From Paenarthrobacter sp. Z7-10 (GTDB lineage: Bacteria; Actinomycetota; Actinomycetes; Actinomycetales; Micrococcaceae): a stretch of DNA of 64,000 bases. This document shows positions 1 to 64,000 of this stretch, piece after piece; the first letter of the stretch is position 1, and each line of letters starts with the position of its first letter. The translations under genes were made by a program, and so were the position numbers. A model generated the notes under the pieces. It searched no databases, was not told where the DNA came from, and was given only the letters and a program-made list of their open reading frames with translations. The stretch is from positions 1-64,000 of the forward strand of contig NZ_JADPVH010000009.1 of assembly GCF_026932795.1 (NCBI RefSeq). Direction: 5' to 3'.

Positions 1-801
1 TTTGCCACCCTGATCCCCACGATCGTAGGGCAGACAACTCAACTGATTGCCAACGCCCCCGGATGGATCAGCGACTTCCTGAACTCTGACTTCTTTAAGA
101 ACGTCGATACCCAGTACCATGTTCGGGACCAGATCAATGTCCAGGTGGCGAAGTTCTTCCAGGACTCGCAGGCCGTCGGCGGAATCTTCGGCGGAGTCGT
201 GGGCATCGGCTCCACCATCGCCAACAGCCTGTTCGGCACACTGATTGTGCTGGTGCTCAGCCTGTATTTCCTGGCTTCGCTGCCGGCGATGAAGCGGTGG
301 AGCTACCGGCTGGCTCCCCGTTCCGGCCGCAAGCGGGTGGAAAGCCTGAGCGAGGAAATCACCCGTTCGGTGGGTAACTACGTGATCGGGCAGGTCTGCG
401 TGGCTGTCATCAACGCGATCTACGCCTTCATCATCATGACCATCCTGGGCATTCCGTTCACCGTTCTGCTGGCGTTCGTCGTCGCCCTGCTGGCCTTCAT
501 CCCGCTGGTGGGTTCCCTGATTGCCGCGATCACCGTGACCTTGGTGGCGCTCACCCACGGCTGGCAGACCGCGGCGGTGTTCGCCGTGCTGTACTTTGCC
601 TACCTGCAGTTTGAGGCTTACTTCGTCTCGCCCCGCATCATGCAGCGGGCCGTGGCGGTCCCGGGGGCGGTTGCGGTGATCTCGGTGATTGCCGGCGGGA
701 CCCTGCTGGGCGTGCTCGGTGCCCTGATCGCCATTCCCACGGCCGCTGCCATCATGTTGCTGATCCGGGAGCTCTTTATCGCCCGCCAGGACAAACACTA
801 G
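1..801 (+). CDS. AI-2E family transporter (C-terminal part)
   Basis: The frame is open from the first base, so the N-terminus lies outside the window; 266 residues are visible. Several hydrophobic segments are seen (around the residues encoded at 220-280, 410-470, 470-560, 570-620 and 690-760) with an amphipathic stretch between, the usual layout of the C-terminal half of AI-2E/PerM family membrane proteins. The family is a broad group of putative exporters; autoinducer-2 export is shown for only a few members, so the substrate here is unknown. The gene ends with TAG and faces the hydrolase gene convergently. Confidence 0.85.
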   Translation, partial: FATLIPTIVGQTTQLIANAPGWISDFLNSDFFKNVDTQYHVRDQINVQVAKFFQDSQAVGGIFGGVVGIGSTIANSLFGTLIVLVLSLYFLASLPAMKRWSYRLAPRSGRKRVESLSEEITRSVGNYVIGQVCVAVINAIYAFIIMTILGIPFTVLLAFVVALLAFIPLVGSLIAAITVTLVALTHGWQTAAVFAVLYFAYLQFEAYFVSPRIMQRAVAVPGAVAVISVIAGGTLLGVLGALIAIPTAAAIMLLIRELFIARQDKH

Positions 802-856
802 CCCCGCTGCGCCACGAACCAGCCTGCCGGGACGTGGGGCGACGCGGTGGCGAGGA

Positions 857-1651
857 TTACGGGGAAGCGGTGGCGACGGGGCCCGTCCATTCGGCCGGAA
901 GCGAACCGGTGGACGGGCCCAGGACGGCGGCGGTCACCTCATTGAGCACCCGGGTGACATACTTTTCGCCCACCCACAGGTGCTTGGCTCCCTGGACGCC
1001 TATCACGTCAGCCTGCGGGACCCTGGAGAACCGCCCCGCAGCTTCGGCGGGACGCAAATAATCGTCGAACTCCGGCACCAGGACCGTCAATGGCTTGTCC
1101 GCCGCAGCCCAGGCATCCAGATCGGCGTCGCCGGCCCGGTGCAGCGGCGGAGACATCAGCACCGCACCCTCGATGCAGTCCACCAGCGGAGCAACGGCTC
1201 CGTATTTCAGCACCAGTTCGGTGCCAAACGACCAGCCCACCAGCCAGCGCCGTTCAAGGCCCTGCGCAACGGCGAACGCCACCGCCGCCTCGAGGTCAGC
1301 ACGCTCCCCGACGCCCTCGTCAAAGCTGCCTTCACTGGTGCCCCGCGGGGAGGATGTTCCCCGGGTGTTGAATCGCAGCACGGCAATGTTGGCCAAGGCA
1401 GGCAGCCGGTAGGAGGCCTTCCGGAACACATGCGAATCCATGAAGCCGCCGTGAGTGGGCAGTGGATGCACCGTAATGAGTGTCGCGGCGGGCTCGCCGG
1501 TAGCCGGCAGCGCCAGCTCCCCAACCAAACGCAGCCCATCCGCCGTCGTCAGCTCGATATTCCTCCGCCGGGCTGGCAGCACCGTGGCTGCGCGGATCTG
1601 CTCCGGGGCAGCGGAGGCCGAAAAGTCCAGGGAAGCTGGGTCAAAAGTCAT
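857..1651 (-). CDS. alpha/beta hydrolase
   Basis: A 264-residue alpha/beta-hydrolase fold protein. The nucleophile elbow GWSFG places Ser at about residue 141, an Asp pair in the stretch PEFDDY (about 196-197) and His in GAKHLW (about 224) complete a likely triad, and HPLPTHGG near 62-69 fits an oxyanion-hole region. No signal peptide, so probably cytosolic. The frame stays open further upstream, but the residues before MTFDPASL are low-quality and overlap the next gene, so I chose the ATG at 1649-1651. Substrate unknown; the family includes small esterases and acyl hydrolases. Confidence 0.8.
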   Translation of the reverse strand: MTFDPASLDFSASAAPEQIRAATVLPARRRNIELTTADGLRLVGELALPATGEPAATLITVHPLPTHGGFMDSHVFRKASYRLPALANIAVLRFNTRGTSSPRGTSEGSFDEGVGERADLEAAVAFAVAQGLERRWLVGWSFGTELVLKYGAVAPLVDCIEGAVLMSPPLHRAGDADLDAWAAADKPLTVLVPEFDDYLRPAEAAGRFSRVPQADVIGVQGAKHLWVGEKYVTRVLNEVTAAVLGPSTGSLPAEWTGPVATASP

Positions 1652-1697
1652 GCTCTTTAGTTTACGGACCGGTGCGGCGCCGTCCCGGCGTTTGGCG

Positions 1698-2024
1698 TCA
1701 GCGGTACTTGTAGCGCCGTGTCTGCCAGCAATTGGTGTGCCAATGACGGCGGTCCCGAATGGCCGCCTCGGCACCGAAGAGCGAATCCTGCCGCCAGATA
1801 ACCAGATGAGCCAGCCCCGGCTGGACGGCCTGGTGGCAGCCGGGACAGGTGTACACCTTCGCCGCATTCCGTGCCGTAATGGGGCGCACCAGCCATTCCC
1901 CGTCGGGGGCGGACTCGTGCCGGGCGAAACCGGACCGGGCCCGCTCAAGGTCCAGCTCAGGAGCGGCCACCTCCTTACCGCCGCGGGGCATGCCGGGGCG
2001 TCGGGGTCTGTTCGAGCGGGGCAT
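1698..2024 (-). CDS. small zinc-binding hypothetical protein
   Basis: A 108-residue basic protein. The N-terminal 20 residues are rich in Arg, Pro and Gly. The C-terminal half carries Cys60-x2-Cys63-His64 and a second cluster His94-x-His96-x2-Cys99, which looks like a treble-clef or HNH-like zinc site. Similar actinobacterial proteins are often called ATP/GTP-binding protein, but I see no P-loop. The ATG at 2022-2024 is preceded by a G-rich Shine-Dalgarno-like run; the longer upstream frame is Arg/Pro-rich and unlikely. It is divergent from nucS with a gap of about 130 bp. Confidence 0.65.
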
Positions 2025-2154
2025 ACCCCCATTCTGCCGCACCCGGCACGTTGGCGTTTGCCGCTGCCGCCAAGCGCGGCACGGACCTTCGCCTGGTCCG
2101 TCGGGAAGCGCTGAGCGGACATCCGGGGCGATCGAACCGGGTAGAGTTTTCCGG

Positions 2155-2850
2155 GTGCGTTTAATCATAGCGAAGTGCTCCGTCGATTACGTGGGCCGCC
2201 TCAAGGCCCACCTTCCGCTGGCCGTCCGGCTGCTGCTGGTCAAGGCGGACGGGTCCGTCCTGGTGCATTCCGACGGCGGTTCCTACAAACCGCTGAACTG
2301 GATGAGTCCGCCGGCCACGGTGCGCACCACCACACCGGCGGAGACCGAACTCGAAGAAGGTGTCCAGGAGCAGTGGATCGTGCAGTCCAGCAAGACGGAC
2401 GACCGGCTGATCATCAACATCCACGAACAGCTGCACGAGAGCCATCACGACCTTGGCGTTGACCCTGGGCTGATCAAGGACGGTGTGGAAGCGGACCTGC
2501 AGCGCCTGCTGGCCGAGCAAATCCATACCCTCGGGGACGGCTACACCCTGATCCGGCGGGAATACTTTACCGCCATTGGGCCGGTGGATATCCTGGCCCG
2601 GGACCCGCACGGCGCCACCGTGGCGATCGAGCTCAAGCGGCGCGGAGTCATCGACGGCGTGGAGCAGCTGACCCGCTATCTGGCGCTGCTGAACCGGGAT
2701 CCGCTGCTGGCTCCGGTGCGCGGCGTCTTCGCGGCGCAGCAAATCAAACCGCAGGCGCGCGTGCTGGCGCTGGACCGCGGCATCGAATGCCTCACCCTGG
2801 ACTATGACGCCATGCGCGGCGCGGACGACAGTTCGACACGATTGTTCTAG
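2155..2850 (+). CDS. nucS: mismatch-specific endonuclease NucS/EndoMS
   Basis: A 231-residue protein of the NucS/EndoMS family, which cleaves both strands at mismatched DNA and gives non-canonical mismatch repair in actinobacteria and archaea lacking MutS/MutL. The N-terminal half is the DNA-binding/dimerisation domain (begins [12 protein letters not shown]). The C-terminal RecB-like nuclease core shows the Asp of PVDILARDP and the E-x-K motif in AIELKRR. The GTG at 2155 gives the N-terminus and length usual for the family; the frame is open well upstream but that part is not NucS-like. A strong hairpin follows the stop codon. Confidence 0.93.
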
Positions 2851-2853
2851 ACC

Positions 2854-2881
2854 GCCTTGTTCCGTTCGCACGGAACAAGGC
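2854..2881 (+). terminator. hairpin after nucS
   Basis: GCCTTGTTCCG pairs perfectly with CGGAACAAGGC (11 bp, 12 with the closing T-A pair) around a TCGC tetraloop, 3 bases after the nucS stop codon. No T-run follows, so it is either an actinobacterial terminator without a U-tract or an RNA-stabilising hairpin. nagA starts 33 bases further on. Confidence 0.5.
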
Positions 2882-2914
2882 CATGAACCGGCGGCGGGGA
2901 ACTAGAATCGGTCC

Positions 2915-4153
2915 ATGACTGAGAAAGCTCCAGGCCTTCCCATCCCGGACCGAACGTACCTGCGCGGGCGGCTTGTCACAGATGGGGCCATTGTTGACGA
3001 CGGCGTCCTCGCGTTCGAAGGCGACCGGATCGTGTATGCCGGACCGGCCGGTGACTTTGATCCCGAAGGTTTCGCCCAGCCGGATGCTGTCTCTGGAGCG
3101 GACCTGACCATCCTGCCCGGGTTGGTGGACGTCCACAACCACGGTGCGCACGGCGGAGATTTTCCCGCCGGGAACGAGGAATCCGCCCGGGATGCCATCG
3201 ATTACCTGCACCGCAGCGGCACCACGACACTACTTGCCAGCATGGTGACTGCAGCCAAAGACGACCTGCTCAGGGGAATTGCGCTGTACTCGGCACTGAC
3301 CGAGGAGGGACTGCTGGCCGGAATTCATTTGGAGGGGCCGTTCCTGTCCGCGGCGCGCTGCGGGGCACAGGATCCGCACTGGCTGCGGGAGCCCGACCTG
3401 GACTTCATGAGCACGCTGATCGAGGCCGGACAGGGCCAGATCTGCACCGTCACCTATGCCCCCGAGCTCTCCGGAGCGGGGGCGCTGGTGGACCTGCTGA
3501 CCTCCCACGGCATCATCCCGTCGCTGGGCCATACCGCCTGTGACGACGCAACGGCCGCTGCTTCGCTGGCGCAGGCCCGGGACGGGCTGGCCCCGACCGG
3601 CTTCGATGGCAACAGCGGCCGGCCTACCGTGACCCATCTGTTCAACGGTATGCCGCCGATGCATCACCGCTCCCCCGGTCCCGTCGCGGCCTGTCTGCGC
3701 GCTGCCAGGGCCGGCCAAGCCGCCGTCGAACTCATCGCCGATGGAACCCATCTTGATGCCCAGACTGTGTTGACGGTATTCGCCCTCGCAGGAGCGGCCA
3801 ACGTGCTGCTCGTGACGGATTCCATGGCGGCCGCCGGGCTCAGTGATGGCTCCTACCTCCTGGGTTCCTCCGCTGTCACTGTGACCGGAGGAAAGGCCAC
3901 CCTGGACAGCTCCGGTTCCATAGCCGGTGGAACGGCCACGCTGCTCGAGGTGGTCCGCCGAACCGTCGCCGCGGGAGTCCCGCTGCACGAGGCCGTCCTC
4001 TCCGCAACAGGGGTACCAGCCGCAATGCTGGGTCTGGACGACGAAATAGGCAGCCTGCGGCTGGGGCTGCGGGCTGACGCGGTGGTGCTCAATCAGGACC
4101 TGGAATTGCACTCGGTGCTCCGGCACGGCCAGTGGCTGCAGGGCCAGCCCTGA
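2915..4153 (+). CDS. nagA: N-acetylglucosamine-6-phosphate deacetylase
   Basis: A 412-residue amidohydrolase-superfamily enzyme that removes acetate from GlcNAc-6-phosphate to give glucosamine-6-phosphate, in cytosolic amino-sugar and cell-wall recycling. The metal-site motif reads PGLVDVHNHGAHGGD near residue 70, followed by HLEGPF near 137, SLGHTACD near 205, THLFNGM near 243 and a late DSMAAAGL, the order expected for NagA. The length is normal. No nagB, transporter or regulator lies beside it, so it seems to stand alone between nucS and csp. Confidence 0.93.
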   Translation: MTEKAPGLPIPDRTYLRGRLVTDGAIVDDGVLAFEGDRIVYAGPAGDFDPEGFAQPDAVSGADLTILPGLVDVHNHGAHGGDFPAGNEESARDAIDYLHRSGTTTLLASMVTAAKDDLLRGIALYSALTEEGLLAGIHLEGPFLSAARCGAQDPHWLREPDLDFMSTLIEAGQGQICTVTYAPELSGAGALVDLLTSHGIIPSLGHTACDDATAAASLAQARDGLAPTGFDGNSGRPTVTHLFNGMPPMHHRSPGPVAACLRAARAGQAAVELIADGTHLDAQTVLTVFALAGAANVLLVTDSMAAAGLSDGSYLLGSSAVTVTGGKATLDSSGSIAGGTATLLEVVRRTVAAGVPLHEAVLSATGVPAAMLGLDDEIGSLRLGLRADAVVLNQDLELHSVLRHGQWLQGQP

Positions 4154-4347
4154 TTCGGTAATCGTGTGCTCTTACCGGGACGATGAATCTGATGCACGCG
4201 GTGCTGCGGCGGAAAGCAAAAGAATCCGGCTTTCCGTTTCTTGAAGCCGTATTCGTTGACCAGCCGAATTCTCCGTGTAATGCTTGCAAGTGTCTGCGTT
4301 TGGTGTTTTGACGCCCGCAGAAAGAGTTCCATTATGAGGAGATATAA
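4154..4347 (+). promoter_or_regulatory. leader region of the cold-shock gene
   Basis: A gene-free stretch of 194 bases, less GC-rich than its surroundings, ending in a strong Shine-Dalgarno GAGGAG 6 bases before the csp ATG. Long structured leaders are known for cold-shock mRNAs; no specific fold or promoter is shown here. Confidence 0.3.
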
Positions 4348-4551
4348 ATGGCACAGGGAACCGTCAAGTGGTTCAATGCGGAAAAGGGCTTCGGCTTCAT
4401 CACCCCCGATGATTCGGACGCCGATGTGTTCGTCCATTATTCCGAAATCCAGTCCGGCGGTTTTAAGTCTCTGGACGAGAATCAGCGCGTCCAGTTCGAG
4501 ATCGGGCAGGGCGCCAAGGGCCCGCAGGCCACCGGTGTCACAGCGCTCTAA
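4348..4551 (+). CDS. CspA-family cold-shock protein
   Basis: A 67-residue single cold-shock domain (OB fold) that binds single-stranded RNA and DNA, acting as an RNA chaperone. The RNP1-type motif KGFGFI (residues 13-18) and RNP2-type motif VFVHY (about 28-32) are present, and the N-terminus [12 protein letters not shown] is canonical. The length equals the family norm. It is preceded by GAGGAG at ideal spacing and ends 5 bases from the convergent DUF2550 gene. Confidence 0.97.
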
Positions 4552-4556
4552 CTGAA

Positions 4557-4988
4557 CTAACGCCAGGTACCAATACCAATCACTGGGCCGGCCTCCAGCC
4601 AGGAGGACAAGCCGGCATAAGCGTCAAATTTCATGGCCATCAACATTTCCTGCCCGTCATAGCTCAGGGTCACTATGATGACATTGGGTGCGACCTTGGT
4701 GCGTTCCGATTCGGTCGGTTGACGGCGCCCCACCAGCATCAGCGCACTGCGGCGGTACCGATAGTGTGGCCTGGGGCTCAGGGAAAGCAGGCGGAACCAC
4801 TCCAGGTCCGCATCCTGATACCGGCAAACTCCCAACTGCCACTGGTTTCCCGGTGAGCGGAGGGAGGCATCCACTGTCCCCAGGGCACGCCGCAATTGAA
4901 AGCGGCGCACCCCGAAAAGGCACAGGGTCAAAACGGATAACAGAAATACGGCCGCGATAACGATGAACGGGGTTCCAGGATCGTTCAT
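4557..4988 (-). CDS. DUF2550 family membrane-anchored protein
   Basis: A 143-residue protein with one N-terminal hydrophobic segment (about residues 8-24) followed by a cytosolic-type domain with R/Y-rich strands. It matches DUF2550, a family found right after atpC in many actinobacteria; its role is unknown. I start it at the ATG at 4986-4988; a TTG one codon upstream is also possible. There is no good Shine-Dalgarno, but the atpC stop codon is only 10 bases upstream, so translation is probably coupled to the ATP synthase operon. Confidence 0.8.
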   Translation of the reverse strand: MNDPGTPFIVIAAVFLLSVLTLCLFGVRRFQLRRALGTVDASLRSPGNQWQLGVCRYQDADLEWFRLLSLSPRPHYRYRRSALMLVGRRQPTESERTKVAPNVIIVTLSYDGQEMLMAMKFDAYAGLSSWLEAGPVIGIGTWR

Positions 4989-4998
4989 CAAAGGAAGG

Positions 4999-5301
4999 TT
5001 ATCGGATCCCTGCGTTGGCCGAATCAGCAGCGTCGGTCAATTGTGCGTTATCGGCCACGATGACCACCCGGTTGCTGTCGACGGAGAAAAAGCCACCATC
5101 AACAGCTACTCCAAAGCGGCCCCCGTCCACGGGCTCTATGCCCAGCTCCCCTTCGGCGAGAATCGCCAGCACAGGTGAATGTCCGGGCAGGATTCCGATC
5201 TCGCCGTCACTGGTTCGGGCCTTGACCATGGTCGCCGCGCCGGACCACACAAAGTGGTCCGCCGCGACGATTTCCACCTGAAGCTCAGAAGTGCCGGCCA
5301 T
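4999..5301 (-). CDS. atpC: ATP synthase F1 subunit epsilon
   Basis: A 100-residue epsilon subunit, part of the central stalk of the F1Fo ATP synthase. It begins MAGTSELQVEIVAAD and keeps the beta-sandwich signatures GEIGILPGHSPVLA and GFFSVDSNRVVIVAD. It is short: the regulatory C-terminal two-helix domain found in longer epsilon subunits is largely missing, as in several actinobacteria. The ATG is one base past the atpD stop codon, so the two are translationally coupled. Confidence 0.93.
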   Translation of the reverse strand: MAGTSELQVEIVAADHFVWSGAATMVKARTSDGEIGILPGHSPVLAILAEGELGIEPVDGGRFGVAVDGGFFSVDSNRVVIVADNAQLTDAADSANAGIR

Positions 5302-5302
5302 A

Positions 5303-6829
<1,527 letters not shown>

Positions 6830-7720
6830 TCAGGACGCGTTCAGGGCGTCCGCGCCGGCTACAATTTCGGAAAGTTCCTGGGTGATCTCAGCCTGGCGCG
6901 CCGTGTTACGCAACCGGGTGTACTTCTTGATCAGATCCGTGGCGTTATCCCCCGCGGACTTCATGGCACGCTGGCGTGCCGCAAGCTCGCTGGCCGCGGC
7001 CTGCAGCAGGGCCGAGAAGATCCGGGATTCGATGTACCGCGGCAGCAGCGCATCGAGCACCTTTTCCGTCTCGGGTTCGAATTCGTACAGCGGCAGCAGA
7101 TCTTCAGTGCGCGCGGCCTGCTCCTCCACGACCAGCGGCAGCAGCCGCACCACCGTGGGAATCTGCACCACCATCGACTGGAACCGCGTAGAGAGCACAT
7201 GGATTTCATCCACGCCACCCTTGTCGAAGTCGGTGCCGAATGCTTCAAGCACCGCGGCGCTGATCTCCTTGGCAGTGCTGAATTCCGGAGCGTCGGTGCC
7301 GCCGGTCCAGACCCGCTCGAAACTGCGGCCGCGGAAATCGAAGTAAGCCTGCGCCTTGCGGCCGACCAGGAAATAGCGGACCTCTTTACCCTCACCGCGC
7401 AGCAGCTCGGACAATGCCTCGGATTGCTTGAGCACGCCCGCGGAGTAGGATCCCGCCAGGCCGCGGTCCGAAGTCACGATGACGACGGCGGCACGGCGGA
7501 TCTGCTCGGGTTCGGTCGTGAGCGGGTGGTCAATTTCGCTCTGCGATGCCACCGCGGAAACGGCACGGGTGATGGCGTTCGCATACGGCAGCGAGGCCGT
7601 CACGCGCGCGCGGGCCTTACCAATGCGCGAGGTCGCGATCAGTTCCATCGCCTTGAAGATCTTCCGCATCGACGTCGTCGAGGCAATCTTCTGGCGGTAG
7701 ACCCGGATCTGGGCTCCCAT
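6830..7720 (-). CDS. atpG: ATP synthase F1 subunit gamma
   Basis: A 296-residue rotor-shaft subunit of F1. The N-terminal helix [20 protein letters not shown] and the C-terminal helix [18 protein letters not shown] with [15 protein letters not shown] form the coiled coil that turns inside the alpha/beta ring. It lies between atpA and atpD; the 74-base gap to atpA is longer than elsewhere in the operon and contains short GC-rich inverted repeats. Confidence 0.97.
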
Positions 7721-7794
7721 ACTCTTCCTTTCCTAGGATCCCGGCGGCGGGACCCGCCAAAGCCTTTCGGCTTTGAACAGGTCCCCCAGCGGAA

Positions 7795-9432
7795 CTAGCG
7801 CTTCTGCTTGACGATCTTCTCTTGGTCAACATCGGAGTCGGCCAACGGGTCGTACTCTTCGTGTCCGGCGCCAACCATGTGGTTGTCACCCTCACCGAAG
7901 AAGCCCTTTTTGAACGCCAGAATGGAGGTCTTCAGCGCCTCGGCCGTGTCGTCGTCGAGCACGTTGGTCTGCGCCAGCGTGGTCAGTACCGACGAGCTGT
8001 GCCGCAGGTGCTCCAGGAACTCCGACTCGAAGCGGCTGATGTCCTCCACCGGAACGTCGTCGAGGTGGCCCTTGGTGCCGGCCCAGATCGACACGACCTG
8101 GTCCTCCACCGGGAAGGGTGAGTACTGGCCCTGCTTGAGCAGCTCCATCAGGCGCGCACCACGGGTCAGCTGCTGGCGCGAGGCCGCATCCAGATCCGAG
8201 GCGAACATCGCAAACGCCTGCATGTCGCGGTACTGCGCCAGATCCAGCTTCAACGTCCCCGAAACCTTCTTCATGGACTTCACCTGCGCGGCACCTCCAA
8301 CGCGGGAGACCGAAACACCCACGTCGACGGCGGGACGCTGGTTGGCGTTGAAGAGGTCCGACTGCAGGAAGATCTGGCCATCGGTAATGGAGATCACGTT
8401 GGTCGGGATGTAGGCCGAGACATCGTTGGCCTTGGTCTCGATCAACGGAAGGCCCGTCATGGAACCGGCCCCGAGTTCATCGGAGAGCTTGGCACAGCGT
8501 TCGAGCAGACGGGAGTGCAGGTAGAACACGTCGCCCGGGTAAGCCTCGCGGCCCGGCGGCCGGCGCAGCAGCAGTGACACGGCGCGGTATGCCTCGGCCT
8601 GCTTGGACAGATCATCAAAGACGATCAGGACGTGCTTGCCGCCGTACATCCAGTGCTGGCCAATGGCCGAACCGGCGTAGGGCGCAAGGTACTTGAAGCC
8701 GGCCGGGTCAGAGGCAGGCGAAGCGACGATCGTGGTGTACTCCAGTGCGCCGTTGTCTTCCAGAGTCTGCCGGATGGCGGCAATCGTGGACGCTTTCTGG
8801 CCGATCGCGACGTAGATGCAGCGGACCTGCTTTTTCACGTCCCCGGAGGCCCAGTTGGCCTTCTGGTTGATGATGGTGTCAATGGCGATGGCGGACTTGC
8901 CGGTCTGCCGGTCACCGATGATCAGCTGACGCTGGCCGCGGCCGATCGGGATCATCGCGTCGATGGCCTTCAGGCCCGTCTGCATCGGCTCGTGCACCGA
9001 CTTACGCTGCGTGACCCCGGGAGCCTGCAGCTCCAGGGCACGGCGGGCTTCGGCCTTGATCTCGCCCAGGTCGTCGATGGGCACGCCCAGCGGGTCGACC
9101 ACGCGGCCAAGGAAGGCATCCCCGACGGGTACGGACAGAACTTCACCGGTCCGGTGAACTTCCTGGCCTTCCTCGATGCCGGCGAAGTCACCAAGAACGA
9201 TGACACCGATTTCCCGGACATCAAGGTTCTGGGCCAGGCCCAGTGTGCCGTCCTCAAAGCGCAGCAGCTCGTTGGCCATGACCGAGGGAAGTCCCTCGAC
9301 ACGGGCGATGCCGTCACCGGCCGCGGCTACGCGGCCAACCTCAACGCGTTCGGCGTTGCCAGGCTCGTAGGACGCCGCGAACTCGTTCAACGCATTACGG
9401 ACGTCGTCGGCGTTGATGGTCAATTCGGCCAT
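7795..9432 (-). CDS. atpA: ATP synthase F1 subunit alpha
   Basis: A 545-residue non-catalytic nucleotide-binding F1 subunit. The Walker A sequence [13 protein letters not shown] and the ATP-synthase alpha/beta signature near [17 protein letters not shown] are clear. I chose the ATG at 9430-9432 ([15 protein letters not shown]); the frame is open for 29 more codons upstream, but these do not look like family sequence. The last residues (about 515-545) form a charged tail common in actinobacterial AtpA. Confidence 0.97.
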
Positions 9433-9543
9433 CTGCAGTCCCTGCTCTCCTATTTCGTGATCATCGTGTATGAGATGACCTGGTTTTCGACCGGTTCGGC
9501 TCTGCTGAGCGACGGCCAATTTCGACTCTTGTTGCCCTTGCGC

Positions 9544-10383
9544 CTAGCCAGCGAGCTGGCGGCGAAGGTCGCCAAGGCGGGAAATTACCGAAGCATCCAC
9601 TACTTCATCCCCTACCCGGACGCGGACCCCACCAATCAAGGTTGGGTCCACGATGGTGTTGACCTTGAGTTCACGCCCGTACAAGGCGTTGAGCCCGGAC
9701 TGCAGCCGGTCCAGTTGGGCCGGAGTTAACGGACGGCTGACGCTGACCGCTGCGATCCAGCGCTGCTGGCGCTCGGCTGCCAAGGTGGCGAAGCACTCGA
9801 CGAGTTTTGTGGCCTTGATGCCGCGCGGGTGGCTCACGGCCTGCTGGATCAGCACCCGCGCTTCCTCACCGGCCGCCGGCACCAATTTCATCGCCAGCGC
9901 GGACTTCGCCGCATCAGAGGCCTGCGGCTCGGACAGCGCGCGCTGCACCTCGTGGCTGGAATCAACGGCCCGGCTGAAGGCGAACAAGTCGCTCTCCAAC
10001 TGCTCAAGGCCCGAGATGCCGGAAACGGCGCCTCCCGACGAGGATCCGGGCCGGTTTTCGGCTACCGCGATCGCCACCGTTGCGGCCATGGTCTCGAGTG
10101 CATCGCCAAGGTCACGGACGTTTGCCCAACGCGAAGCAGCCAGCGCGGCAGCCAGGTCCCCGGCCTGCGCCGACACTTTGCCGTTGACCAGCGACCTCAC
10201 CAAGGCCGCCTTTGCCTCTGCGCTCCGTGAAGGATCAGTCAGTGCACGGCGCAGGCCAGCCGAGCTGTCCAGCGTCGCCAGGATGCCGAAAAGCTCCTCC
10301 GCCAACGGCAGCGATGCGGTGGGGAGTACGCTCTCCAGGTCAGCCAGGGCCGCCTTCAGCGATTCGCCCGATATTCCAGCCAT
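9544..10383 (-). CDS. atpH: ATP synthase F1 subunit delta
   Basis: A 279-residue delta subunit, which fixes F1 to the peripheral stalk. It is about 100 residues longer than the Escherichia coli protein, as is common in actinobacteria. The C-terminal signature VNTIVDPTLIGGVRVRVGDEVVD is canonical. Its ATG shares one base with the atpF stop codon (TAATG), a clear coupling signal. Confidence 0.95.
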   Translation of the reverse strand: MAGISGESLKAALADLESVLPTASLPLAEELFGILATLDSSAGLRRALTDPSRSAEAKAALVRSLVNGKVSAQAGDLAAALAASRWANVRDLGDALETMAATVAIAVAENRPGSSSGGAVSGISGLEQLESDLFAFSRAVDSSHEVQRALSEPQASDAAKSALAMKLVPAAGEEARVLIQQAVSHPRGIKATKLVECFATLAAERQQRWIAAVSVSRPLTPAQLDRLQSGLNALYGRELKVNTIVDPTLIGGVRVRVGDEVVDASVISRLGDLRRQLAG

Positions 10384-10946
10384 TACTGAACTGCACCCGC
10401 GTCCTGGTTTTCCAGACCCTGGTTTTCCAGATCCGCCAGGAAGCGGTCGACGACGCGGGTTGAGCGCTCATCGTCTTCCAGTGCCTCACCCACGATGCGG
10501 CCGGCCAGCGTCGTGGCGAGCGTTCCCACTTCGGAACGCAGCGAAACGACGGCGGCCTGACGCTCGGCGGCAATGGCGACATGCGCCTGCTCGGTGATGC
10601 GCGCCGACTCAGCCGCAGCCTTGTCTTTCAGGTCAGCCAAAATCTGCGCACCTTCACCCCGTGCTTCCTCGCGAATGCGGTTTGCTTCCGCGCGGGCATC
10701 GGTGAGCTGCTGCTTGTACTCCTCGAGCGCGGCCGATGCCTCGGCCTGGGCCTTCTCAGCCTTGGCGATGCCACCTTCGATGGCCTCGGTCCGCGCGGCG
10801 TAGGTCTTTTCAAACATCGGAACCACGTACTTGACCGCAATGATCATCAGGATCACAAATCCGATGCCGACAATCACTATTTCCCACACGTTGGGCAGCA
10901 GTGGGTTTTCTGAGTCTGCGGCGGCGGAAATCAGAAGATTATTCAT
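10383..10946 (-). CDS. atpF: ATP synthase Fo subunit b
   Basis: A 187-residue peripheral-stalk subunit: one N-terminal transmembrane helix (about residues 21-41) followed by a long, charged, Ala/Glu/Lys/Arg-rich helix that forms the b-b coiled coil. It sits between atpE and atpH and overlaps atpH by one base. Confidence 0.95.
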   Translation of the reverse strand: MNNLLISAAADSENPLLPNVWEIVIVGIGFVILMIIAVKYVVPMFEKTYAARTEAIEGGIAKAEKAQAEASAALEEYKQQLTDARAEANRIREEARGEGAQILADLKDKAAAESARITEQAHVAIAAERQAAVVSLRSEVGTLATTLAGRIVGEALEDDERSTRVVDRFLADLENQGLENQDAGAVQ

Positions 10947-10989
10947 ATTTCACCCGTCCTATCTGCTCGAATCGGTTAACAGTCGTTCT

Positions 10990-11208
10990 TTACTTGAGAA
11001 CGAACGCAAACACGAGGCCGAGGATTGCCAGGGCTTCGGTGAGGGCCAGGCCCAGGAACGCGATGGGCTGCAGCACGCGCTGTGCTTCAGGCTGGCGGGC
11101 CACACCATTGATGTAGGCGGCGAAAACCAGGCCCACCCCGATGGCTCCACCGATTGCCGAAAGACCATAACCAATAAGGTTGATTGAGCCGTTGATTGTG
11201 CCGTTCAT
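10990..11208 (-). CDS. atpE: ATP synthase Fo subunit c
   Basis: A 72-residue proteolipid with two transmembrane helices joined by the polar loop around ARQPE. The proton-carrying Glu lies in the second helix in [13 protein letters not shown]. The ATG at 11206-11208 ([11 protein letters not shown]) has a GGA-type ribosome site; the frame extends upstream but only through the atpB-atpE gap. Bases conferring diarylquinoline sensitivity cannot be judged from sequence alone. Confidence 0.96.
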
Positions 11209-11279
11209 GATGTTCCTTTCAAGATGCCCGGAGGCAGGTTGTTTGGGTCGTGATATCCCCCGGGGGGAATGCTTAATAT

Positions 11280-12074
11280 TTAGTGACTGTCCGCATGGAT
11301 GGCGCCCTCGATGTAAATCGCGGTCAGCAGCGTGAAGACATACGCCTGGAGCACCATGATCAGCGCTTCGAGCATGTACATGGCCACCGCGCCAATGAGT
11401 ACCAGCAGCGAGGTGCCCTTGAGCAGGAAGCCCTCCTGGGCCAGCAGGAATTCGATGCCGGATCCGGCGATGAGCACAATCAGGTGGCCGGAGAGCATGG
11501 TGGCAAAAAGACGGAGGCTGTGTGTCATCGGGCGGACCACGAAGTTGGAGATGATCTCGATCGGCACGACCAGCGGCAGGATGGGCCACGGAACACCGCT
11601 GGGCACCACTGCCATCTTGAAGAACTTCACGCCGTTGCGCCGGACTCCAGCACTGATCCAGATCACGTAGACCACGATTGCCAGCAGATAGGTTCCGCCG
11701 ACATGCGAGAAGCTGGGCAGCTGCAGGATCGGAATCGCACCGTAAATGTTGTTGACCAGAATAAAGAAAAACAACGTGAACAGCAGCGGAACGTATTTGA
11801 CGAAGTCCTTGCCACCAATCACATCCTTGGCGACGGAGTTGCGGACGAAGTTATATCCCATTTCGCCGGCGAACTGCAGCCGGCCGGGAACCAGCTGGCC
11901 CTTGCGCCCGGCGGCAATAAAGAACCAGGCGATCAGCACCACGGAAAGAAGGACCAGCAACATCTGCTTGGTGAAGTCGAAGCTTCCGATGCTGAAAATC
12001 GCTGGCAGGTGGCTGGAAACGCCCGGTGGGGTAAAGGTTCCACCCTCTTGGGCGGGGAGCGTAAGCGCGATCAA
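11280..12074 (-). CDS. atpB: ATP synthase Fo subunit a
   Basis: A 264-residue proton-channel subunit with five or six hydrophobic helices. The essential arginine helix reads around [21 protein letters not shown], as in the family. I start it at the TTG at 12072-12074 because the Shine-Dalgarno-like GAGAGGAAA lies at good spacing, the product begins with the family-like (M)IALTLPAQ, and the 50 codons upstream do not resemble AtpB. A TTG start may hold down synthesis of this subunit. Confidence 0.92.
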
Positions 12075-12171
12075 CGCGTTTCCTCTCTGCAGTGTCCGTC
12101 TTTGGGCATGGAATGGGGAACCGGTGAAGCTAGCGCACCGTTGCCCCCAACGATATGAAAAAAGATTGGCA

Positions 12172-12516
12172 TCATGATTGCCCGGAATCCGACCGGTCCT
12201 GCGCCTCCCGCGGCCCCGCAGCATTGCCGGAGCGATGGCGGTGAAGTCGTTGGGCGAAGGATAGATAGAACCCGCCTGCCAGGCCTACAAAGGCACCGAT
12301 CAATACGAACCAGCTGGCATGGAGCAAAATATCCAGTCCCCAGCCTATCAAACTCCAGACAAGGATTCCGCCAATAATATAGCTGAAAACAGCCATTCCA
12401 GCGTTGTAGCCACCGGTGCCGTTGCGGCTGGCCGAGCCCGAGGCCGCTATGGAGGTTTTGCCGCTGTCCCCCGGTTCCGGGCTGGCTCCGGCGCCGGTGC
12501 GTTCCTCAGCGCTCAT
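12172..12516 (-). CDS. AtpZ-like ATP synthase accessory protein
   Basis: A 114-residue protein: a disordered Ser/Gly/Glu-rich first 40 residues, then two hydrophobic helices (about 47-67 and 75-97) of the AtpZ/AtpI type, then a basic tail. AtpZ/AtpI proteins are linked with Fo ring assembly and Mg2+ or Ca2+ handling; that is family knowledge, not shown here. The ATG at 12514-12516 lies inside the end of the upstream gene (11-base overlap), so the two are coupled at the head of the atp operon. Confidence 0.7.
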   Translation of the reverse strand: MSAEERTGAGASPEPGDSGKTSIAASGSASRNGTGGYNAGMAVFSYIIGGILVWSLIGWGLDILLHASWFVLIGAFVGLAGGFYLSFAQRLHRHRSGNAAGPREAQDRSDSGQS

Positions 12517-13027
12517 GGTCTTCTCCGCCCTTGGTCCCGGCGCCACCATAGGGCGCGCGGTCCTGCACGGGATCATTGAACAATTGGTGCCGGGTGCGGC
12601 TGAAGACAAAAACCTCCACCGCCTGCCAGACCAGTACCGTCGCAACGGCGCAGATGAAAAACCAGGTCCCGTTCAGCCAGCCCGGGGTGCCGATGAAATA
12701 GAGCACGGCAGCGAAACCAACGATCTTCACCAGGTACGTCACCAGGAAGACACCAATGGCACCGGAGGGGTTCCGGCGTCCGACGTAGTGCCCCACCAGC
12801 AGTGAAAGCGTGAAGAACAGCACGACGACGCCGGCGCCGAAGACTGCGCTCAGTGCGGCGGCAGCACCTGCGGTCAAACCGGAAATGAGCGCCACCACTG
12901 CCACCACGATGGCGGCCGCTGTGGCGCAGGAGGCCAAAATCCGCAGCCACGGCGATGCGGTGGGGCCGGATGCGGCGATCCCGGCCGGCGGCGTGGAGCC
13001 GCGGTCAGCGCTGGAATCGTTGTGCAC
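12506..13027 (-). CDS. AtpI-like membrane protein
   Basis: A 173-residue protein with four predicted transmembrane helices (about residues 27-50, 55-77, 86-113 and 118-142) and a hydrophilic, charged C-terminus. Position and topology fit ATP synthase protein I, an assembly factor for the c-ring. It starts with GTG at 13025-13027 behind only a weak ribosome site, and its first 154 bases lie inside the open frame of the upstream WecA-type gene. No later in-frame start would keep all four helices. Confidence 0.7.
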   Translation of the reverse strand: MHNDSSADRGSTPPAGIAASGPTASPWLRILASCATAAAIVVAVVALISGLTAGAAAALSAVFGAGVVVLFFTLSLLVGHYVGRRNPSGAIGVFLVTYLVKIVGFAAVLYFIGTPGWLNGTWFFICAVATVLVWQAVEVFVFSRTRHQLFNDPVQDRAPYGGAGTKGGEDHER

Positions 13028-14148
13028 TCTTCAGTCTTTTCTGCCGGGAGGCTTTGGTCTGGAAGCCAGCGAAACAGGGGAACGGTTGTTCGCCGTACCA
13101 AAATTCTACACGAGATAGAAGTTAGTCCCGAGCCCACCGGACGGCGGCCCCGGCGCTTGATCAAACGCGCGAAGATGGTCGGCGTGCGCAGATAGAGCAG
13201 CACCAGCACCGCACAGCCCACGGCGGCAGCGGCGGATACCCCCGGCCTGCCGTCCGCGGCGAGCAGTCCGAGCATGCCGGTGGCCACCGTCGCGGCGCTC
13301 ACCACCGCGGTGGCCTGCAGGTGGCTCAGCCCGACGATGGTGAGCCGCTGATAGGCATGCTGGCGGTGTGAGGCATACCAGCGCTCCCCCGCCACGATCC
13401 GCCTGATCAGCGTTACAAAAGTGTCGGCCAGGTAAATCAGCACCGGGGCAAAAATGTACTCCACCGGCACCCCCGCGAGGAACGCCGCCACCGCCGTGAC
13501 CGATATGCCGCCGCCGAGCAGATAGCTGCCCACGTCACCAAGGAAAACTGGGGCCCGGCCCAGGTTCCAGGGCAGGAAACCCGCGAAGGAGCCCGCGATC
13601 GCCAGCCCGGCATAGACCAGCCAGCTGTGCCCGGTAAGGTGACCAGCCAAAGCATAAAAACCCCCAACCACCAGGCCGTGGCTGCCCGATATGCCATTGA
13701 TGCCATCCATAAAGTTGGCCACATTGATGTAGGCCGCCACCGCCACGGCTCCCGCCGGAATCCACCAGTAGGCATATCCACCGGCGAGCAGCGCCAATGC
13801 CGCGGTGGCCAGCAGGCCAAGGCCCAGTTGGACAGCGGCCCGGATCCGAATGCCCAGACCGCGCAGATCCTCAATCCATCCCACCGCTGCGGCGGCCGCC
13901 ATGACCAGCACGCACACGATCAGTGTCCATCGATCCGCCGGGGCTGCCGGCGGTGCGAACAACGCCGTCAGCATCGCCGCCGCGGCCGCCAGTGCAACCG
14001 TGATGCCGAGCCCGCGGATGGTCGGCACCGTGTGCGATGAGCGTTCCGATGGGATGTCCAGCACTCCGAGCCGGACCAGCCAGGGCTTGAATGCCAGCGG
14101 CAGGACCAGGCTCAGCACCAGTGCCACGCCGGCAACCAGGGCGGCCAT
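12874..14148 (-). CDS. MraY/WecA-family undecaprenyl-phosphate glycosyl-1-phosphate transferase
   Basis: A 424-residue polytopic membrane enzyme that moves a sugar-1-phosphate from a UDP-sugar onto a polyprenyl phosphate, the first step of a cell-surface polysaccharide. Family motifs are clear: NFMDGINGISG (about residue 143), FLGDVGS (about 200) and the cytosolic HRQHAYQRL loop (about 258). About ten hydrophobic helices end near residue 325; the last 90-100 residues are Arg/Pro/Trp-rich and not family-like, and they run 154 bases into the AtpI-like gene on the same strand. A lost stop codon or a late frameshift could explain this. It shares one base (TGATG) with the upstream dehydratase. Confidence 0.88.
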   Translation of the reverse strand: MAALVAGVALVLSLVLPLAFKPWLVRLGVLDIPSERSSHTVPTIRGLGITVALAAAAAMLTALFAPPAAPADRWTLIVCVLVMAAAAAVGWIEDLRGLGIRIRAAVQLGLGLLATAALALLAGGYAYWWIPAGAVAVAAYINVANFMDGINGISGSHGLVVGGFYALAGHLTGHSWLVYAGLAIAGSFAGFLPWNLGRAPVFLGDVGSYLLGGGISVTAVAAFLAGVPVEYIFAPVLIYLADTFVTLIRRIVAGERWYASHRQHAYQRLTIVGLSHLQATAVVSAATVATGMLGLLAADGRPGVSAAAAVGCAVLVLLYLRTPTIFARLIKRRGRRPVGSGLTSISCRILVRRTTVPLFRWLPDQSLPAEKTEECTTIPALTAAPRRRPGSPHPAPPHRRGCGFWPPAPQRPPSWWQWWRSFPV

Positions 14149-16010
14149 CAGGCACCCGCCGCCAGTGCACCATCGTCGGAATCATCCAGCTCCGACGGTT
14201 CCGCTCCGGACTCCAGCCTGCAGCGCTGCAGCCAGACGTCCAAGTCCAGTGAGGCCGGGTCCTGGGCCGGCGCTGTGGTCTGCGAAATTTTGGGATGCAG
14301 CGCCTTGGCGTTGGTTTCCCCGACACCAACCAGCTGTTCGTGCATTTTTTCGCTCGGCCGCAGTCCGGTAAAGACGATGTTGATGTCGCGTCCGGACATG
14401 GCGATCATCCGACGTGCCACATCCAAAATCTTCACCGGCTCGCCCATATCCAGGATCAGCACCTCGCCGCCGTTGCCGATTGCCCCAGCCTGGATCACCA
14501 GCTGGCAGGCCTCCGGGATGGTCATGAAGAACCGGGTCACGTCCTGATGGGTGACGGTCAGCGGGCCACCGTTGCGGATCTGTTCGCTGAACAGCGGCAG
14601 CATGGAGCCGCGGCTGCCGATCACGTTGCCGAAGCGCACCGAAACGTAAGTACTGGACGTCTGCTGCGCAGCCCAGGCGGTGAGCTTTTCCGCGCTCCTT
14701 TTGGAGTGTCCCAGCGCGGTGGTGGGACTGGCAGCCTTGTCCGTGGAGACATTGACGAAGCTCGTCACCGCAACGGCCTGGGCGGCCCGAAGCACGTTCA
14801 GTGTGCCCAGCACATTCGTTTTCCACGCTTCCTGCGGATACTGCTGCAGCAGCGGTGCATGCTTGAGCGCGGCGGCATGGAAAACCACTTCCGGGCGCCT
14901 GTCGCGGAAAATCGCGGCTATCGCCGCGGCATCACGAATGTCGGCTAGTACCGTGTCGCGGCCGTTGAGCAGACCATGACCGGAAATCGAAATCTGGGTG
15001 TGCTGCAGGCCGGTTTCGTCGTGGTCCAGCATGATCAGCTCCGCGGGCTTGAATCCGGAGAGCTGGCGGCACAGTTCGGAGCCGATCGAGCCGCCGGCGC
15101 CGGTGACCAGGACGCGCTTTCCCGCGACATAGCCAACGATCTGCTCCACCTCGATGTCCACCGGGCGGCGCCCGATCAGGTCCTCCACGTCGACTTCACG
15201 AAAGTCCGAGATACCCGCACCCTCGCCGGAGAGCATGTCCTTCAGCGGCGGCAGCACCAGAACGCGCACCCTCAGCCCGGCCACCGCGTCGGAGATCTCG
15301 CGCACCTTGGCGGCCTCCACCTGCCCAAAGGCCAGCACCAGCACACTCGCCCGGGTGCGGCGGACGACGTCGGGCAGGTCCGTTCCGCGGCCCAGCACGG
15401 AGACCGAGGACAGCCGCAAATGCTTTTTGGCCGGATCATCATCCACCAGACCTACCGGGAAGTACGGCGAGGAGGGATCCTGCAGCATGCGGTTAACCAG
15501 CGAGTTGCCAAGGAATCCAGCTCCATAGACCAGCGTCCGCTGTGCGCCCTCACCCGGACGGGCCTTGCCCTCAACGTAGAGCCGCTTGATGTAGCGCACG
15601 GCCGCCATGAACAGGCAGGCAAAGGGAAAGGCAATGGCGCCAATGCTGCGCGCAATGTGGATTTCCTTATAGACAATGAAGTCGAAGATCACCGTGGTGG
15701 CCGCGACGATGACGGTGACCGCCACCAGCAGCCGGGCCTCGTGGAAACTGCCGAAGCTGTACCGGCCGCGATAGAGAGCGAAACCCCAACCGGCGAGCAG
15801 CTGCGTTGCCACCGCCACGGCCGTCAGCGCGGTGGCGCCCCAGTAGCTGATCAGCGTGACATCAAGTTCGTAGCGAAGCAGCAGCGCCAGCGCAATGGCC
15901 ACGATCCAGGCCAGCGAATCCAATGCAAACTGAGACCAGAGCCACAGTGCCGGTTTCTCCTCGCGCGGCGGCGGCGCCGAAGCGGAACCGGTCTCGCTCT
16001 TATTCTTCAA
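14148..16010 (-). CDS. membrane-bound nucleotide-sugar 4,6-dehydratase/epimerase (WbpM/CapD family)
   Basis: A 620-residue protein with four N-terminal transmembrane helices (about 27-150), a CoA-binding-like middle domain (about 155-290) and a C-terminal extended short-chain dehydrogenase domain. The NAD(P) site GAGGSIGSE is near residue 301 and the STDKA motif near 421. WbpM/CapD enzymes make UDP-4-keto-6-deoxy-GlcNAc or related sugars for surface glycans. At the place where the family has M or Y four residues before the catalytic Lys, this protein reads LGHSK. It is co-transcribed with the WecA-type transferase. Confidence 0.88.
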   Translation of the reverse strand: MKNKSETGSASAPPPREEKPALWLWSQFALDSLAWIVAIALALLLRYELDVTLISYWGATALTAVAVATQLLAGWGFALYRGRYSFGSFHEARLLVAVTVIVAATTVIFDFIVYKEIHIARSIGAIAFPFACLFMAAVRYIKRLYVEGKARPGEGAQRTLVYGAGFLGNSLVNRMLQDPSSPYFPVGLVDDDPAKKHLRLSSVSVLGRGTDLPDVVRRTRASVLVLAFGQVEAAKVREISDAVAGLRVRVLVLPPLKDMLSGEGAGISDFREVDVEDLIGRRPVDIEVEQIVGYVAGKRVLVTGAGGSIGSELCRQLSGFKPAELIMLDHDETGLQHTQISISGHGLLNGRDTVLADIRDAAAIAAIFRDRRPEVVFHAAALKHAPLLQQYPQEAWKTNVLGTLNVLRAAQAVAVTSFVNVSTDKAASPTTALGHSKRSAEKLTAWAAQQTSSTYVSVRFGNVIGSRGSMLPLFSEQIRNGGPLTVTHQDVTRFFMTIPEACQLVIQAGAIGNGGEVLILDMGEPVKILDVARRMIAMSGRDINIVFTGLRPSEKMHEQLVGVGETNAKALHPKISQTTAPAQDPASLDLDVWLQRCRLESGAEPSELDDSDDGALAAGA

Positions 16011-16208
16011 TTGTTTTTTCCGTGCTGCTCATAGTAAAAAGTTGCCTTACCGGCGGTGGCCCGCCTTCTGCCTGTCCCGGGCGGTACACGCCCGCTGAAT
16101 CTGGCTGTACTAAAGTGGAACCTACAAAGATACTAATCTTAATCGCCCATCATCCGAGTTAGCCGTGCTGCCGTTCGCGAATGCAGCCGCGGCCGGAGAG
16201 GACAACCC

Positions 16209-17108
16209 TTGCAGGACACCGTGGCCGTGGCGGCCGTGACTTTCGACCGTCCCGACGATGTCCGGATCCTGTTGGCTGCCCTGGCCGCGCAAAGCCATCC
16301 ACTGCAGTCCGTCACGCTGGTGGACTCGGGCACAACGCCGGTCCGGGACGTGGCGCATGCGGCTGGAAGCGGCGTGAACTACGTCCGTTCGCTGGCTAAT
16401 CTCGGCGGTGCCGGCGGGTTTTCGCTGGCCATCCTGAGCGCGATCGCCTCCGGTGCGCGGTGGGTCTGGATCATGGACGACGATGCCCACCCGGAGGATC
16501 CGAATACATTGGCCGCCCTCCTGCGGGCGGCCAACGAACGTTCCCTGGACGTGGTGGTGCCATTGATCGTGGCTCCCGGCCAGCCCCGTAAACTTTCCTT
16601 TCCGTTCCGCCTGCACGGCCACCTGACGCATGAGCGTGATGAGGTGGAACCGCTCGGGTTCATCCCGGATGTGGCCCAGTTCTTTAACGGCGCCCTGGTC
16701 CGTTCCGACGTCTTTTTCCGTGTGGGACTGCCTGATCTGCGGCTGTTTATCCGAGGCGATGAAACCGATTTCATGATGCGGCTGCGGGCGGCCAAAATAC
16801 CCTTCGGCACTGTGACGAGCGTGGCTCTGAGCCATCCCCCCGGCTGGGCCGAGGTGCAGCATGTGCTCGGCGACAGACTCCACGTCCTGGTCCCGGAAAC
16901 GGACTTCAAACGGTTCTATTACTACCGCAACCGCGGCCACCTGATGCGCAAACACCGGCGGCTGCGCTCACTGCTGGCGGACGCGGTGGGCTATCCGCTG
17001 TACTTTGCCAGGACGCGCGACCCTAAGGGGTTGCTGCGCTGGGCGGCTGCTTACACCGCCGGCGTCCGCGGAACAAAATTCGGCCCGCCCCGGGACCAGG
17101 GCTTCTGA
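16209..17108 (+). CDS. family 2 glycosyltransferase (GlfT1/rhamnosyltransferase type)
   Basis: A 299-residue GT-A fold transferase. The N-terminal strand VAVAAVTFDRP, the nucleotide-binding NLGGAGGFS (about residue 64) and the DxD-type metal motif WIMDDDA (about 87) resemble actinobacterial galactofuranosyl- and rhamnosyl-transferases. It starts with TTG at 16209, backed by a good GGAGAGG site 7 bases upstream; no better start exists. It is divergent from the WbpM-type gene and forms a tight run with the next two genes. Sugar donor and acceptor are unknown. Confidence 0.85.
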   Translation: MQDTVAVAAVTFDRPDDVRILLAALAAQSHPLQSVTLVDSGTTPVRDVAHAAGSGVNYVRSLANLGGAGGFSLAILSAIASGARWVWIMDDDAHPEDPNTLAALLRAANERSLDVVVPLIVAPGQPRKLSFPFRLHGHLTHERDEVEPLGFIPDVAQFFNGALVRSDVFFRVGLPDLRLFIRGDETDFMMRLRAAKIPFGTVTSVALSHPPGWAEVQHVLGDRLHVLVPETDFKRFYYYRNRGHLMRKHRRLRSLLADAVGYPLYFARTRDPKGLLRWAAAYTAGVRGTKFGPPRDQGF

Positions 17109-17109
17109 G

Positions 17110-18075
17110 GTGGATCCCCGCCACGAGGGGTTTTTCCTCGTCATCGTCACCTATAACCGGTCCACCTATTTGGCGTCCCTGCTGGCCTCGGTGGCCGCCC
17201 TCGACCCGGCGCCGGACGCCGTCGTCGTGGTGGATAACGCCAGTACGGACGGCACCGGCGCCGTGATTGCGGCGGCCGCGGCGGCCTCCGCCATTCCACT
17301 GCTGCACCACCGGCTGCCCGAAAACCGCGGTGGGTCCGGCGGCTTCAGCGCGGGCGTGGAGCGCGCGCTGGACTCCGGCGCACGCTGGCTGTGGCTGATG
17401 GACGACGACGTCGAAGCCCTGCCGGGCGCGGTGGGCGCCTTCCGGCCTTGGATGGAACGCTATGAGTGCATCATCGGGCGGCGCTACGACAGCAACTCAA
17501 AGCCGTTCTTCTGGCAGCACAACTTCAATACCTTCCTGGCCCTTGCGCTGCCGGTGCCCGGAAACGTCTTTTCCGCCTCGGACGCCTTCCGCACCAATGT
17601 CGGCTGTTTTGAAGGCATGCTGATCAGCGCCGCGGCGGCCCGGAGCGTGGGCTTGCCGGATCCGCGATTTTTCCTGAACTGGGATGACACGGTTTATGGC
17701 TGGCTGGTCTCACTGCAGCGGCCCGTGGTTTACGTCAATGAGTTCGTGCTGCGCAAGGTCCGGCCGCAAAAGCAGATTGACCTCGGCGTCCGGCACCTCA
17801 ATGATTCCTCGGACCTAAGCCGTTACCATGTGATGCGCAACCGGGCCTACGTGGCCAAATATCTGCAGCTGCACGGGCGCTACAACCGCTTTGGCTTCGC
17901 GCTCGGGACGCTGCTCACGGCGTCCAAGGAGATGCTGCGCCTGCTGGCAGTGGAACACCGCTGGGCCGGGACAGCGAAACTGTGGAGCGGCTGGCGGGAT
18001 TCCCGCGCGCTCTTGCGGGACACCGGCTGGCAGCCGATGCCGCCCCTGCCCGGTGAAGGGGAGACCAATAAGTGA
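17110..18075 (+). CDS. family 2 glycosyltransferase
   Basis: A 321-residue GT2 enzyme, a paralogue in style of its upstream neighbour: LVIVTYNRS near the N-terminus, VVVDNASTDGT, NRGGSGGFSAG and the metal motif WLMDDDVE (about residue 100). The GTG at 17110 comes one base after the stop codon of the preceding gene, so translation is coupled; the frame is open upstream but only inside that gene. The two transferases probably add successive sugars to a lipid-linked glycan; this is inferred from adjacency. Confidence 0.84.
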   Translation: MDPRHEGFFLVIVTYNRSTYLASLLASVAALDPAPDAVVVVDNASTDGTGAVIAAAAAASAIPLLHHRLPENRGGSGGFSAGVERALDSGARWLWLMDDDVEALPGAVGAFRPWMERYECIIGRRYDSNSKPFFWQHNFNTFLALALPVPGNVFSASDAFRTNVGCFEGMLISAAAARSVGLPDPRFFLNWDDTVYGWLVSLQRPVVYVNEFVLRKVRPQKQIDLGVRHLNDSSDLSRYHVMRNRAYVAKYLQLHGRYNRFGFALGTLLTASKEMLRLLAVEHRWAGTAKLWSGWRDSRALLRDTGWQPMPPLPGEGETNK

Positions 18076-19043
18076 TGGCTGCAACCGGGGATTCAGAAAG
18101 CAGGGCGCCGGTGGCGTGGGTCGTGGTGGGTGCCAGCGGATTTGTCGGCTCGGCCGTGGCCGCCGAGCTGGCCGGACGCGGAATTCCTGCCCGCGGCGTG
18201 CGGGCTCCCCATATCGCCAGCTCCGCTGCGGACCCGGCCGCCATCGTGCGCGAAGCATCCTGCTCACCGCTGCGGCAATTGCTGGCGGCGGACTTCGCCG
18301 GCGCCGAGGTGGTGATCAATGCGGCAGGCCTCGCAGCTCCCGGGCACACCGGATCACCGGAGCTCACAGGTGCCAACGCGCTGCTCCCCGTGCTGGTGGC
18401 AATCGCGGCCAAGGATGCCGGCGTGTCCCGAGTCATTCACCTGAGCAGCGCCGCAGTCCAGGGCCATCGGCCGGTGCTGGACGAATCGGCCGAGCGGACG
18501 CCGTTCTCTGCCTACTCCCGCTCGAAAGCCCTGGCCGAGGAAGCCTTGGCAGCCCTGCCGGAGAGTGGTTTGGAACTCGTGGTACTGCGCGCGACATCGG
18601 TTCAGGGTCCCGAACGGCCGACGACGGTGGCGCTGCGCCGGCTCGCGGCCTCAGCCTTAGCCTCGGTTGCCGCCCCCGGTACGGCTCCGACGCCCGTCAG
18701 TTCAATCCACGCGCTGGCCTGGTTCGTCGCCGAAGTGGGACTGCATGCCGGCCGTGTCCCCGCCGTGGTGCTGCAGCCGTGGGAAGGACTGAGCGTCACG
18801 GCGGTGCTCGCAGCAGCGGGCGGACGGCAACCTCGGACGCTGCCGGCCGGGGTCTGCCGGCTGCTGGTGCGCACCGGCTATCTGGTGTCCCGGCTGCTCG
18901 GAGAACGCCTGCACGGCACCGTGCGGCGCGTCGAGCTTATGTGGTTCGGCCAGGCTCAGGATCCGGGCTGGGCTGAATCGGTAATGATCGCTCCCCAGTC
19001 TCAGGTTGCGGCCGTGCTGCGGCCGGCTCAGCCGGGACGTTAG
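18075..19043 (+). CDS. NAD(P)-dependent epimerase/dehydratase family protein
   Basis: An extended short-chain dehydrogenase of 322 residues. The Rossmann motif GASGFVGSAV is near residue 20, and the catalytic YSRSK, preceded by HLSSAAVQG, gives the usual S/Y/K set. It acts on a nucleotide sugar of unknown kind. The ATG overlaps the upstream stop codon by one base (TGATG); a GTG one codon earlier is also possible. Its last 107 bases run antisense to the tsaC tail. Confidence 0.82.
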   Translation: MAATGDSESRAPVAWVVVGASGFVGSAVAAELAGRGIPARGVRAPHIASSAADPAAIVREASCSPLRQLLAADFAGAEVVINAAGLAAPGHTGSPELTGANALLPVLVAIAAKDAGVSRVIHLSSAAVQGHRPVLDESAERTPFSAYSRSKALAEEALAALPESGLELVVLRATSVQGPERPTTVALRRLAASALASVAAPGTAPTPVSSIHALAWFVAEVGLHAGRVPAVVLQPWEGLSVTAVLAAAGGRQPRTLPAGVCRLLVRTGYLVSRLLGERLHGTVRRVELMWFGQAQDPGWAESVMIAPQSQVAAVLRPAQPGR

Positions 19044-19875
19044 CCGCGTCGTCACCGGCAGCGGTACCCGCGCCGGCACTGAACGCCGCCGAGAAATCGC
19101 CATCGGCGGCGGCGAACGCGCTGAGTTCGTCCACCTGATGTTCCTGCAGCACCGTTGGTTCAGCTTCGGCCGCAGCCGCCCTGCTGCCGTCGTAGTCGGC
19201 CTCCGCGACCGCTTCATCCGGTCCCAGCACCGACGGCACCACGGCCCGCAGCTGCTCCAAACTCACCGCGCCGGTCCGGACCACCCTGGGCACTTCCCCC
19301 GTGGTGTCCACAATGGTCGAAGACAACGCCTCGGCATCCTCGGCCGGCCGCCATCCGTTCTCCAGGTAAACCTCCACCGACTCGGCCAGCTGGGCGAGGG
19401 CTTCGGCGGCCGTCCGCGCTGCTGGATGGCCGGTGCGGTTAGCCGATGACACGGCCAACGGCCCGGTGATCGTCAGCAGATCCAGGGCCAGTTGGTCCTG
19501 CGGCATCCGCAACGCCACGGTGCCCATCGTGTCGCCAAGGTCCCAGGTGAGCGTTGGCTGAGCATGGAAAATCAGGGTCAATCCCCCGGGCCAGAAGGCG
19601 GACGCCAGCTTGCGGGCGTCCTCGCTGACCTCGGCGGCCAACCCATCCATGGTCTGGATCCGCGGTATCAGCACAGGCGGCGGCATTGAGCGCCCGCGGC
19701 CCTTAGCGGCCAGCAAGGTTGCCACCGCCTGCGGTGAAAACGCGTCCGCGGCAATCCCATAGACGGTGTCCGTGGGCATCACCACCACCTGTTTGTGGGC
19801 CAGGGCCCGCTGGGCATGGGCCAGACCCTCGGCGCGTTGATCGTCGCTGCTGCAGTCATAGGAAGTGGTGCTCAC
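18937..19875 (-). CDS. tsaC: L-threonylcarbamoyladenylate synthase
   Basis: A 312-residue YrdC/Sua5-domain protein that makes threonylcarbamoyl-AMP for the t6A37 modification of ANN-decoding tRNAs. The core covers about residues 15-215, with MPTDTVYGIAADA, KGRGRSMPPPVL and the SSANRTG motif. The last 95 residues are Ala/Glu/Pro-rich, look disordered, and overlap the 3' end of the convergent epimerase gene by 107 bases. It starts with GTG at 19873-19875 and lies 4 bases from the prmC stop codon, in the usual prfA-prmC-tsaC run. Confidence 0.93.
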   Translation of the reverse strand: MSTTSYDCSSDDQRAEGLAHAQRALAHKQVVVMPTDTVYGIAADAFSPQAVATLLAAKGRGRSMPPPVLIPRIQTMDGLAAEVSEDARKLASAFWPGGLTLIFHAQPTLTWDLGDTMGTVALRMPQDQLALDLLTITGPLAVSSANRTGHPAARTAAEALAQLAESVEVYLENGWRPAEDAEALSSTIVDTTGEVPRVVRTGAVSLEQLRAVVPSVLGPDEAVAEADYDGSRAAAAEAEPTVLQEHQVDELSAFAAADGDFSAAFSAGAGTAAGDDAANVPAEPAAARPQPETGERSLPIQPSPDPEPGRTT

Positions 19876-19879
19876 AGAG

Positions 19880-20758
19880 TTATTCTCTCATTTCCGCAGG
19901 AGGGGCTTGCCGCACCGCACTGGTGGCCCGCTCTTTGCCGTTCAAGTCACGATGCGAGGTCACCTCGCCCCAGTAGGGTGATTCCTGCAGCAGCGCCGCC
20001 ATCCGGGCACCCTGCACTTCCGCATGCTCCAGGACAAAATATCCCCCCTGGCGCAGCAACCGGACCGCCGAAAGAACTGCCGCCGCCGGCAGTTCCATTC
20101 CGTCCGCCCCGCCGCCAAACAGAGCCATCTGCGGATCGTGCTCGGCAACTTCGGGCTCGTTGGGCACAGCCCCGGACGGAATGTACGGCGGGTTGGAAAC
20201 CACAACGTCGCAGCGGCCCTCCAGCTCCGGAAAGGCGGTACGCAGGTCGCCCTGTACCAAGGTGACGCCGAGCGGTGCGAGATTCCGCTCCGCCCAGGCA
20301 TGCGCCAGCGGGCTCAATTCCACCGCGTACACCCGCGATCCCGGGACTTCGGTGGCAATGGACCCCGCGATGGCACCCGAACCGGTGCCCAGATCGACCA
20401 CTAGCGGAGCCATGGGGGCATCCGCCCGCTGCAGCCTATCGATGACCAGCTGCACCACGGACTCCGTTTCCGGCCGGGGCAGGAAAACCCCGGGACCCAC
20501 GGCCAGCTCGAGGTGGCGGAAAAACGACGTCCCGGTGATGTGCTGCAGCGGGACGCGACTGGCCCGTTCGGCAATCAAGTCGGAATAGCCCTCCGGCTCG
20601 GGAGCAGTCCCGAGCAGCATGGCACGCAGTCGCCCAAGCCCCACTTTCAGCAGGTGGTCGGCCAGCAGCTCGGCGTCCACCCGGGGCGACGGGACACCTG
20701 CTTCGGCCAAGGTTCTGGTAGCATCGGTTACCGCCTGCGCCAAGGTACGAGGGCTCAC
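19880..20758 (-). CDS. prmC: peptide chain release factor N5-glutamine methyltransferase
   Basis: A 292-residue SAM-dependent methyltransferase (HemK) that methylates the Gln of the GGQ motif in release factors. The SAM site VVDLGTGSGAIA (about residue 118) and the catalytic SNPPYIP (about 186) are intact, and the N-terminal helical domain keeps LPRPETE (the FIPRPETE-like motif) near 95. It starts with GTG and is 42 bases downstream of prfA, whose product is its substrate. Confidence 0.95.
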   Translation of the reverse strand: MSPRTLAQAVTDATRTLAEAGVPSPRVDAELLADHLLKVGLGRLRAMLLGTAPEPEGYSDLIAERASRVPLQHITGTSFFRHLELAVGPGVFLPRPETESVVQLVIDRLQRADAPMAPLVVDLGTGSGAIAGSIATEVPGSRVYAVELSPLAHAWAERNLAPLGVTLVQGDLRTAFPELEGRCDVVVSNPPYIPSGAVPNEPEVAEHDPQMALFGGGADGMELPAAAVLSAVRLLRQGGYFVLEHAEVQGARMAALLQESPYWGEVTSHRDLNGKERATSAVRQAPPAEMRE

Positions 20759-20800
20759 CGCCGTTGCCCGCCGGCCCGTCCCGCCAATCGATTGCCCATG

Positions 20801-21874
20801 TTAGTCGCCGATGGCGTCGAGCCGGGCCTGCTCGTCCATTTCGATCGCCGACTGCACCACCGGCTCCAGCTCGCCATTCATCACCGTGTCCAGATTGTAG
20901 GCCTTATAACCGGTCCGATGATCAGCAATCCGGTTCTCGGGATAGTTGTAGGTCCGGATGCGCTCGGAGCGGTCCATGGTGCGGATCTGCGATTTGCGGG
21001 TGGCGGAGTTCTCCGCGTCGATGATTGCCTGCTGATGCGCCAGGATCCGGGCACGGAGTACGCGCATGCCGGCTTCCTTGTTCTGCAGCTGCGACTTCTC
21101 GTTCTGCATTGCAACCACAATGCCGGTGGGCAAATGGGTGATGCGCACCGCGGAGTCGGTCGTATTGACGGACTGGCCACCGGGACCCGAGGAGCGGTAG
21201 ACGTCAATCTTCAGATCATTCTGGCTGATCGCGACTTCCTCGGGCTCATCCACCTCCGGCAGCACCAGCACACCTGCAGCGGAAGTGTGGATCCGTCCCT
21301 GCGATTCGGTGACCGGAACGCGCTGCACCCGGTGCACGCCACCCTCGAACTTCAGCCGGGCATACACGCCTTCGGCAGGGTCATTGGACCGGCCCTTGAC
21401 CGCAATGGAAATGTCCTTGTAGCCGCCCAAATCAGACTCGGTGGCCGAGATGATCTCCGTCTTCCAGCCGCGCTGCTCCGCGTAGCGGGTGTACATCCGG
21501 ACCAGGTCCGCGGCGAACAACGCGGATTCGTCGCCACCTTCGCCGGCCTTCACCTCGAGAATGACGTCGCGGGCATCATCGGGATCCCGCGGAATCAGCA
21601 GCCGCCGCAGCTTTTCCTGCGCGGCCAGCAGCTGCCCCTCCAGCACCGGCACTTCGGCGGCAAACTCCGGATCCTCCCCCGCCATTTCCTGCGCGGCAGC
21701 CAGATCATCCGTGAGGGTCTGGACCTGGTGGTAACCCTCCACGATGCCGCTCAGCTCCGCATAGCGGCGCCCCAGCTTCCGGGCGAGCGACTGGTCCGCA
21801 TGCACTGCCGGATCGCTGAGCCGCAGCTGCAGCTCAGCGTGCTCGTCCAACAGTCCCTGGATGGACTCAAACAT
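20801..21874 (-). CDS. prfA: peptide chain release factor 1
   Basis: A 357-residue class I release factor that reads UAA and UAG. The tripeptide anticodon site reads PVT (in RVPVTESQG, about residue 186), the PxT form typical of RF1, and the catalytic GPGGQSVN is near 230. It lies after rho and before prmC on the minus strand. Confidence 0.97.
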
Positions 21875-21921
21875 CTAAAACCTCTTTCGACTCAGTCAAG
21901 TCTAATAGTGGGGACGGAAAA

Positions 21922-21948
21922 GCCCCGCCCTCCTAAAGAGGGCGGGGC
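21922..21948 (-). terminator. intrinsic terminator of rho
   Basis: Read on the minus strand, GCCCCGCCCTC pairs with GAGGGCGGGGC (11 bp) around a 5-base loop and is followed by TTTT. It lies 11 bases after the rho stop codon and before prfA, so prfA probably also has its own promoter. Confidence 0.88.
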
Positions 21949-21958
21949 GGATCCTTCG

Positions 21959-24202
21959 CTATTTGTCGTTGTCGCTCTTGACGCCCAATGTCGTCTTCTG
22001 CACCTGCATCAGGAATTCGGCATTTGACTGCGTCTCCCGAATCTTGGAGGTCAGAAGTTCCAGCGACTGCTGCGTTTCCAGGCCGGAAAGGACCCGGCGC
22101 AGCCGCCACATGATCTTGACCTCCTCGGAGGAGAGCAGGTTCTCTTCGCGGCGTGTACCGGAGGCGTTCACATCGACGGCCGGGAAGATGCGCTTGTCCG
22201 CCAGCTGGCGGGACAACCGCAGCTCCATGTTGCCGGTGCCCTTGAACTCCTCGAAAATAACCTCATCAGCCTTGGACCCGGTCTCCACCAGGGCCGTGGC
22301 CAAAATGGTCAGCGAGCCACCGTTTTCGATGTTGCGCGCCGCCCCGAAGAACCGCTTCGGCGGGTACAGCGCCGCTGCATCCACACCTCCGGAAAGAATA
22401 CGGCCCGACGACGGCGCCGAGTTGTTGTAGGCCCGGCCCAGTCGGGTCATCGAGTCCAGCAACACCACAACGTCCATACCCATTTCCACCAGGCGCTTGG
22501 CCCGCTCAATGGAGAGCTCCGCCACCTGGGTGTGGTCATCCGACGGACGGTCGAAGGTGGAGGCAATGACCTCACCCTTGACCGTGCGCTGCATGTCCGT
22601 CACTTCCTCGGGACGTTCGTCGACGAGGACCATCATCAGGTGGACCTCGGGATTGTTGATGGTGATCGCGTTGGCGATGGCCTGCAGGATCAGGGTCTTT
22701 CCGGCCTTGGGCGGAGAAACGATCAGACCGCGCTGGCCCTTACCGATGGGCGCCACCAGGTCAATGACGCGGGGACCAATCTTCTTCGGGTCGGTTTCCA
22801 GGCGCAACCGCTCGGAGGGGTACAACGGAACCAGCTTCGAGAATTCAACCCGGTCCTTGAGCTCCTCGGGCGTCTTGCCGTTGACACTCGTCACGCGAAC
22901 CAGAGCATTGAACTTCTGCCGGGCACTTTGGGCCTGGCTGCGGTCCTCACCTTCGCTGGGTGCACGGATGGCGCCAACCACCGCGTCACCCTTTCGCAGG
23001 TTGTACTTCTTGACCTGGGCCAGCGAGACATACACGTCGTTTGAGCCCGGCAGGTAACCGGAGGTGCGGACAAAGGCGTAGCTGTCCAGCAGGTCAAGGA
23101 TTCCTGCCACGGGCAGCAGCACATCGTCGTCCGTTACCTCAACGTCGTCGAAGTCCGGTCCCTGATTGCGTCCGCGGCGACGCTCGTTGCGGTCGCGGAA
23201 GCGGTCGTTGCGCGATTCCTGGCCGCCGGAGCGGTCGTTGCGGTCGCGGCGGTTGCGCCGGTTGCGGGGACCGTCGCTGTCGTCGTTCCGACCGCCATCG
23301 TTGCGGCTGTCGTTGCGGCTTTCGTTCCGACCGCCATCGTTGCGGCCATCGTTCCGACCGCCATCATTGCGGCTGTCATTCCGACCGCCGTCATTGCGGC
23401 TGTCGCTGCGCTGATTGCGGTCCCCGCGCTGATTGCGTTGATTCCGCTGATCGTTTCCGTCGCCGGTCTCTGCGGCAGTTGCGGCATCGGCCTTAGGCGC
23501 CGTGTCGGCGGCAGCCTGAGCTTCCGTGCGGGCATCATTTCGCGCCTCGCCGCTGCGGCGGTTGCGGGTGCGCGACTGACGGCGGTTGCCATCCTCAGCC
23601 TGGGCGCCATCCTGCGCCGCCCCGGCGTCCGGAGCGGCAGCTTCGGCGCCCTGGCCATTCTGTCCGGGCTGGGTGTTCTGTCCCGCCTGGGCATTCTGTC
23701 CCGCCTGGACGTTTTGTCCCGACTGGGCATTCTCGGCGGCCAGAACGCCATCGCTTCCGGCCCTGCGGCTGCGGCCTCGCCCACGGGCGGGGCGCTCGGC
23801 TGCCGGCTCGTCTGCTGGCTGCTGAGATGCGGCCACCGCCTGGCTGGCTGGCACAGCGGCGGTCTCCGGCTGCACCGATTCCGGTGCCTGGCCGGCGGCG
23901 GCGTCGGCCTGCCGACGGGCACGGCCGCCTCGACCGCCCCTGACCGCTGTGTCGGGAGCGGATTCGCTCTTCGCGGCGTTGGCCGGACGGTCCGCCACGG
24001 AGGAGCCACGCTGATGGTCGGAGATGGCGGATACAAGGTCGCCCTTGCGCATCCGGGAGCCACCGGTGATGCCCAGCTGGCCCGCCAGGGCCTGAAGCTG
24101 GGCAAGCTTCAATCCGGCCAGGCCGCCGCTCTTTGCCGGAGCTGGTGCTGCTGGATTAACGGCATCGTCCAAACCCGAAGTTTGGGTGATGGTGTCTGTC
24201 AC
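21959..24202 (-). CDS. rho: transcription termination factor Rho with long disordered insert
   Basis: A 747-residue hexameric RNA helicase. The N-terminal Rho domain (about 25-60, LAGLKLAQLQALAGQLGITG) is followed by a 290-residue low-complexity region: first Ala/Gln/Gly-rich, then about 247-347 built of RND, GGRND and RNQR units. The RNA-binding fold begins near 352 (VAGILDLLDSYAFVRTSGY), and the ATPase core has the P-loop SPPKAGKT and the Q-loop region intact. It starts with GTG at 24200-24202. Long Arg/Asn/Asp inserts are known in high-GC Gram-positive Rho and are thought to aid RNA binding on GC-rich transcripts. A terminator follows. Confidence 0.96.
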   Translation of the reverse strand: MTDTITQTSGLDDAVNPAAPAPAKSGGLAGLKLAQLQALAGQLGITGGSRMRKGDLVSAISDHQRGSSVADRPANAAKSESAPDTAVRGGRGGRARRQADAAAGQAPESVQPETAAVPASQAVAASQQPADEPAAERPARGRGRSRRAGSDGVLAAENAQSGQNVQAGQNAQAGQNTQPGQNGQGAEAAAPDAGAAQDGAQAEDGNRRQSRTRNRRSGEARNDARTEAQAAADTAPKADAATAAETGDGNDQRNQRNQRGDRNQRSDSRNDGGRNDSRNDGGRNDGRNDGGRNESRNDSRNDGGRNDDSDGPRNRRNRRDRNDRSGGQESRNDRFRDRNERRRGRNQGPDFDDVEVTDDDVLLPVAGILDLLDSYAFVRTSGYLPGSNDVYVSLAQVKKYNLRKGDAVVGAIRAPSEGEDRSQAQSARQKFNALVRVTSVNGKTPEELKDRVEFSKLVPLYPSERLRLETDPKKIGPRVIDLVAPIGKGQRGLIVSPPKAGKTLILQAIANAITINNPEVHLMMVLVDERPEEVTDMQRTVKGEVIASTFDRPSDDHTQVAELSIERAKRLVEMGMDVVVLLDSMTRLGRAYNNSAPSSGRILSGGVDAAALYPPKRFFGAARNIENGGSLTILATALVETGSKADEVIFEEFKGTGNMELRLSRQLADKRIFPAVDVNASGTRREENLLSSEEVKIMWRLRRVLSGLETQQSLELLTSKIRETQSNAEFLMQVQKTTLGVKSDNDK
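23160..23460 (-). repeat. degenerate RND/GGRND-coding repeat in rho
   Basis: Imperfect 12- to 24-base units (plus-strand form around GTTGCGGCTGTCGTTCCGACC) recur across this stretch and encode the Arg-Asn-Asp-Gly motifs of the Rho insert. All lengths keep the reading frame. Confidence 0.75.
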
Positions 24203-24551
24203 GAAGGATCCTTCCCCCTCGATGGCGATCTACCTGAGATCGCGGTGAATGGTTCCTGGCCATCGCTGGAACGCCTCTACAGGCGCCGGGGCGTGTGGTC
24301 TGGTTTCCGTCCTCCGCCAACCCAGAGGTGGCGGAGCCGGTTAGTGGTCACCTTTCGACCCTTTTGATGAGACATCCGGAGTCGACTATGGGGGCGCAAA
24401 ATGAACTGCGTGGGTTCCCGCGATAGATTTGAAAAGGTGGCATCGGTGAAGTACTCGGTATGCGCTGCATGAAATTGCTGCCCGGACGCACCCAACTGCT
24501 TGAACCCGCTACTGGATCCTTTGGGAATACATCCGAAGTGCAGCCACGCGG
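24203..24551 (-). promoter_or_regulatory. rho leader / thrB-rho intergenic region
   Basis: A 349-base stretch without a gene between the thrB stop codon and the rho start. It most likely holds the rho promoter and a long 5' leader; autoregulated rho leaders are known in other bacteria. An 8-bp stem (CTCCGCCA at 24312-24319 with TGGCGGAG at 24329-24336, 9-base loop) lies about 110 bases upstream of the rho start. It has no T-run. I cannot place a promoter with confidence. Confidence 0.4.
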
Positions 24552-25529
24552 TCAATACCGCCGATGCAACTCCACTTTAGCACCCTCAACGTCCACATCC
24601 AGCCGCAGAACACGCCAGCGGACACGGGATATTTTCCCCGGCTCCCCCTGCGCGTCCTTCCCTGCCATGATCCACTCAGCACGGCTCGCCTCTTCGTCGC
24701 CGTTGGCCAGCGTCATAATCGTGGGCCCCGCCCCGGAGACGAAGGCCGCCAGACCCCGGGCCCTGAGCGCGTCCATCAACGCGCTGCTGTCCGGCATGGC
24801 TGCGGAACGGTAGTGCTGATGCAGATAGTCCTGGGTTCCGGCCAGCAGCAGCGCCGGGTCCTGCGTCAGCGCGTGCACCAGCAGGGCAGCCCGGGCGGCA
24901 TTAGCTGCCGCGCTGGCGTGTGGCACGGAGGCCGGAAGCATGGCGCGTGCGGCTTTGGTGGGCAGCTCGACGGCGGGCACGGCGACCACGGGAATCACGG
25001 TCGACGACGGCGTCAGCCGGGCCGAGCGGTAGACGCCCGCCTCCTGCCAGGAAATGGCGGCGCCGCCGAACACCGCCGGGGCCACATTGTCCGGGTGTCC
25101 TTCCAGCTCCGAGGCCAGCTGGAAAACCCACTGCGCATCCCGCCGGGCGGCTTCGGGAACCAGTGCATTGGCGGCCGACACCGCGGCCACGATTGCCGCC
25201 GCGGAAGAACCAAGACCCCTGCCATGCGGGAGCACATTGCTGGCGATGATTTTCAGTCCACCACGGCGGTACCCCAGCCGGGCCAGCGCCGCGTCCATCG
25301 CCCTTACTGCCAGATGTGTGGCATCGCGCGGCAACCCGGCCGCACCCTCGCCGTCGAGCTCAAATTGCAGGTCGTCCGGGTCGGATGTGTCCGCCTGCGT
25401 TTCCACCGTCAAGGTGTCATACAACGCCACGGCCAGCCCCAGTGAGTCATAACCGGGGCCAAGATTGGCGCTGGTGCCGGGAACCCGGACTGTGACGCAC
25501 TGCCCCGGCTGGAGGAGGCCTTCAGCCAT
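24552..25529 (-). CDS. thrB: homoserine kinase
   Basis: A 325-residue GHMP kinase that phosphorylates homoserine in threonine synthesis. The N-terminal motif [15 protein letters not shown] and the ATP loop [12 protein letters not shown] (about residue 100) are canonical. The first 8 bases overlap the end of thrC. It ends the argS-lysA-hom-thrC-thrB run. Confidence 0.96.
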
Positions 25530-26634
25530 GGTCCGCGTCGAGCCCCAATGCGCCGGCCACCGTCACGACATCGTAGGAGACCCGCCGTGGCTCCACCGCG
25601 CTGCCGTCGACATTTTTGAGCGCCCAATCGGGATCCTTCAATCCGTGACCGGTGACCGTAATGACAATGTTGGCTCCGACAGGCACCGCTCCGGCCGCAT
25701 GCTTCTTCAGCAGTCCGGCAACGCCCGCCGCGGAGGCCGGTTCCACAAAGACGCCCTCCCGTGCGGACAGCCAGCGGTGTGCCGCCAGGATCTCCTCATC
25801 GGTGACGGCCTCAATCAGGCCGCCGGATTGGTCCCGGGCCGCGATCGCCAAATCCCAGGACGCCGGATTGCCGATCCGGATGGCAGTGGCGATGGTGTCC
25901 GGCTCGGTGATTGGATGGCCGGCCACGAAGGGGGCAGCGCCGGCCGCCTGGAAGCCCCACATCATTGGGGTGCGGCTGGCCACCGCGGGTACCGTGCCGG
26001 CAGTTGCCGACTCGTACGGTGCCGCGTACTCCTTATACCCCTTCCAATAGGCGCTGATGTTGCCCGCGTTCCCGACCGGGAGGACATGGATATCCGGGGC
26101 GTCCCCCAGGCTGTCCACCACCTCAAAGGCGCCGGTCTTTTGGCCCTCGATCCGCGCCGGGTTTACCGAGTTCACGAGGAACACCGGATAGGACTCGGCC
26201 AGCTTGCGCGCCACATCCAGGCAGTTGTCGAAGTTGCCGTCCACCTGCAGCAGCGTAGCGCCGTGGGCCACTGCCTGGCTGAGCTTGCCCATCGAGATCT
26301 TGCCCTCCGGTACCAGGACCGCACAGGTCAGGCCAGCGGCGGTGGCGTAGGCGGCCGCGGAGGCGGACGTGTTGCCGGTGGATGCACAAACAACGGCCTT
26401 GGCACCCGCTGCCACCGCCGCCGTCATGGCCATGGTCATGCCACGGTCCTTGAAACTGCCGGTGGGGTTCATCCCCTCGACCTTCAGATATACCGAGGAA
26501 CCGGTCAGGGCGGACAGCGCCTGCGCGGGCACCAGGGGTGTGCCACCCTCCCCCAACGTGATGATCCTGGTGGTCTCGGTCACCGGCAAACGGTCGGCAT
26601 ATTCGCGGATTACGCCGCGCCATTGATGAGCCAC
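25522..26634 (-). CDS. thrC: threonine synthase
   Basis: A 370-residue PLP enzyme of fold type II that converts O-phosphohomoserine to threonine. The PLP lysine lies in [11 protein letters not shown] (about residue 60); the phosphate loop reads [11 protein letters not shown]. It starts with GTG, sharing one base with the hom stop codon (TAGTG), and overlaps thrB by 8 bases, so the three genes are translationally coupled. Confidence 0.96.
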
Positions 26635-28088
26635 TAGATTCCCTCAACTCTCAGGACAGAACTAACACGGTGAATAACGTCCAGCTCTTTGACGGCACGG
26701 ACTGTGGCGGCCAGCGAGGCCTCGGAGGCACGGTGCGTCACGATCCGCAGCTCGGCGAATCCGGGCTGCGCATCACGGTCGGCGCTGCCCGGCACCGCTG
26801 GGCGGTGGATGGTCTGCCGGATGGTTTCAATGGACACCTGATGTTCGGCAAAGAGCTGTGCTATCCGCGCCAGCACGCCCGGTTGGTCCGCCACCTCCAG
26901 GCCGATGTAATAGCTGGTGGTGACGGCTTCTATGCCCAAGGCGGGTACGTGACCGGTGGTGGTTTCAGTCCGGCCGGGACCGCCGAGGACCAACCGCCGG
27001 GCAGCTGAAACAACATCGCCCAGGACGGCAGAGGCCGTCGCTGTACCGCCGGCTCCCTGGCCGTAGAACATCAGCTCACCGGCCGACTCCGCCTCAATGA
27101 ACACGGCGTTGAAGGCTCCGTGGACGGCGGCCAGCGGATGTTCGCGCGGCAGCAGCGTGGGATGGACCCGGACACTGACCCCCTCCGGTGAACCGGAGCC
27201 GGCCAAAGCGCCTGAGACTGCCGGTTCTGTCTCGGTTGCGGGTGCCGAAGCGCCGGGAATCGGCAGTTTCTCGGCAATGGCCAGCAGCTTGATCACGTAG
27301 CCCGCCTCCTTGGCCGCGGCCACATCTGCGGCGGAGACCGAGGTGATGCCCTCGTAGTGCACGTTTTCCAGGGCAAAGCGGGTATGGAAGGACAGCGACG
27401 CGAGGATGGCTGCCTTGGCCGCGGCGTCGGCGCCACCAACGTCGGCGCTCGGATCCGCTTCTGCATAACCGAGCCGCTGAGCCTCGGCCAGGGCGTCCTG
27501 GAACTGTGCTCCGGTGGAGTCCATCTGGTCCAGGATGAAGTTTGTGGTGCCGTTGACTATGCCCAGCACCCGGCTGATCCGGTCGCCGGCCAAACTGTCG
27601 CGGATGGGACGCAGAATCGGTATCGCGCCCGCCACCGCCGCCTCATAGGACAGCTGGACGCCGGCGGCGTCCGCCTTTTCGTACAGGGTCGGACCGTCCG
27701 CCGCCAACAGAGCCTTGTTGCCGGTGACAACGCATGCACCATGCTCAATGGCTGTGAGGATCAGCGTCCGCGCCGGTTCGATGCCGCCCATCAGCTCAAT
27801 GACGATATCCGCCTCCCGGACTAGTGCGGCGGCGTCGGTGGTGAACAGCTCCCGGGGCAGCTGCGCATCCCGCGGCGCTTCCAGGTCGCGCACCGCGATT
27901 CCCGTCAATGCCAGTGTGGCACCGGTCCGGGCCGCCAGCGCCGGGGCGTCCTGCAGCAGGATGCGGGCAACCTGCGAGCCCACGTTCCCGCAGCCGAGCA
28001 GGGCAACCTTGAGGGTTTTTCCTTTCGGTGCCCGAGGGTGGCCGGTTTCCTGCACCCTGGTAACCAGGGAAATATTCTGCTCCGTCAA
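26634..28088 (-). CDS. hom: homoserine dehydrogenase
   Basis: A 484-residue enzyme reducing aspartate semialdehyde to homoserine. It has the NAD(P) motif [12 protein letters not shown] (about residue 31), the catalytic core with [11 protein letters not shown], and a C-terminal ACT domain (about 395-484) for feedback by threonine. About 20 residues of Ala/Glu/Pro near 285-305 form a small insert. The start is TTG at 28086-28088, 4 bases after the lysA stop codon; the first 26 residues before KTLKVALLG are extra compared with many homologues. Confidence 0.95.
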
Positions 28089-28092
28089 GGTT

Positions 28093-29541
28093 TCAAGCCC
28101 CTAAATCGCGTGCCAGCAAGTCATCTTCGGTTTCGCCCCGCACCATCAGGCGGGCTGCCCCGTCCCGAACGGCGACGACCGGCGGCCGCGGCACATAGTT
28201 GTAGTTGCTGGCCAGTGCCCAGCAGTACGCTCCGGTCCCGGGAACCGCAAGCAGATCCCCTGCCACCACGTCGCCGGGCAGATATACATCTCTAACAACA
28301 ATGTCCCCGCTCTCGCAATGTTTGCCGACCACGCGGGAGAGCGCCGGCGCCGCGGCGGAGGCCCGGCCTGCCAGCACGGCCGAATAATCCGCGTCGTAGA
28401 GCACCGGCCGCGCGTTGTCGCTCATGCCGCCATCCACCGACACATAGCGGCGCGGGCGCGTAACCTGCCCGCCCTCAAGCTCGACGTTGACCGTCTTCAG
28501 AGTGCCGACTTCGTACAGTGTGAAGGTGGTGCTGCCCACGATCGCCCGGCCGGGTTCGATCGAGATCCGCGGCGCGGCGAGGTCCAGCCGCTGGCAGGTG
28601 GCCCGGACGACGGCGGCCATCGCGTTGGCGATGTCGGCCGCCGGACGCGGCGTGTCCGCCGCGGTATAGGCGATGCCGTAGCCGCCGCCCAAATCCAGCT
28701 CCGGCAGCAGCAGAGCATATTTGCGCTGCATGGCATCCAAAAAGGTCAACAGCCGCTCGGCGGCAAGTTCAAAGCCCTCGGGTTCGAAGATCTGCGAGCC
28801 GATGTGACAGTGCAATCCCAGCAGGTCGATGCTGGCGTAGCCCGCCGCGGTGGCGACGGCCTGCTCGGCCGCGCTGACGCCGTCGTCCGCGCTCATCGAC
28901 AGGCCAAACTTCTGGTCCTCGTGCGCGGTGGCGATGAATTCGTGCGTATGCGCGTGCACACCCGGGGTGAGGCGCAGCAGCACCCGGGCACGCTCGCCCC
29001 GGCCGGCGGCGATGGCCGCCACCCGGTCCAGTTCGGCCAGGCTGTCCACCACAATCCGGCCCAGCTTCATCTCCAGTGCCCGGTTGATTTCCGCGTCCGA
29101 CTTGTTGTTACCGTGCAGCCCCAGCCTGTCCCCGTCCAGCCCCGCGCGGGCGGCCACGGCCAGCTCGCCGCCGGAGCAGGTGTCCAGCCGCAGGCCCTCA
29201 CTGTCCACCCAGCGGGCGATCTCGGTGCACAGAAACGATTTGCCCGCGTAATCGACGTCAACGCCACCGCAGATATCGGCGAAGGCGGCATCGAAGGCGT
29301 CCTTGAAATCCCTCGCGCGGGTCCTGAAGTCCGCCTCGGAGACCACATACAAGGGACTGCCGAACCGTGCCTTCAACTCGCTGACGGACACCCCAGCGAC
29401 GGTGAGCTGACCGCCTTCGCCGCGTTCGACGTCGTGCGCCCACAGCTTTGGCGTGAGCTCGTTGGCGTTGGTGGGGTACGCCAGCCAGTCGGGCGCCAGC
29501 TCGGATCCGCCGGTCTCCCGGACACCTGCCTGCTCCGTCAC
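28093..29541 (-). CDS. lysA: diaminopimelate decarboxylase
   Basis: A 482-residue fold-III PLP enzyme catalysing the last step of lysine synthesis. The PLP lysine is in DYAGKSFLC, the glycine loop in LDLGGGYGIAYT, and the EPGRAIVG and CESGD motifs are present. It starts with GTG two bases after the argS stop codon, the argS-lysA pair known from corynebacteria and relatives. Confidence 0.96.
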   Translation of the reverse strand: MTEQAGVRETGGSELAPDWLAYPTNANELTPKLWAHDVERGEGGQLTVAGVSVSELKARFGSPLYVVSEADFRTRARDFKDAFDAAFADICGGVDVDYAGKSFLCTEIARWVDSEGLRLDTCSGGELAVAARAGLDGDRLGLHGNNKSDAEINRALEMKLGRIVVDSLAELDRVAAIAAGRGERARVLLRLTPGVHAHTHEFIATAHEDQKFGLSMSADDGVSAAEQAVATAAGYASIDLLGLHCHIGSQIFEPEGFELAAERLLTFLDAMQRKYALLLPELDLGGGYGIAYTAADTPRPAADIANAMAAVVRATCQRLDLAAPRISIEPGRAIVGSTTFTLYEVGTLKTVNVELEGGQVTRPRRYVSVDGGMSDNARPVLYDADYSAVLAGRASAAAPALSRVVGKHCESGDIVVRDVYLPGDVVAGDLLAVPGTGAYCWALASNYNYVPRPPVVAVRDGAARLMVRGETEDDLLARDLGA

Positions 29542-29543
29542 TG

Positions 29544-31202
29544 CTACATCCGATCCGGCGCCGAGACGCCCAGCAGACCCAGGCCATTGGCGAGGACCTG
29601 GCCGACGGCGTCATTGAGCCACAAGCGGGTGCGGTTCAGGTCGGTAATCTCCTCGTCTCCGACCGGAGCGACCCGGCAGGCGTCATACCAACGGTGATAG
29701 GCGCCGGCAATAACCTCCAGGTGCCGGGCCACCCGGTGCGGTTCACGGAATTGCGCCGACTGCGCCAGCACGCCGGGATACTGGCCCAGCACCGCCAGCA
29801 GCTCGGACTCGGTGGGATGGTTCAGCGCGCCGGCGTCAAAGCCGCTGCGGTCCACACCGGCGGCCGCGGCGTTGCGCGCCACCGCGGCGGTGCGTGCATG
29901 CGCGTATTGGACGTAGAAGACCGGATTTTCATTGGACCGCTTGGTCAGTACATCCAGATCGATGTCGATGTTGGAATCGGAGGAAAAGCGCGCAAGCGAG
30001 TAGCGGGCGGCATCGGTGCCGACAATGTCCACCAGGTCCTCCAGCGTCACAACGTTGCCGGCCCGTTTGGACATCCGCAGCGGCGCACCGTCCTTGAGCA
30101 GGTTCACCATCTGCCCGATCATGACCTCGATGGTGTCCGGGTCATCGCCCAACGCCGCGGCAGCCGCCTTCAGCCGCGCCACGTAACCGTGGTGGTCAGC
30201 GCCGAGCATGATGATGTTCAGGTCAAAACCGCGGGCGCGCTTATTAGCGAAATATCCGATGTCGCCGGCAATGTAGGCGGCGTTGCCGTCGGATTTGATC
30301 ACCACCCGGTCCTTGTCGTCGCCGTAGTCGGTGGACTTAAGCCACCAGGCGCCGTCGTGGAAGTACAGGTTGTCGGATTTCTTGAGCTGTTCCAGCAGCG
30401 CCTCCACCGCGCCGTCCTGGTGCAGGGAATCCTCGTGGAAAAAGACATCGAAGCTGACGCCGAAGTTGTGCAGGGATTCCTTGATGTCACCGAACATCAG
30501 GTCCACCCCAACGGCCCGGAAGCGTTCCTGCGCTTCGGCTTCGGCAAGGTCCAAAATGGCCGGCTCAACGGCCAGCACCCGGTCCTTGATGTCCTCGATG
30601 TAGACTCCGCCGTAGCCGTCCTCCGGAGCCGGCAGGCCCATGGCGCTGGCCAGCAGCGAACGGGCAAACCGGTCAATCTGGTTTCCGTGGTCGTTGAAGT
30701 AGTATTCCCGGGTCACGTCGCCGCCCTGGGATTGGAAAATCCGGGCCAGTGAATCGCCGACGGCCGCCCACCGCGTTCCACCCAGGTGAATGGGGCCGGT
30801 GGGATTGGCGGAGACGAATTCCAGGTTGATCTTCCGGCCCGCCATCGAGTCGTTGGTCCCGAATGCAACCCCGGCCTGCACAATTACCTGGGCGAGTCCG
30901 CCGGCGGCGGAGGCATCAAGGGTGATGTTGAGGAATCCCGGTCCGGCGATGTCAACTTTGGCCACGCCCGCAATGCCGGCAAGCCGGCTGCTGAGTGCTT
31001 CAGCAATTTTGCGCGGTGGCAGGCCGGCGGGCTTGGCCAGCTGCAGCGCAATGCTGGTGGCCCAATCACCATGGTCGCGGCTTTTCGGCCGGTCAACCCG
31101 GAGTTGACGCGGAACAGCCTCGGCGGGAACACTCAGCTCACCGGAGGCGATGGCGTCCTGGAGGCAGGTGGCAATGGCGGCAGAAAGCTCTTCGGGAGTC
31201 AC
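29544..31202 (-). CDS. argS: arginyl-tRNA synthetase
   Basis: A 552-residue class I synthetase. The HIGH-type motif reads NPTGPIHLGGTRWAA (about residue 135), the KMSKS-type motif RMSKRAGN (about 375), and the N-terminal additional domain and C-terminal DALR domain (HARTAAVARNA onwards) are present. It starts with GTG at 31200-31202. It leads the run into lysA, hom, thrC and thrB; a promoter should lie in the 57 bases upstream, but I cannot define it. Confidence 0.96.
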   Translation of the reverse strand: MTPEELSAAIATCLQDAIASGELSVPAEAVPRQLRVDRPKSRDHGDWATSIALQLAKPAGLPPRKIAEALSSRLAGIAGVAKVDIAGPGFLNITLDASAAGGLAQVIVQAGVAFGTNDSMAGRKINLEFVSANPTGPIHLGGTRWAAVGDSLARIFQSQGGDVTREYYFNDHGNQIDRFARSLLASAMGLPAPEDGYGGVYIEDIKDRVLAVEPAILDLAEAEAQERFRAVGVDLMFGDIKESLHNFGVSFDVFFHEDSLHQDGAVEALLEQLKKSDNLYFHDGAWWLKSTDYGDDKDRVVIKSDGNAAYIAGDIGYFANKRARGFDLNIIMLGADHHGYVARLKAAAAALGDDPDTIEVMIGQMVNLLKDGAPLRMSKRAGNVVTLEDLVDIVGTDAARYSLARFSSDSNIDIDLDVLTKRSNENPVFYVQYAHARTAAVARNAAAAGVDRSGFDAGALNHPTESELLAVLGQYPGVLAQSAQFREPHRVARHLEVIAGAYHRWYDACRVAPVGDEEITDLNRTRLWLNDAVGQVLANGLGLLGVSAPDRM

Positions 31203-31259
31203 TCCCTAAGCATAAGGTGGGCCGCCGGAGCGCCCCAATCAGGCCGGTTTGTTAGCGTC

Positions 31260-32489
31260 TTACGGCTCTGCCGCCGCGCGTCCCTGTTCGTCTTCGAGGA
31301 ATCGTGGCCGGCAGACGAAGAACGCCCCGCTGACCAGCAGAATCAGGGTGGTAAAGAGGAAAAGGAACGGCACAAGCCAGCTGCCGGTGCGTTCGTGCAG
31401 GATGCCGAAGAGCAGCGGCCCGGCGCAGGCTATCGCGTAGCCGGTTCCTTGGCTGAAACCGGAGAGGGCACCGGCGCCCGCCCGGGTCCGGGTGCGCAGA
31501 TTGATCAGCAGCAGGGCCAGCGGAAAGGTCCCCGGCCCCATGCCGGCCAGCGATACCCAAAGCCAAGTGGCGGTGGCAGGGCTCAGCAGCAGGCCAAGGT
31601 ACCCGGCGATGAAGCAGCCAAGGAAGACCAGGACCATGGGAAACGGATTGGACATTTTCCCGGCAAACAGAGGCACCAGCAGGCTCAGCGGCAGGCCGAT
31701 CCCGGCAAAAAGCGCCAGCATCGACCCGGCATCGGTCCGGCTCAGCCCCGCCTCCGTCAGGATGCCCGGAAGCCAGGCGAACATGGCATACGTGTTCAGC
31801 GAAGTGCAGCCGAACATGAAGGTCAGACCAACGGCCATCGGCGAGCGCCAGGGATTGATCTTCGCCGCCGGCACAGCTCCGGACACCTGCTGTGCAGCGG
31901 CGTGGGCCGCGGGCCGTGGTGCCCGGACGTTCATCACGGTGGTCAACCAAGGCAGGGCGGCCACGATGTTGACCCCGGCCCACAGTCCGATGGAAAAGCG
32001 CCAGCCGGTGGCATCGGCCACCGGCACCGCCAGTTGGGCCGGCAGTGCAGTGCCGACGCTCAAGACGGTGACATACAGAGCTGTCAGCAGTCCCACGCGG
32101 TCGGGGAAGTACTGCTTCACCAGCGGCGGGAGCAGCACGTTGCCCGCGCCCATCCCGGCCAGCGCAAGCACGGAGTACAGCAGGAACAGCGGCGTGTTCG
32201 GTGCAAACGCCCGCAGTACCTGCCCGGCCACCGCCACCCCCATCGCCAGCACCGTCAGCCGCTCCAGGCTGGCCCACCGGATCACGTACGGTGTCAGAAA
32301 TCCGAAGACGGCGAAGGCGGCCGTTGGCAACATGCCCAGCAGGCCAATGGTGGAGGCGTCGAAGCTGATGTCGCGGTCAATTGTGGACACCAGCGGAGGC
32401 ACCACCGTTACGGCCGTGCGCAGCGTCAGCGCCACCAGCAGGATGCCCGCCAGCACCAGCAGTCGTCCTCGGAATCCTTTAGTTGTCAC
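31260..32489 (-). CDS. CynX/NimT-family MFS transporter
   Basis: A 409-residue protein with twelve predicted transmembrane helices of the CynX/NimT branch (cyanate, nitroimidazole and similar small anions or drugs). It begins (M)TTKGFRGRLLVLAG and has the branch motif ALTLRTAVTVVPPL in helix 1. I start at the GTG at 32487-32489; the frame is open upstream but lacks membrane-protein character. An AGGG lies very close to the GTG, so the ribosome site is poor. The substrate is unknown; it is divergent from the flavin oxidoreductase gene. Confidence 0.82.
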   Translation of the reverse strand: MTTKGFRGRLLVLAGILLVALTLRTAVTVVPPLVSTIDRDISFDASTIGLLGMLPTAAFAVFGFLTPYVIRWASLERLTVLAMGVAVAGQVLRAFAPNTPLFLLYSVLALAGMGAGNVLLPPLVKQYFPDRVGLLTALYVTVLSVGTALPAQLAVPVADATGWRFSIGLWAGVNIVAALPWLTTVMNVRAPRPAAHAAAQQVSGAVPAAKINPWRSPMAVGLTFMFGCTSLNTYAMFAWLPGILTEAGLSRTDAGSMLALFAGIGLPLSLLVPLFAGKMSNPFPMVLVFLGCFIAGYLGLLLSPATATWLWVSLAGMGPGTFPLALLLINLRTRTRAGAGALSGFSQGTGYAIACAGPLLFGILHERTGSWLVPFLFLFTTLILLVSGAFFVCRPRFLEDEQGRAAAEP

Positions 32490-32703
32490 GCCCTTGAGGT
32501 TACCGGTGATCGCCGCCGGGCCTTTTCCGGGCGCTGTCGGCTTGCTCACAGCTGACGTCCGGCGGGCTCGGAAAATCAACAGATACCGTTGCGGGGGCGC
32601 CTTGTTCCTCCGGCGCAGCGGCGGACGGCCGCGGAGCAGAGCTGCGCGGCGCGGCCTTACAGAGCGGCAAGCAAAACGGAAGGCCCGCGAATTGAAGGCA
32701 AAA

Positions 32704-34188
32704 ATGGATACCGCACTGGGCCGGATCAGCACATACCGGTTGGTGCTGCTGGTCCTTGCGGCCCTGGTGACCTATTCGCTGCTGCTGGACCTGCTGGGCT
32801 GGCTGACCTTCGGGATCCTGGCCATGCTCCTGACTCTGGCGGTGGCCGTCGGGGTGAGCTGGGGAGCCAGCGCGATTTTCGCTCGTGCCTTCGGGACCCG
32901 CCTGCACCCGGAGTCGGCACTGATTACCGGAGCGCTGCTGTACTTCCTGTTTTGGCCCACGCTGGCCGCCCCGGATCTGGCCGGCATCGCCCTGGCCGCC
33001 GCGGTGGCCGCCGGCTCAAAGTTCCTGCTCGCCGCCCGTGGCCGGCACATCTTCAACCCAGCCGCCATCGGAGCTTTGGTGGCAGGGTTGACCGGGCTGG
33101 ACATCAGCACCTGGTGGGTGGCCGCGCCCGCCATGCTGCCCGCCGTCGTCGTCGGCGTTGTGCTGGTGCTGTACCGAACATCGAAGGTGACTTTCGCCGT
33201 GCTTTTCCTGGCCGTCAGCACCGCCCTCATAGCGCTCCAGCTCAGCGCCGCGGGCATGGCACTGACACCGGCCCTCGCGGCTCCGCTGCTCAACCGGCCC
33301 GGCTTGTTCCTGGTCGGGTTCATGCTCACCGAGCCGCTGACGCTGCCACCGCGGCGCTGGCAGCAGCTGAGCCTGGCCGTCGCCGTCGGCGTGATTTTTG
33401 CGCTTCCGTTCAGCGTGGGCCCGCTGTATTCCTCACCGGAGCTCACCCTGCTGATCGGCAACCTGCTGGCGTTCCTGGCCGGACCGCGGCGCGGACTGCT
33501 GCTCACGTTTACGGGTGCGCGCCGGCTCACGCCCACCAGCCGCGAGTACGGCTTTGCGCTGGAAAAGCCCGTCCGCTTCCGTGCCGGCCAATTCATGGAA
33601 TTGTCGATGCCTGCCGCGGGAACGTCGGATCCGCGCGGCCACCGGCGCATCTTCAGCCTCACCTCTGACCCGAACGACGGCGGCAATGTCAGTTTTGGCC
33701 TGCGGCTCACCGAACCATCGAGCAGCTTCAAAAAATCCCTCAACCAGCTGCGGCACGGCGACCGGGTTCGGGCCACCGGGATCGGCGGCGACTTCATCCT
33801 CCCCTCCACGCCAGAGCCGCTGCTGCTGCTGGCCGGCGGCGTGGGCATTACGCCCTTCATTAGCCAGCTGCGCAGCCTGCGGAGCGCCGCAACGCCGAGT
33901 GACGTGGTGCTGATCTATGCCATCTCCGGACCAGCGGAATTCGGCTACCGGCGCGAGCTGACGGAGCTGGGTGCCCGACTGCTGGTGCTCGCGCCGACAA
34001 ATCCGGGCACGGGTGAATATCTCGGTGCCGGCCAACCCACCGCCGCCGTGCTGCAGGCCGCTGTTCCGGATCTGGCCGGGCGCCGGATCTACGTTTCCGG
34101 GTCACCTGTCTTCGTGGCCGGTGCCAAGGCTGCCGCCCGGGACGCCGGCGGACGCAGGATCCGCACCGACACCTTCTGGGGATACTGA
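32704..34188 (+). CDS. NqrB/RnfD-like membrane domain fused to FNR-type flavin reductase
   Basis: A 494-residue two-domain protein. Residues 1-255 form an NqrB/RnfD-like domain of about nine to ten helices, with the family marks HIFNPAAIGAL (about 115) and FMLTEPLTLPP (about 206). Residues 265-494 are a ferredoxin-NADP-reductase-like module with RAGQFMELS, RRIFSLTS (FAD site, about 313) and LLLAGGVGITPF (NAD(P) site, about 376). I find no SGAT-type motif for covalent FMN in the membrane part. The likely role is NAD(P)H-driven electron delivery at the membrane. The ATG has GAAGG at good spacing. No ApbE or FMN-binding partner is next to it. Confidence 0.8.
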   Translation: MDTALGRISTYRLVLLVLAALVTYSLLLDLLGWLTFGILAMLLTLAVAVGVSWGASAIFARAFGTRLHPESALITGALLYFLFWPTLAAPDLAGIALAAAVAAGSKFLLAARGRHIFNPAAIGALVAGLTGLDISTWWVAAPAMLPAVVVGVVLVLYRTSKVTFAVLFLAVSTALIALQLSAAGMALTPALAAPLLNRPGLFLVGFMLTEPLTLPPRRWQQLSLAVAVGVIFALPFSVGPLYSSPELTLLIGNLLAFLAGPRRGLLLTFTGARRLTPTSREYGFALEKPVRFRAGQFMELSMPAAGTSDPRGHRRIFSLTSDPNDGGNVSFGLRLTEPSSSFKKSLNQLRHGDRVRATGIGGDFILPSTPEPLLLLAGGVGITPFISQLRSLRSAATPSDVVLIYAISGPAEFGYRRELTELGARLLVLAPTNPGTGEYLGAGQPTAAVLQAAVPDLAGRRIYVSGSPVFVAGAKAAARDAGGRRIRTDTFWGY

Positions 34189-34280
34189 ACCGCTTGGAGG
34201 GAACCGAGCCCCGGTTTTCCTTTGCACGGCCCGCACCTGCTAAGCTCTTTTAGTTCCCAACGGTGGCTATCAGCCATCGG

Positions 34281-34356
34281 GCCCTCGTAGCTCAGGGGAT
34301 AGAGCGGTTGCCTCCGGAGCAACAGGCCGTAGGTTCGAATCCTATCGAGGGCACCA
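34281..34356 (+). tRNA. tRNA-Arg (anticodon CCG)
   Basis: A full cloverleaf: acceptor GCCCTCG pairs with CGAGGGC, the D-arm holds AGCTCAGGGGATAGAGC, the anticodon stem GTTGC/GCAAC encloses the loop CTCCGGA (anticodon CCG, reading CGG), and the T-arm has GTAGG TTCGAAT CCTAT. The discriminator A and the CCA end (34354-34356) are encoded. A strong terminator follows. Confidence 0.97.
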
Positions 34357-34372
34357 CGAAGGAAGCACCGCG

Positions 34373-34412
34373 AAATCCCGCCATGGAACGTACATGGCGG
34401 GATTTCCTTTTT
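34373..34412 (+). terminator. intrinsic terminator after tRNA-Arg
   Basis: A perfect 13-bp stem (AAATCCCGCCATG with CATGGCGGGATTT) around a 7-base loop is followed by CCTTTTT. It lies 16 bases after the tRNA. The 160 bases between it and the next gene show nothing further. Confidence 0.93.
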
Positions 34413-34575
34413 CGGCCACCGCACCTTGGGCCCCAGCACCGCCGTGTGGTTTCAAGCCAGAAGAGGCGGAGCAAGGGTCCGGCTGTAACGGGCATTGTGA
34501 TGGGAGCAATCTTGCTCCGGCAGCAGCGAACGATGCCAATCCGCCTACTCACCCCGCCAGCACGGCCCGGGTTCT

Positions 34576-34848
34576 TCAGATTCGTCCGGTTCGGCCCGAA
34601 CCGGACCCCGGGGCTGGATCGGAAAGCAGAACCACGGTGACCACCATCATTGCGGCCCCAACCAGTGCCAGCATTACGGGCGTCTGCCAGTCGCGGAATC
34701 CGCTGTTAAAGGCACTGTAAATTATTGAGCCGATGCCAATGACCAGCACCACGATCCCCACCAGGAACGCGGCACCCCCGACCAAGCTCCGGACGATCGG
34801 ACCGGTGCCGGCGGATTCTCTGTATCGGGTGTTCCGTGTTTGACCCAT
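34576..34848 (-). CDS. small membrane protein, function unknown
   Basis: I do not recognise the family. The 90-residue product has two hydrophobic helices (about residues 22-42 and 55-77) separated by a short polar loop (FNSGFRDWQ), a basic N-terminus and a Gly/Ser/Pro tail. I choose the ATG at 34846-34848; an ATG eight codons earlier (MAQCLDER) is possible. The frame continues to an ATG at 34965, but that start would sit inside the palindrome upstream and its codons come from the CAGCCAA repeats, so it is unlikely. Divergent from hrpA. Confidence 0.6.
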   Translation of the reverse strand: MGQTRNTRYRESAGTGPIVRSLVGGAAFLVGIVVLVIGIGSIIYSAFNSGFRDWQTPVMLALVGAAMMVVTVVLLSDPAPGSGSGRTGRI

Positions 34849-34890
34849 CCGCTCATCCAAGCACTGCGCCATTGTGCCGTCAACCAATCC

Positions 34891-34945
34891 CAGCCAACCG
34901 TCAGCCAATCCAGCCAACCAGCCAACCAGCATCGAACCCAGCCAA
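34891..34945. repeat. five CAGCCAA motifs upstream of hrpA
   Basis: The heptamer CAGCCAA occurs at 34891, 34902, 34911, 34919 and 34939, with related CAACCAA forms nearby. They lie between the small membrane-protein gene and hrpA, next to the long palindrome. They may be protein-binding sites or simple expansion of a short repeat. Confidence 0.6.
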
Positions 34946-34948
34946 GTA

Positions 34949-34998
34949 AGTAACAGATAAAGCATTCATAACCGCGAATGAGTGCGTTATCTGTTACT
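34949..34998. repeat. 50-bp near-perfect palindrome upstream of hrpA
   Basis: AGTAACAGATAA (34949-34960) is the exact reverse complement of TTATCTGTTACT (34987-34998). The inner 9 bases on each side also pair except for one A/G mismatch and one G-T wobble, giving a stem of 21 positions around an 8-base loop. It ends 26 bases before the hrpA ATG. It is AT-richer than the surroundings and has no T-run beyond it. Confidence 0.85.
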
Positions 34999-35024
34999 CA
35001 GTTGGGACATAAACTGGGTCCACA

Positions 35025-38000
35025 ATGACTTTGACAATCCATTACCCACCCGAGCTGCCTGTTTCCGAGCGCCGCGAGGACCTGATGGCGGCCATCGCGG
35101 CCAACCAGGTGACGATCATCGCCGGTGAAACCGGTTCCGGAAAGACCACCCAGATCCCCAAGATGTGCCTGGAACTGGGTCTGGCGGACAAGGGCCTGAT
35201 CGCGCATACGCAGCCGCGCCGGCTGGCCGCCCGGACGGTGGCGGAACGCATCGCCAGTGAGCTCGATGTCGAACTGGGCGCCGAGGTGGGCTTCCAGGTG
35301 CGCTTCACCGGCCATATGGGACCGCAGACGAAAATCAAGCTGATGACGGACGGCATTCTGCTCGCCGAAATCCAGCGCGACAGGCTGCTGCGGCGGTACT
35401 CGGTGATCATCATCGACGAGGCCCACGAGCGCAGCCTGAACATCGATTTCATCCTCGGCTACCTCAAGCGGATCCTGCCGCAGCGCCCGGATTTGAAGAT
35501 CGTGATCACCTCCGCCACCATCGATCCGGCGCGTTTCGCGGACCATTTCGCCTCGGCGCAGGGCCCCGCGCCCATAATGGAGGTCTCCGGCCGCACGTAT
35601 CCGGTGGAGATCCGCTACCGGCCCCTGAGCGGTCCGGCCTCCGGTGAGGAGGACGACGGCGATCCCGGCTTGGAGCGGGACGGAACCGAAGAGGACCGGG
35701 ACCCATTGGACGCCGTCTGCGACGCCGTCGATGAGCTCGCCCGCGAAGCGCCCGGGGACATACTGATTTTCTTCTCCGGGGAACGTGAAATCCGTGATGC
35801 GGCCGAGGCCCTGCGCGGCAGGGCGCAGTCCGCCCCGGCAAATTCGCAACTGCGCGAGACTGAAATCCTGCCGTTGTTTGCCCGGCTCTCACTGGCCGAA
35901 CAGCATGCGGTGTTCACCCCCAGCCGGGGCTCGAAGGCCAAACGGCGGATCGTGCTGGCAACGAACGTCGCGGAAACATCGCTGACGGTTCCGGGAATCA
36001 AGTACGTCATCGATCCCGGCACCGCCCGGATTTCACGCTACTCGCACCGCACCAAGGTCCAGCGGCTGCCCATCGAACGGGTCTCGCAGGCTTCGGCCAA
36101 TCAGCGGTCAGGCCGATGCGGCCGGGTCTCAGACGGCATCTGCATCCGGCTGTACTCGGAGGAGGATTTCAGTTCCCGGCGCGAATTCACCGACCCGGAA
36201 ATCCTGCGCACCAACCTGGCGGCCGTGATCCTGCAGATGACCGCCATGGGGGTGGCCAACGGTCCCAAGGACGTCGCGGACTTCCCGTTCGTGGAACCTC
36301 CGGACTCCAAGGCCATCGCCGACGGCGTCACGCTGCTGCGCGAGCTCAGTGCGGTCGATGCCCAAGGTGCGATTACCGCCGTCGGACGCCAACTCGCCCA
36401 GCTGCCGGTGGATCCGCGGCTGGGACGGATGATCGTCGAGGCCGGCAAGCGCGGCTGCGCCCGCGAGGTGATGATCCTGGCGGCCGCCCTGACCATTCAG
36501 GATCCGCGCGAACGCCCGCAGGCGGAAAGCGGAAAGCAGCAGCTCGCGGCCGAAAAGCACAAACGGTTTGCGGACGAGAATTCGGACTTCACCGGCTTCC
36601 TGAACCTGTGGCGGTACCTGCAGGAGAAGCAAAGCGAGCTCTCCTCCACTGCCTTTCGGCGGCTGTGCAAGGCAGAATTCATCAACTACCTGCGGATCCG
36701 GGAGTGGCAGGATCTGTTTGCGCAGCTGCGCCAGCTGGCCAAGCCGCTGGGCATCACCCTGGCCACCGGCGAAGTGGATCCGGTGGGCAATTCCGTCAAC
36801 GTCCATATGAGCCTTTTGACCGGATTGCTGAGCCACATTGGCCTCTACGATCAGCGTAAACGCGAATATGCCGGCGCCCGCGGGAGCCGGTTTGCGGTCT
36901 TCCCCGGCTCGGCCCTGTTCAAGAAGTCCCCGGACTGGGTGATGGCCGCCGAGCTGGTGGAAACCTCCCGGCTTTGGGCCCGGGTGGCGGCCAAATTCGA
37001 TCCGCTTTGGGCCGAGCAGGTGGCCCCGGACCTGGTGAAGCGCAGCTACAGTGAGCCGCACTGGTCCAAGAAAATGGGCTCGGTGATGGCCTACGAAAAG
37101 GTGACCCTCTATGGGGTGCCGATCGTTCCGCAGCGCCGCATCAACTATGGCCGGATCGACCCGGAACTCAGCCGCGAACTCTTTATCCGCCATGCCCTCG
37201 TGGAGGGCGACTGGCGCACGCATCATAAGTTCTTCCACCGGAACCAGGCGCTTTTGGCCGAAGTGGAGGAACTGGAAACACGGATGCGGCGCCGTGACCT
37301 GCGGGTCGACGACGAATCGCTGTTCGAATTCTATGACGGCCGCATCGGTGCCGAGGTGGTTTCCGAGCGGCACTTCGACAAGTGGTGGAAGGGCGCCCGG
37401 GCCGATAATCCGGCGTTGCTGGACTTTGATCCGGACGTGGTGATGGCCGAGGATGCGGCGGCGCTGGACGAAACGGCGTTTCCCAGGATCTGGCGGCAGG
37501 GGGACTTCGAACTGCCGTTGTCCTATGAATTCCACCCCACAGCCCCCGGTTCGGTTCCAAATCCGTCCGACGGCGTCACGGTCCAGGTCCCCGTGCTGTT
37601 CCTCAACCAGCTGCGTGAGGCGCCGTTCCGCTGGCAGATCCCGGGCTTGCGGGCCGAGCTGATCACGGCACTGATCAAATCGCTGCCCAAGGCGATCCGC
37701 AAAAATTTCATCCCCGCTCCCGATGTTGGCCGCAGCGCCGCCGCTGCCCTGGCGGCAGACTTCAATCCCGCCACGGACGCCTTGGAGCCCTCCCTTGAGC
37801 TGGCCCTGCGCCGGCTCAAGGGACACATCGTGCCGCCGGGATCGTGGAATTGGGATGCCGTACCGGTTCACCTGCGGATGACATTCCAGATCGTGGACCT
37901 CCACGGCCGGATCCTGGACGAAAGCAAGGATCTGGCCCGGCTCGCGGAGGAACTGGCACCGGCCACACGCCGGGCCATTGCCGAGTCACTCGGCGCCACT

Positions 38001-39107
38001 CCCAAAAGCACCCGGACCGCGCCCGGAACGGCCGGAGCGGATCAGCGGGAACGGGCCGCGGGTGCTGGCGCGACCCGCGGCGGGGCCTCGAGCGGCCGGG
38101 CCGGTTTCAATGGCGCGAACGGGCAATCCGGCCGGGCCGGTTTCAATGGCGATAACGGGCAAGCCGGCCAGGCTTCGGATCCTGCTGCACCCGGCCAAGG
38201 TTTCCGGGAACAATCCGGATTGACTGGCTGGAGCATCGGCACCCTCCCCCGGGACATCCGCCGTCTGGTGCGGGGCCATACCGTCACCGGCTATCCAGCC
38301 TTGGTGGATGAGGGATCCGCCGCCGGACTTCGGGTCTTTCAAACCGAGGCGGAGCAGCTCGCCGCCATGCGGACCGGCATCATCCGGCTGCTGGCCGTGC
38401 GGGTACCGTCTCCGGACCGGTACGTTCTGGAGCACCTGAGCAACAACGAAAAGCTGACTTTCACGCAGAACCCGCACGGGAGTGTGAGCTCGCTGATTGC
38501 CGACTGCACTTTGGCCGCCATCGACAAACTGACCCCGGCGGAACTGCCGTGGTCAGAGCCGGACTTCAACGCACTCTATGAGACGGTCCGTGCCGAACTG
38601 ATCGACACCGTGTTCGTGGTGACCGCCGTCGTCGAACGCATTCTGGCCAGTGCCCGCCGGATCGACAAGCAGCTGAAGGGCAGCACCAGCCTGGCCCTGA
38701 TTTCGGCGCTCAATGACGTCCGCAGCCAGCTGGAGCGGCTGGTCTATCCCGGCTTCGTGGCGCGGACCGGGTACGCGCAGCTGAGCCAACTGCCCCGCTA
38801 CCTGACTGCGATTGAACGCCGGCTGGAGAAGCTGCCGAGCAATGTTGCGCGCGATGGGCTGAACATGGCCGCCGTGCAGCGGTTGGAGGATGAGTACGAC
38901 GACGCCGCCGCGGCTCTGCTGCCCGGCGGTCAGTCCGCGGCCGCCGGGCAGGGCGCCGGCGGGCCGCACGCAGCTCTGCTGACTCGGGTGCGCTGGATGA
39001 TCGAGGAACTGCGCGTCAGCCTGTTCGCGGTGGAGCTCGGAACGGCGTATTCCGTCTCCGAAAAGCGCATCCGCGCGGCGTTGAACCAGGCGCTGACGCC
39101 GGCATGA
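35025..39107 (+). CDS. hrpA: HrpA-type ATP-dependent RNA helicase
   Basis: A 1360-residue DEAH-box helicase, related to E. coli HrpA, which remodels RNA or stalled ribosomes. Motif I GETGSGKTTQIPK is near residue 34, DEAHERS near 131, the SAT motif near 164 and QRSGRCGRV near 360; the winged-helix, ratchet and OB-fold regions follow, then the long HrpA C-terminal domain. A poorly conserved stretch at about 1000-1065 is Gly/Ala/Asn-rich and contains a 12-residue unit repeated twice. It overlaps the following GNAT gene by four bases (ATGA). Confidence 0.95.
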   Translation: MTLTIHYPPELPVSERREDLMAAIAANQVTIIAGETGSGKTTQIPKMCLELGLADKGLIAHTQPRRLAARTVAERIASELDVELGAEVGFQVRFTGHMGPQTKIKLMTDGILLAEIQRDRLLRRYSVIIIDEAHERSLNIDFILGYLKRILPQRPDLKIVITSATIDPARFADHFASAQGPAPIMEVSGRTYPVEIRYRPLSGPASGEEDDGDPGLERDGTEEDRDPLDAVCDAVDELAREAPGDILIFFSGEREIRDAAEALRGRAQSAPANSQLRETEILPLFARLSLAEQHAVFTPSRGSKAKRRIVLATNVAETSLTVPGIKYVIDPGTARISRYSHRTKVQRLPIERVSQASANQRSGRCGRVSDGICIRLYSEEDFSSRREFTDPEILRTNLAAVILQMTAMGVANGPKDVADFPFVEPPDSKAIADGVTLLRELSAVDAQGAITAVGRQLAQLPVDPRLGRMIVEAGKRGCAREVMILAAALTIQDPRERPQAESGKQQLAAEKHKRFADENSDFTGFLNLWRYLQEKQSELSSTAFRRLCKAEFINYLRIREWQDLFAQLRQLAKPLGITLATGEVDPVGNSVNVHMSLLTGLLSHIGLYDQRKREYAGARGSRFAVFPGSALFKKSPDWVMAAELVETSRLWARVAAKFDPLWAEQVAPDLVKRSYSEPHWSKKMGSVMAYEKVTLYGVPIVPQRRINYGRIDPELSRELFIRHALVEGDWRTHHKFFHRNQALLAEVEELETRMRRRDLRVDDESLFEFYDGRIGAEVVSERHFDKWWKGARADNPALLDFDPDVVMAEDAAALDETAFPRIWRQGDFELPLSYEFHPTAPGSVPNPSDGVTVQVPVLFLNQLREAPFRWQIPGLRAELITALIKSLPKAIRKNFIPAPDVGRSAAAALAADFNPATDALEPSLELALRRLKGHIVPPGSWNWDAVPVHLRMTFQIVDLHGRILDESKDLARLAEELAPATRRAIAESLGATPKSTRTAPGTAGADQRERAAGAGATRGGASSGRAGFNGANGQSGRAGFNGDNGQAGQASDPAAPGQGFREQSGLTGWSIGTLPRDIRRLVRGHTVTGYPALVDEGSAAGLRVFQTEAEQLAAMRTGIIRLLAVRVPSPDRYVLEHLSNNEKLTFTQNPHGSVSSLIADCTLAAIDKLTPAELPWSEPDFNALYETVRAELIDTVFVVTAVVERILASARRIDKQLKGSTSLALISALNDVRSQLERLVYPGFVARTGYAQLSQLPRYLTAIERRLEKLPSNVARDGLNMAAVQRLEDEYDDAAAALLPGGQSAAAGQGAGGPHAALLTRVRWMIEELRVSLFAVELGTAYSVSEKRIRAALNQALTPA
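38094..38173 (+). repeat. 36-bp tandem repeat in hrpA
   Basis: Two adjacent 36-base units start at 38094 and 38130 (beginning GGCCGGGCCGGTTTCAATGG) with three base differences, and the start of a third lies at 38166. They encode GRAGFNGANGQS and GRAGFNGDNGQA inside a linker of the helicase, so copy number can vary without a frameshift. Confidence 0.85.
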
Positions 39108-39730
39108 ATGGATCCGTCCCCGGCGGAAGTGCAGTCAGCGCGGCGGCGCAGATCCCGCTGCCGCCATCGACGCTGGCGGCCGGATACTTCCTGCTGCGCC
39201 GGATCAAACCGGGCGACGAAGGACTGGAGCAGTCTCTCTCCCGCTGCCCGGACGTCGTGACCTGGACCTATTACCCGCCGAATCTGAGCGCGGACCAGGC
39301 GCGGGAGCGGGTGCTGCGGACGCAGGCGCGGGCCGCCGAGGGCACCGCCGCCCGCTATGTGGTGGAGCTGGACGGGCATCCGCTGGGTACCGCCGGCATC
39401 AAGAACTCCGACGACGCACCCGAGATCTTCTACGCGCTGCTGCCGCACGGGCGGGGTCAGGGAGCGGCCACCGCCGCCGCTGCCGCCCTCTCTGACTGGG
39501 CGCTCGACGCCGGCGCCCCGTACGTCGCCCTGTGGACATTGGTTGGCAACGCTGCCAGCGAACGTGTGGCCCGACGGGCTGGTTTTTATTGCGTCGATGT
39601 CGCCAGCGCCGATTCCTGCAGCGCCGATTCCTCCTGGTCCGATTCCTCCAGCGCCGACTTGGGTGGGCCCGATCCTGACTCGCCCGTCCAGGACAGCGGA
39701 CCTCGGCTCTGGACCCGCTTCCGCTCCTGA
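39104..39730 (+). CDS. GNAT family N-acetyltransferase
   Basis: A 208-residue acetyltransferase of the RimJ/RimL-like group. The acetyl-CoA loop is visible as LPHGRGQGAATAAAAAL (about residue 107), and the C-terminal NAASERVARRAGFYCV is typical. The last 45 residues are Ser/Asp/Ala-rich and look disordered. Its ATG overlaps the hrpA stop codon, so it is expressed with the helicase. Substrate unknown; protein N-termini or small amines are possible. Confidence 0.82.
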   Translation: MNGSVPGGSAVSAAAQIPLPPSTLAAGYFLLRRIKPGDEGLEQSLSRCPDVVTWTYYPPNLSADQARERVLRTQARAAEGTAARYVVELDGHPLGTAGIKNSDDAPEIFYALLPHGRGQGAATAAAAALSDWALDAGAPYVALWTLVGNAASERVARRAGFYCVDVASADSCSADSSWSDSSSADLGGPDPDSPVQDSGPRLWTRFRS

Positions 39731-39740
39731 CCAGGCGTGC

Positions 39741-40169
39741 TCACGCCTGCGGTACGAACTCCCCGTGGCCTGCCGCCCGCAGGGCAGTGCGGAGTTTTTC
39801 CGCGTTCGTGTCCATCTTGGCCGGCTCCGGATGGTTGTCCACCGTGCCGAAGTCGAAGTCCGCCATCGAGTTAGCGGGAAAGACATGGATATGCAGGTGT
39901 TCGACCTCAAACCCGGCAATCGTGAGGCCGGCCCGGGCAGCGTTGAACGCCTCCACCTGGGCCTTGCCAATGATCTGTGCCACCGAAGTAAGTTTGACCA
40001 GCAAGCCGGGATCCGCCTCCGTCCAACGGTCCAATTCCTGGCGCGGCACCACGAGCGTGTGCCCGTCCGTCAGCGGACCGGCGGTCAGGAATGCCACCAC
40101 ATCGGCATCCTTCCAGACGAAGCGCCCTGGAATCTCGCCATTGATGATGCGGGTGAAGATGGTTGTCAT
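39741..40169 (-). CDS. HIT family protein
   Basis: A 142-residue histidine-triad nucleotide hydrolase or transferase. The triad HLHIHVFP is near residue 95; the N-terminal FTRIINGEIPGRFVWKDADVVAFL is typical of the Hint/HIT branch. The ATG at 40167-40169 has GGAG at good spacing. Such proteins cleave AMP-lysine or AMP-NH2-type bonds. It is convergent with the GNAT gene. Confidence 0.92.
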   Translation of the reverse strand: MTTIFTRIINGEIPGRFVWKDADVVAFLTAGPLTDGHTLVVPRQELDRWTEADPGLLVKLTSVAQIIGKAQVEAFNAARAGLTIAGFEVEHLHIHVFPANSMADFDFGTVDNHPEPAKMDTNAEKLRTALRAAGHGEFVPQA

Positions 40170-40226
40170 ATTTGCTCCTGAAAGTTGGCGGTATGGATGA
40201 TCGAGGCACCCGGTGCCCATGCAGTT

Positions 40227-41186
40227 TCAGACCTTGACGGCCGGGGGGTGCACGCCGACGCTGGGTTCCGACGGCCTCAGGCTCATGCTGCCGGTTCCTG
40301 GCCCCCTGCCGGCCACCGGCCCCGTGGCGCTGGCTTCCGGCTTCGTGCCGCTGGCCTCGGGCCCTGTCGCCACCGGAAGTTGTGCATGGTTGGACCAAGC
40401 GGACCATGAGCCAGGAAAGAGTGTGGCGTCGATGCCGGCAATTTCGAGTGCGGCAATTTCGTGCGCCGCGGTGACGCCGGAGCCGCAGTACACGGCAACC
40501 GGGGTGGCTGCACTGATACCGAGGGCCGCGAAGCGGGCCGCCAGCTCGTCGGCCGGCAGGAAGCGCTGGTCGGCACCGAGGTTGCCCCCTGTTGGCGCGC
40601 TCAAGGCCCCCGGGATATGACCGGCCTTGGGGTCCATGGGCTCGGTCTCGCCGCGGTAGCGCTCGGGTGCCCGAGCGTCCAGCAGCTTGCCCGTCGCCGA
40701 CCAGTGCGCCACCTCGTCGATCCCCGCGGTGGGCAGGTGGCCACTGGAAAGCTGCACATTACCCAGGCAGGGCTGCTCGATTCCGCGTTCGATGGCTTGG
40801 TTGGCCTGACGCCATGCCGCCAGTCCGCCGTCGAGCATTGAAACCTGATTAAAGCCTGCGTACCTCAGCAGCCACCACAACCGTGCTGCGGCGGTATTGC
40901 CATTGTCGTCATACGCTACGACCGTGTCGCCGTCGTTGATCCCCCAGCACCGTGCCGATTCCGCGAAAGCCTGGGGCTGCGGCAGCGGATGCCTCCCGTC
41001 CGTGGCGGGACCCGTGCCAGCCAGTTCCGTCGCCAGGTCCACAAAAACCGCGCCGGGAATATGCCCGGCGGTGTAATGCGCGCGGCCGTGGGGATCTCCC
41101 AGCACCCAGCGGACATCGAGAAGAACGGTCCGGGCTCCGGAGGCCATGCGGTGCACCAGGGTGTCCACGCTCATCAGGGTGTTCAT
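40227..41186 (-). CDS. thiosulfate/3-mercaptopyruvate sulfurtransferase
   Basis: A 319-residue protein with two rhodanese domains (about 5-130 and 150-265). The second holds the active-site loop YCGSGVTAAH with the persulfide Cys. The loop CGSGVTA is of the type seen in many actinobacterial sulfurtransferases. The last 50 residues are Gly/Pro/Ala/Glu-rich. I use the ATG at 41184-41186 because AAAGGAG sits at ideal distance; the TTG one codon earlier is too close. Confidence 0.9.
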   Translation of the reverse strand: MNTLMSVDTLVHRMASGARTVLLDVRWVLGDPHGRAHYTAGHIPGAVFVDLATELAGTGPATDGRHPLPQPQAFAESARCWGINDGDTVVAYDDNGNTAAARLWWLLRYAGFNQVSMLDGGLAAWRQANQAIERGIEQPCLGNVQLSSGHLPTAGIDEVAHWSATGKLLDARAPERYRGETEPMDPKAGHIPGALSAPTGGNLGADQRFLPADELAARFAALGISAATPVAVYCGSGVTAAHEIAALEIAGIDATLFPGSWSAWSNHAQLPVATGPEASGTKPEASATGPVAGRGPGTGSMSLRPSEPSVGVHPPAVKV

Positions 41187-41268
41187 CAAATCTCCTTTGA
41201 TTCGTGCACCTTGGATGGATGCACTTAAAAACGGTGGGTCGAAGGTTGTCCGAATTCACCGCTGGTTG

Positions 41269-42267
41269 TCATAACCAGTTTCTCTTTTTGAAAATCACAT
41301 ATAAAGCAACCGAAACCAGTACTATCAGGATCGCTGCCAGTCCCACTCCCGCCTGCGTGCCGACCCCCGGATACGGAACATTCATTCCGTAAAAGCCGGT
41401 GATCGCCGTCGGAACCGCAATGATCGCGGCCCAGCTGGTGACCTTCTTCATGATCACATTCATATTGTTGCCCTGAATGGTCAAGTATGTCTGCAGGACG
41501 TTGTTGACCATGTCGCGGGCGGACTCGGTCCAGTCCACGGCCCGGAGCACATGGTCATAGACATCCTGGAAGTAGGGCACCAGCTCGGACTTCAGCGGCT
41601 CAGACCCATCCTGCCGGGCTGTCTCATGGCGCAGCACCGCGCTGAGCACCTCGCGCATTGGAACCAACACGCGCCGCAAGGTGGTCAGCTCCTTATGCAG
41701 GCGGAAACTCTCCAGCTGAACGTCCTTGGGCCGGTGCGCAAAGAGCAGCGAACCCAGGTCGTCCGCCCGCGAATCCAGGGCCTCCGACGCGGCCAGCTGA
41801 CCATCCACCAGGGAATCAAGCAGGGCATAGACCAAGAAGCCCGAACCACACTGCGCGGGTTCCTCCGCTTCCTCCGCCCGGCGCAGCACCTCCTCGGCAT
41901 CGAATCCCGGTCCGTCCGGAACCACGACCACGACGTTGGCGGTGATGAACGCGGAAACCTCGGTGGTGTGCAGCCGGATTCCGGCCGGATCGGCGGACTC
42001 TTCATCCACCGAGGTGACATAGGCGTTCAGGAAAAAGTGGTCCCGATAGGCCTCGAGCTTGGGCCGCTGCCGCTCCCCCAGGACATCCTCCACCGCCAGC
42101 CGGTGGAAACCCAGCTGCTCGCGCAACCGGCCAATGACGGCCTCATCCGGGGCGGAAACGTCGATCCAGACGGTTGCCTCCGGGTCCTTCGCCAACTGAC
42201 CGAGCTGGTTCACCGTGGCTTCTTCCCCGGTGCGGCGGCCGCCGCGGTAAACCCTGATCCTGAGCAT
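41269..42267 (-). CDS. corA: CorA-family Mg2+/Co2+ transporter
   Basis: A 332-residue CorA-type channel. A large cytosolic funnel domain (about 1-265) precedes two C-terminal transmembrane helices; the selectivity motif YGMN lies at the end of the first ([12 protein letters not shown], about residue 296), and the last residues KKRNWL form the basic end of helix 2. The length is normal. No riboswitch is apparent upstream. Confidence 0.94.
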
Positions 42268-42314
42268 CCACCCACTCTAACCGCGGGCGGCCCCGGCTCG
42301 GATACGCTGGCTGC

Positions 42315-43400
42315 ATGGAGACTCCCGCATGTACGCCGCAGCGCAGCTGGGCGGATTGGGCCCTGCGCCGGATCGAAGCCGAAAATAACCGTTCCGCGGA
42401 CACGCACCTCTATGCCGTGCCACTGCCGGAGGACTGGGGCGTCCAGTTGTACCTCAAGGATGAGTCGACGCACCGCTCCGGCAGTCTCAAACATCGGCTG
42501 GCCCGGTCCCTGTTCCTGTTCGGCCTGGTCAACGGCTGGATCTCGGAGGGCACCACCATCGTGGAGGCCAGCTCCGGCAGCACCGCAGTTTCGGAAGCCT
42601 ATTTTGCCCGCCTGATCGGCCTGCCCTTCGTTGCCGTCATGACAGCCAGCACCAGCGCGGAAAAGATAGCACTCATCGAAGAATACGGAGGAACGTGCCA
42701 CTTTGTGGACTCCGCGCCAGAGGTCTACGACGTTGCCGCCGATCTTGCTGCCACCACCGGCGGCCATTACATGGACCAGTTCACTTACGCCGAACGGGCC
42801 ACGGATTGGCGCGGCAACAACAACATCGCCGAGTCCATCTTCGATCAGCTGGCGATGGAGGAGCACCCGGTGCCGCGCTGGATCGTCGTCGGCGCGGGAA
42901 CCGGCGGCACCAGCGCAACCATCGGCCGCTACCTGCGCTACTACCGTCACCCTACCCAGCTGGCTGTCGTCGACCCGGAAAATTCCGCCTTCTACCCGGG
43001 CTGGAAAACCGGTGATCCGAGCTACTGCACCGGCCAGCCCTCCCGGATCGAGGGCATCGGACGCTCCCGGATGGAACCGAGCTTCGTCCCGTCGGTCATC
43101 GATGACATGATCCAGGTCCCGGACGCCGCCTCCGTCGCCGCCATGATCCACCTGCACCGACTCACGGGTTTGCGCGCCGGTCCATCCACCGGCACAAATC
43201 TGTGGGGGGTGTGGCAGTTGATGGCGCGGATGATGGCCGACGGCGAACGCGGCAGCATTGTTTCGCTGATGTGCGACGGCGGTGAAAGGTACGAGGGCAG
43301 CTACAACAATCCGCAGTGGCTGGCGGAGAAAGGGCTGCAGCCCGGCGCCCATGCGGCAACCTTGGAACGCTTCTTCGCCTCCGGACGTTGGGACGGCTGA
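42315..43400 (+). CDS. cds1: Cds1-type PLP-dependent L-cysteine desulfhydrase
   Basis: A 361-residue fold-II PLP enzyme closely resembling mycobacterial Cds1, which turns cysteine into H2S, pyruvate and ammonia. The PLP lysine is in [11 protein letters not shown] (Lys59); [34 protein letters not shown] and [15 protein letters not shown] match the Cds1 pattern rather than plain cysteine synthase CysK. It is divergent from corA and stands as a single gene. A general cysteine-synthase label is the alternative. Confidence 0.85.
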
Positions 43401-43455
43401 CGGCGCCCGGCCAGGGATCCCCCGACGCGAGCGTGGCGGGTTCGAACGCGTCCGC

Positions 43456-44112
43456 TCAGACCTCCACGCTTTCGCCGGCGGCCAGATGGCGGAACTCGGT
43501 GCCGTAGCGCGCACCGATCCGCTGGACATGGGATTCGGCGAATCCAAGTCCGTTCTCGTTAAGAAGTCCGTCGTGGATCTGGAAAGCCACCGGTGCCCGC
43601 ACGGAGGTAACGAAGTCGATGACCTCGGCCGTTTTGGACCACGGCGCATGGATTGGAACCAGCAGGGTCTGCACCGCAATGCCATCCGGGACAATGAAGG
43701 AATCACCCGGATGATAAACGTTTTCCTCCACCAAGAAGCCGATGTTGGCCACCACCGGGATGTGCGGATGGATCAGCGCGTGTTGTCCACCGAAACTGCG
43801 GATCCCGAAGCCGGCCACGTCGAACGAGGTGTCCGGCTCCGCATCCAGCACCCGGTCCGCGGCATCCGGCGCTTTGCCGCGCAGCGAAGCGGCCACTCCG
43901 GCCGGCGCATACACGAGCAGGGCGGGATCCGCGGACAACGACGCCGAAATAGCGTCGGCGTCGAAGTGGTCCGCGTGTTCGTGCGTCACCAGGATGGCGT
44001 CCGCACCGCGCAGCGCCTCCCCTGTCTCAGAGAAGACACCAGGATCCAGGACCAGGACTCGGCCTACTTTTTCCAGCCGGATGCAGGCATGCGTGAACTT
44101 GGTCAGCTTCAT
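43456..44112 (-). CDS. MBL-fold metallo-hydrolase
   Basis: A 218-residue UlaG-like metallo-beta-lactamase-fold protein. The metal motif THEHADHFD (about residue 43) and later histidines in GGQHALIHPH and HAPW are present. No signal peptide. The start MKLTKFTHACIRLE is typical. Substrate unknown. It is convergent with cds1 and divergent from zur. Confidence 0.85.
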   Translation of the reverse strand: MKLTKFTHACIRLEKVGRVLVLDPGVFSETGEALRGADAILVTHEHADHFDADAISASLSADPALLVYAPAGVAASLRGKAPDAADRVLDAEPDTSFDVAGFGIRSFGGQHALIHPHIPVVANIGFLVEENVYHPGDSFIVPDGIAVQTLLVPIHAPWSKTAEVIDFVTSVRAPVAFQIHDGLLNENGLGFAESHVQRIGARYGTEFRHLAAGESVEV

Positions 44113-44267
44113 CTGTTCAGCCTACTTCCGTTGTCAGCGGTGTCGGAAGTCCCCCGCGGGTCCCGACGAAGGCACCTCAGGGAGCCGCGTCAGGCCGCGG
44201 CACCGCCATCTGGGCTGATAACCTTGGAGGTTGAGGATGGCAGGCAATCAGAAAGCGGGCAACATCG

Positions 44268-44717
44268 ATGTCCCAGCCAGGACGGTCCAGGACGGTGCCC
44301 GTGGACGGCGGGCCGGCCAGGGAACAGCGGGTGACGAAGCAACGCCTGGCCGTGGGTGCCGCGCTGGAGAAGATTGATGATTTTGTCAGCACTCAGGAGC
44401 TTTACCGGCTGCTGCACAATGACGGCGTGTCCGTCTCGTTGGCCACTTCCTACCGGATCCTCCAATCAATGGCCGACGACGGACTGGTGGACGTGCTCCG
44501 CAACGCCGAGGGCGAGGCCGTCTACCGGCGCTGCTCGGTAGCCTCCCATCATCACCATCTGCTCTGCCGCAGCTGTGGCAAGGCGGTGGAAATACAGGCT
44601 CCGGCGGTGGAGAGCTGGGCCGCCTCGACCGCGCAGGCCCATGGTTTCACGCAGGTGCAGCACACGGTGGAAATTTACGGCCTGTGCCCGGAATGTTCCG
44701 CGGCCGGCCGCACCTGA
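44268..44717 (+). CDS. zur: Fur-family zinc uptake regulator
   Basis: A 149-residue Fur-family repressor, most likely Zur because it adjoins a zinc-type ABC system. The winged helix (about 22-82) has the recognition helix SLATSYRILQSMADDG; the C-terminal domain has the structural zinc site Cys100-x2-Cys103 and Cys140-x2-Cys143 plus the His run 94-97 and His132. Its 3' end overlaps the convergent permease gene by 43 bases. Zinc sensing is inferred from context. Confidence 0.88.
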   Translation: MSQPGRSRTVPVDGGPAREQRVTKQRLAVGAALEKIDDFVSTQELYRLLHNDGVSVSLATSYRILQSMADDGLVDVLRNAEGEAVYRRCSVASHHHHLLCRSCGKAVEIQAPAVESWAASTAQAHGFTQVQHTVEIYGLCPECSAAGRT

Positions 44718-45703
44718 TCCGACATCCTATCCAGCTCGCCGGCTTTGGCTCGGGCGCCGGCATCCACGTCCTCGATCGCTCCAGCGCCGGAACCGGCACC
44801 GAGGCCAGCGGCGGAACTGGATCCGCCGGCGTTGCTCCCGGACCTCCTGCCATTGGAGCCACGTTTACGCCGATACCGGCCCAACAGACGGCATACGAGG
44901 TAAATGAGGAATGACAGCGTGGTCACGTACGGGCTGATCGGAATCCGGCCGCCCAGGGCAAGCAGAATGCCTCCGACGGTTGCGGTGACGGCGAAAGTGA
45001 TGCTCAACAGCACCACGACTTTAGGCGCCGATGAGACCCGCAGGGCGGCGGCGGCCGGTGTTATGACCAGCGCCAGGACCAGCAGCGCACCCACGATCTG
45101 AATGGACAACGCCACCGAAATTCCGAGCAGGAACATAAACACCATCGACAAGGTGCGCACCGGCACGCCGCGGGCCTGCGCGATGTCAGGATCGGCGCTG
45201 GCGAACGTGAGCGGACGCCAGATAGCCAGCAGTGCGGCCACCACGACGACGGCGGCGCCCACCAGAAGTGAGAGCTGGTTGGAGTCCACCGAAACAATCT
45301 GCCCGGTCAGCAGACCGAATTTGTTCGCCGCACGGCCCTGGTACAAGGACAGGAACAGGATTCCCAGTCCCAGTCCGAAGGGCATGATCACACCGATAAT
45401 GGAATTCCGGTCCCGCGCCCGCACGCCCATCACGCCAAGCAGCAGTGCGGCCAAAATGGACCCAACGACGGAACCCAGGATCACGTCGGCGCCGATCAGC
45501 AGCGCAAAAGCGGCCCCGGCGAAGGACAGCTCGGCGATGCCGTGCACGGCAAAGGCGAGGTCGCGCATCATCACGAACGTGCCGATCAGCCCGCCCACCA
45601 GGCCCAGCACGGCTCCGGCGACGATGGAGTCCCGGAACAGCGGCAGCAGTTCCCCGTAATTCTGGAAATTCAGCGCCGCGTCGAGAAAGTCCTGCACGCT
45701 CAT
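44675..45703 (-). CDS. znuB: zinc/manganese ABC transporter permease
   Basis: A 342-residue permease of the ABC-3 family with eight or nine hydrophobic helices over residues 25-275. The last 65 residues form a hydrophilic Gly/Ser/Ala/Asp tail that is not part of the family core and overlaps zur in antisense. The start overlaps the znuC stop codon by 4 bases. Confidence 0.92.
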   Translation of the reverse strand: MSVQDFLDAALNFQNYGELLPLFRDSIVAGAVLGLVGGLIGTFVMMRDLAFAVHGIAELSFAGAAFALLIGADVILGSVVGSILAALLLGVMGVRARDRNSIIGVIMPFGLGLGILFLSLYQGRAANKFGLLTGQIVSVDSNQLSLLVGAAVVVVAALLAIWRPLTFASADPDIAQARGVPVRTLSMVFMFLLGISVALSIQIVGALLVLALVITPAAAALRVSSAPKVVVLLSITFAVTATVGGILLALGGRIPISPYVTTLSFLIYLVCRLLGRYRRKRGSNGRRSGSNAGGSSSAAGLGAGSGAGAIEDVDAGARAKAGELDRMSDQVRPAAEHSGHRP

Positions 45704-46524
45704 CCCGGTCCTCCATCGGCGTGCGCGTGGGTGGTGGCATCGGGCAGTCCGACGACGACGATCCGGCCATGCGCATGCAGGACCTCGACGTCGGTGCCGT
45801 ACAGTTCCGAGAGCACCTCGGTGGTCATCACTTCTTCCGGAGCGCCAATCCGGAACTTTCCGCCGGCCAGATACAGCACCCGGTCCACGTGGTCGATGAT
45901 CGGGTTGATTTCGTGGGTAACGAAGACAACGGCGGTGCGGTTATTCCGGCACTGATCGCTGACCAGCCGGCTGACCGCCTTCTGGTGGTTGAGGTCCAGG
46001 GAGAGCAGCGCCTCGTCGCACAGCAGCACTTCGGGCTGGGCTGCCAGCGCCTGCGCAACGCGAAGGCGCTGCTGCTCACCGCCGGACAGCAGGCCCACGG
46101 GCACGTCGGCGTAGTCGCCGGCTTCGACCTGGGCCAGCAGCTGATCCACCCGCCGGCGGTGCGCTCTGCCATGGATCCGGATGCCCCAGCGGTGTCCATC
46201 CAGACCCAAGCCCACCAAGTCCCGGGCGCGCAGCGGCGTGTCCGGAGCAAAGGACTTCTGCTGCGGCACGTAGCCAATATGGCCGCTCCCGCGCCGGGCC
46301 GGCTCACCGCCGACCGTGACCATGCCGCCGGTCAGCGGCTGCAAACCCAACAGCACCTTGAGCAGGCTGGTCTTACCGCTGCCATTTGGTCCGAGCACGG
46401 CAAAAAACTCCCCCGCCTTAATCTCCAGGTCAAGTTCGCTCCACAGCATCCGGTCGCCAAAGCCCAGGCTGGCCTGCTCAAGACGCACCACGGTGGGTGG
46501 CATATCCCGTCCTGTTCCATTCAT
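45700..46524 (-). CDS. znuC: zinc/manganese ABC transporter ATP-binding protein
   Basis: A 274-residue ATPase. Walker A GPNGSGKTSL (about residue 38), signature LSGGEQQRL (about 145) and Walker B VLLCDEALLSLD (about 165) are intact, and the switch His is in VFVTHE. It lies between znuA (15-base gap) and znuB (4-base overlap). The Zn versus Mn choice is inferred from the neighbouring Zur. Confidence 0.94.
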   Translation of the reverse strand: MNGTGRDMPPTVVRLEQASLGFGDRMLWSELDLEIKAGEFFAVLGPNGSGKTSLLKVLLGLQPLTGGMVTVGGEPARRGSGHIGYVPQQKSFAPDTPLRARDLVGLGLDGHRWGIRIHGRAHRRRVDQLLAQVEAGDYADVPVGLLSGGEQQRLRVAQALAAQPEVLLCDEALLSLDLNHQKAVSRLVSDQCRNNRTAVVFVTHEINPIIDHVDRVLYLAGGKFRIGAPEEVMTTEVLSELYGTDVEVLHAHGRIVVVGLPDATTHAHADGGPG

Positions 46525-46539
46525 GTTGTTCCGCCGCCG

Positions 46540-47505
46540 CTACGGTGCCGGAGAGGTGGTCAGCGCCTGACCGATGTGATCGGCATTGGCGTTCATCCAG
46601 GCCAGGTAGTCCAAGTCCTGCGGCAGGGTCTCGCTGAAACTGACTACCGGGATGCCCGCGGCTGTGGCAGCGTCCCGAAGGGCCCGGGTCTGCGGGCCCT
46701 CGGTCTGATCGTTATAAGCAAGGAATTTCACCTTTTTATTGCGGAGCAGGTCGGTGGTCTCCTTGAGCACCGAGGCAGGAACGTCCGTGCCCTGCTCCAC
46801 GGCATGGCTGTAGGCCGGCGGGGTCTGATTGACCAGTCCCGCCGCCTGCAGCAGATACAGCGGCACCGGTTCCGTGATCGCCACCGGTTCTGTGCCGTGC
46901 GCGGCCTTCAGCGCCGCGAGTTTGGCCGAGATCCGCTGGGTCGAGGCCTTAAAGGCGTCCGCGTTAACCCGGAAGGAAGGAGCAGAACTCGGGTCCAGCT
47001 CTCCCAGCCGGCTGGCGATTGCGTCCGCCAGCCGGGCCACAGTTGGCATAAAGTACCAGACGTGTTCGTTGAAGCTGTCCCTGGTCGCGTCGGTTTCAAG
47101 GCCTGAAAGACGGGCCACATTCAGGATCCGCTCCGCAGGCAGCGTGCCGCCGGCAGCGAGCTGGTCGAAAAAGTCATCATAGCCGCCGCCGTTTTCGATC
47201 CCCAGTTGAGCCTTGGAAACGGCGAGCTTATCCTGGGCCGTGGCCTGGTATGAGTGCGGGTCCTGGCTGGGCAGGTCGATGATGGAGCGCACCGTTACCT
47301 TGTCCCCGCCAATCCGCGCCGCGATGTCGCCGTAGACATTGGTGGAGGCAACCACGCTGATGCGTGCCGGCGCCGGCGTGCCGGCGGCCGCTCCCGGTGC
47401 CGCGTCGGTGCCGCAGCCGGAGAGCATGAGCACCGACAGCATGGCCAGGGCCATGGCCAGCGCCGGAGGGACCGGCAGCGGCGGAGAATAGCGGCGATGC
47501 CGCAT
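46540..47505 (-). CDS. znuA: zinc ABC transporter substrate-binding lipoprotein
   Basis: A 321-residue cluster A-I binding protein. The signal peptide ends in a lipobox LSGC with Cys31. Likely metal ligands include His84 (in QDPHSYQ) and His148 (in NEHVWYF); the canonical third-histidine region reads TEPVPLYLL, and there is no His-rich loop. It is the first gene of the znuACB run; two candidate Zur boxes lie upstream. Confidence 0.9.
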   Translation of the reverse strand: MRHRRYSPPLPVPPALAMALAMLSVLMLSGCGTDAAPGAAAGTPAPARISVVASTNVYGDIAARIGGDKVTVRSIIDLPSQDPHSYQATAQDKLAVSKAQLGIENGGGYDDFFDQLAAGGTLPAERILNVARLSGLETDATRDSFNEHVWYFMPTVARLADAIASRLGELDPSSAPSFRVNADAFKASTQRISAKLAALKAAHGTEPVAITEPVPLYLLQAAGLVNQTPPAYSHAVEQGTDVPASVLKETTDLLRNKKVKFLAYNDQTEGPQTRALRDAATAAGIPVVSFSETLPQDLDYLAWMNANADHIGQALTTSPAP

Positions 47506-47536
47506 TGAGGACTCCAGCTCTGTGGGGAAGTGGATC

Positions 47537-47584
47537 AGGATAACGATCGCTTCCCAGCATATCTCAAATAGGAATCATTCGCAG
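47537..47584 (-). promoter_or_regulatory. candidate Zur boxes upstream of znuA
   Basis: Two imperfect palindromes lie 32-79 bases upstream of znuA: AGGATAACGATCGCTTC (47537-47553) and ATAGGAATCATTCGCAG (47568-47584). Both contain the ATNATT- or ACGAT-like core seen in actinobacterial Zur sites. The match is by eye and modest. Confidence 0.35.
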
Positions 47585-47606
47585 CAAGGACCAAGCAAGC
47601 CCACGA

Positions 47607-48677
47607 TCAGGCAGTTTCCGTCTCGCCCAGCCGGCGGACGCCCTTGGCTTGAGTGGCATCCCGGATCTCGCCCACCAATTGCTCTATGACGTCCTCGAGG
47701 AAGAGCACGCCCTGGGTGCGGCCATCCGGGGAAATGACGCGTGCCAAGTGCGAGCCGGTGCGCTGCATCGTGGCCAGCGCTTCCTCCACGTCGTCTGCGA
47801 GGGCCAGATTAGCGAGGGTACGGACCCGGCTCTCGGCAATGGGTGCTTCGTAGCTGTCCAGCGGAATGGAAATCACGTCCTTGACATGCAGGTAGCCGGT
47901 GAGCGTGCCCGCCCCATCGGCCAGCACGAAGCGCGAGAATCCGGTTCGCCGGACGGCCTGTTCAAACTCCACGGGAGTCGCAGTGGTGCGCAGCGTGACC
48001 AATTCCGACAGCGGGACCATAATGTGTTCGGCCGTATGCGCGGAGAATTCCAGCGCCCCGCTGATCAAACCGGTTTCATCAAAGACCAATCCGTGCCGGG
48101 TGGATTCCTCCACGATGGACTGCACCTCTTCCAGCGTGAAGCTGGAGGACACCTCGTCCTTAGGCTCGACGCGCAACAGCCGCAGCGTGCCGTTTGCCAG
48201 CCAGTTCAGTGAATGGATCACCGGCCGGACCAGCCTGCCGATGAACACCAGCGGCGGAGCCAGCAGCAGGGCGGCCCGGTCCGCCATGGAAACCGAGATG
48301 TTCTTCGGGATCATTTCCCCGAAAGTGACGTGCAGGAAGGTGACGGCCAGCAGTGCCACCACGAACGTCACGGGCGCCGCAATCTCATCCGGCAGGCCAA
48401 CCGCGGCAAGCGGACCACCCAATAGGTGGTGAATGGCCGGCTCGGCCACGTTCAGGATCAGCAGCGAACACACCGTGATGCCCAGCTGCGCACAGGCAAG
48501 CATCAACGAGACGTTTTCCATTGCTGCCAGCGTGGTCTTCGCCCTCGCGGAACCAGCCTCCGCACGCGGCTCAATCTGGCTTCGCCGGGCGGACATGATC
48601 GAAAATTCCGCCGCCACAAAGAACGCATTACCGGCCAGCAGCAGCACCAGAGCACCCAGTCCGCCCCACTCGCTCAT
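47607..48677 (-). CDS. CNNM/HlyC-type transmembrane CBS-domain protein
   Basis: A 356-residue protein with a DUF21/CNNM membrane domain (about 1-190, three to four helices) and a CBS pair (about 205-340). The family includes CorC-like Mg2+ exporters and regulators, often called hemolysins without proof. It is the shorter second gene of a pair; the C-terminal CorC_HlyC domain is missing. The ATG overlaps the upstream stop codon by 4 bases. Confidence 0.88.
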   Translation of the reverse strand: MSEWGGLGALVLLLAGNAFFVAAEFSIMSARRSQIEPRAEAGSARAKTTLAAMENVSLMLACAQLGITVCSLLILNVAEPAIHHLLGGPLAAVGLPDEIAAPVTFVVALLAVTFLHVTFGEMIPKNISVSMADRAALLLAPPLVFIGRLVRPVIHSLNWLANGTLRLLRVEPKDEVSSSFTLEEVQSIVEESTRHGLVFDETGLISGALEFSAHTAEHIMVPLSELVTLRTTATPVEFEQAVRRTGFSRFVLADGAGTLTGYLHVKDVISIPLDSYEAPIAESRVRTLANLALADDVEEALATMQRTGSHLARVISPDGRTQGVLFLEDVIEQLVGEIRDATQAKGVRRLGETETA

Positions 48678-50284
48678 ACCGCACCACCCTTGCTGGAACG
48701 GGCGTCGGCACCCGCGCCGAAGCCACCCTTGGCGGAACGGGCGTCGGCACCCGCGCCGAAGCCACCCTCGCCGGAACGGGCATCGGCACCTACGCCGAAA
48801 CCACCCTCGCCGGAACGGGCGTCGGCACCCGCGCCGAAGCCACCCTCGCCGGAACGGGCATCGGCACCTACGCCGAAACCACCCTCGCCGGAACGGGCAT
48901 CGGCACCTACGCCGAAACCACCCTCGCCGGAACGGACATCGGCACCCGCGCCGAAACCACCCTCGCCGGAGGTGCCGCCGTCGACGGCCGCCGAGGTGGG
49001 ACGGAACCGGATCCGATCGACCCTGCGCCCCTCCAGCCGCTCAACTTCAAGCGCTCCGCCGTCGATCGCCACCCTGTCCCCCACCGCGGGGATGCGCCCC
49101 AGTTCGGCCATGATGAAGCCGCCCAGCGTCTCATAGCTGGATTCGTCCGGCACGCGCAGCCCGGGAATCTGTTCCGTCACCTCGTCGGGGCGCATCAGGC
49201 CGGGGAAATACCAGTCCCCGGAGGCACTCTGCAGCACGCCGGGCTTGGTGCGGTCGTGCTCGTCCGAGACTTCCCCGACAATCTCCTCGACCAGATCCTC
49301 AAGTGTTGTCACACCGGCCGTTCCACCATATTCGTCCAGCACCACAGCCAGCTGGAGGTTGCCCTCGCGCAGTTCGGACAGCAGGGAGTCCAGGTGAATG
49401 GTTTCCGGCACCCGCAGCACATCGGTCATGATCGCGCCCGCCTGCAGCTGGGCCCGCTTGGCGGCCGGAACGGCAATCGCCTTTTTGACGTGCACCACGC
49501 CGCGGATGTCATCAGGGGATTCGCCGATCACCGGGAAGCGGGAAAAACCCGTCCGCCGGGCCGCTTCGACAATATCGGCTACGGATTGCTCGGACTCTAT
49601 GGTTTCCACCCGGATTCGGGGCGTCATGACGTCCGCGGCTGTCCGGGCTGAAAAACTCAGCGTTTTTGCCACAAAATTCGCGGTCCCCTTGTCCAAAGTT
49701 CCCATTGCGGCGGAGCGCCGCACCAGCGAGGCCAGCTCGGCCGGCGTGCGCGCTCCGGATATCTCCTCCTTGGCCTCCAAGCCGAACACGTTCAGTACCC
49801 GGTTGGAGAAGCCGTTGAGCACCACAATGGCGGGCTTGAAAATGGCCGTGAAGACCAGTTGCGGCCGAGCCACCGCCTTGCCGATCTCCAGCGACAGTGA
49901 AATGGCCATGTTTTTGGGGACCAGTTCACCCATCAGCATCGAGGCAAGCGTTGCCAGCACCATGGCGGCGGTCAGCGAGACAGGTTCAACCGCCGTCGCC
50001 GGCAGACCTGCGGCCCGCAACGGCGCAGCGAGCAGTCCACCCAGCGCCGGCTCCATCACAAAACCGGTGAGCAGCGTGGTCAGCGTGATGCCCAGCTGAC
50101 AGCTGGAAAGCTGAGTGGAAAGTGACTTCAGGCAGCGCAGCAGCGGTTCCGCACGGGTGTCACCGTTGCTGATGGCCCGCTGGACGGTGGATTGGTCAAG
50201 GGCAACGAGGGAAAATTCGACGGCGACGAAGAAGCCTGTCCCCAGGATCAGCAGCAGGCCCACGGCCAGCAAAATCCACTCCAT
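48674..50284 (-). CDS. CNNM/HlyC-type CBS protein with tandem-repeat tail
   Basis: A 536-residue protein: DUF21/CNNM membrane domain (about 1-190), CBS pair (about 205-335) and a CorC_HlyC transporter-associated domain (about 350-430), as in putative Mg2+/Co2+ efflux proteins. The last 97 residues are seven copies of a 13-residue unit of the type [13 protein letters not shown], outside any known domain. The ribosome site is weak; the stop codon of a possible small upstream frame shares one base with the ATG. Confidence 0.9.
48682..48969 (-). repeat. 39-bp tandem repeat at the 3' end of the CBS-protein gene
   Basis: Seven head-to-tail copies of a 39-base unit (plus-strand text beginning CCACCCTCGCCGGAACGGGC) with a few substitutions. 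The main variants alternate GTC/ATC and CCCGCG/CCTACG, giving FGAGAD or FGVGAD. The unit is a multiple of three, so the frame is kept. The mixed order of variants suggests expansion by slippage or recombination. Confidence 0.95.
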
Positions 50285-50481
50285 CAGCGGAACACCGCCC
50301 GCGGAACACCCGTTGGGTCGCTGGAAATCTTCGCGCGTTCAGGCGGAGGGCGGTCGGCCGTGGCAGCGGCCGACGTGGCAGTAGAGGGACGGTGGGCACG
50401 AGTGCGGGGTCTGCCGGCGTTGCGGGGGTTCGAGGTACTGCGGCTCGAACCCGGGCGCCGGCCCCTAGAGTTACTGTCCAT
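50284..50481 (-). CDS. possible small basic protein
   Basis: A 65-residue open frame rich in Arg, Ser, Pro and Ala, with no recognisable domain. Two things argue that it could be real. Its TGA shares one base with the ATG of the CBS-protein gene (TGATG), and a TAGAAT box (50491-50496) ends 9 bases before its ATG, as in leaderless actinobacterial mRNAs. There is no Shine-Dalgarno. The remaining 100 bases up to 50581 hold a GC-rich palindrome (50519-50533) and a 19-bp direct repeat (50537 and 50573) that overlaps the stop codon of the next gene. Confidence 0.3.
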   Translation of the reverse strand: MDSNSRGRRPGSSRSTSNPRNAGRPRTRAHRPSTATSAAATADRPPPERAKISSDPTGVPRAVFR

Positions 50482-50581
50482 AGGAGCTCTATTCTACAGG
50501 ACCAGCGTTCCCGCCGGTGGACGCCGGGCGTCCGCAGGGCCCGCGCTGGAGCCGGTCGACGGCGGGCCCGCCGGGCCCGCG

Positions 50582-52912
50582 CTAGAGCCGGGTGTCGAAG
50601 GAACCACAGAAGACATTCTCGTTGTAGGTTCCGTGGAACTCCGACGTGCCTTGGATCTTCCCGATCGCAGCGCGGATGGCTTCCGGTGTCGCCGCATGGG
50701 CGTGGATCGCCGTTTTCACCATCGGCACGTCAATCAGGTGGTTTGGCTGATTGAGCGAGACGAAGACCGTGGGTACCTCGGTCACGTACCAGGGAATTTC
50801 CGCCGCCATCGGGCTGGACCACTTGATCCGGATGGCCGCCTCCTGGGCAAAGCCTTTGACGTTGGCAAAAACGAAGGCCGCGTCGTACTTCTGCGCATAG
50901 TCTCCGGTCGCTTCCTCGGAGATGACGGACAGGAAATTCACGTCTTTTTCGCCGTCGGCCTCGCGTTGTGCGGCGGTCCTGAACACATGGACCTCGAAAC
51001 CGGCGTTCTCCAACTCCTTGCGAACCACGTCCAAGTACGCCAGCGGATTCGACCGGGTGAAATCCGCGCCGCCCGAAATCCCGTACAGGCGGATGCGCGG
51101 ATGGGTCAGCGGAGTAATGGGCAGGATCCCGGCTGTGTCCTTAATCAGGGTCACGGTCTTGTCCGCGATCGCAGCGGCGACGGCACGGTGCTGTTCGCTG
51201 CCCACCAGGGCAAGCGCCTCGACCGGTGCGACGATGTCCGCGCGCGGGATTTTGTGCAGCCCCAGGGAAGCCTTCAGCGCCAGGATACGCTGCAGCGCGT
51301 CGTGGAGTCGCTCCTCCGTAATGACACCACTTGTGTAACCGTCCAGCATGTAGCCGAAGTCCTCCTCCGGGTTACGGAAGAACAAAAACATGTCGCAGCC
51401 GGCGGCAATGGTCGCCGGCACCAGGTCCTGTCGCTTCATGGCCTGGGTCAGGCCCACCATCTGCGACGCATCAGTGAGGATCAGCCCATTGAAGCCCAGC
51501 TCCCCGCGCAGCAGATCCTGCAGCAGTTCCGGGGCGAGCGTGGCCGGCATGACCTGCTGATCTTCCAGACCCGGGCGGAACCGCCGGGACAGTTCCGGCG
51601 CACCGATGTGGCCGATCATGATCGACTGGACGCCGTGTCCGATCATCTCCCGGTACACCTGCCCGTAGGTCCGGTTCCAGTCGTCGTAGCCCAAAGTGTT
51701 GTAGGAGGTGACCACATGCTGGTCACGCTCATCCACCCCGTCGCCTGGGAAGTGCTTTATGGCGCAAGCCATTCCCGACTCGCTGATCCCGTCGAAGTAC
51801 TCCTTGGCCCGCTCGATCACTAGCTCCGGATTATTGCCGAAGGACCGGGTGGAGATGACGGTGTTGCGCCAGTTGTAATGGATGTCCACAATCGGTGCGA
51901 ACGCCCAGTTGCAGCCGATCGCGGTGCATTCCACGCCAGCTACCCTGCCCATGTCACGGGCGATGCTCTTGTCCGGATGGGAGCCGGCCTGAAGATGTGT
52001 GCACACGAAGGTGCCGTCATCGCAGCTGCCGAAGCCGCCCATCTCCGGGTTGGAGGCCACCAGCAGCGGCACCTTAGTCCTGGACTGGGCGTAGCGGATG
52101 TGCTCCTGGACCGCGCTGGCGGGACCGGGCCGGTAGCGCATGCCGCCTACGTGGTACTTCTCCAGCACGGCGTCGAGGTACTCCGGGGAGAAGTCGTTGT
52201 TGTGGTTGATGAACAACTGGCCAATTTTCTCCGCCAGGCTCATTGAGGCAATCGTGGAGTGCACCCAGGCGACGGCGTCCTCGTCCAGGTTGAACGGGGC
52301 CGCCGTCAGGTCCACGCTGAACGGCGCCTGCCGCCCACGGGCGGGCGTGGCTGAAGCGGGCGCGGCCGCAAGGAGCGGGAGCGCCGCCAGACCGGCGACG
52401 GCCGCGGCCACCACCTGATCCACGGGTAACGAGATGTCGACGACGACGCCAGCCTCGTCGGAGCCGAGCGGTTCCAACGTGGCCAGCTGGGAATCCAAAA
52501 GGGCCGGCGGCATGAAGTGCCCGCTCCGGCCCTCCAGCCGGGCTTCCAGGACAGCCCTCGTCCCGTTCAGATGCAGGAAGGCAGTATCGGGAGCCTGGGC
52601 CCGGATGGCATTCCGGTAGCTGCGTTTGAGCGCAGAACAGGCGATCACCAGGCCGGCAGCTGAGGCACCGCCGACAGCGCTCGCACCATCGGTTACTCGA
52701 CCCCCGTCAGCCGCCGCCAGCTCGGCCCCGACCTGCGCAAGCCAGGGCCAGCGGTCCTCGTCATTCAGAGGGATGCCGGCTGCCATCTTGGCCACATTTT
52801 CCACCGGATGCAGCGCGTCCCCGTCGATGAATGGGACGCCCAGCTCTCGAGCCACCAGCGCGCCAATGGTGGTTTTTCCGCAGCCGGAAACACCCATCAC
52901 TACGACCTTCAC
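50582..52912 (-). CDS. gluconate kinase fused to family 3 glycoside hydrolase
   Basis: One uninterrupted frame of 776 residues. Residues 1-175 are a complete GntK-type gluconokinase: P-loop GVSGCGKTT (7-15), DGDALHP (30-36), [11 protein letters not shown] (48-58), [10 protein letters not shown] (91-100) and [12 protein letters not shown] (131-142), with a small Gly/Ala-rich insert near 69-87. An Ala/Pro-rich linker follows (175-198). Residues 199-776 are a GH3 enzyme with KHFPGDG (386-392) and the putative nucleophile Asp481 in [10 protein letters not shown], then the second GH3 domain. The substrate of the hydrolase is unknown. No true N-terminal signal exists, so the product is cytosolic. 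The GTG start overlaps the manD stop codon by four bases. Confidence 0.85.
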
Positions 52913-54138
52913 CAGTCATGCACCGTGCCGTCTGCCAGGCGATTGTAGGGCAGGTAGGCCTGCTGGTAGGGGAAGGAGGCGGCAGCCTCCTCGTTGAGCT
53001 CGATGCCCAGGCCCGGCTTGTCCCCCGGGTGCAGGAAGCCGTCGGCGAAGGTCATTGACTGCTCAAAGACTGTGTTTGTGGCTTCACTGTGCTCCATGTA
53101 CTCCTGGATGCCAAAGTTATGGATGGCAAGACCCAGATGGGTCTGCGCGGCCAAACCCACCGGCGAAACATCGGTAGGGCCATGGAAGCCGGACTTAATC
53201 TGATACTGCGCGGCGTAGTCCATCACCTTTTTCAGCGGCGAGATGCCGCCGAAGTGGGTGGAAGCAGCGCGCACGTAGTCGATCAGCTGTTCCCGGATCA
53301 GCGTCTGGAAGTCAAAGACGGTATTAAAGACCTCCCCCACGGCCAGCGGGGTGGTGGTGTGCTGGCGGACCAACCGGAACGCATCCTGGTTCTCCGCGGG
53401 AGTGCAGTCTTCCAGCCAGAACAAGTCATACGGTTCCAGCGATTTACCGAGCTTGGCCGCCTGGATGGGCGTCATCCGGTGGTGACCGTCGTGCAGCAGC
53501 GGAATTTCTGGGCCGAATTCATTGCGGACCGCCTCGAAGACGGTGGGCACATGCCGCAGGTAGGCGCGGGTATCCCAGTCCTCCTCCGCGGGCTGCGGCC
53601 CGCGGCCGGCCGGTTCATAATCGTAGCGCTCACCGGTGGCTTGGGCCTGCGCAGCGACGCCATACAGCGCCTTGATGCCCGGAACGGATGTCTGCACCCG
53701 AATGGACTTGTACCCCTCCTCCAGATGCTGGCGGATGGAGTCAAAGAGCTCCGGGATATCCCGGCCCGATGCATGCCCGTAGGTTTGCAAAGCCGTCCGG
53801 GAGGCGCCGCCGAGAAGCTGGTAGACGGGCATTCCCGCAACTTTGCCCTTGATGTCCCACAACGCCATATCCACGGCTGCAATGGCCGCCATTGTCACGG
53901 GTCCACGGCGCCAGTACGCGCTGCGGTACAGGAACTGCCAGGTGTCCTCGATGCGGTGTGGGTCCCGCTCAATGAGCAGCGGCACCACGTGCTCGGTGAG
54001 GTACGCCGCAACGGCGAGCTCACGGCCGTTCAGGGTGGCATCCCCCAGCCCAGTCACGCCCTCATCCGTGGTGATCTTGAGCGTGACAAAGTTCCGGGAG
54101 GGGCTGGTGACAATCACATCGGCGGCAATGATCTTCAT
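52909..54138 (-). CDS. manD: D-mannonate dehydratase (ManD/RspA family)
   Basis: A 409-residue enolase-superfamily enzyme that dehydrates mannonate (in some members gluconate) to 2-keto-3-deoxygluconate. The N-terminal capping domain is followed by the barrel with [20 protein letters not shown], the loop [31 protein letters not shown] and the late [10 protein letters not shown] and HGPTD motifs, as in ManD. The ATG at 54136-54138 has AAAGGA at good spacing. Context with UxaC and a fructuronate reductase supports mannonate as the substrate. Confidence 0.88.
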
Positions 54139-54189
54139 GGTGTTCCTTTCGGGTCCTTCCAACGGTGGCGCGGGCGGCGCACGAAGCGC

Positions 54190-55678
54190 TTAGAGCATAT
54201 CTTTGGGACTGGGCACAGCGGTAGGCAGATCCTGCCGGGATGGATCGCCGGCACCGTGATCGTCGGCAGCGTAATCACCGTCAACGGGCGCTGACGCGGA
54301 CTTCGCAGCGCGGCGGGCGGTGATCTCGGCGACGATGTCCTTGTGACGAGCATCCGTCAACGGGTAGGCGAGCATCACAGCGATGGCCAGCAGTCCGAAA
54401 GCGGCAGGCAGCAGGCCTGCACCGGCGCGGATCCCCAATGTGGCTTCGGCAGTCTGGACCCCGGCGCCCGCCGCGTAGCCGCCCCAAGCCAAGGCATAGG
54501 CAGCCAGGGCGCCGCCCACCGCCTGCCCGGTCTTCCGCGTGAAGGAGAAGAGCGCGTAGGTGATGCCTTCAGTGCGCACATGAGTCTTCCACTCGCCGTA
54601 TTCAACGGTATCCGCCTCCAGCGCCCAGACAAGCATGTTGATCATCAGGATGCCAAACTGCGTGATGACCACACCGACGAAGGCCAACGGCACCACGTTG
54701 GCCGGGGCGAAAAAGACGATCAGACCGCCCGCCACCATGACCAGACCCGAGTAGACGTAGGTCTTCTTTTTGCCCAGCTTGCGGACAATCAACGACAGCA
54801 CACTACCCATGCCAAAGGTCAGGACGATGTTGACGATGGACAGCGCCGCGTACAACGGCAGCGCGTGCAGCACGTCGCGGAAGTAGTAAATCTGGACTGT
54901 GCCAACGGCGAGTTGCCCGGTCAGGAACAAGAAGGAGCTCACACAGAGCATCAGTAGCGGCTTGTTGCCCTTGAGCGTGGCCAGGCTCTGTTTGAAACTG
55001 ACCTTGGGCACCTCGCGGACCACCCGTTCCCTGGTGGAGAGCGCGGTGAACAGGTACAGCGCGGCGCCGATCACCACGAAGATGAGCGTCATGGTGGTGA
55101 ACAGCGGTTGAAGGTCAACCCCGTGCACCATCCGTGGTGCAATGAAGATCCCCAGAAGGGATCCGACGGTCACGGCGCCGATGGTGCGCGCACCGGCCAG
55201 CTTGGCCCGCTCGGAGGAGACCTGTGTCATGGCTCCGGCCAGCGAACCGTAGGGAATATTAACCATGCTGTACGCCAGCCCCAGCAACGTGTAGCTGACG
55301 TAGGCCCAGAGCAGCATACCCGTCTGGCCTATCTGCGGAATGGAAAAGCTGGCCGCGCTCAACAGCAGCAGAGGAACCGAGCCGAACATTATTGAAGGGA
55401 CGGAATTTACCGAATTTCCGGCTGTAGGTTTTGTCCACCATGCGGCCGGCGAAGAGGTCGGAGAACGCGTCGAAGATCCGCACCACCAGCAGCAACGTGC
55501 CCGCTGCTGCGGCGCTGATCCCGGCCACGTCCGTGTAGTACAGCAGCAGGAACATGGTCGCCGTGGTGAAGGCCAAGTTGTTGGCTGCGTCCCCCGCTCC
55601 ATAGCCGACGATACTGACCTTGGACAGCGGCTTGAGCGTCTCATTCATGGCCTGCCGGGAATCGTTTAGTGTCCTCAT
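54190..55678 (-). pseudogene. GPH-family sugar/uronide symporter, frameshifted
   Basis: A glycoside-pentoside-hexuronide:cation symporter in two frames. The first part (from ATG 55678, with AAAGGAG upstream) encodes helices 1-2 and the family motif [11 protein letters not shown] up to KFGKFRPF. The rest, helices 3-12 starting [11 protein letters not shown], continues in another frame to 54190. Removing one A:T pair at 55392-55393 restores KFRPF-IMFGS, the sequence expected for the family, so a single-base insertion is the cause. Intact, it would be about 495 residues. It is either a true inactivation or a sequence error; the rest is well preserved, which favours a recent event. Confidence 0.85.
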
Positions 55679-56016
55679 GGTGGGCTCCTTTACCCGTTGC
55701 TCATCATCGAGCAGGTTCTGCTGGTTCATCGTGTGCGGTGGCTGCTTCCGGACACTGCATGTGAGCTGACGTACTTAAGTAGAACAGATAAGGAAACAAT
55801 TGGCAACCGATTGCCAAACGCATGTAATCGCTTTCTTGCTCAATCTGCCCAGTGAAGCGGTCGATGGATGGGCAGAACGGTGATCTGTCCCACCCCTCAT
55901 GTCCATCAATGCGCAGAACCGTTCCAATCAGTCAACGAGCAGGACCGTTCCACCCAGTCAACGAAAGGGAATCCGCGTCGACCGTCACGGTCGAAATCCG
56001 CTCCAACTATCTGTAT
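55679..56016 (-). promoter_or_regulatory. promoter region of the symporter-manD-kinase/GH3 genes
   Basis: A gene-free stretch of 338 bases between the 13-bp repeat array and the symporter start. It holds the operator at 55800-55817 and an AT-rich part just downstream (55770-55800) where a promoter is likely. The text CCGTTCCA with CAGTCAACGA recurs twice at 55917-55970, a short imperfect duplication. No further gene is seen. Confidence 0.5.
55800..55817 (-). promoter_or_regulatory. LacI-type operator upstream of the symporter
   Basis: TTGGCAACCGATTGCCAA is an 18-bp palindrome with 7-bp arms, about 120 bases upstream of the symporter start. It matches the site upstream of uxaC at 16 of 18 positions, including a central CG, the usual form of LacI-family operators. 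Confidence 0.75.
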
Positions 56017-56172
56017 ACTGTGCCGTCTTACTGTGCCGTCTTACTGTGCCGTCTTACTGTGCCGTCTTACTGTGCCGTCTTACTGTGCCGTCTTACTGTG
56101 CCGTCTTACTGTGCCGTCTTACTGTGCCGTCTTACTGTGCCGTCTTACTGTGCCGTCTTACTGTGCCGTCGC
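56017..56172. repeat. 13-bp tandem repeat, 12 copies
   Basis: ACTGTGCCGTCTT is repeated head-to-tail from 56017 to 56159 in eleven identical copies, with a twelfth copy at 56160-56172 changed in its last two bases. The array joins the end of the fructuronate-reductase gene: the TAA stop codon (56158-56160) and the last residues ATAQ come from the repeat. The period of 13 is not a multiple of three. No spacers are present, so it is not a CRISPR. Confidence 0.98.
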
Positions 56173-57771
56173 GGCACTGATGCCAACCGCCATCGACTCC
56201 ACGAGGTCCAGCACTCTTTGGTCAGCGGCCAGTTCGGGATCCAGCAGCCCAAGCAGGGCACGGGCGTCCCGCCCGGCCGGCAGATTCAGGGCCTGGACAA
56301 GCTGCCCTGCGGCAGCGTCCTGAATCTGGCCACCCGTGGCGTGCCTTGCCCGAAGATAGGCCAGCCAGGAACCGATCATTCTGGCGGCCCCGGTCCCCGA
56401 TCTGCCCGCTGCCAGCTCCGCCTTCAGGACCGGGATGGCACGCATCCGCAGCTTGCTGGATCCGTCCATGCCAATCTGCGCCAGATAGTGCGCGATTCTG
56501 CCATTGCTGAACCGCCTCAGCAATGCTTCGCGGTACGCCGGGATATCCAAGCCGGCGTCGGGCAGATTCGCCTCTGCCTCGTCCCAGAACTCGGTCACCC
56601 ACGCCCGGCATTCAACGTCTGCCAGCGCCTGCGCCACTGTCTCGTGGCCGCGCAGGCTACCGGCGTACGCCAGGAGCGAGTGCGCCCCATTGAGGAGCCA
56701 GAGTTTGCGGTTTTCGAAAGGTTCAATATCGTCCACAAAGACCGCTCCGGCGGCACCCCAGTCCGGCCGGCCGGCCGGGAACTCTCCGCTCAGCACCCAA
56801 TTGGAAAACGGCTCCGTCACCACAGGCGAGCTGTCCTGAAAGCCGGTCTCCGCCGCAACCAGGCGGATCTCTTCGGCCGTTGTTCGCGGGGTGATCCGAT
56901 CCACGGAGGTGCCCACAAATGACACGTTTTCCTGGATCCAACGGGCCAGCGCCGGGTCCACCGCTAAGGCCAGACCATGAATGGCTGCCTCGACCGCGGT
57001 ACGGTTATTGGCCAGGTTATCGCAGGAGACAACCGCAATAGGACCTGCTTCGGAGCGCCGCCGGGCGGCCAGCGCGAACACCAGCCGGCCGGCCGCCGTC
57101 GTCGGCCCGCCTTCCGCTCCGTCTCCCGGTCCGCGTCCCAACCCGCCTTCCGCTCCGTCTCCCGGTCCGCGTCCCAACCCGCCTTCCGCTCCGTCTCCGG
57201 GTCTGTTTCCCGGCCCGAATTCCGCACCGTTTTCCGGTCCGTTTTCAGGCCCGGCTCCCGGCCCGAATTCCGCACCGCCGTCCGCGCTTCCGTCGACCCT
57301 TTGACCGTGGCCGGCTTCTGCCACAGAGGCAAATGCGACGCCGAGACGCTCAATATCCGTCCTCACTGCGGGATTTGCCATGTCCAGCGAGCCCTGTGCA
57401 TCGAGATTGTAGGCGGCTTCCGTGATGGTGAGAGTCACCAGCGCCGTGCTGGGTGCGGCGACCAGCTCCGCCAGCCGGGTGACGTCGGCGCCGTCGTGGG
57501 CCTGAACAATGCTGGCGATGACTTCGAAGGTGTCGCCGTCGTCAGCCCTTTCGATGAGGGTGTAAAGCCCGTCTTGGTCAGCCAGCGCCACGGCGGCGTC
57601 AGGACGCCTTCCGGTAAAGGCGGCAATACCCCATTGCCCGGAAGGGTCCGCGCGCTGGGTGTACCAGGCCTGGTGCGCCCGGTGGAAGGCTCCTAGACCG
57701 AGGTGCACGATCCGCACCGGCGCCGCGGGGCGGGTATCAAAGGTTGCCCGGCTCAACTGCGGCTGATTCAT
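56158..57771 (-). CDS. uxuB: mannitol dehydrogenase family protein, probable fructuronate reductase
   Basis: A 537-residue long-chain polyol dehydrogenase. The N-terminal RIVHLGLGAFHRAHQAWY is the NAD site; SCDNLANN, SFVGTSVDRITP and the catalytic-type region LLNGAHSLLAYAG are canonical for the mannitol dehydrogenase/UxuB family. Next to uxaC and manD, reduction of fructuronate to mannonate is the best guess; tagaturonate or mannitol are alternatives. An insert at about residues 157-222, rich in Gly, Pro, Glu and Asp with 12-residue repeats, interrupts the fold where homologues have a short loop. The ATG overlaps the uxaC stop codon by four bases, and the C-terminus ends in the 13-bp repeat. 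Confidence 0.87.
   Translation of the reverse strand: MNQPQLSRATFDTRPAAPVRIVHLGLGAFHRAHQAWYTQRADPSGQWGIAAFTGRRPDAAVALADQDGLYTLIERADDGDTFEVIASIVQAHDGADVTRLAELVAAPSTALVTLTITEAAYNLDAQGSLDMANPAVRTDIERLGVAFASVAEAGHGQRVDGSADGGAEFGPGAGPENGPENGAEFGPGNRPGDGAEGGLGRGPGDGAEGGLGRGPGDGAEGGPTTAAGRLVFALAARRRSEAGPIAVVSCDNLANNRTAVEAAIHGLALAVDPALARWIQENVSFVGTSVDRITPRTTAEEIRLVAAETGFQDSSPVVTEPFSNWVLSGEFPAGRPDWGAAGAVFVDDIEPFENRKLWLLNGAHSLLAYAGSLRGHETVAQALADVECRAWVTEFWDEAEANLPDAGLDIPAYREALLRRFSNGRIAHYLAQIGMDGSSKLRMRAIPVLKAELAAGRSGTGAARMIGSWLAYLRARHATGGQIQDAAAGQLVQALNLPAGRDARALLGLLDPELAADQRVLDLVESMAVGISAATAQ
57111..57218 (-). repeat. 36-bp tandem repeat within uxuB
   Basis: Two identical 36-base units at 57111-57146 and 57147-57182 (plus-strand text beginning CTTCCGCTCCGTCTCCCGGT) and a diverged third at 57183-57218. 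They encode the GGLGRGPGDGAE-type units of the insert. Similar GAEFGPG and GPENG segments follow to about 57290. Confidence 0.9.
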
Positions 57772-59264
57772 AGTTTGAAGGCCCTCCGCGGCGCCGCGTC
57801 GACGATGTCGACAATAATGTCGGCGGCCCGGGTCTCGGAGATCCGGCGCTCGGCAACCAGCCGGGCCAGGAAAGAGGCTTCGATCCGCCGGGAGGTGTTG
57901 TGCCGGGCCGGAATGGAGCAAAAGGCCCGGGTATCGTCGATGAACCCGGAGGACCGGGAGAAGCCAGCCGTCTCGGTGACCGCGGAGCGGAAGCGCAACA
58001 TGGCATCCGGGGCATCAAGGAACCACCAGGGCGCGCCAATGTAGACCGCGGGGTAAAAGCCCGCCAGCGGCGCGATCTCCCGGGAAAATACCGTTTCGTC
58101 CACGGTAAAGGGGATGAAGTGGAAGCCCGGAACCGTGCCGAAGTCCTCCAGCAGGGGCCGGAGCCCTTCGGTGAAGCTGACTGGAAAGGGGATGTCATGC
58201 CCCGTATCTGCGCCGAACGATTCAAAGGTGGGGCGGTGGTGGTTGCGGAAAACACCGGGATGCAAAGTCATCACCAGTCCGTCCGCCACCGACATCCGCG
58301 CCATCTGATACATCATGTGCGCTTCAAATGCATCCGCATCCTCTGCGGTTGCGTCGCCTCGCCGGGCCTTATCGAACAGGGCCTGGGCCTGCTCTGCCGG
58401 CAGTTTCAGAGTGCCGGCGGTCCGGGATCCATGATCGGCGGAAACGGCGCCATGATTGACAAAGTACTGGCGCCGGTTTTCCAGTGCCTGCAGGTAGCCG
58501 GGATAACCGCTGTGGCCATCTCCAGCCACGGAGATCAGGCGTTCCACCCGCTCCGCCCAGCCGGCCGCATGAAACTTAATGTAAGCATCCGGTCGGAAGG
58601 TTGGCAGGACCCGACCCGGAAAGGTTGGGTCCGCTGCCAGGGCAGCGTGGGCCGACAGGTCGTCCAGCGGGTCGTCGGTGGTGGCCAGCACCTCAATGTT
58701 GAAGTCGCTGAACAGCTTCCGTGGACGGAAGTCCGGCTCCCGCAGCCGGGCACTGAGCTGGTCAAAGAGCCCGTCCGCAACGCCGTCGTCCGCGGCCGGC
58801 GTGATGGCATCGAGGGCGGAAATGTCCAATCGGAAAACATGTTCAAATTCCTGCCGGAACCAATAGCCCGACGCCGTACCCTCGAACAACGGCCATGCTT
58901 TGACGAACGCCCGCCAGACATCGCGGCCGGCTCGGGCCGCGTCAATTCCGGCACCGGCTATCGCTCCGGCTCCAGTTCCGGCGGCAGCAGGTTCAGGCAG
59001 GGACGTTGGGTTTCGGACGCCGAGACTGTGCAGTGGAATTCCGCTGGCGTGAATCACCCTCGTGACGTAGTGATCCGGAGTCACCAGCAGCGTTGCGGGA
59101 TCCGGAAAGGGAGTATTCCTCAGGATCATGGCCGCGTCCACATGTCCATGTGGCGAAAGGATGGGCAGTTGTTCCACCAGAGCCAACAGACGCCGGGCAA
59201 TGGCCCGGGTGCCTGGATCGGCCGGCAGCAGCCGGTCTGGTTCGGCGGCAATGTTCTCTGACAT
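57768..59264 (-). CDS. uxaC: glucuronate isomerase
   Basis: A 498-residue uronate isomerase of the amidohydrolase superfamily that converts glucuronate to fructuronate (and galacturonate to tagaturonate). The metal motif reads SPHGHVDAA (about residue 37), with ATTDDPLDDL near 194, FRPDAY near 224 and the late ARHNTSRRIEASFLA. A 20-residue Ala/Gly-rich stretch near 90-110 is a small insert. It is the first structural gene after the operator at 59293. Confidence 0.94.
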   Translation of the reverse strand: MSENIAAEPDRLLPADPGTRAIARRLLALVEQLPILSPHGHVDAAMILRNTPFPDPATLLVTPDHYVTRVIHASGIPLHSLGVRNPTSLPEPAAAGTGAGAIAGAGIDAARAGRDVWRAFVKAWPLFEGTASGYWFRQEFEHVFRLDISALDAITPAADDGVADGLFDQLSARLREPDFRPRKLFSDFNIEVLATTDDPLDDLSAHAALAADPTFPGRVLPTFRPDAYIKFHAAGWAERVERLISVAGDGHSGYPGYLQALENRRQYFVNHGAVSADHGSRTAGTLKLPAEQAQALFDKARRGDATAEDADAFEAHMMYQMARMSVADGLVMTLHPGVFRNHHRPTFESFGADTGHDIPFPVSFTEGLRPLLEDFGTVPGFHFIPFTVDETVFSREIAPLAGFYPAVYIGAPWWFLDAPDAMLRFRSAVTETAGFSRSSGFIDDTRAFCSIPARHNTSRRIEASFLARLVAERRISETRAADIIVDIVDAAPRRAFKL

Positions 59265-59292
59265 AGCTTAATCGTCAAACAGCCGATGGTTT

Positions 59293-59310
59293 TTGTCAAC
59301 CGGTTGCCAA
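59293..59310 (-). promoter_or_regulatory. LacI-type operator upstream of uxaC
   Basis: TTGTCAACCGGTTGCCAA lies 29 bases upstream of the uxaC ATG, between uxaC and lacI. It is a near-palindrome around a central CG and shares 16 of 18 bases with the site upstream of the symporter. Its place close to the start fits repression. Confidence 0.75.
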
Positions 59311-59356
59311 TTCAGCCATCCCGTCGTTCGGTTACTTCCGGCCGCTCCAACGGCGC

Positions 59357-60418
59357 TCAAACCGAAGGTGCGGGCCCGCTGGACCCTCGAATCACCAATT
59401 CGGTGGACAACCCTCCCCGGGGCGGCGGCGGCGAGGTTCCAGCCAAGTCGGCAAGGATCAGGGCGAGCGACGCCGCACCGGCGTCGCGCAGTGGCGACTT
59501 GATCGTCGACAGTGGCGGAGTGGTGAAATCAGAACCAAAGATATTGTCAAAGCCCACAATGCTGACATCGCCGGGAACCTGCACGCCGGCCAGCTGCAAC
59601 TCCCGCATCAGTCCGATAGCCATCAAGTCGTTGTAGCAAATCACGGCCGTGGCACCGCCGGACCGAACCGATGCTGCGGCCTGTCGGCCGCCTTCCACGG
59701 TCGGATTACCGGAACTGATTTTTTCCACTTCCAGTGAGGACCACTGACAGCGTTCACGGATGCTTTCCCAACGGTGTCCGGACATCCATGATCGTTCCGG
59801 TCCGGCAACATAGGCCAGCTTCTTGTGGCCCAGCCCTGCCAAATGCCTGACCGCTTCGCTGACTCCGGTCTGGATTTCCGCGACCACACTGTGCACATCG
59901 CGCACCGAGCGGTTAAGGACCACCACAGGTTTCCTGCCGGCCAGTTCCTGGATCTGGTCATCCGACAGCCGTGGGCTGGCCAGGATGATCCCATCCACGG
60001 TGCTGATGATCCGCTTCGCAGCCAACAGTTCCGTCTCCGCTGATTCCGCCGACTCGGCCAGCAGCAGCGTGTAGTTCCGTTCCGACGCGGCTGCTTCGGC
60101 CCCACGGATGACGTCGAAATACATTGGGTTGGTGATGTCGGAGACGATCAGGCCAACCGTATTGGTCCTGCCGGTGGGAAGCGCACGGGCGAAGGTATTC
60201 ACCTGGTAGTTCAGCTCGGCCGCCGCGTCCTCGATTTTCTTCTGCGTCTTAACACTGACGCGGCCGGGATTGCTCAACGCCCGCGACACAGTGGATGCGT
60301 TCACACCGGCGGCCTTGGCAATGTCATAGATGGTTGCCGGTGCTCCGGACGGCCGGCTCCGGCCCACGTGCGCGGCTTCGGCACCGGGCTCAGCGTGCTG
60401 TGGTGCATTCTGGCTCAC
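59357..60418 (-). CDS. LacI-family transcriptional regulator
   Basis: A 353-residue repressor. A disordered first 27 residues are followed by the helix-turn-helix and hinge TIYDIAKAAGVNASTVSRAL (about 29-48), and then the periplasmic-binding-like ligand domain with TNTVGLIVSDITNPMYF. I start at the GTG at 60416-60418, which has AAAGAGG at good spacing; the frame is open another 70 codons upstream but without likeness to the family. It probably binds the 18-bp operators at 59293, 55800 and perhaps 60560, and releases them in the presence of a uronate or a pathway intermediate. Confidence 0.92.
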   Translation of the reverse strand: MSQNAPQHAEPGAEAAHVGRSRPSGAPATIYDIAKAAGVNASTVSRALSNPGRVSVKTQKKIEDAAAELNYQVNTFARALPTGRTNTVGLIVSDITNPMYFDVIRGAEAAASERNYTLLLAESAESAETELLAAKRIISTVDGIILASPRLSDDQIQELAGRKPVVVLNRSVRDVHSVVAEIQTGVSEAVRHLAGLGHKKLAYVAGPERSWMSGHRWESIRERCQWSSLEVEKISSGNPTVEGGRQAAASVRSGGATAVICYNDLMAIGLMRELQLAGVQVPGDVSIVGFDNIFGSDFTTPPLSTIKSPLRDAGAASLALILADLAGTSPPPPRGGLSTELVIRGSSGPAPSV

Positions 60419-60559
60419 GCCAACCTCTTTCCCTTGGGACGGTTGCACCGCCGTGCTCCGGCGAAGTACCCCCGAACCGGTCTTATCTCCACCCTGGATT
60501 CCGGGGCTCGGATGATTCCGGGACTCGGGCAATTCAATTTTTTGGCTCCACGGTCCGGC

Positions 60560-60577
60560 TTTGCAGCCGGTTGCCAG
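60560..60577 (-). promoter_or_regulatory. weaker operator-like site upstream of lacI
   Basis: TTTGCAGCCGGTTGCCAG agrees with the uxaC operator at 14 of 18 positions, with the whole right half CCGGTTGCCA intact. It lies about 140 bases upstream of the lacI start and could mediate autoregulation. Confidence 0.45.
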
Positions 60578-60630
60578 CATAACCCAGTTGGGCGCCACTC
60601 CCCTCCCAACTTCCAGCCCACGGCCCACAG

Positions 60631-60660
60631 CCCTGCCCTGCCCTGCCCTGCCCTGCCCTG
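60631..60660. repeat. CCCTG pentamer repeat, six copies
   Basis: Six perfect copies of CCCTG in the 249-base gap between lacI and the oxidoreductase gene, 7 bases after the latter's stop codon. The length is prone to change by slippage. No role is visible. Confidence 0.9.
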
Positions 60661-60667
60661 CCGGACA

Positions 60668-61672
60668 CTATCCGAACGGCACCGCAGCCGGATAGGACTG
60701 GGCGTAGACGTCCTTAATGATCCGCAGCGACTTCAGTGCCTCCGACGGCGAAATCCAGAACGCACCGGGCTCGTCCAGCGTTCGGTAGAAATCCTGGATC
60801 AGCAGCGCATGTGAGGCACCCCAATACGCCCGGCCGTCGGTAACGGCCTCCCGTTCCGGGACCACATCGACCCGGCCATCGGCATAGCTCACGGTCAACG
60901 CGCCGCGCAGGTTCAGGACCGCCTTTTCGGTGTATATATCCAACGTCACCGGCGCATTGACGGCGTTGGCCAGGGTTGCGTAGAAAACGCTGCGGGCCCC
61001 GTTGGCATGCGTTAAGGAAAGGTCGGCTGTGTCCTCAACTTCAATGACGCCGGCCAGGGCACGAGTTCCCGCATGTCCGCGGACTTCTGTCACCTCCCCA
61101 ACCAGCCACTGCAGCAGATCCAGTGTGTGAATGGCCTGATTCATCAGCAATCCCCCACCGCCGGTGGACCATTGACCGCGCCATGGCCGGTCCAGGTAGT
61201 AAGCGGGAGTCCGCGACCACATGACAGTGCCGGCAGCACCGGTGACCGCGCCCAGTCCCCCATCGCCCAGCAGCGACGCCATCGCCTGCACGGGTGCGTT
61301 GTAGCGGTTTTGGAAGCACACCCCGATCCGGGCCGAGCTTCGGGCGGCAGCCTGGACCAGCCGCTTTCCCCCGGCCAGGGTGTGGGACAGCGGTTTTTCC
61401 AGAATCACGTTGATCCCGCGCTCCAGAGCCGCAATGGCCATCGCCGCATGCTGATGGTGCGGAGTGCAGATGTGCACCACGTCCGGGTGGACCGCATCCA
61501 ACAAAGTTTCGTAGTCCTCGTACGCCGCCACGCCATGGTGCGCCACGGCGGCGGAGCGACGGTCCAGATCCGGATCGCAGACGGCGGCCAGCTCAATTCC
61601 GGGGCTTGCTGAAATCGCGCCGAAGTGAACGGCCGACACATCTCCGCAGCCAATTACCGCTGCTGTGCGCAT
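60668..61672 (-). CDS. Gfo/Idh/MocA family oxidoreductase
   Basis: A 334-residue NAD(P)-dependent sugar dehydrogenase type protein. The Rossmann motif VIGCGDVSAVH begins near residue 6, and the family lysine lies in EKPLSH (about residue 95). The substrate is unknown; members oxidise inositols, glucose, glucosides or their phosphates. ATG at 61670-61672 has AGGAGG at good spacing; the ATG just before it is too close. It follows a sugar isomerase gene by 19 bases. Confidence 0.86.
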   Translation of the reverse strand: MRTAAVIGCGDVSAVHFGAISASPGIELAAVCDPDLDRRSAAVAHHGVAAYEDYETLLDAVHPDVVHICTPHHQHAAMAIAALERGINVILEKPLSHTLAGGKRLVQAAARSSARIGVCFQNRYNAPVQAMASLLGDGGLGAVTGAAGTVMWSRTPAYYLDRPWRGQWSTGGGGLLMNQAIHTLDLLQWLVGEVTEVRGHAGTRALAGVIEVEDTADLSLTHANGARSVFYATLANAVNAPVTLDIYTEKAVLNLRGALTVSYADGRVDVVPEREAVTDGRAYWGASHALLIQDFYRTLDEPGAFWISPSEALKSLRIIKDVYAQSYPAAVPFG

Positions 61673-61691
61673 CATTCCTCCTCAGCCCCGG

Positions 61692-62603
61692 TCAGCCACG
61701 CGGGCGGCGTTCCGGGTCCAATGCACTCTGCGCCCAGACAAAGGACATTTTGTGCGACTCGTACAGCGAATCAACACTGGGCTGATCCACCTCGATCATG
61801 TAGTCGCCGTCGTAGGTCGCCGGCATGGCGGCAAGCACGGCGTCAAAGTCCAGCACACCCAGCCCCGGCTCCGCCCACAGCCGTTTCGTGGCAGACACCT
61901 CAAAGTACCCCATCCCGGCACGGGATGCCGGTTCCAGATAGTCGGCGAAGACGTCCTTAATGTGGATCCCTCCGATCCGGTCCGCGTAGCGGCGGATCAT
62001 CGCGGCTGGATCCATGCCGGCCCAGCGCAGGTGGCCCGTATCGGGACCAAAGCCGATCACGTCTGGGCCGAGGGTGTCCAGCAGCGCGGTGATTTCCGCT
62101 TCCGTTTCAAAGACACCGCCGATGTGGGAATGATGCAGCGGCCGCAGCCCCTCGGACTGCAGCGCCTGGCAGACAATGCCCACATTCTCGATGGCCAGCC
62201 GCAGCCGGTCTTCGCTGAAGTCCGCCCCGACGGCGGGCTGTGCCAGCCTGGCGGGCAGCGACATCGAGGAAACCATCGTCCGGTCCAGTCCCAGCGCCAG
62301 CTGGTCTGGCGCAAAAGCCTTGGCCCTTTCCACTTCATCCGCGATCCGGATTGTTTCGTCAAAGGGCGAATTGAACAGGCTCAGCGCGGGGGCGAGGCCG
62401 TAACCGGCGATCCAGCCGGCGTAATCCGCAGCAGACATGCCGTCCGGAACATCGGCCTTGACCGCGGTGAATCCGATCTCCTGGAAGTCCCTAAAAGCCG
62501 TCTCAAAGACCGCCTTGGACTTGTCCGTTTTACCACCTCTGGACCAGTACGGAATGGGATTGGCCGCCACCTTCGGTGTGCGTGCCTGCGTTGCCTCGTT
62601 CAT
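61692..62603 (-). CDS. xylose-isomerase-like TIM-barrel sugar isomerase/epimerase
   Basis: A 303-residue AP-endonuclease-2/IolE-like barrel protein. Metal-ligand type motifs are seen: the Glu in FETEAEI, GPDTGHLRWAG, HIKDVF and the late MIEVDQPS. IolE-type inosose dehydratases and sugar epimerases belong here; I cannot choose. The ATG overlaps the upstream oxidoreductase stop codon by four bases. Confidence 0.84.
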   Translation of the reverse strand: MNEATQARTPKVAANPIPYWSRGGKTDKSKAVFETAFRDFQEIGFTAVKADVPDGMSAADYAGWIAGYGLAPALSLFNSPFDETIRIADEVERAKAFAPDQLALGLDRTMVSSMSLPARLAQPAVGADFSEDRLRLAIENVGIVCQALQSEGLRPLHHSHIGGVFETEAEITALLDTLGPDVIGFGPDTGHLRWAGMDPAAMIRRYADRIGGIHIKDVFADYLEPASRAGMGYFEVSATKRLWAEPGLGVLDFDAVLAAMPATYDGDYMIEVDQPSVDSLYESHKMSFVWAQSALDPERRPRG

Positions 62604-63724
62604 GATGTCTGGTCCTTTGGTTGTGCAGTCCCGCTTTGGCGCAGGCTTACCGGCTGGCCGGTTCGGGCCGATTCGTAGGCCGCCAGGATGACGCTGACGG
62701 ACCGCCGATTTTCGGCCAGGCCAACCCGGATTTCCTCGTCGCCGCGCAGCGCGGCCAGGAAGTTGAGATATTGGTGGCGGTGCGCGTCCGAGAGCTGGCC
62801 GGGATTGGCGCCGGCGGCGGCGGCCCGATCGTTCCCCAGGTCGTACTGATCCAGTTGGTTGCTCGGGCCGGAGGAACCGAAGAACGCTTCCGTACTCTCG
62901 GTCCCTTGCGGCGTGGTGTGGATGTAGGTCAGCTTGTCATTGTCGATGACGGCCGAGCCCTTGTCCCCGTGCACCTGCAGCCGCGCGCTGAGGCCAGGGA
63001 ACGCCGCCGTCGAGCCGTGCAGCACGCCCAGGGCGCCGCTTTCAAACTTCACCACGCCGACGGCGACATCCTCCACCTCGATGCGTTCATGCGCCAAAGT
63101 GGCGGTGTAGGCAAAGACCTCCACCGGGTTCCCCAGCGCGGCGACGAGCAGGTCCACGGTGTGGACCCCCTGGTTCATCAGCGCCCCGCCGCCGTCCAGC
63201 GCCCAGGTGCCGCGCCAATCGCCCGAATCGTAGTAGGTCTGTCCCCGCCACCAATCGATCGAGGCAATACCGGATGTCAGCCGGCCCAGCTCGCCCTTCC
63301 GGATGGCCTCCAGCACAATCTCGGTGGAGGGATCGAAGCGGTGCTGCGAAATGACGGTGACCAGTGTGCCGGCCTGCTGCTGAGCGGCAATGATCTCGTC
63401 CGTCTTAGCCAGCGTGACCTCGGCCGGCTTTTCGATGATCACGTGCTTGCCGCTGTGCAGCGCCTCGATGGCCACCTCGGCATGCGCCCCGGTCGGGGTG
63501 CAGACGGCGACGGCGTCGAAGTCGGTCCCGGCCAACGCCTCGGGCAGCGAGGTATAGACGGTCCCGCCGTATTGGGCGGCGATCTTGTCGGCCTTGGCAC
63601 GGTCCAGGTCGACGACGGCGACCAGGTCCAGCTCGTCGGCGAGTTCGCGCATGACGGTTCCGTGCTGGTTGCCGATGATGCCGGCGCCCACCAGGGCGAA
63701 ACGGACCTTATTGGGGATGCTCAT
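62600..63724 (-). CDS. Gfo/Idh/MocA family oxidoreductase
   Basis: A 374-residue oxidoreductase with the NAD motif ALVGAGIIGNQHG (about residue 10) and EKPAEVTLAKTDEI (about 98). It has the family second-domain pattern GGGALMNQGVHTVDLL with a likely catalytic His. It resembles inositol-2-dehydrogenase-like proteins; substrate not known. Coupled by four-base overlaps to the isomerase genes on both sides. Confidence 0.87.
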   Translation of the reverse strand: MSIPNKVRFALVGAGIIGNQHGTVMRELADELDLVAVVDLDRAKADKIAAQYGGTVYTSLPEALAGTDFDAVAVCTPTGAHAEVAIEALHSGKHVIIEKPAEVTLAKTDEIIAAQQQAGTLVTVISQHRFDPSTEIVLEAIRKGELGRLTSGIASIDWWRGQTYYDSGDWRGTWALDGGGALMNQGVHTVDLLVAALGNPVEVFAYTATLAHERIEVEDVAVGVVKFESGALGVLHGSTAAFPGLSARLQVHGDKGSAVIDNDKLTYIHTTPQGTESTEAFFGSSGPSNQLDQYDLGNDRAAAAGANPGQLSDAHRHQYLNFLAALRGDEEIRVGLAENRRSVSVILAAYESARTGQPVSLRQSGTAQPKDQTS

Positions 63725-64000
63725 GAGAGGGTGACTCCTATCGTTGTGGCCAGGGCAGCAAAGGCTCGGGCGGCCTGGCCGAAGGCCACCGGGCCGGAAA
63801 AGCCGCCAAGCGCATGGGTGTCGGCAAGGTGCGGTTCCAGCGACGCGAACCCGCGGTAGCCGTCGTCGCGCAAGGCCGTCAGCGTTTCCAGCAGTTCTCC
63901 ATCGCCGTGTCCGGCCGGCACCACCTCGCCGGTGGCAAGCAGCGCATCCTTGACCTGCAGGTATTCCAGGTGCGGGCGCAGCATGGCGTAGCCGGCGCTG
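63721..64000 (-). CDS. sugar phosphate isomerase/epimerase (C-terminal part)
   Basis: The frame stays open to the window edge; 92 C-terminal residues are seen, so the start lies outside. EYLQVKDA and GHGDGELLETL, followed by ASLEPHL, are typical of xylose-isomerase-like TIM-barrel proteins. It overlaps the oxidoreductase start by four bases, and is probably the upstream gene of the same operon. Confidence 0.78.
   Translation of the reverse strand, partial: SAGYAMLRPHLEYLQVKDALLATGEVVPAGHGDGELLETLTALRDDGYRGFASLEPHLADTHALGGFSGPVAFGQAARAFAALATTIGVTLS

Follow-up and report, generated by a model that had tools for sequence, protein, structure and literature searches.

Organisation of the fused gene

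The window, that is the whole stretch of DNA analysed, consists of 64,000 nt of Paenarthrobacter sp. Z7-10 (contig NZ_JADPVH010000009.1), and all coordinates refer to it. It contains a 776-codon open reading frame with zero stops between a GntK-type kinase domain and a glycoside hydrolase family 3 (GH3) domain. The features of this gene are as follows.

50582-52912, minus strand: fused kinase-GH3 gene, 776 codons, with a GTG start that overlaps the ManD stop codon (GTGA)
52385-52912, minus strand: GntK/IdnK-type kinase domain, residues 1-176 (TIGR01313; PDB 3t61, 4eun and 1knq; fold match over residues 1-186)
52871-52894, minus strand: P-loop GVSGCGKT, residues 7-14 (row alignment)
52658-52702, minus strand: 15-residue Gly/Ala/Ser-rich loop insert, residues 71-85 (row alignment and pLDDT)
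52316-52384, minus strand: interdomain linker, about residues 177-199 (low pLDDT; variable among relatives)
50585-52315, minus strand: GH3 domain, BglP-like, residues 200-776 (PF00933; 5vqd, E 9e-121; 5vqe, Z 37.7)
51716-51724, minus strand: Asp397-Gln-His399, predicted His/Asp acid-base dyad (5vqd alignment and relatives)
51470-51472, minus strand: Asp481, predicted GH3 nucleophile (alignment to 5vqd, TDA motif)

The initial annotation had described a complete GntK kinase and a complete GH3 enzyme in one frame, and this was borne out by domain models that scored above their cut-offs in both halves. Residues 3-172 matched the NCBIfam model TIGR01313 (GntK) with 179 bits against a cut-off of 113.75, which places the kinase in the GntK/IdnK type, and residues 226-545 matched Pfam PF00933, the model for the N-terminal domain of GH3, with 189 bits against a cut-off of 27, which places the second half in GH3. 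The AlphaFold model of the fused protein, computed from 51 related rows, is of moderate confidence (mean pLDDT 71.6, pTM 0.60). In structure comparisons its residues 1-186 aligned to the GntK-type kinases 4eun (Z 25.3) and 3t61 (Z 23.4), and residues 199-771 aligned to the GH3 enzyme BglX/BglP (5vqe) over 512 residues.

The narrower equivalog models scored below their cut-offs for the kinase half (NF008583, 134.6 of 265 bits; NF007336, 123.3 of 304 bits). No PfkB model of Pfam or NCBIfam matched it, so it lies outside the PfkB-family KdgK enzymes. The P-loop has one 11-residue form in 61 of 82 fused rows, a close variant in 20 and a gap in one. The P-loop and the substrate motifs are intact, as in canonical gluconokinases, and therefore the sequence gives no pointer to 2-keto-3-deoxygluconate (KDG), and gluconate stays a possible substrate. 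At least 97% of the 82 rows have an alignment gap in place of the loop insert at residues 71-85, and pLDDT is below 50 at residues 70-85.

The hexuronate operon

The fused gene is the last gene of an operon, and the genes upstream of it are listed below.

52909-54138, minus strand: D-mannonate dehydratase ManD, directly upstream (NF043051, 695.7 bits, cut-off 550)
54190-55729, minus strand: gene for a GPH-type glucuronide symporter, interrupted by a frameshift near 55394-55398 (ORF list, NCBIfam, alignment)
56158-57771, minus strand: UxuB-like (fructuronate-reductase-like) mannitol dehydrogenase with a repetitive insert (Pfam, over cut-off)
57768-59264, minus strand: glucuronate isomerase UxaC (NF002794, 531 bits, cut-off 387)
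59357-60628, minus strand: LacI-family regulator, upstream of the operon (PF00356, PF13377)

A hexuronate cluster under a LacI-type regulator had been proposed, and it is supported by the presence of UxaC, the UxuB-like enzyme, the symporter and ManD on the same strand with the LacI gene upstream. No NCBIfam model scored above its cut-off for the UxuB-like gene. The glucuronate pathway up to KDPG runs through UxaC, a UxuB-like enzyme, ManD and a kinase, which is the gene order found here. Two genes for KDPG-type aldolases are located elsewhere in the same genome.

Several irregularities were observed around the operon. In the symporter gene, residues 4-81 of a relative match one frame (88%) and residues 80-437 match another (62%); this frameshift could be either real or an assembly error. 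The UxuB-like gene carries an insert at 57103-57277 built of 12-, 36- and 48-bp units, which is absent from the one relative aligned, and at its 3' end (56016-56170) a 13-bp unit is repeated 11.9 times with 100% match. Moreover, a 39-bp unit is repeated 7.4 times at 48683-48970, where it encodes the Gly-rich tail of a CNNM/CorC-type protein. Together with the inserts in the kinase and UxuB-like genes, this tail makes the genome seem prone to low-complexity insertions.

Conservation of the fusion

Species genomes were scanned for the GH3 half, and the best 80 of 111 loci were kept, most of them from Micrococcaceae. The kinase and the GH3 domain are fused in one frame in 66 of these 80 loci, and the stretch from the kinase through the GH3 end is fully open in 63 of the 66 (all except L051, L080 and L082). 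Both halves are present and unfused in six loci, and the kinase is absent from eight. Among the six, L073 is unfused through a frameshift inside the kinase, and L075-L079 have two genes, which are separated by stops in L077-L079 and lie in different frames in L075 and L076. A second GntK-like gene lies just 3' of the unfused GH3 in L075, L077 and L078. The L076 record is named Sporosarcina beigongshangi; it holds an Arthrobacter-like operon and is likely misnamed or contaminated.

When the full profile was searched across the order, 17 of 396 genomes matched. Full-length matches numbered six, all in the family of the window. The others first align at model positions 146-167, close to the beginning of GH3, apart from one match (G218) that starts at position 77 and runs through three stops. 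At a threshold of 1e-100 the GH3 subfamily was found in one of 396 genomes of the phylum sample, namely the window's own.

The same-frame rows of this survey and of the ManD survey described below, which cover overlapping genome sets, were merged into 82 fused rows including duplicates; the two surveys were not summed otherwise. These rows are the basis of the linker, motif and dN/dS figures. The median dN/dS for the two kinase groups was 0.125 and 0.156 in the kinase and 0.103 and 0.067 in GH3. Purifying selection acts on both domains, and the fused gene is a real, conserved two-domain gene built from known families.

A recent loss of the kinase stop codon, or a sequencing error, confined to the window's genome is very improbable: the neighbouring symporter frameshift does indicate that small errors or decay may occur in this contig, and stops do lie between the domains in L077-L079 and in G003 (a TAG after the kinase), but relatives share the fusion across many assemblies, including the six full-model matches of one family, which excludes a stop loss or missed base. 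Two-gene relatives with a stop between the domains, which the initial annotation had named as counter-evidence, thus do exist; they are a minority, and the window itself has no sign of error. In G003, which belongs to the same genus (loci L008 and L122), stops were found in ManD, in the kinase and in GH3, which suggests that this operon has decayed, unless the assembly is at fault. An earlier reading of G003 as decay of GH3 behind an intact kinase was withdrawn, since the kinase stretch also holds a stop.

The linker

The linker had been placed at about residues 175-198 and called Ala/Pro-rich. Its position agrees with the model, in which pLDDT is below 50 at residues 181-196, whereas its composition is Ala/Gly-rich: over 67 linkers, Ala makes up 30%, Gly 18% and Pro 7%. 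Between fixed points the linker spans 48-162 nt, with 22 different lengths among the 82 fused rows. This spread shows only that many lengths are tolerated, because the fused rows are in frame by definition. The differences between linkers peak at codon position 3 (61 vs 28 and 40; 14 disjoint pairs, p 0.0015). Their G+C content hardly differs among the codon positions (0.786, 0.768 and 0.752) and shows no coding pattern; stops are also rare in the other two frames (32 of 2772 codons). An open linker alone is therefore weak evidence.

The two halves are presumably translated as one chain. An in-frame start with a 5-of-6 match to a ribosome site was observed inside the linker of ten fused genes of one kinase group (L037, L057, L061, L062, L066, L069, L074, L090, L193 and L208), and therefore some GH3 could arise separately. 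The kinase-less GH3 of Arthrobacter agilis (L067) retains a linker-like N-terminal stretch, which suggests that it lost its kinase half.

Phylogeny and exchange of the kinase half

Phylogenetic trees were reconstructed from stop-free kinases of more than 140 residues and GH3 domains of more than 500 residues, with identical rows used once (119 and 84 rows, respectively). In the kinase tree, the 117 kinases of these loci are separate from the other two GntK proteins of the window's genome. The fused kinases form two groups of 54 and 18 rows, and unfused kinases lie between the two. A single clade of the 72 fused kinases alone was rejected (p-AU 0.00015). A single clade extended to take in nine unfused kinases that perhaps were split later was not rejected (p-AU 0.113); the nine are the five split ones together with L201, L183, L190 and L187, a group that was chosen after inspection of the tree. 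The claim that several independent fusions had occurred was withdrawn, since this wider clade survives; the fusion may have formed a single time or repeatedly.

At least five changes of kinase type are needed on the GH3 tree, two of them forced by strongly supported branches. In L028 and L044, the ManD and GH3 flanks are mostly 84-97% identical, whereas the kinase between them is only 56-73% identical. These alike flanks around a divergent kinase, together with the type changes on the GH3 tree, show that exchange of the kinase half has taken place. The unfused L075-L079 branch early in the GH3 tree, where the order of the early branches is poorly supported. One genome of the window's own genus (G001, locus L010) has GH3 alone, beginning at the position that corresponds to the overlap of the kinase start with ManD in the window.

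Kinases following ManD

The ManD survey was made with no selection for GH3. Among 245 genomes of the family 89 matched, and 80 loci were examined, one per genome; the nine matching genomes left out include the window's own, G001 and G003. ManD is followed by GntK alone in 41 of the 80 loci, by a fused GntK-GH3 in 14, by both unfused in two, and by neither in 23. The kinase thus follows ManD in 57 loci, and in the 41 there is no downstream match to the window's GH3. In 33 of these 41, UxaC or UxuB is also present in the stretch examined. Because the kinase follows ManD so often without this GH3, it probably has a job of its own.

Phosphorylation of KDG is the likeliest such job, because GntK and the PfkB-type KDG kinase are nearly exclusive: the latter lies nearby in one of the 57 loci with GntK and in eight of the 23 without it (Fisher p 0.00012, uncorrected for kinship). 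In the other 15 of the 23 loci lacking GntK, no KdgK was found within the stretch examined either. On the simplest interpretation, the KDG-kinase step of these operons is carried out by GntK, and GH3 joined an operon in which GntK was already present. In Arthrobacter relatives the protein may fill a gap in glucuronate breakdown at the kinase step. The window's genome also encodes, elsewhere, a KdgK-like PfkB protein (L096) that is 40-42% identical to the KdgK of the neighbours, and therefore a KDG role of the fused kinase is not required there. No assignment of KDG kinase activity to the GntK family was found in the literature read.

The GH3 half and its phosphorylase relatives

The best solved relative of the GH3 half is the beta-glucoside phosphorylase 5vqd, which aligns over nearly the whole domain; the second best, a lipoprotein hexosaminidase, has an E value of 4e-41. 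The fold ranking is similar, with 5vqe first (Z 37.7) and the best entry outside BglP at 33.1. In place of Glu, the GH3 half has the His/Asp dyad D397-Q-H399, aligned with that of 5vqd. The D-Q-H motif is common to 5vqd and to 17 of the 17 relatives listed, and both it and Asp481 are invariant in 51 rows. The initial annotation had called this half a GH3 hydrolase; the family membership stands, and the plain hydrolase gives way to a beta-glucoside phosphorylase as the nearest relative in both sequence and fold. According to the available part of one review, a His/Asp dyad of this kind occurs in some GH3 enzymes that are retaining phosphorylases and form beta-sugar 1-phosphates, and the characterised GH3 phosphorylases number only two (PMC8950772).

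Five plasmid homologues were examined. The gene pgmB is annotated near two of them (adjacent in Carnobacterium and about 3 kb off in Melissococcus); within the stretch examined it was not found near those of Lactiplantibacillus, Enterococcus innesii and Agrobacterium. The product of pgmB is a mutase for beta-glucose 1-phosphate. No beta-phosphoglucomutase (bPGM) above the family cut-off was found in the window's genome (best 68.6 of 189.4 bits), so no dedicated mutase would be available there for beta-glucose 1-phosphate. The neighbours of the GH3-only copies include oxidoreductases and sugar isomerases, and their family labels reveal no specific function.

In one genus of another family of the same order (genus g20, family f9), bPGM is fused N-terminally to the same GH3 subfamily. 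Two of these fusions are:

L244, 2815-5190, plus strand: bPGM-GH3 fusion (bPGM model and GH3 match)
L245, 3452-5839, minus strand: bPGM-GH3 fusion (bPGM model and GH3 match)

Twelve of the 44 genomes of this genus matched, ten of them across the whole bPGM-GH3 in a single frame with zero stops; the bPGM model was scored in two of these ten (L244 and L245), where it gave 197.8 bits and 212.7 bits, respectively, at an equivalog cut-off of 189.4. Their GH3 domains are 40-43% identical to that of the window. Since bPGM acts on the expected product of a retaining beta-glucoside phosphorylase, phosphorolysis gains guilt-by-fusion evidence. That one GH3 subfamily is joined to bPGM in genus g20 and to GntK-type kinases in Micrococcaceae gives a functional hint for a little-studied GH3 group.

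In the remaining two genomes (G595 and G214) the matches cover GH3 alone. The open frame preceding GH3 in these genomes was considered as a possible bPGM and rejected; in G595 the bPGM adjoins GH3 in a different frame. Apparent larger fusions in G571 and G587 (1239 and 1236 codons) were also discarded, as the extra 439 upstream codons were judged by eye to be chance open frame in high-GC DNA.

Proposed function and alternatives

The best explanation, which we hold with moderate confidence, is that this gene encodes a genuine bifunctional enzyme, the last of a hexuronate operon, which combines a KDG kinase with beta-glycoside phosphorolysis. The N-terminal kinase most likely phosphorylates the KDG made by ManD, and the product KDPG would pass to an aldolase encoded elsewhere; the main alternative substrate is gluconate. 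The most likely role of the GH3 domain is the cytoplasmic cleavage of an imported beta-glycoside through a retaining mechanism, in which Asp481 is the predicted nucleophile and His399/Asp397 the predicted acid-base dyad. The attacking group is probably phosphate, as in the nearest solved relative. The fusion would then couple two steps of one pathway, consecutive or not. A broader and more tentative idea is that the N-terminal slot of this GH3 subfamily takes enzymes that handle its products, such as bPGM and the exchanged GntK, and that the half found in Micrococcaceae is a GntK-family KDG kinase. One protein would then both cleave an imported glycoside and perform the kinase step of its operon.

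The fusion might instead be a neutral by-product of operon compaction with independent halves, a reading that is possible but doubtful. It is consistent with a kinase half that can be lost (L010 and L067 are kinase-less among fused relatives in the GH3 tree) and with a long, variable linker that is predicted to be disordered. However, the fusion has been kept in 66 of 80 loci, even after exchange of the kinase half.

Consecutive action of both halves on one substrate, the release followed by phosphorylation that was originally suggested, is rather unlikely. Here GH3 would phosphorolyse a beta-glucosyl sugar acid (cellobionate-like), and the kinase would phosphorylate the released gluconate. 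The kinase motifs are those of gluconokinases, the slot in genus g20 is occupied by bPGM, an enzyme for the product expected of GH3, and the cellobionic acid route, in the available parts of its descriptions, likewise pairs a phosphorylase (GH94) with a gluconokinase (PMC4537572, PMC8950772). Against this, 41 of the 80 ManD loci have the kinase after ManD but no match to this GH3, the operon turns glucuronate into KDG rather than gluconate, and a GH3-only member (L010) lies in the same kind of operon.

It is less likely still that the GH3 half is a beta-glucuronidase that replaces the GH2 enzyme UidA and feeds UxaC, with the kinase as the last step. The operon does hold a GPH symporter and UxaC, and no UidA orthologue was found in the window's genome, where the sole match is 31% identical in a frame of 1081 aa. 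A GH3 beta-glucuronidase, SN243, also exists (PMC9730296, available part). But SN243 (7qea) is only 19% identical to the GH3 half, UidA co-occurs with the fusion in eight mapped fused loci (two from one strain), and residue 291, which is Arg in 5vqd, is an invariant Met here, so that a positive charge is removed.

Comparison with known systems

The protein represents a new bifunctional architecture built from known families. No description of a kinase-GH3 fusion, or of such a role of the kinase, was found in the literature searched. The available part of one report lists an Arthrobacter strain with a GH3 gene of 2313 nt near a GH2 beta-glucuronidase and makes no mention there of a kinase half (PMC8171050); from its length and place, this gene is probably the same fusion.

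The kinase half shares the P-loop, substrate motifs, fold and domain length of the GntK/IdnK gluconokinases (TIGR01313; 3T61, 4EUN, 1KNQ). It differs from them as the N-terminal half of a longer protein that follows ManD, and it is also distinct in the kinase tree from the other GntK copies of its own genome. The GH3 half shares the common GH3 fold with SN243 (PDB 7QE1, 7QEA), which is a hydrolase of pNP-beta-glucuronide according to the available part of its description (PMC9730296). The GH94 cellobionic acid pathway, as far as the available text describes it, also applies a phosphorylase and a gluconokinase to one disaccharide acid; there, however, the two are separate proteins, and the glycoside family is another one (PMC4537572, PMC8950772). 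The bPGM-GH3 proteins of genus g20 have the same GH3 subfamily with a partner at the same N-terminal end, whereas that partner is a mutase and not a kinase. A further close system is BglP/BglX (5VQD, 5VQE), to which nearly the whole GH3 half aligns with about 36% identity and with the D-Q-H dyad and the nucleophile motif in common; unlike BglP/BglX, the protein of the window has Met for Arg at residue 291, an N-terminal kinase and a place in a hexuronate operon.
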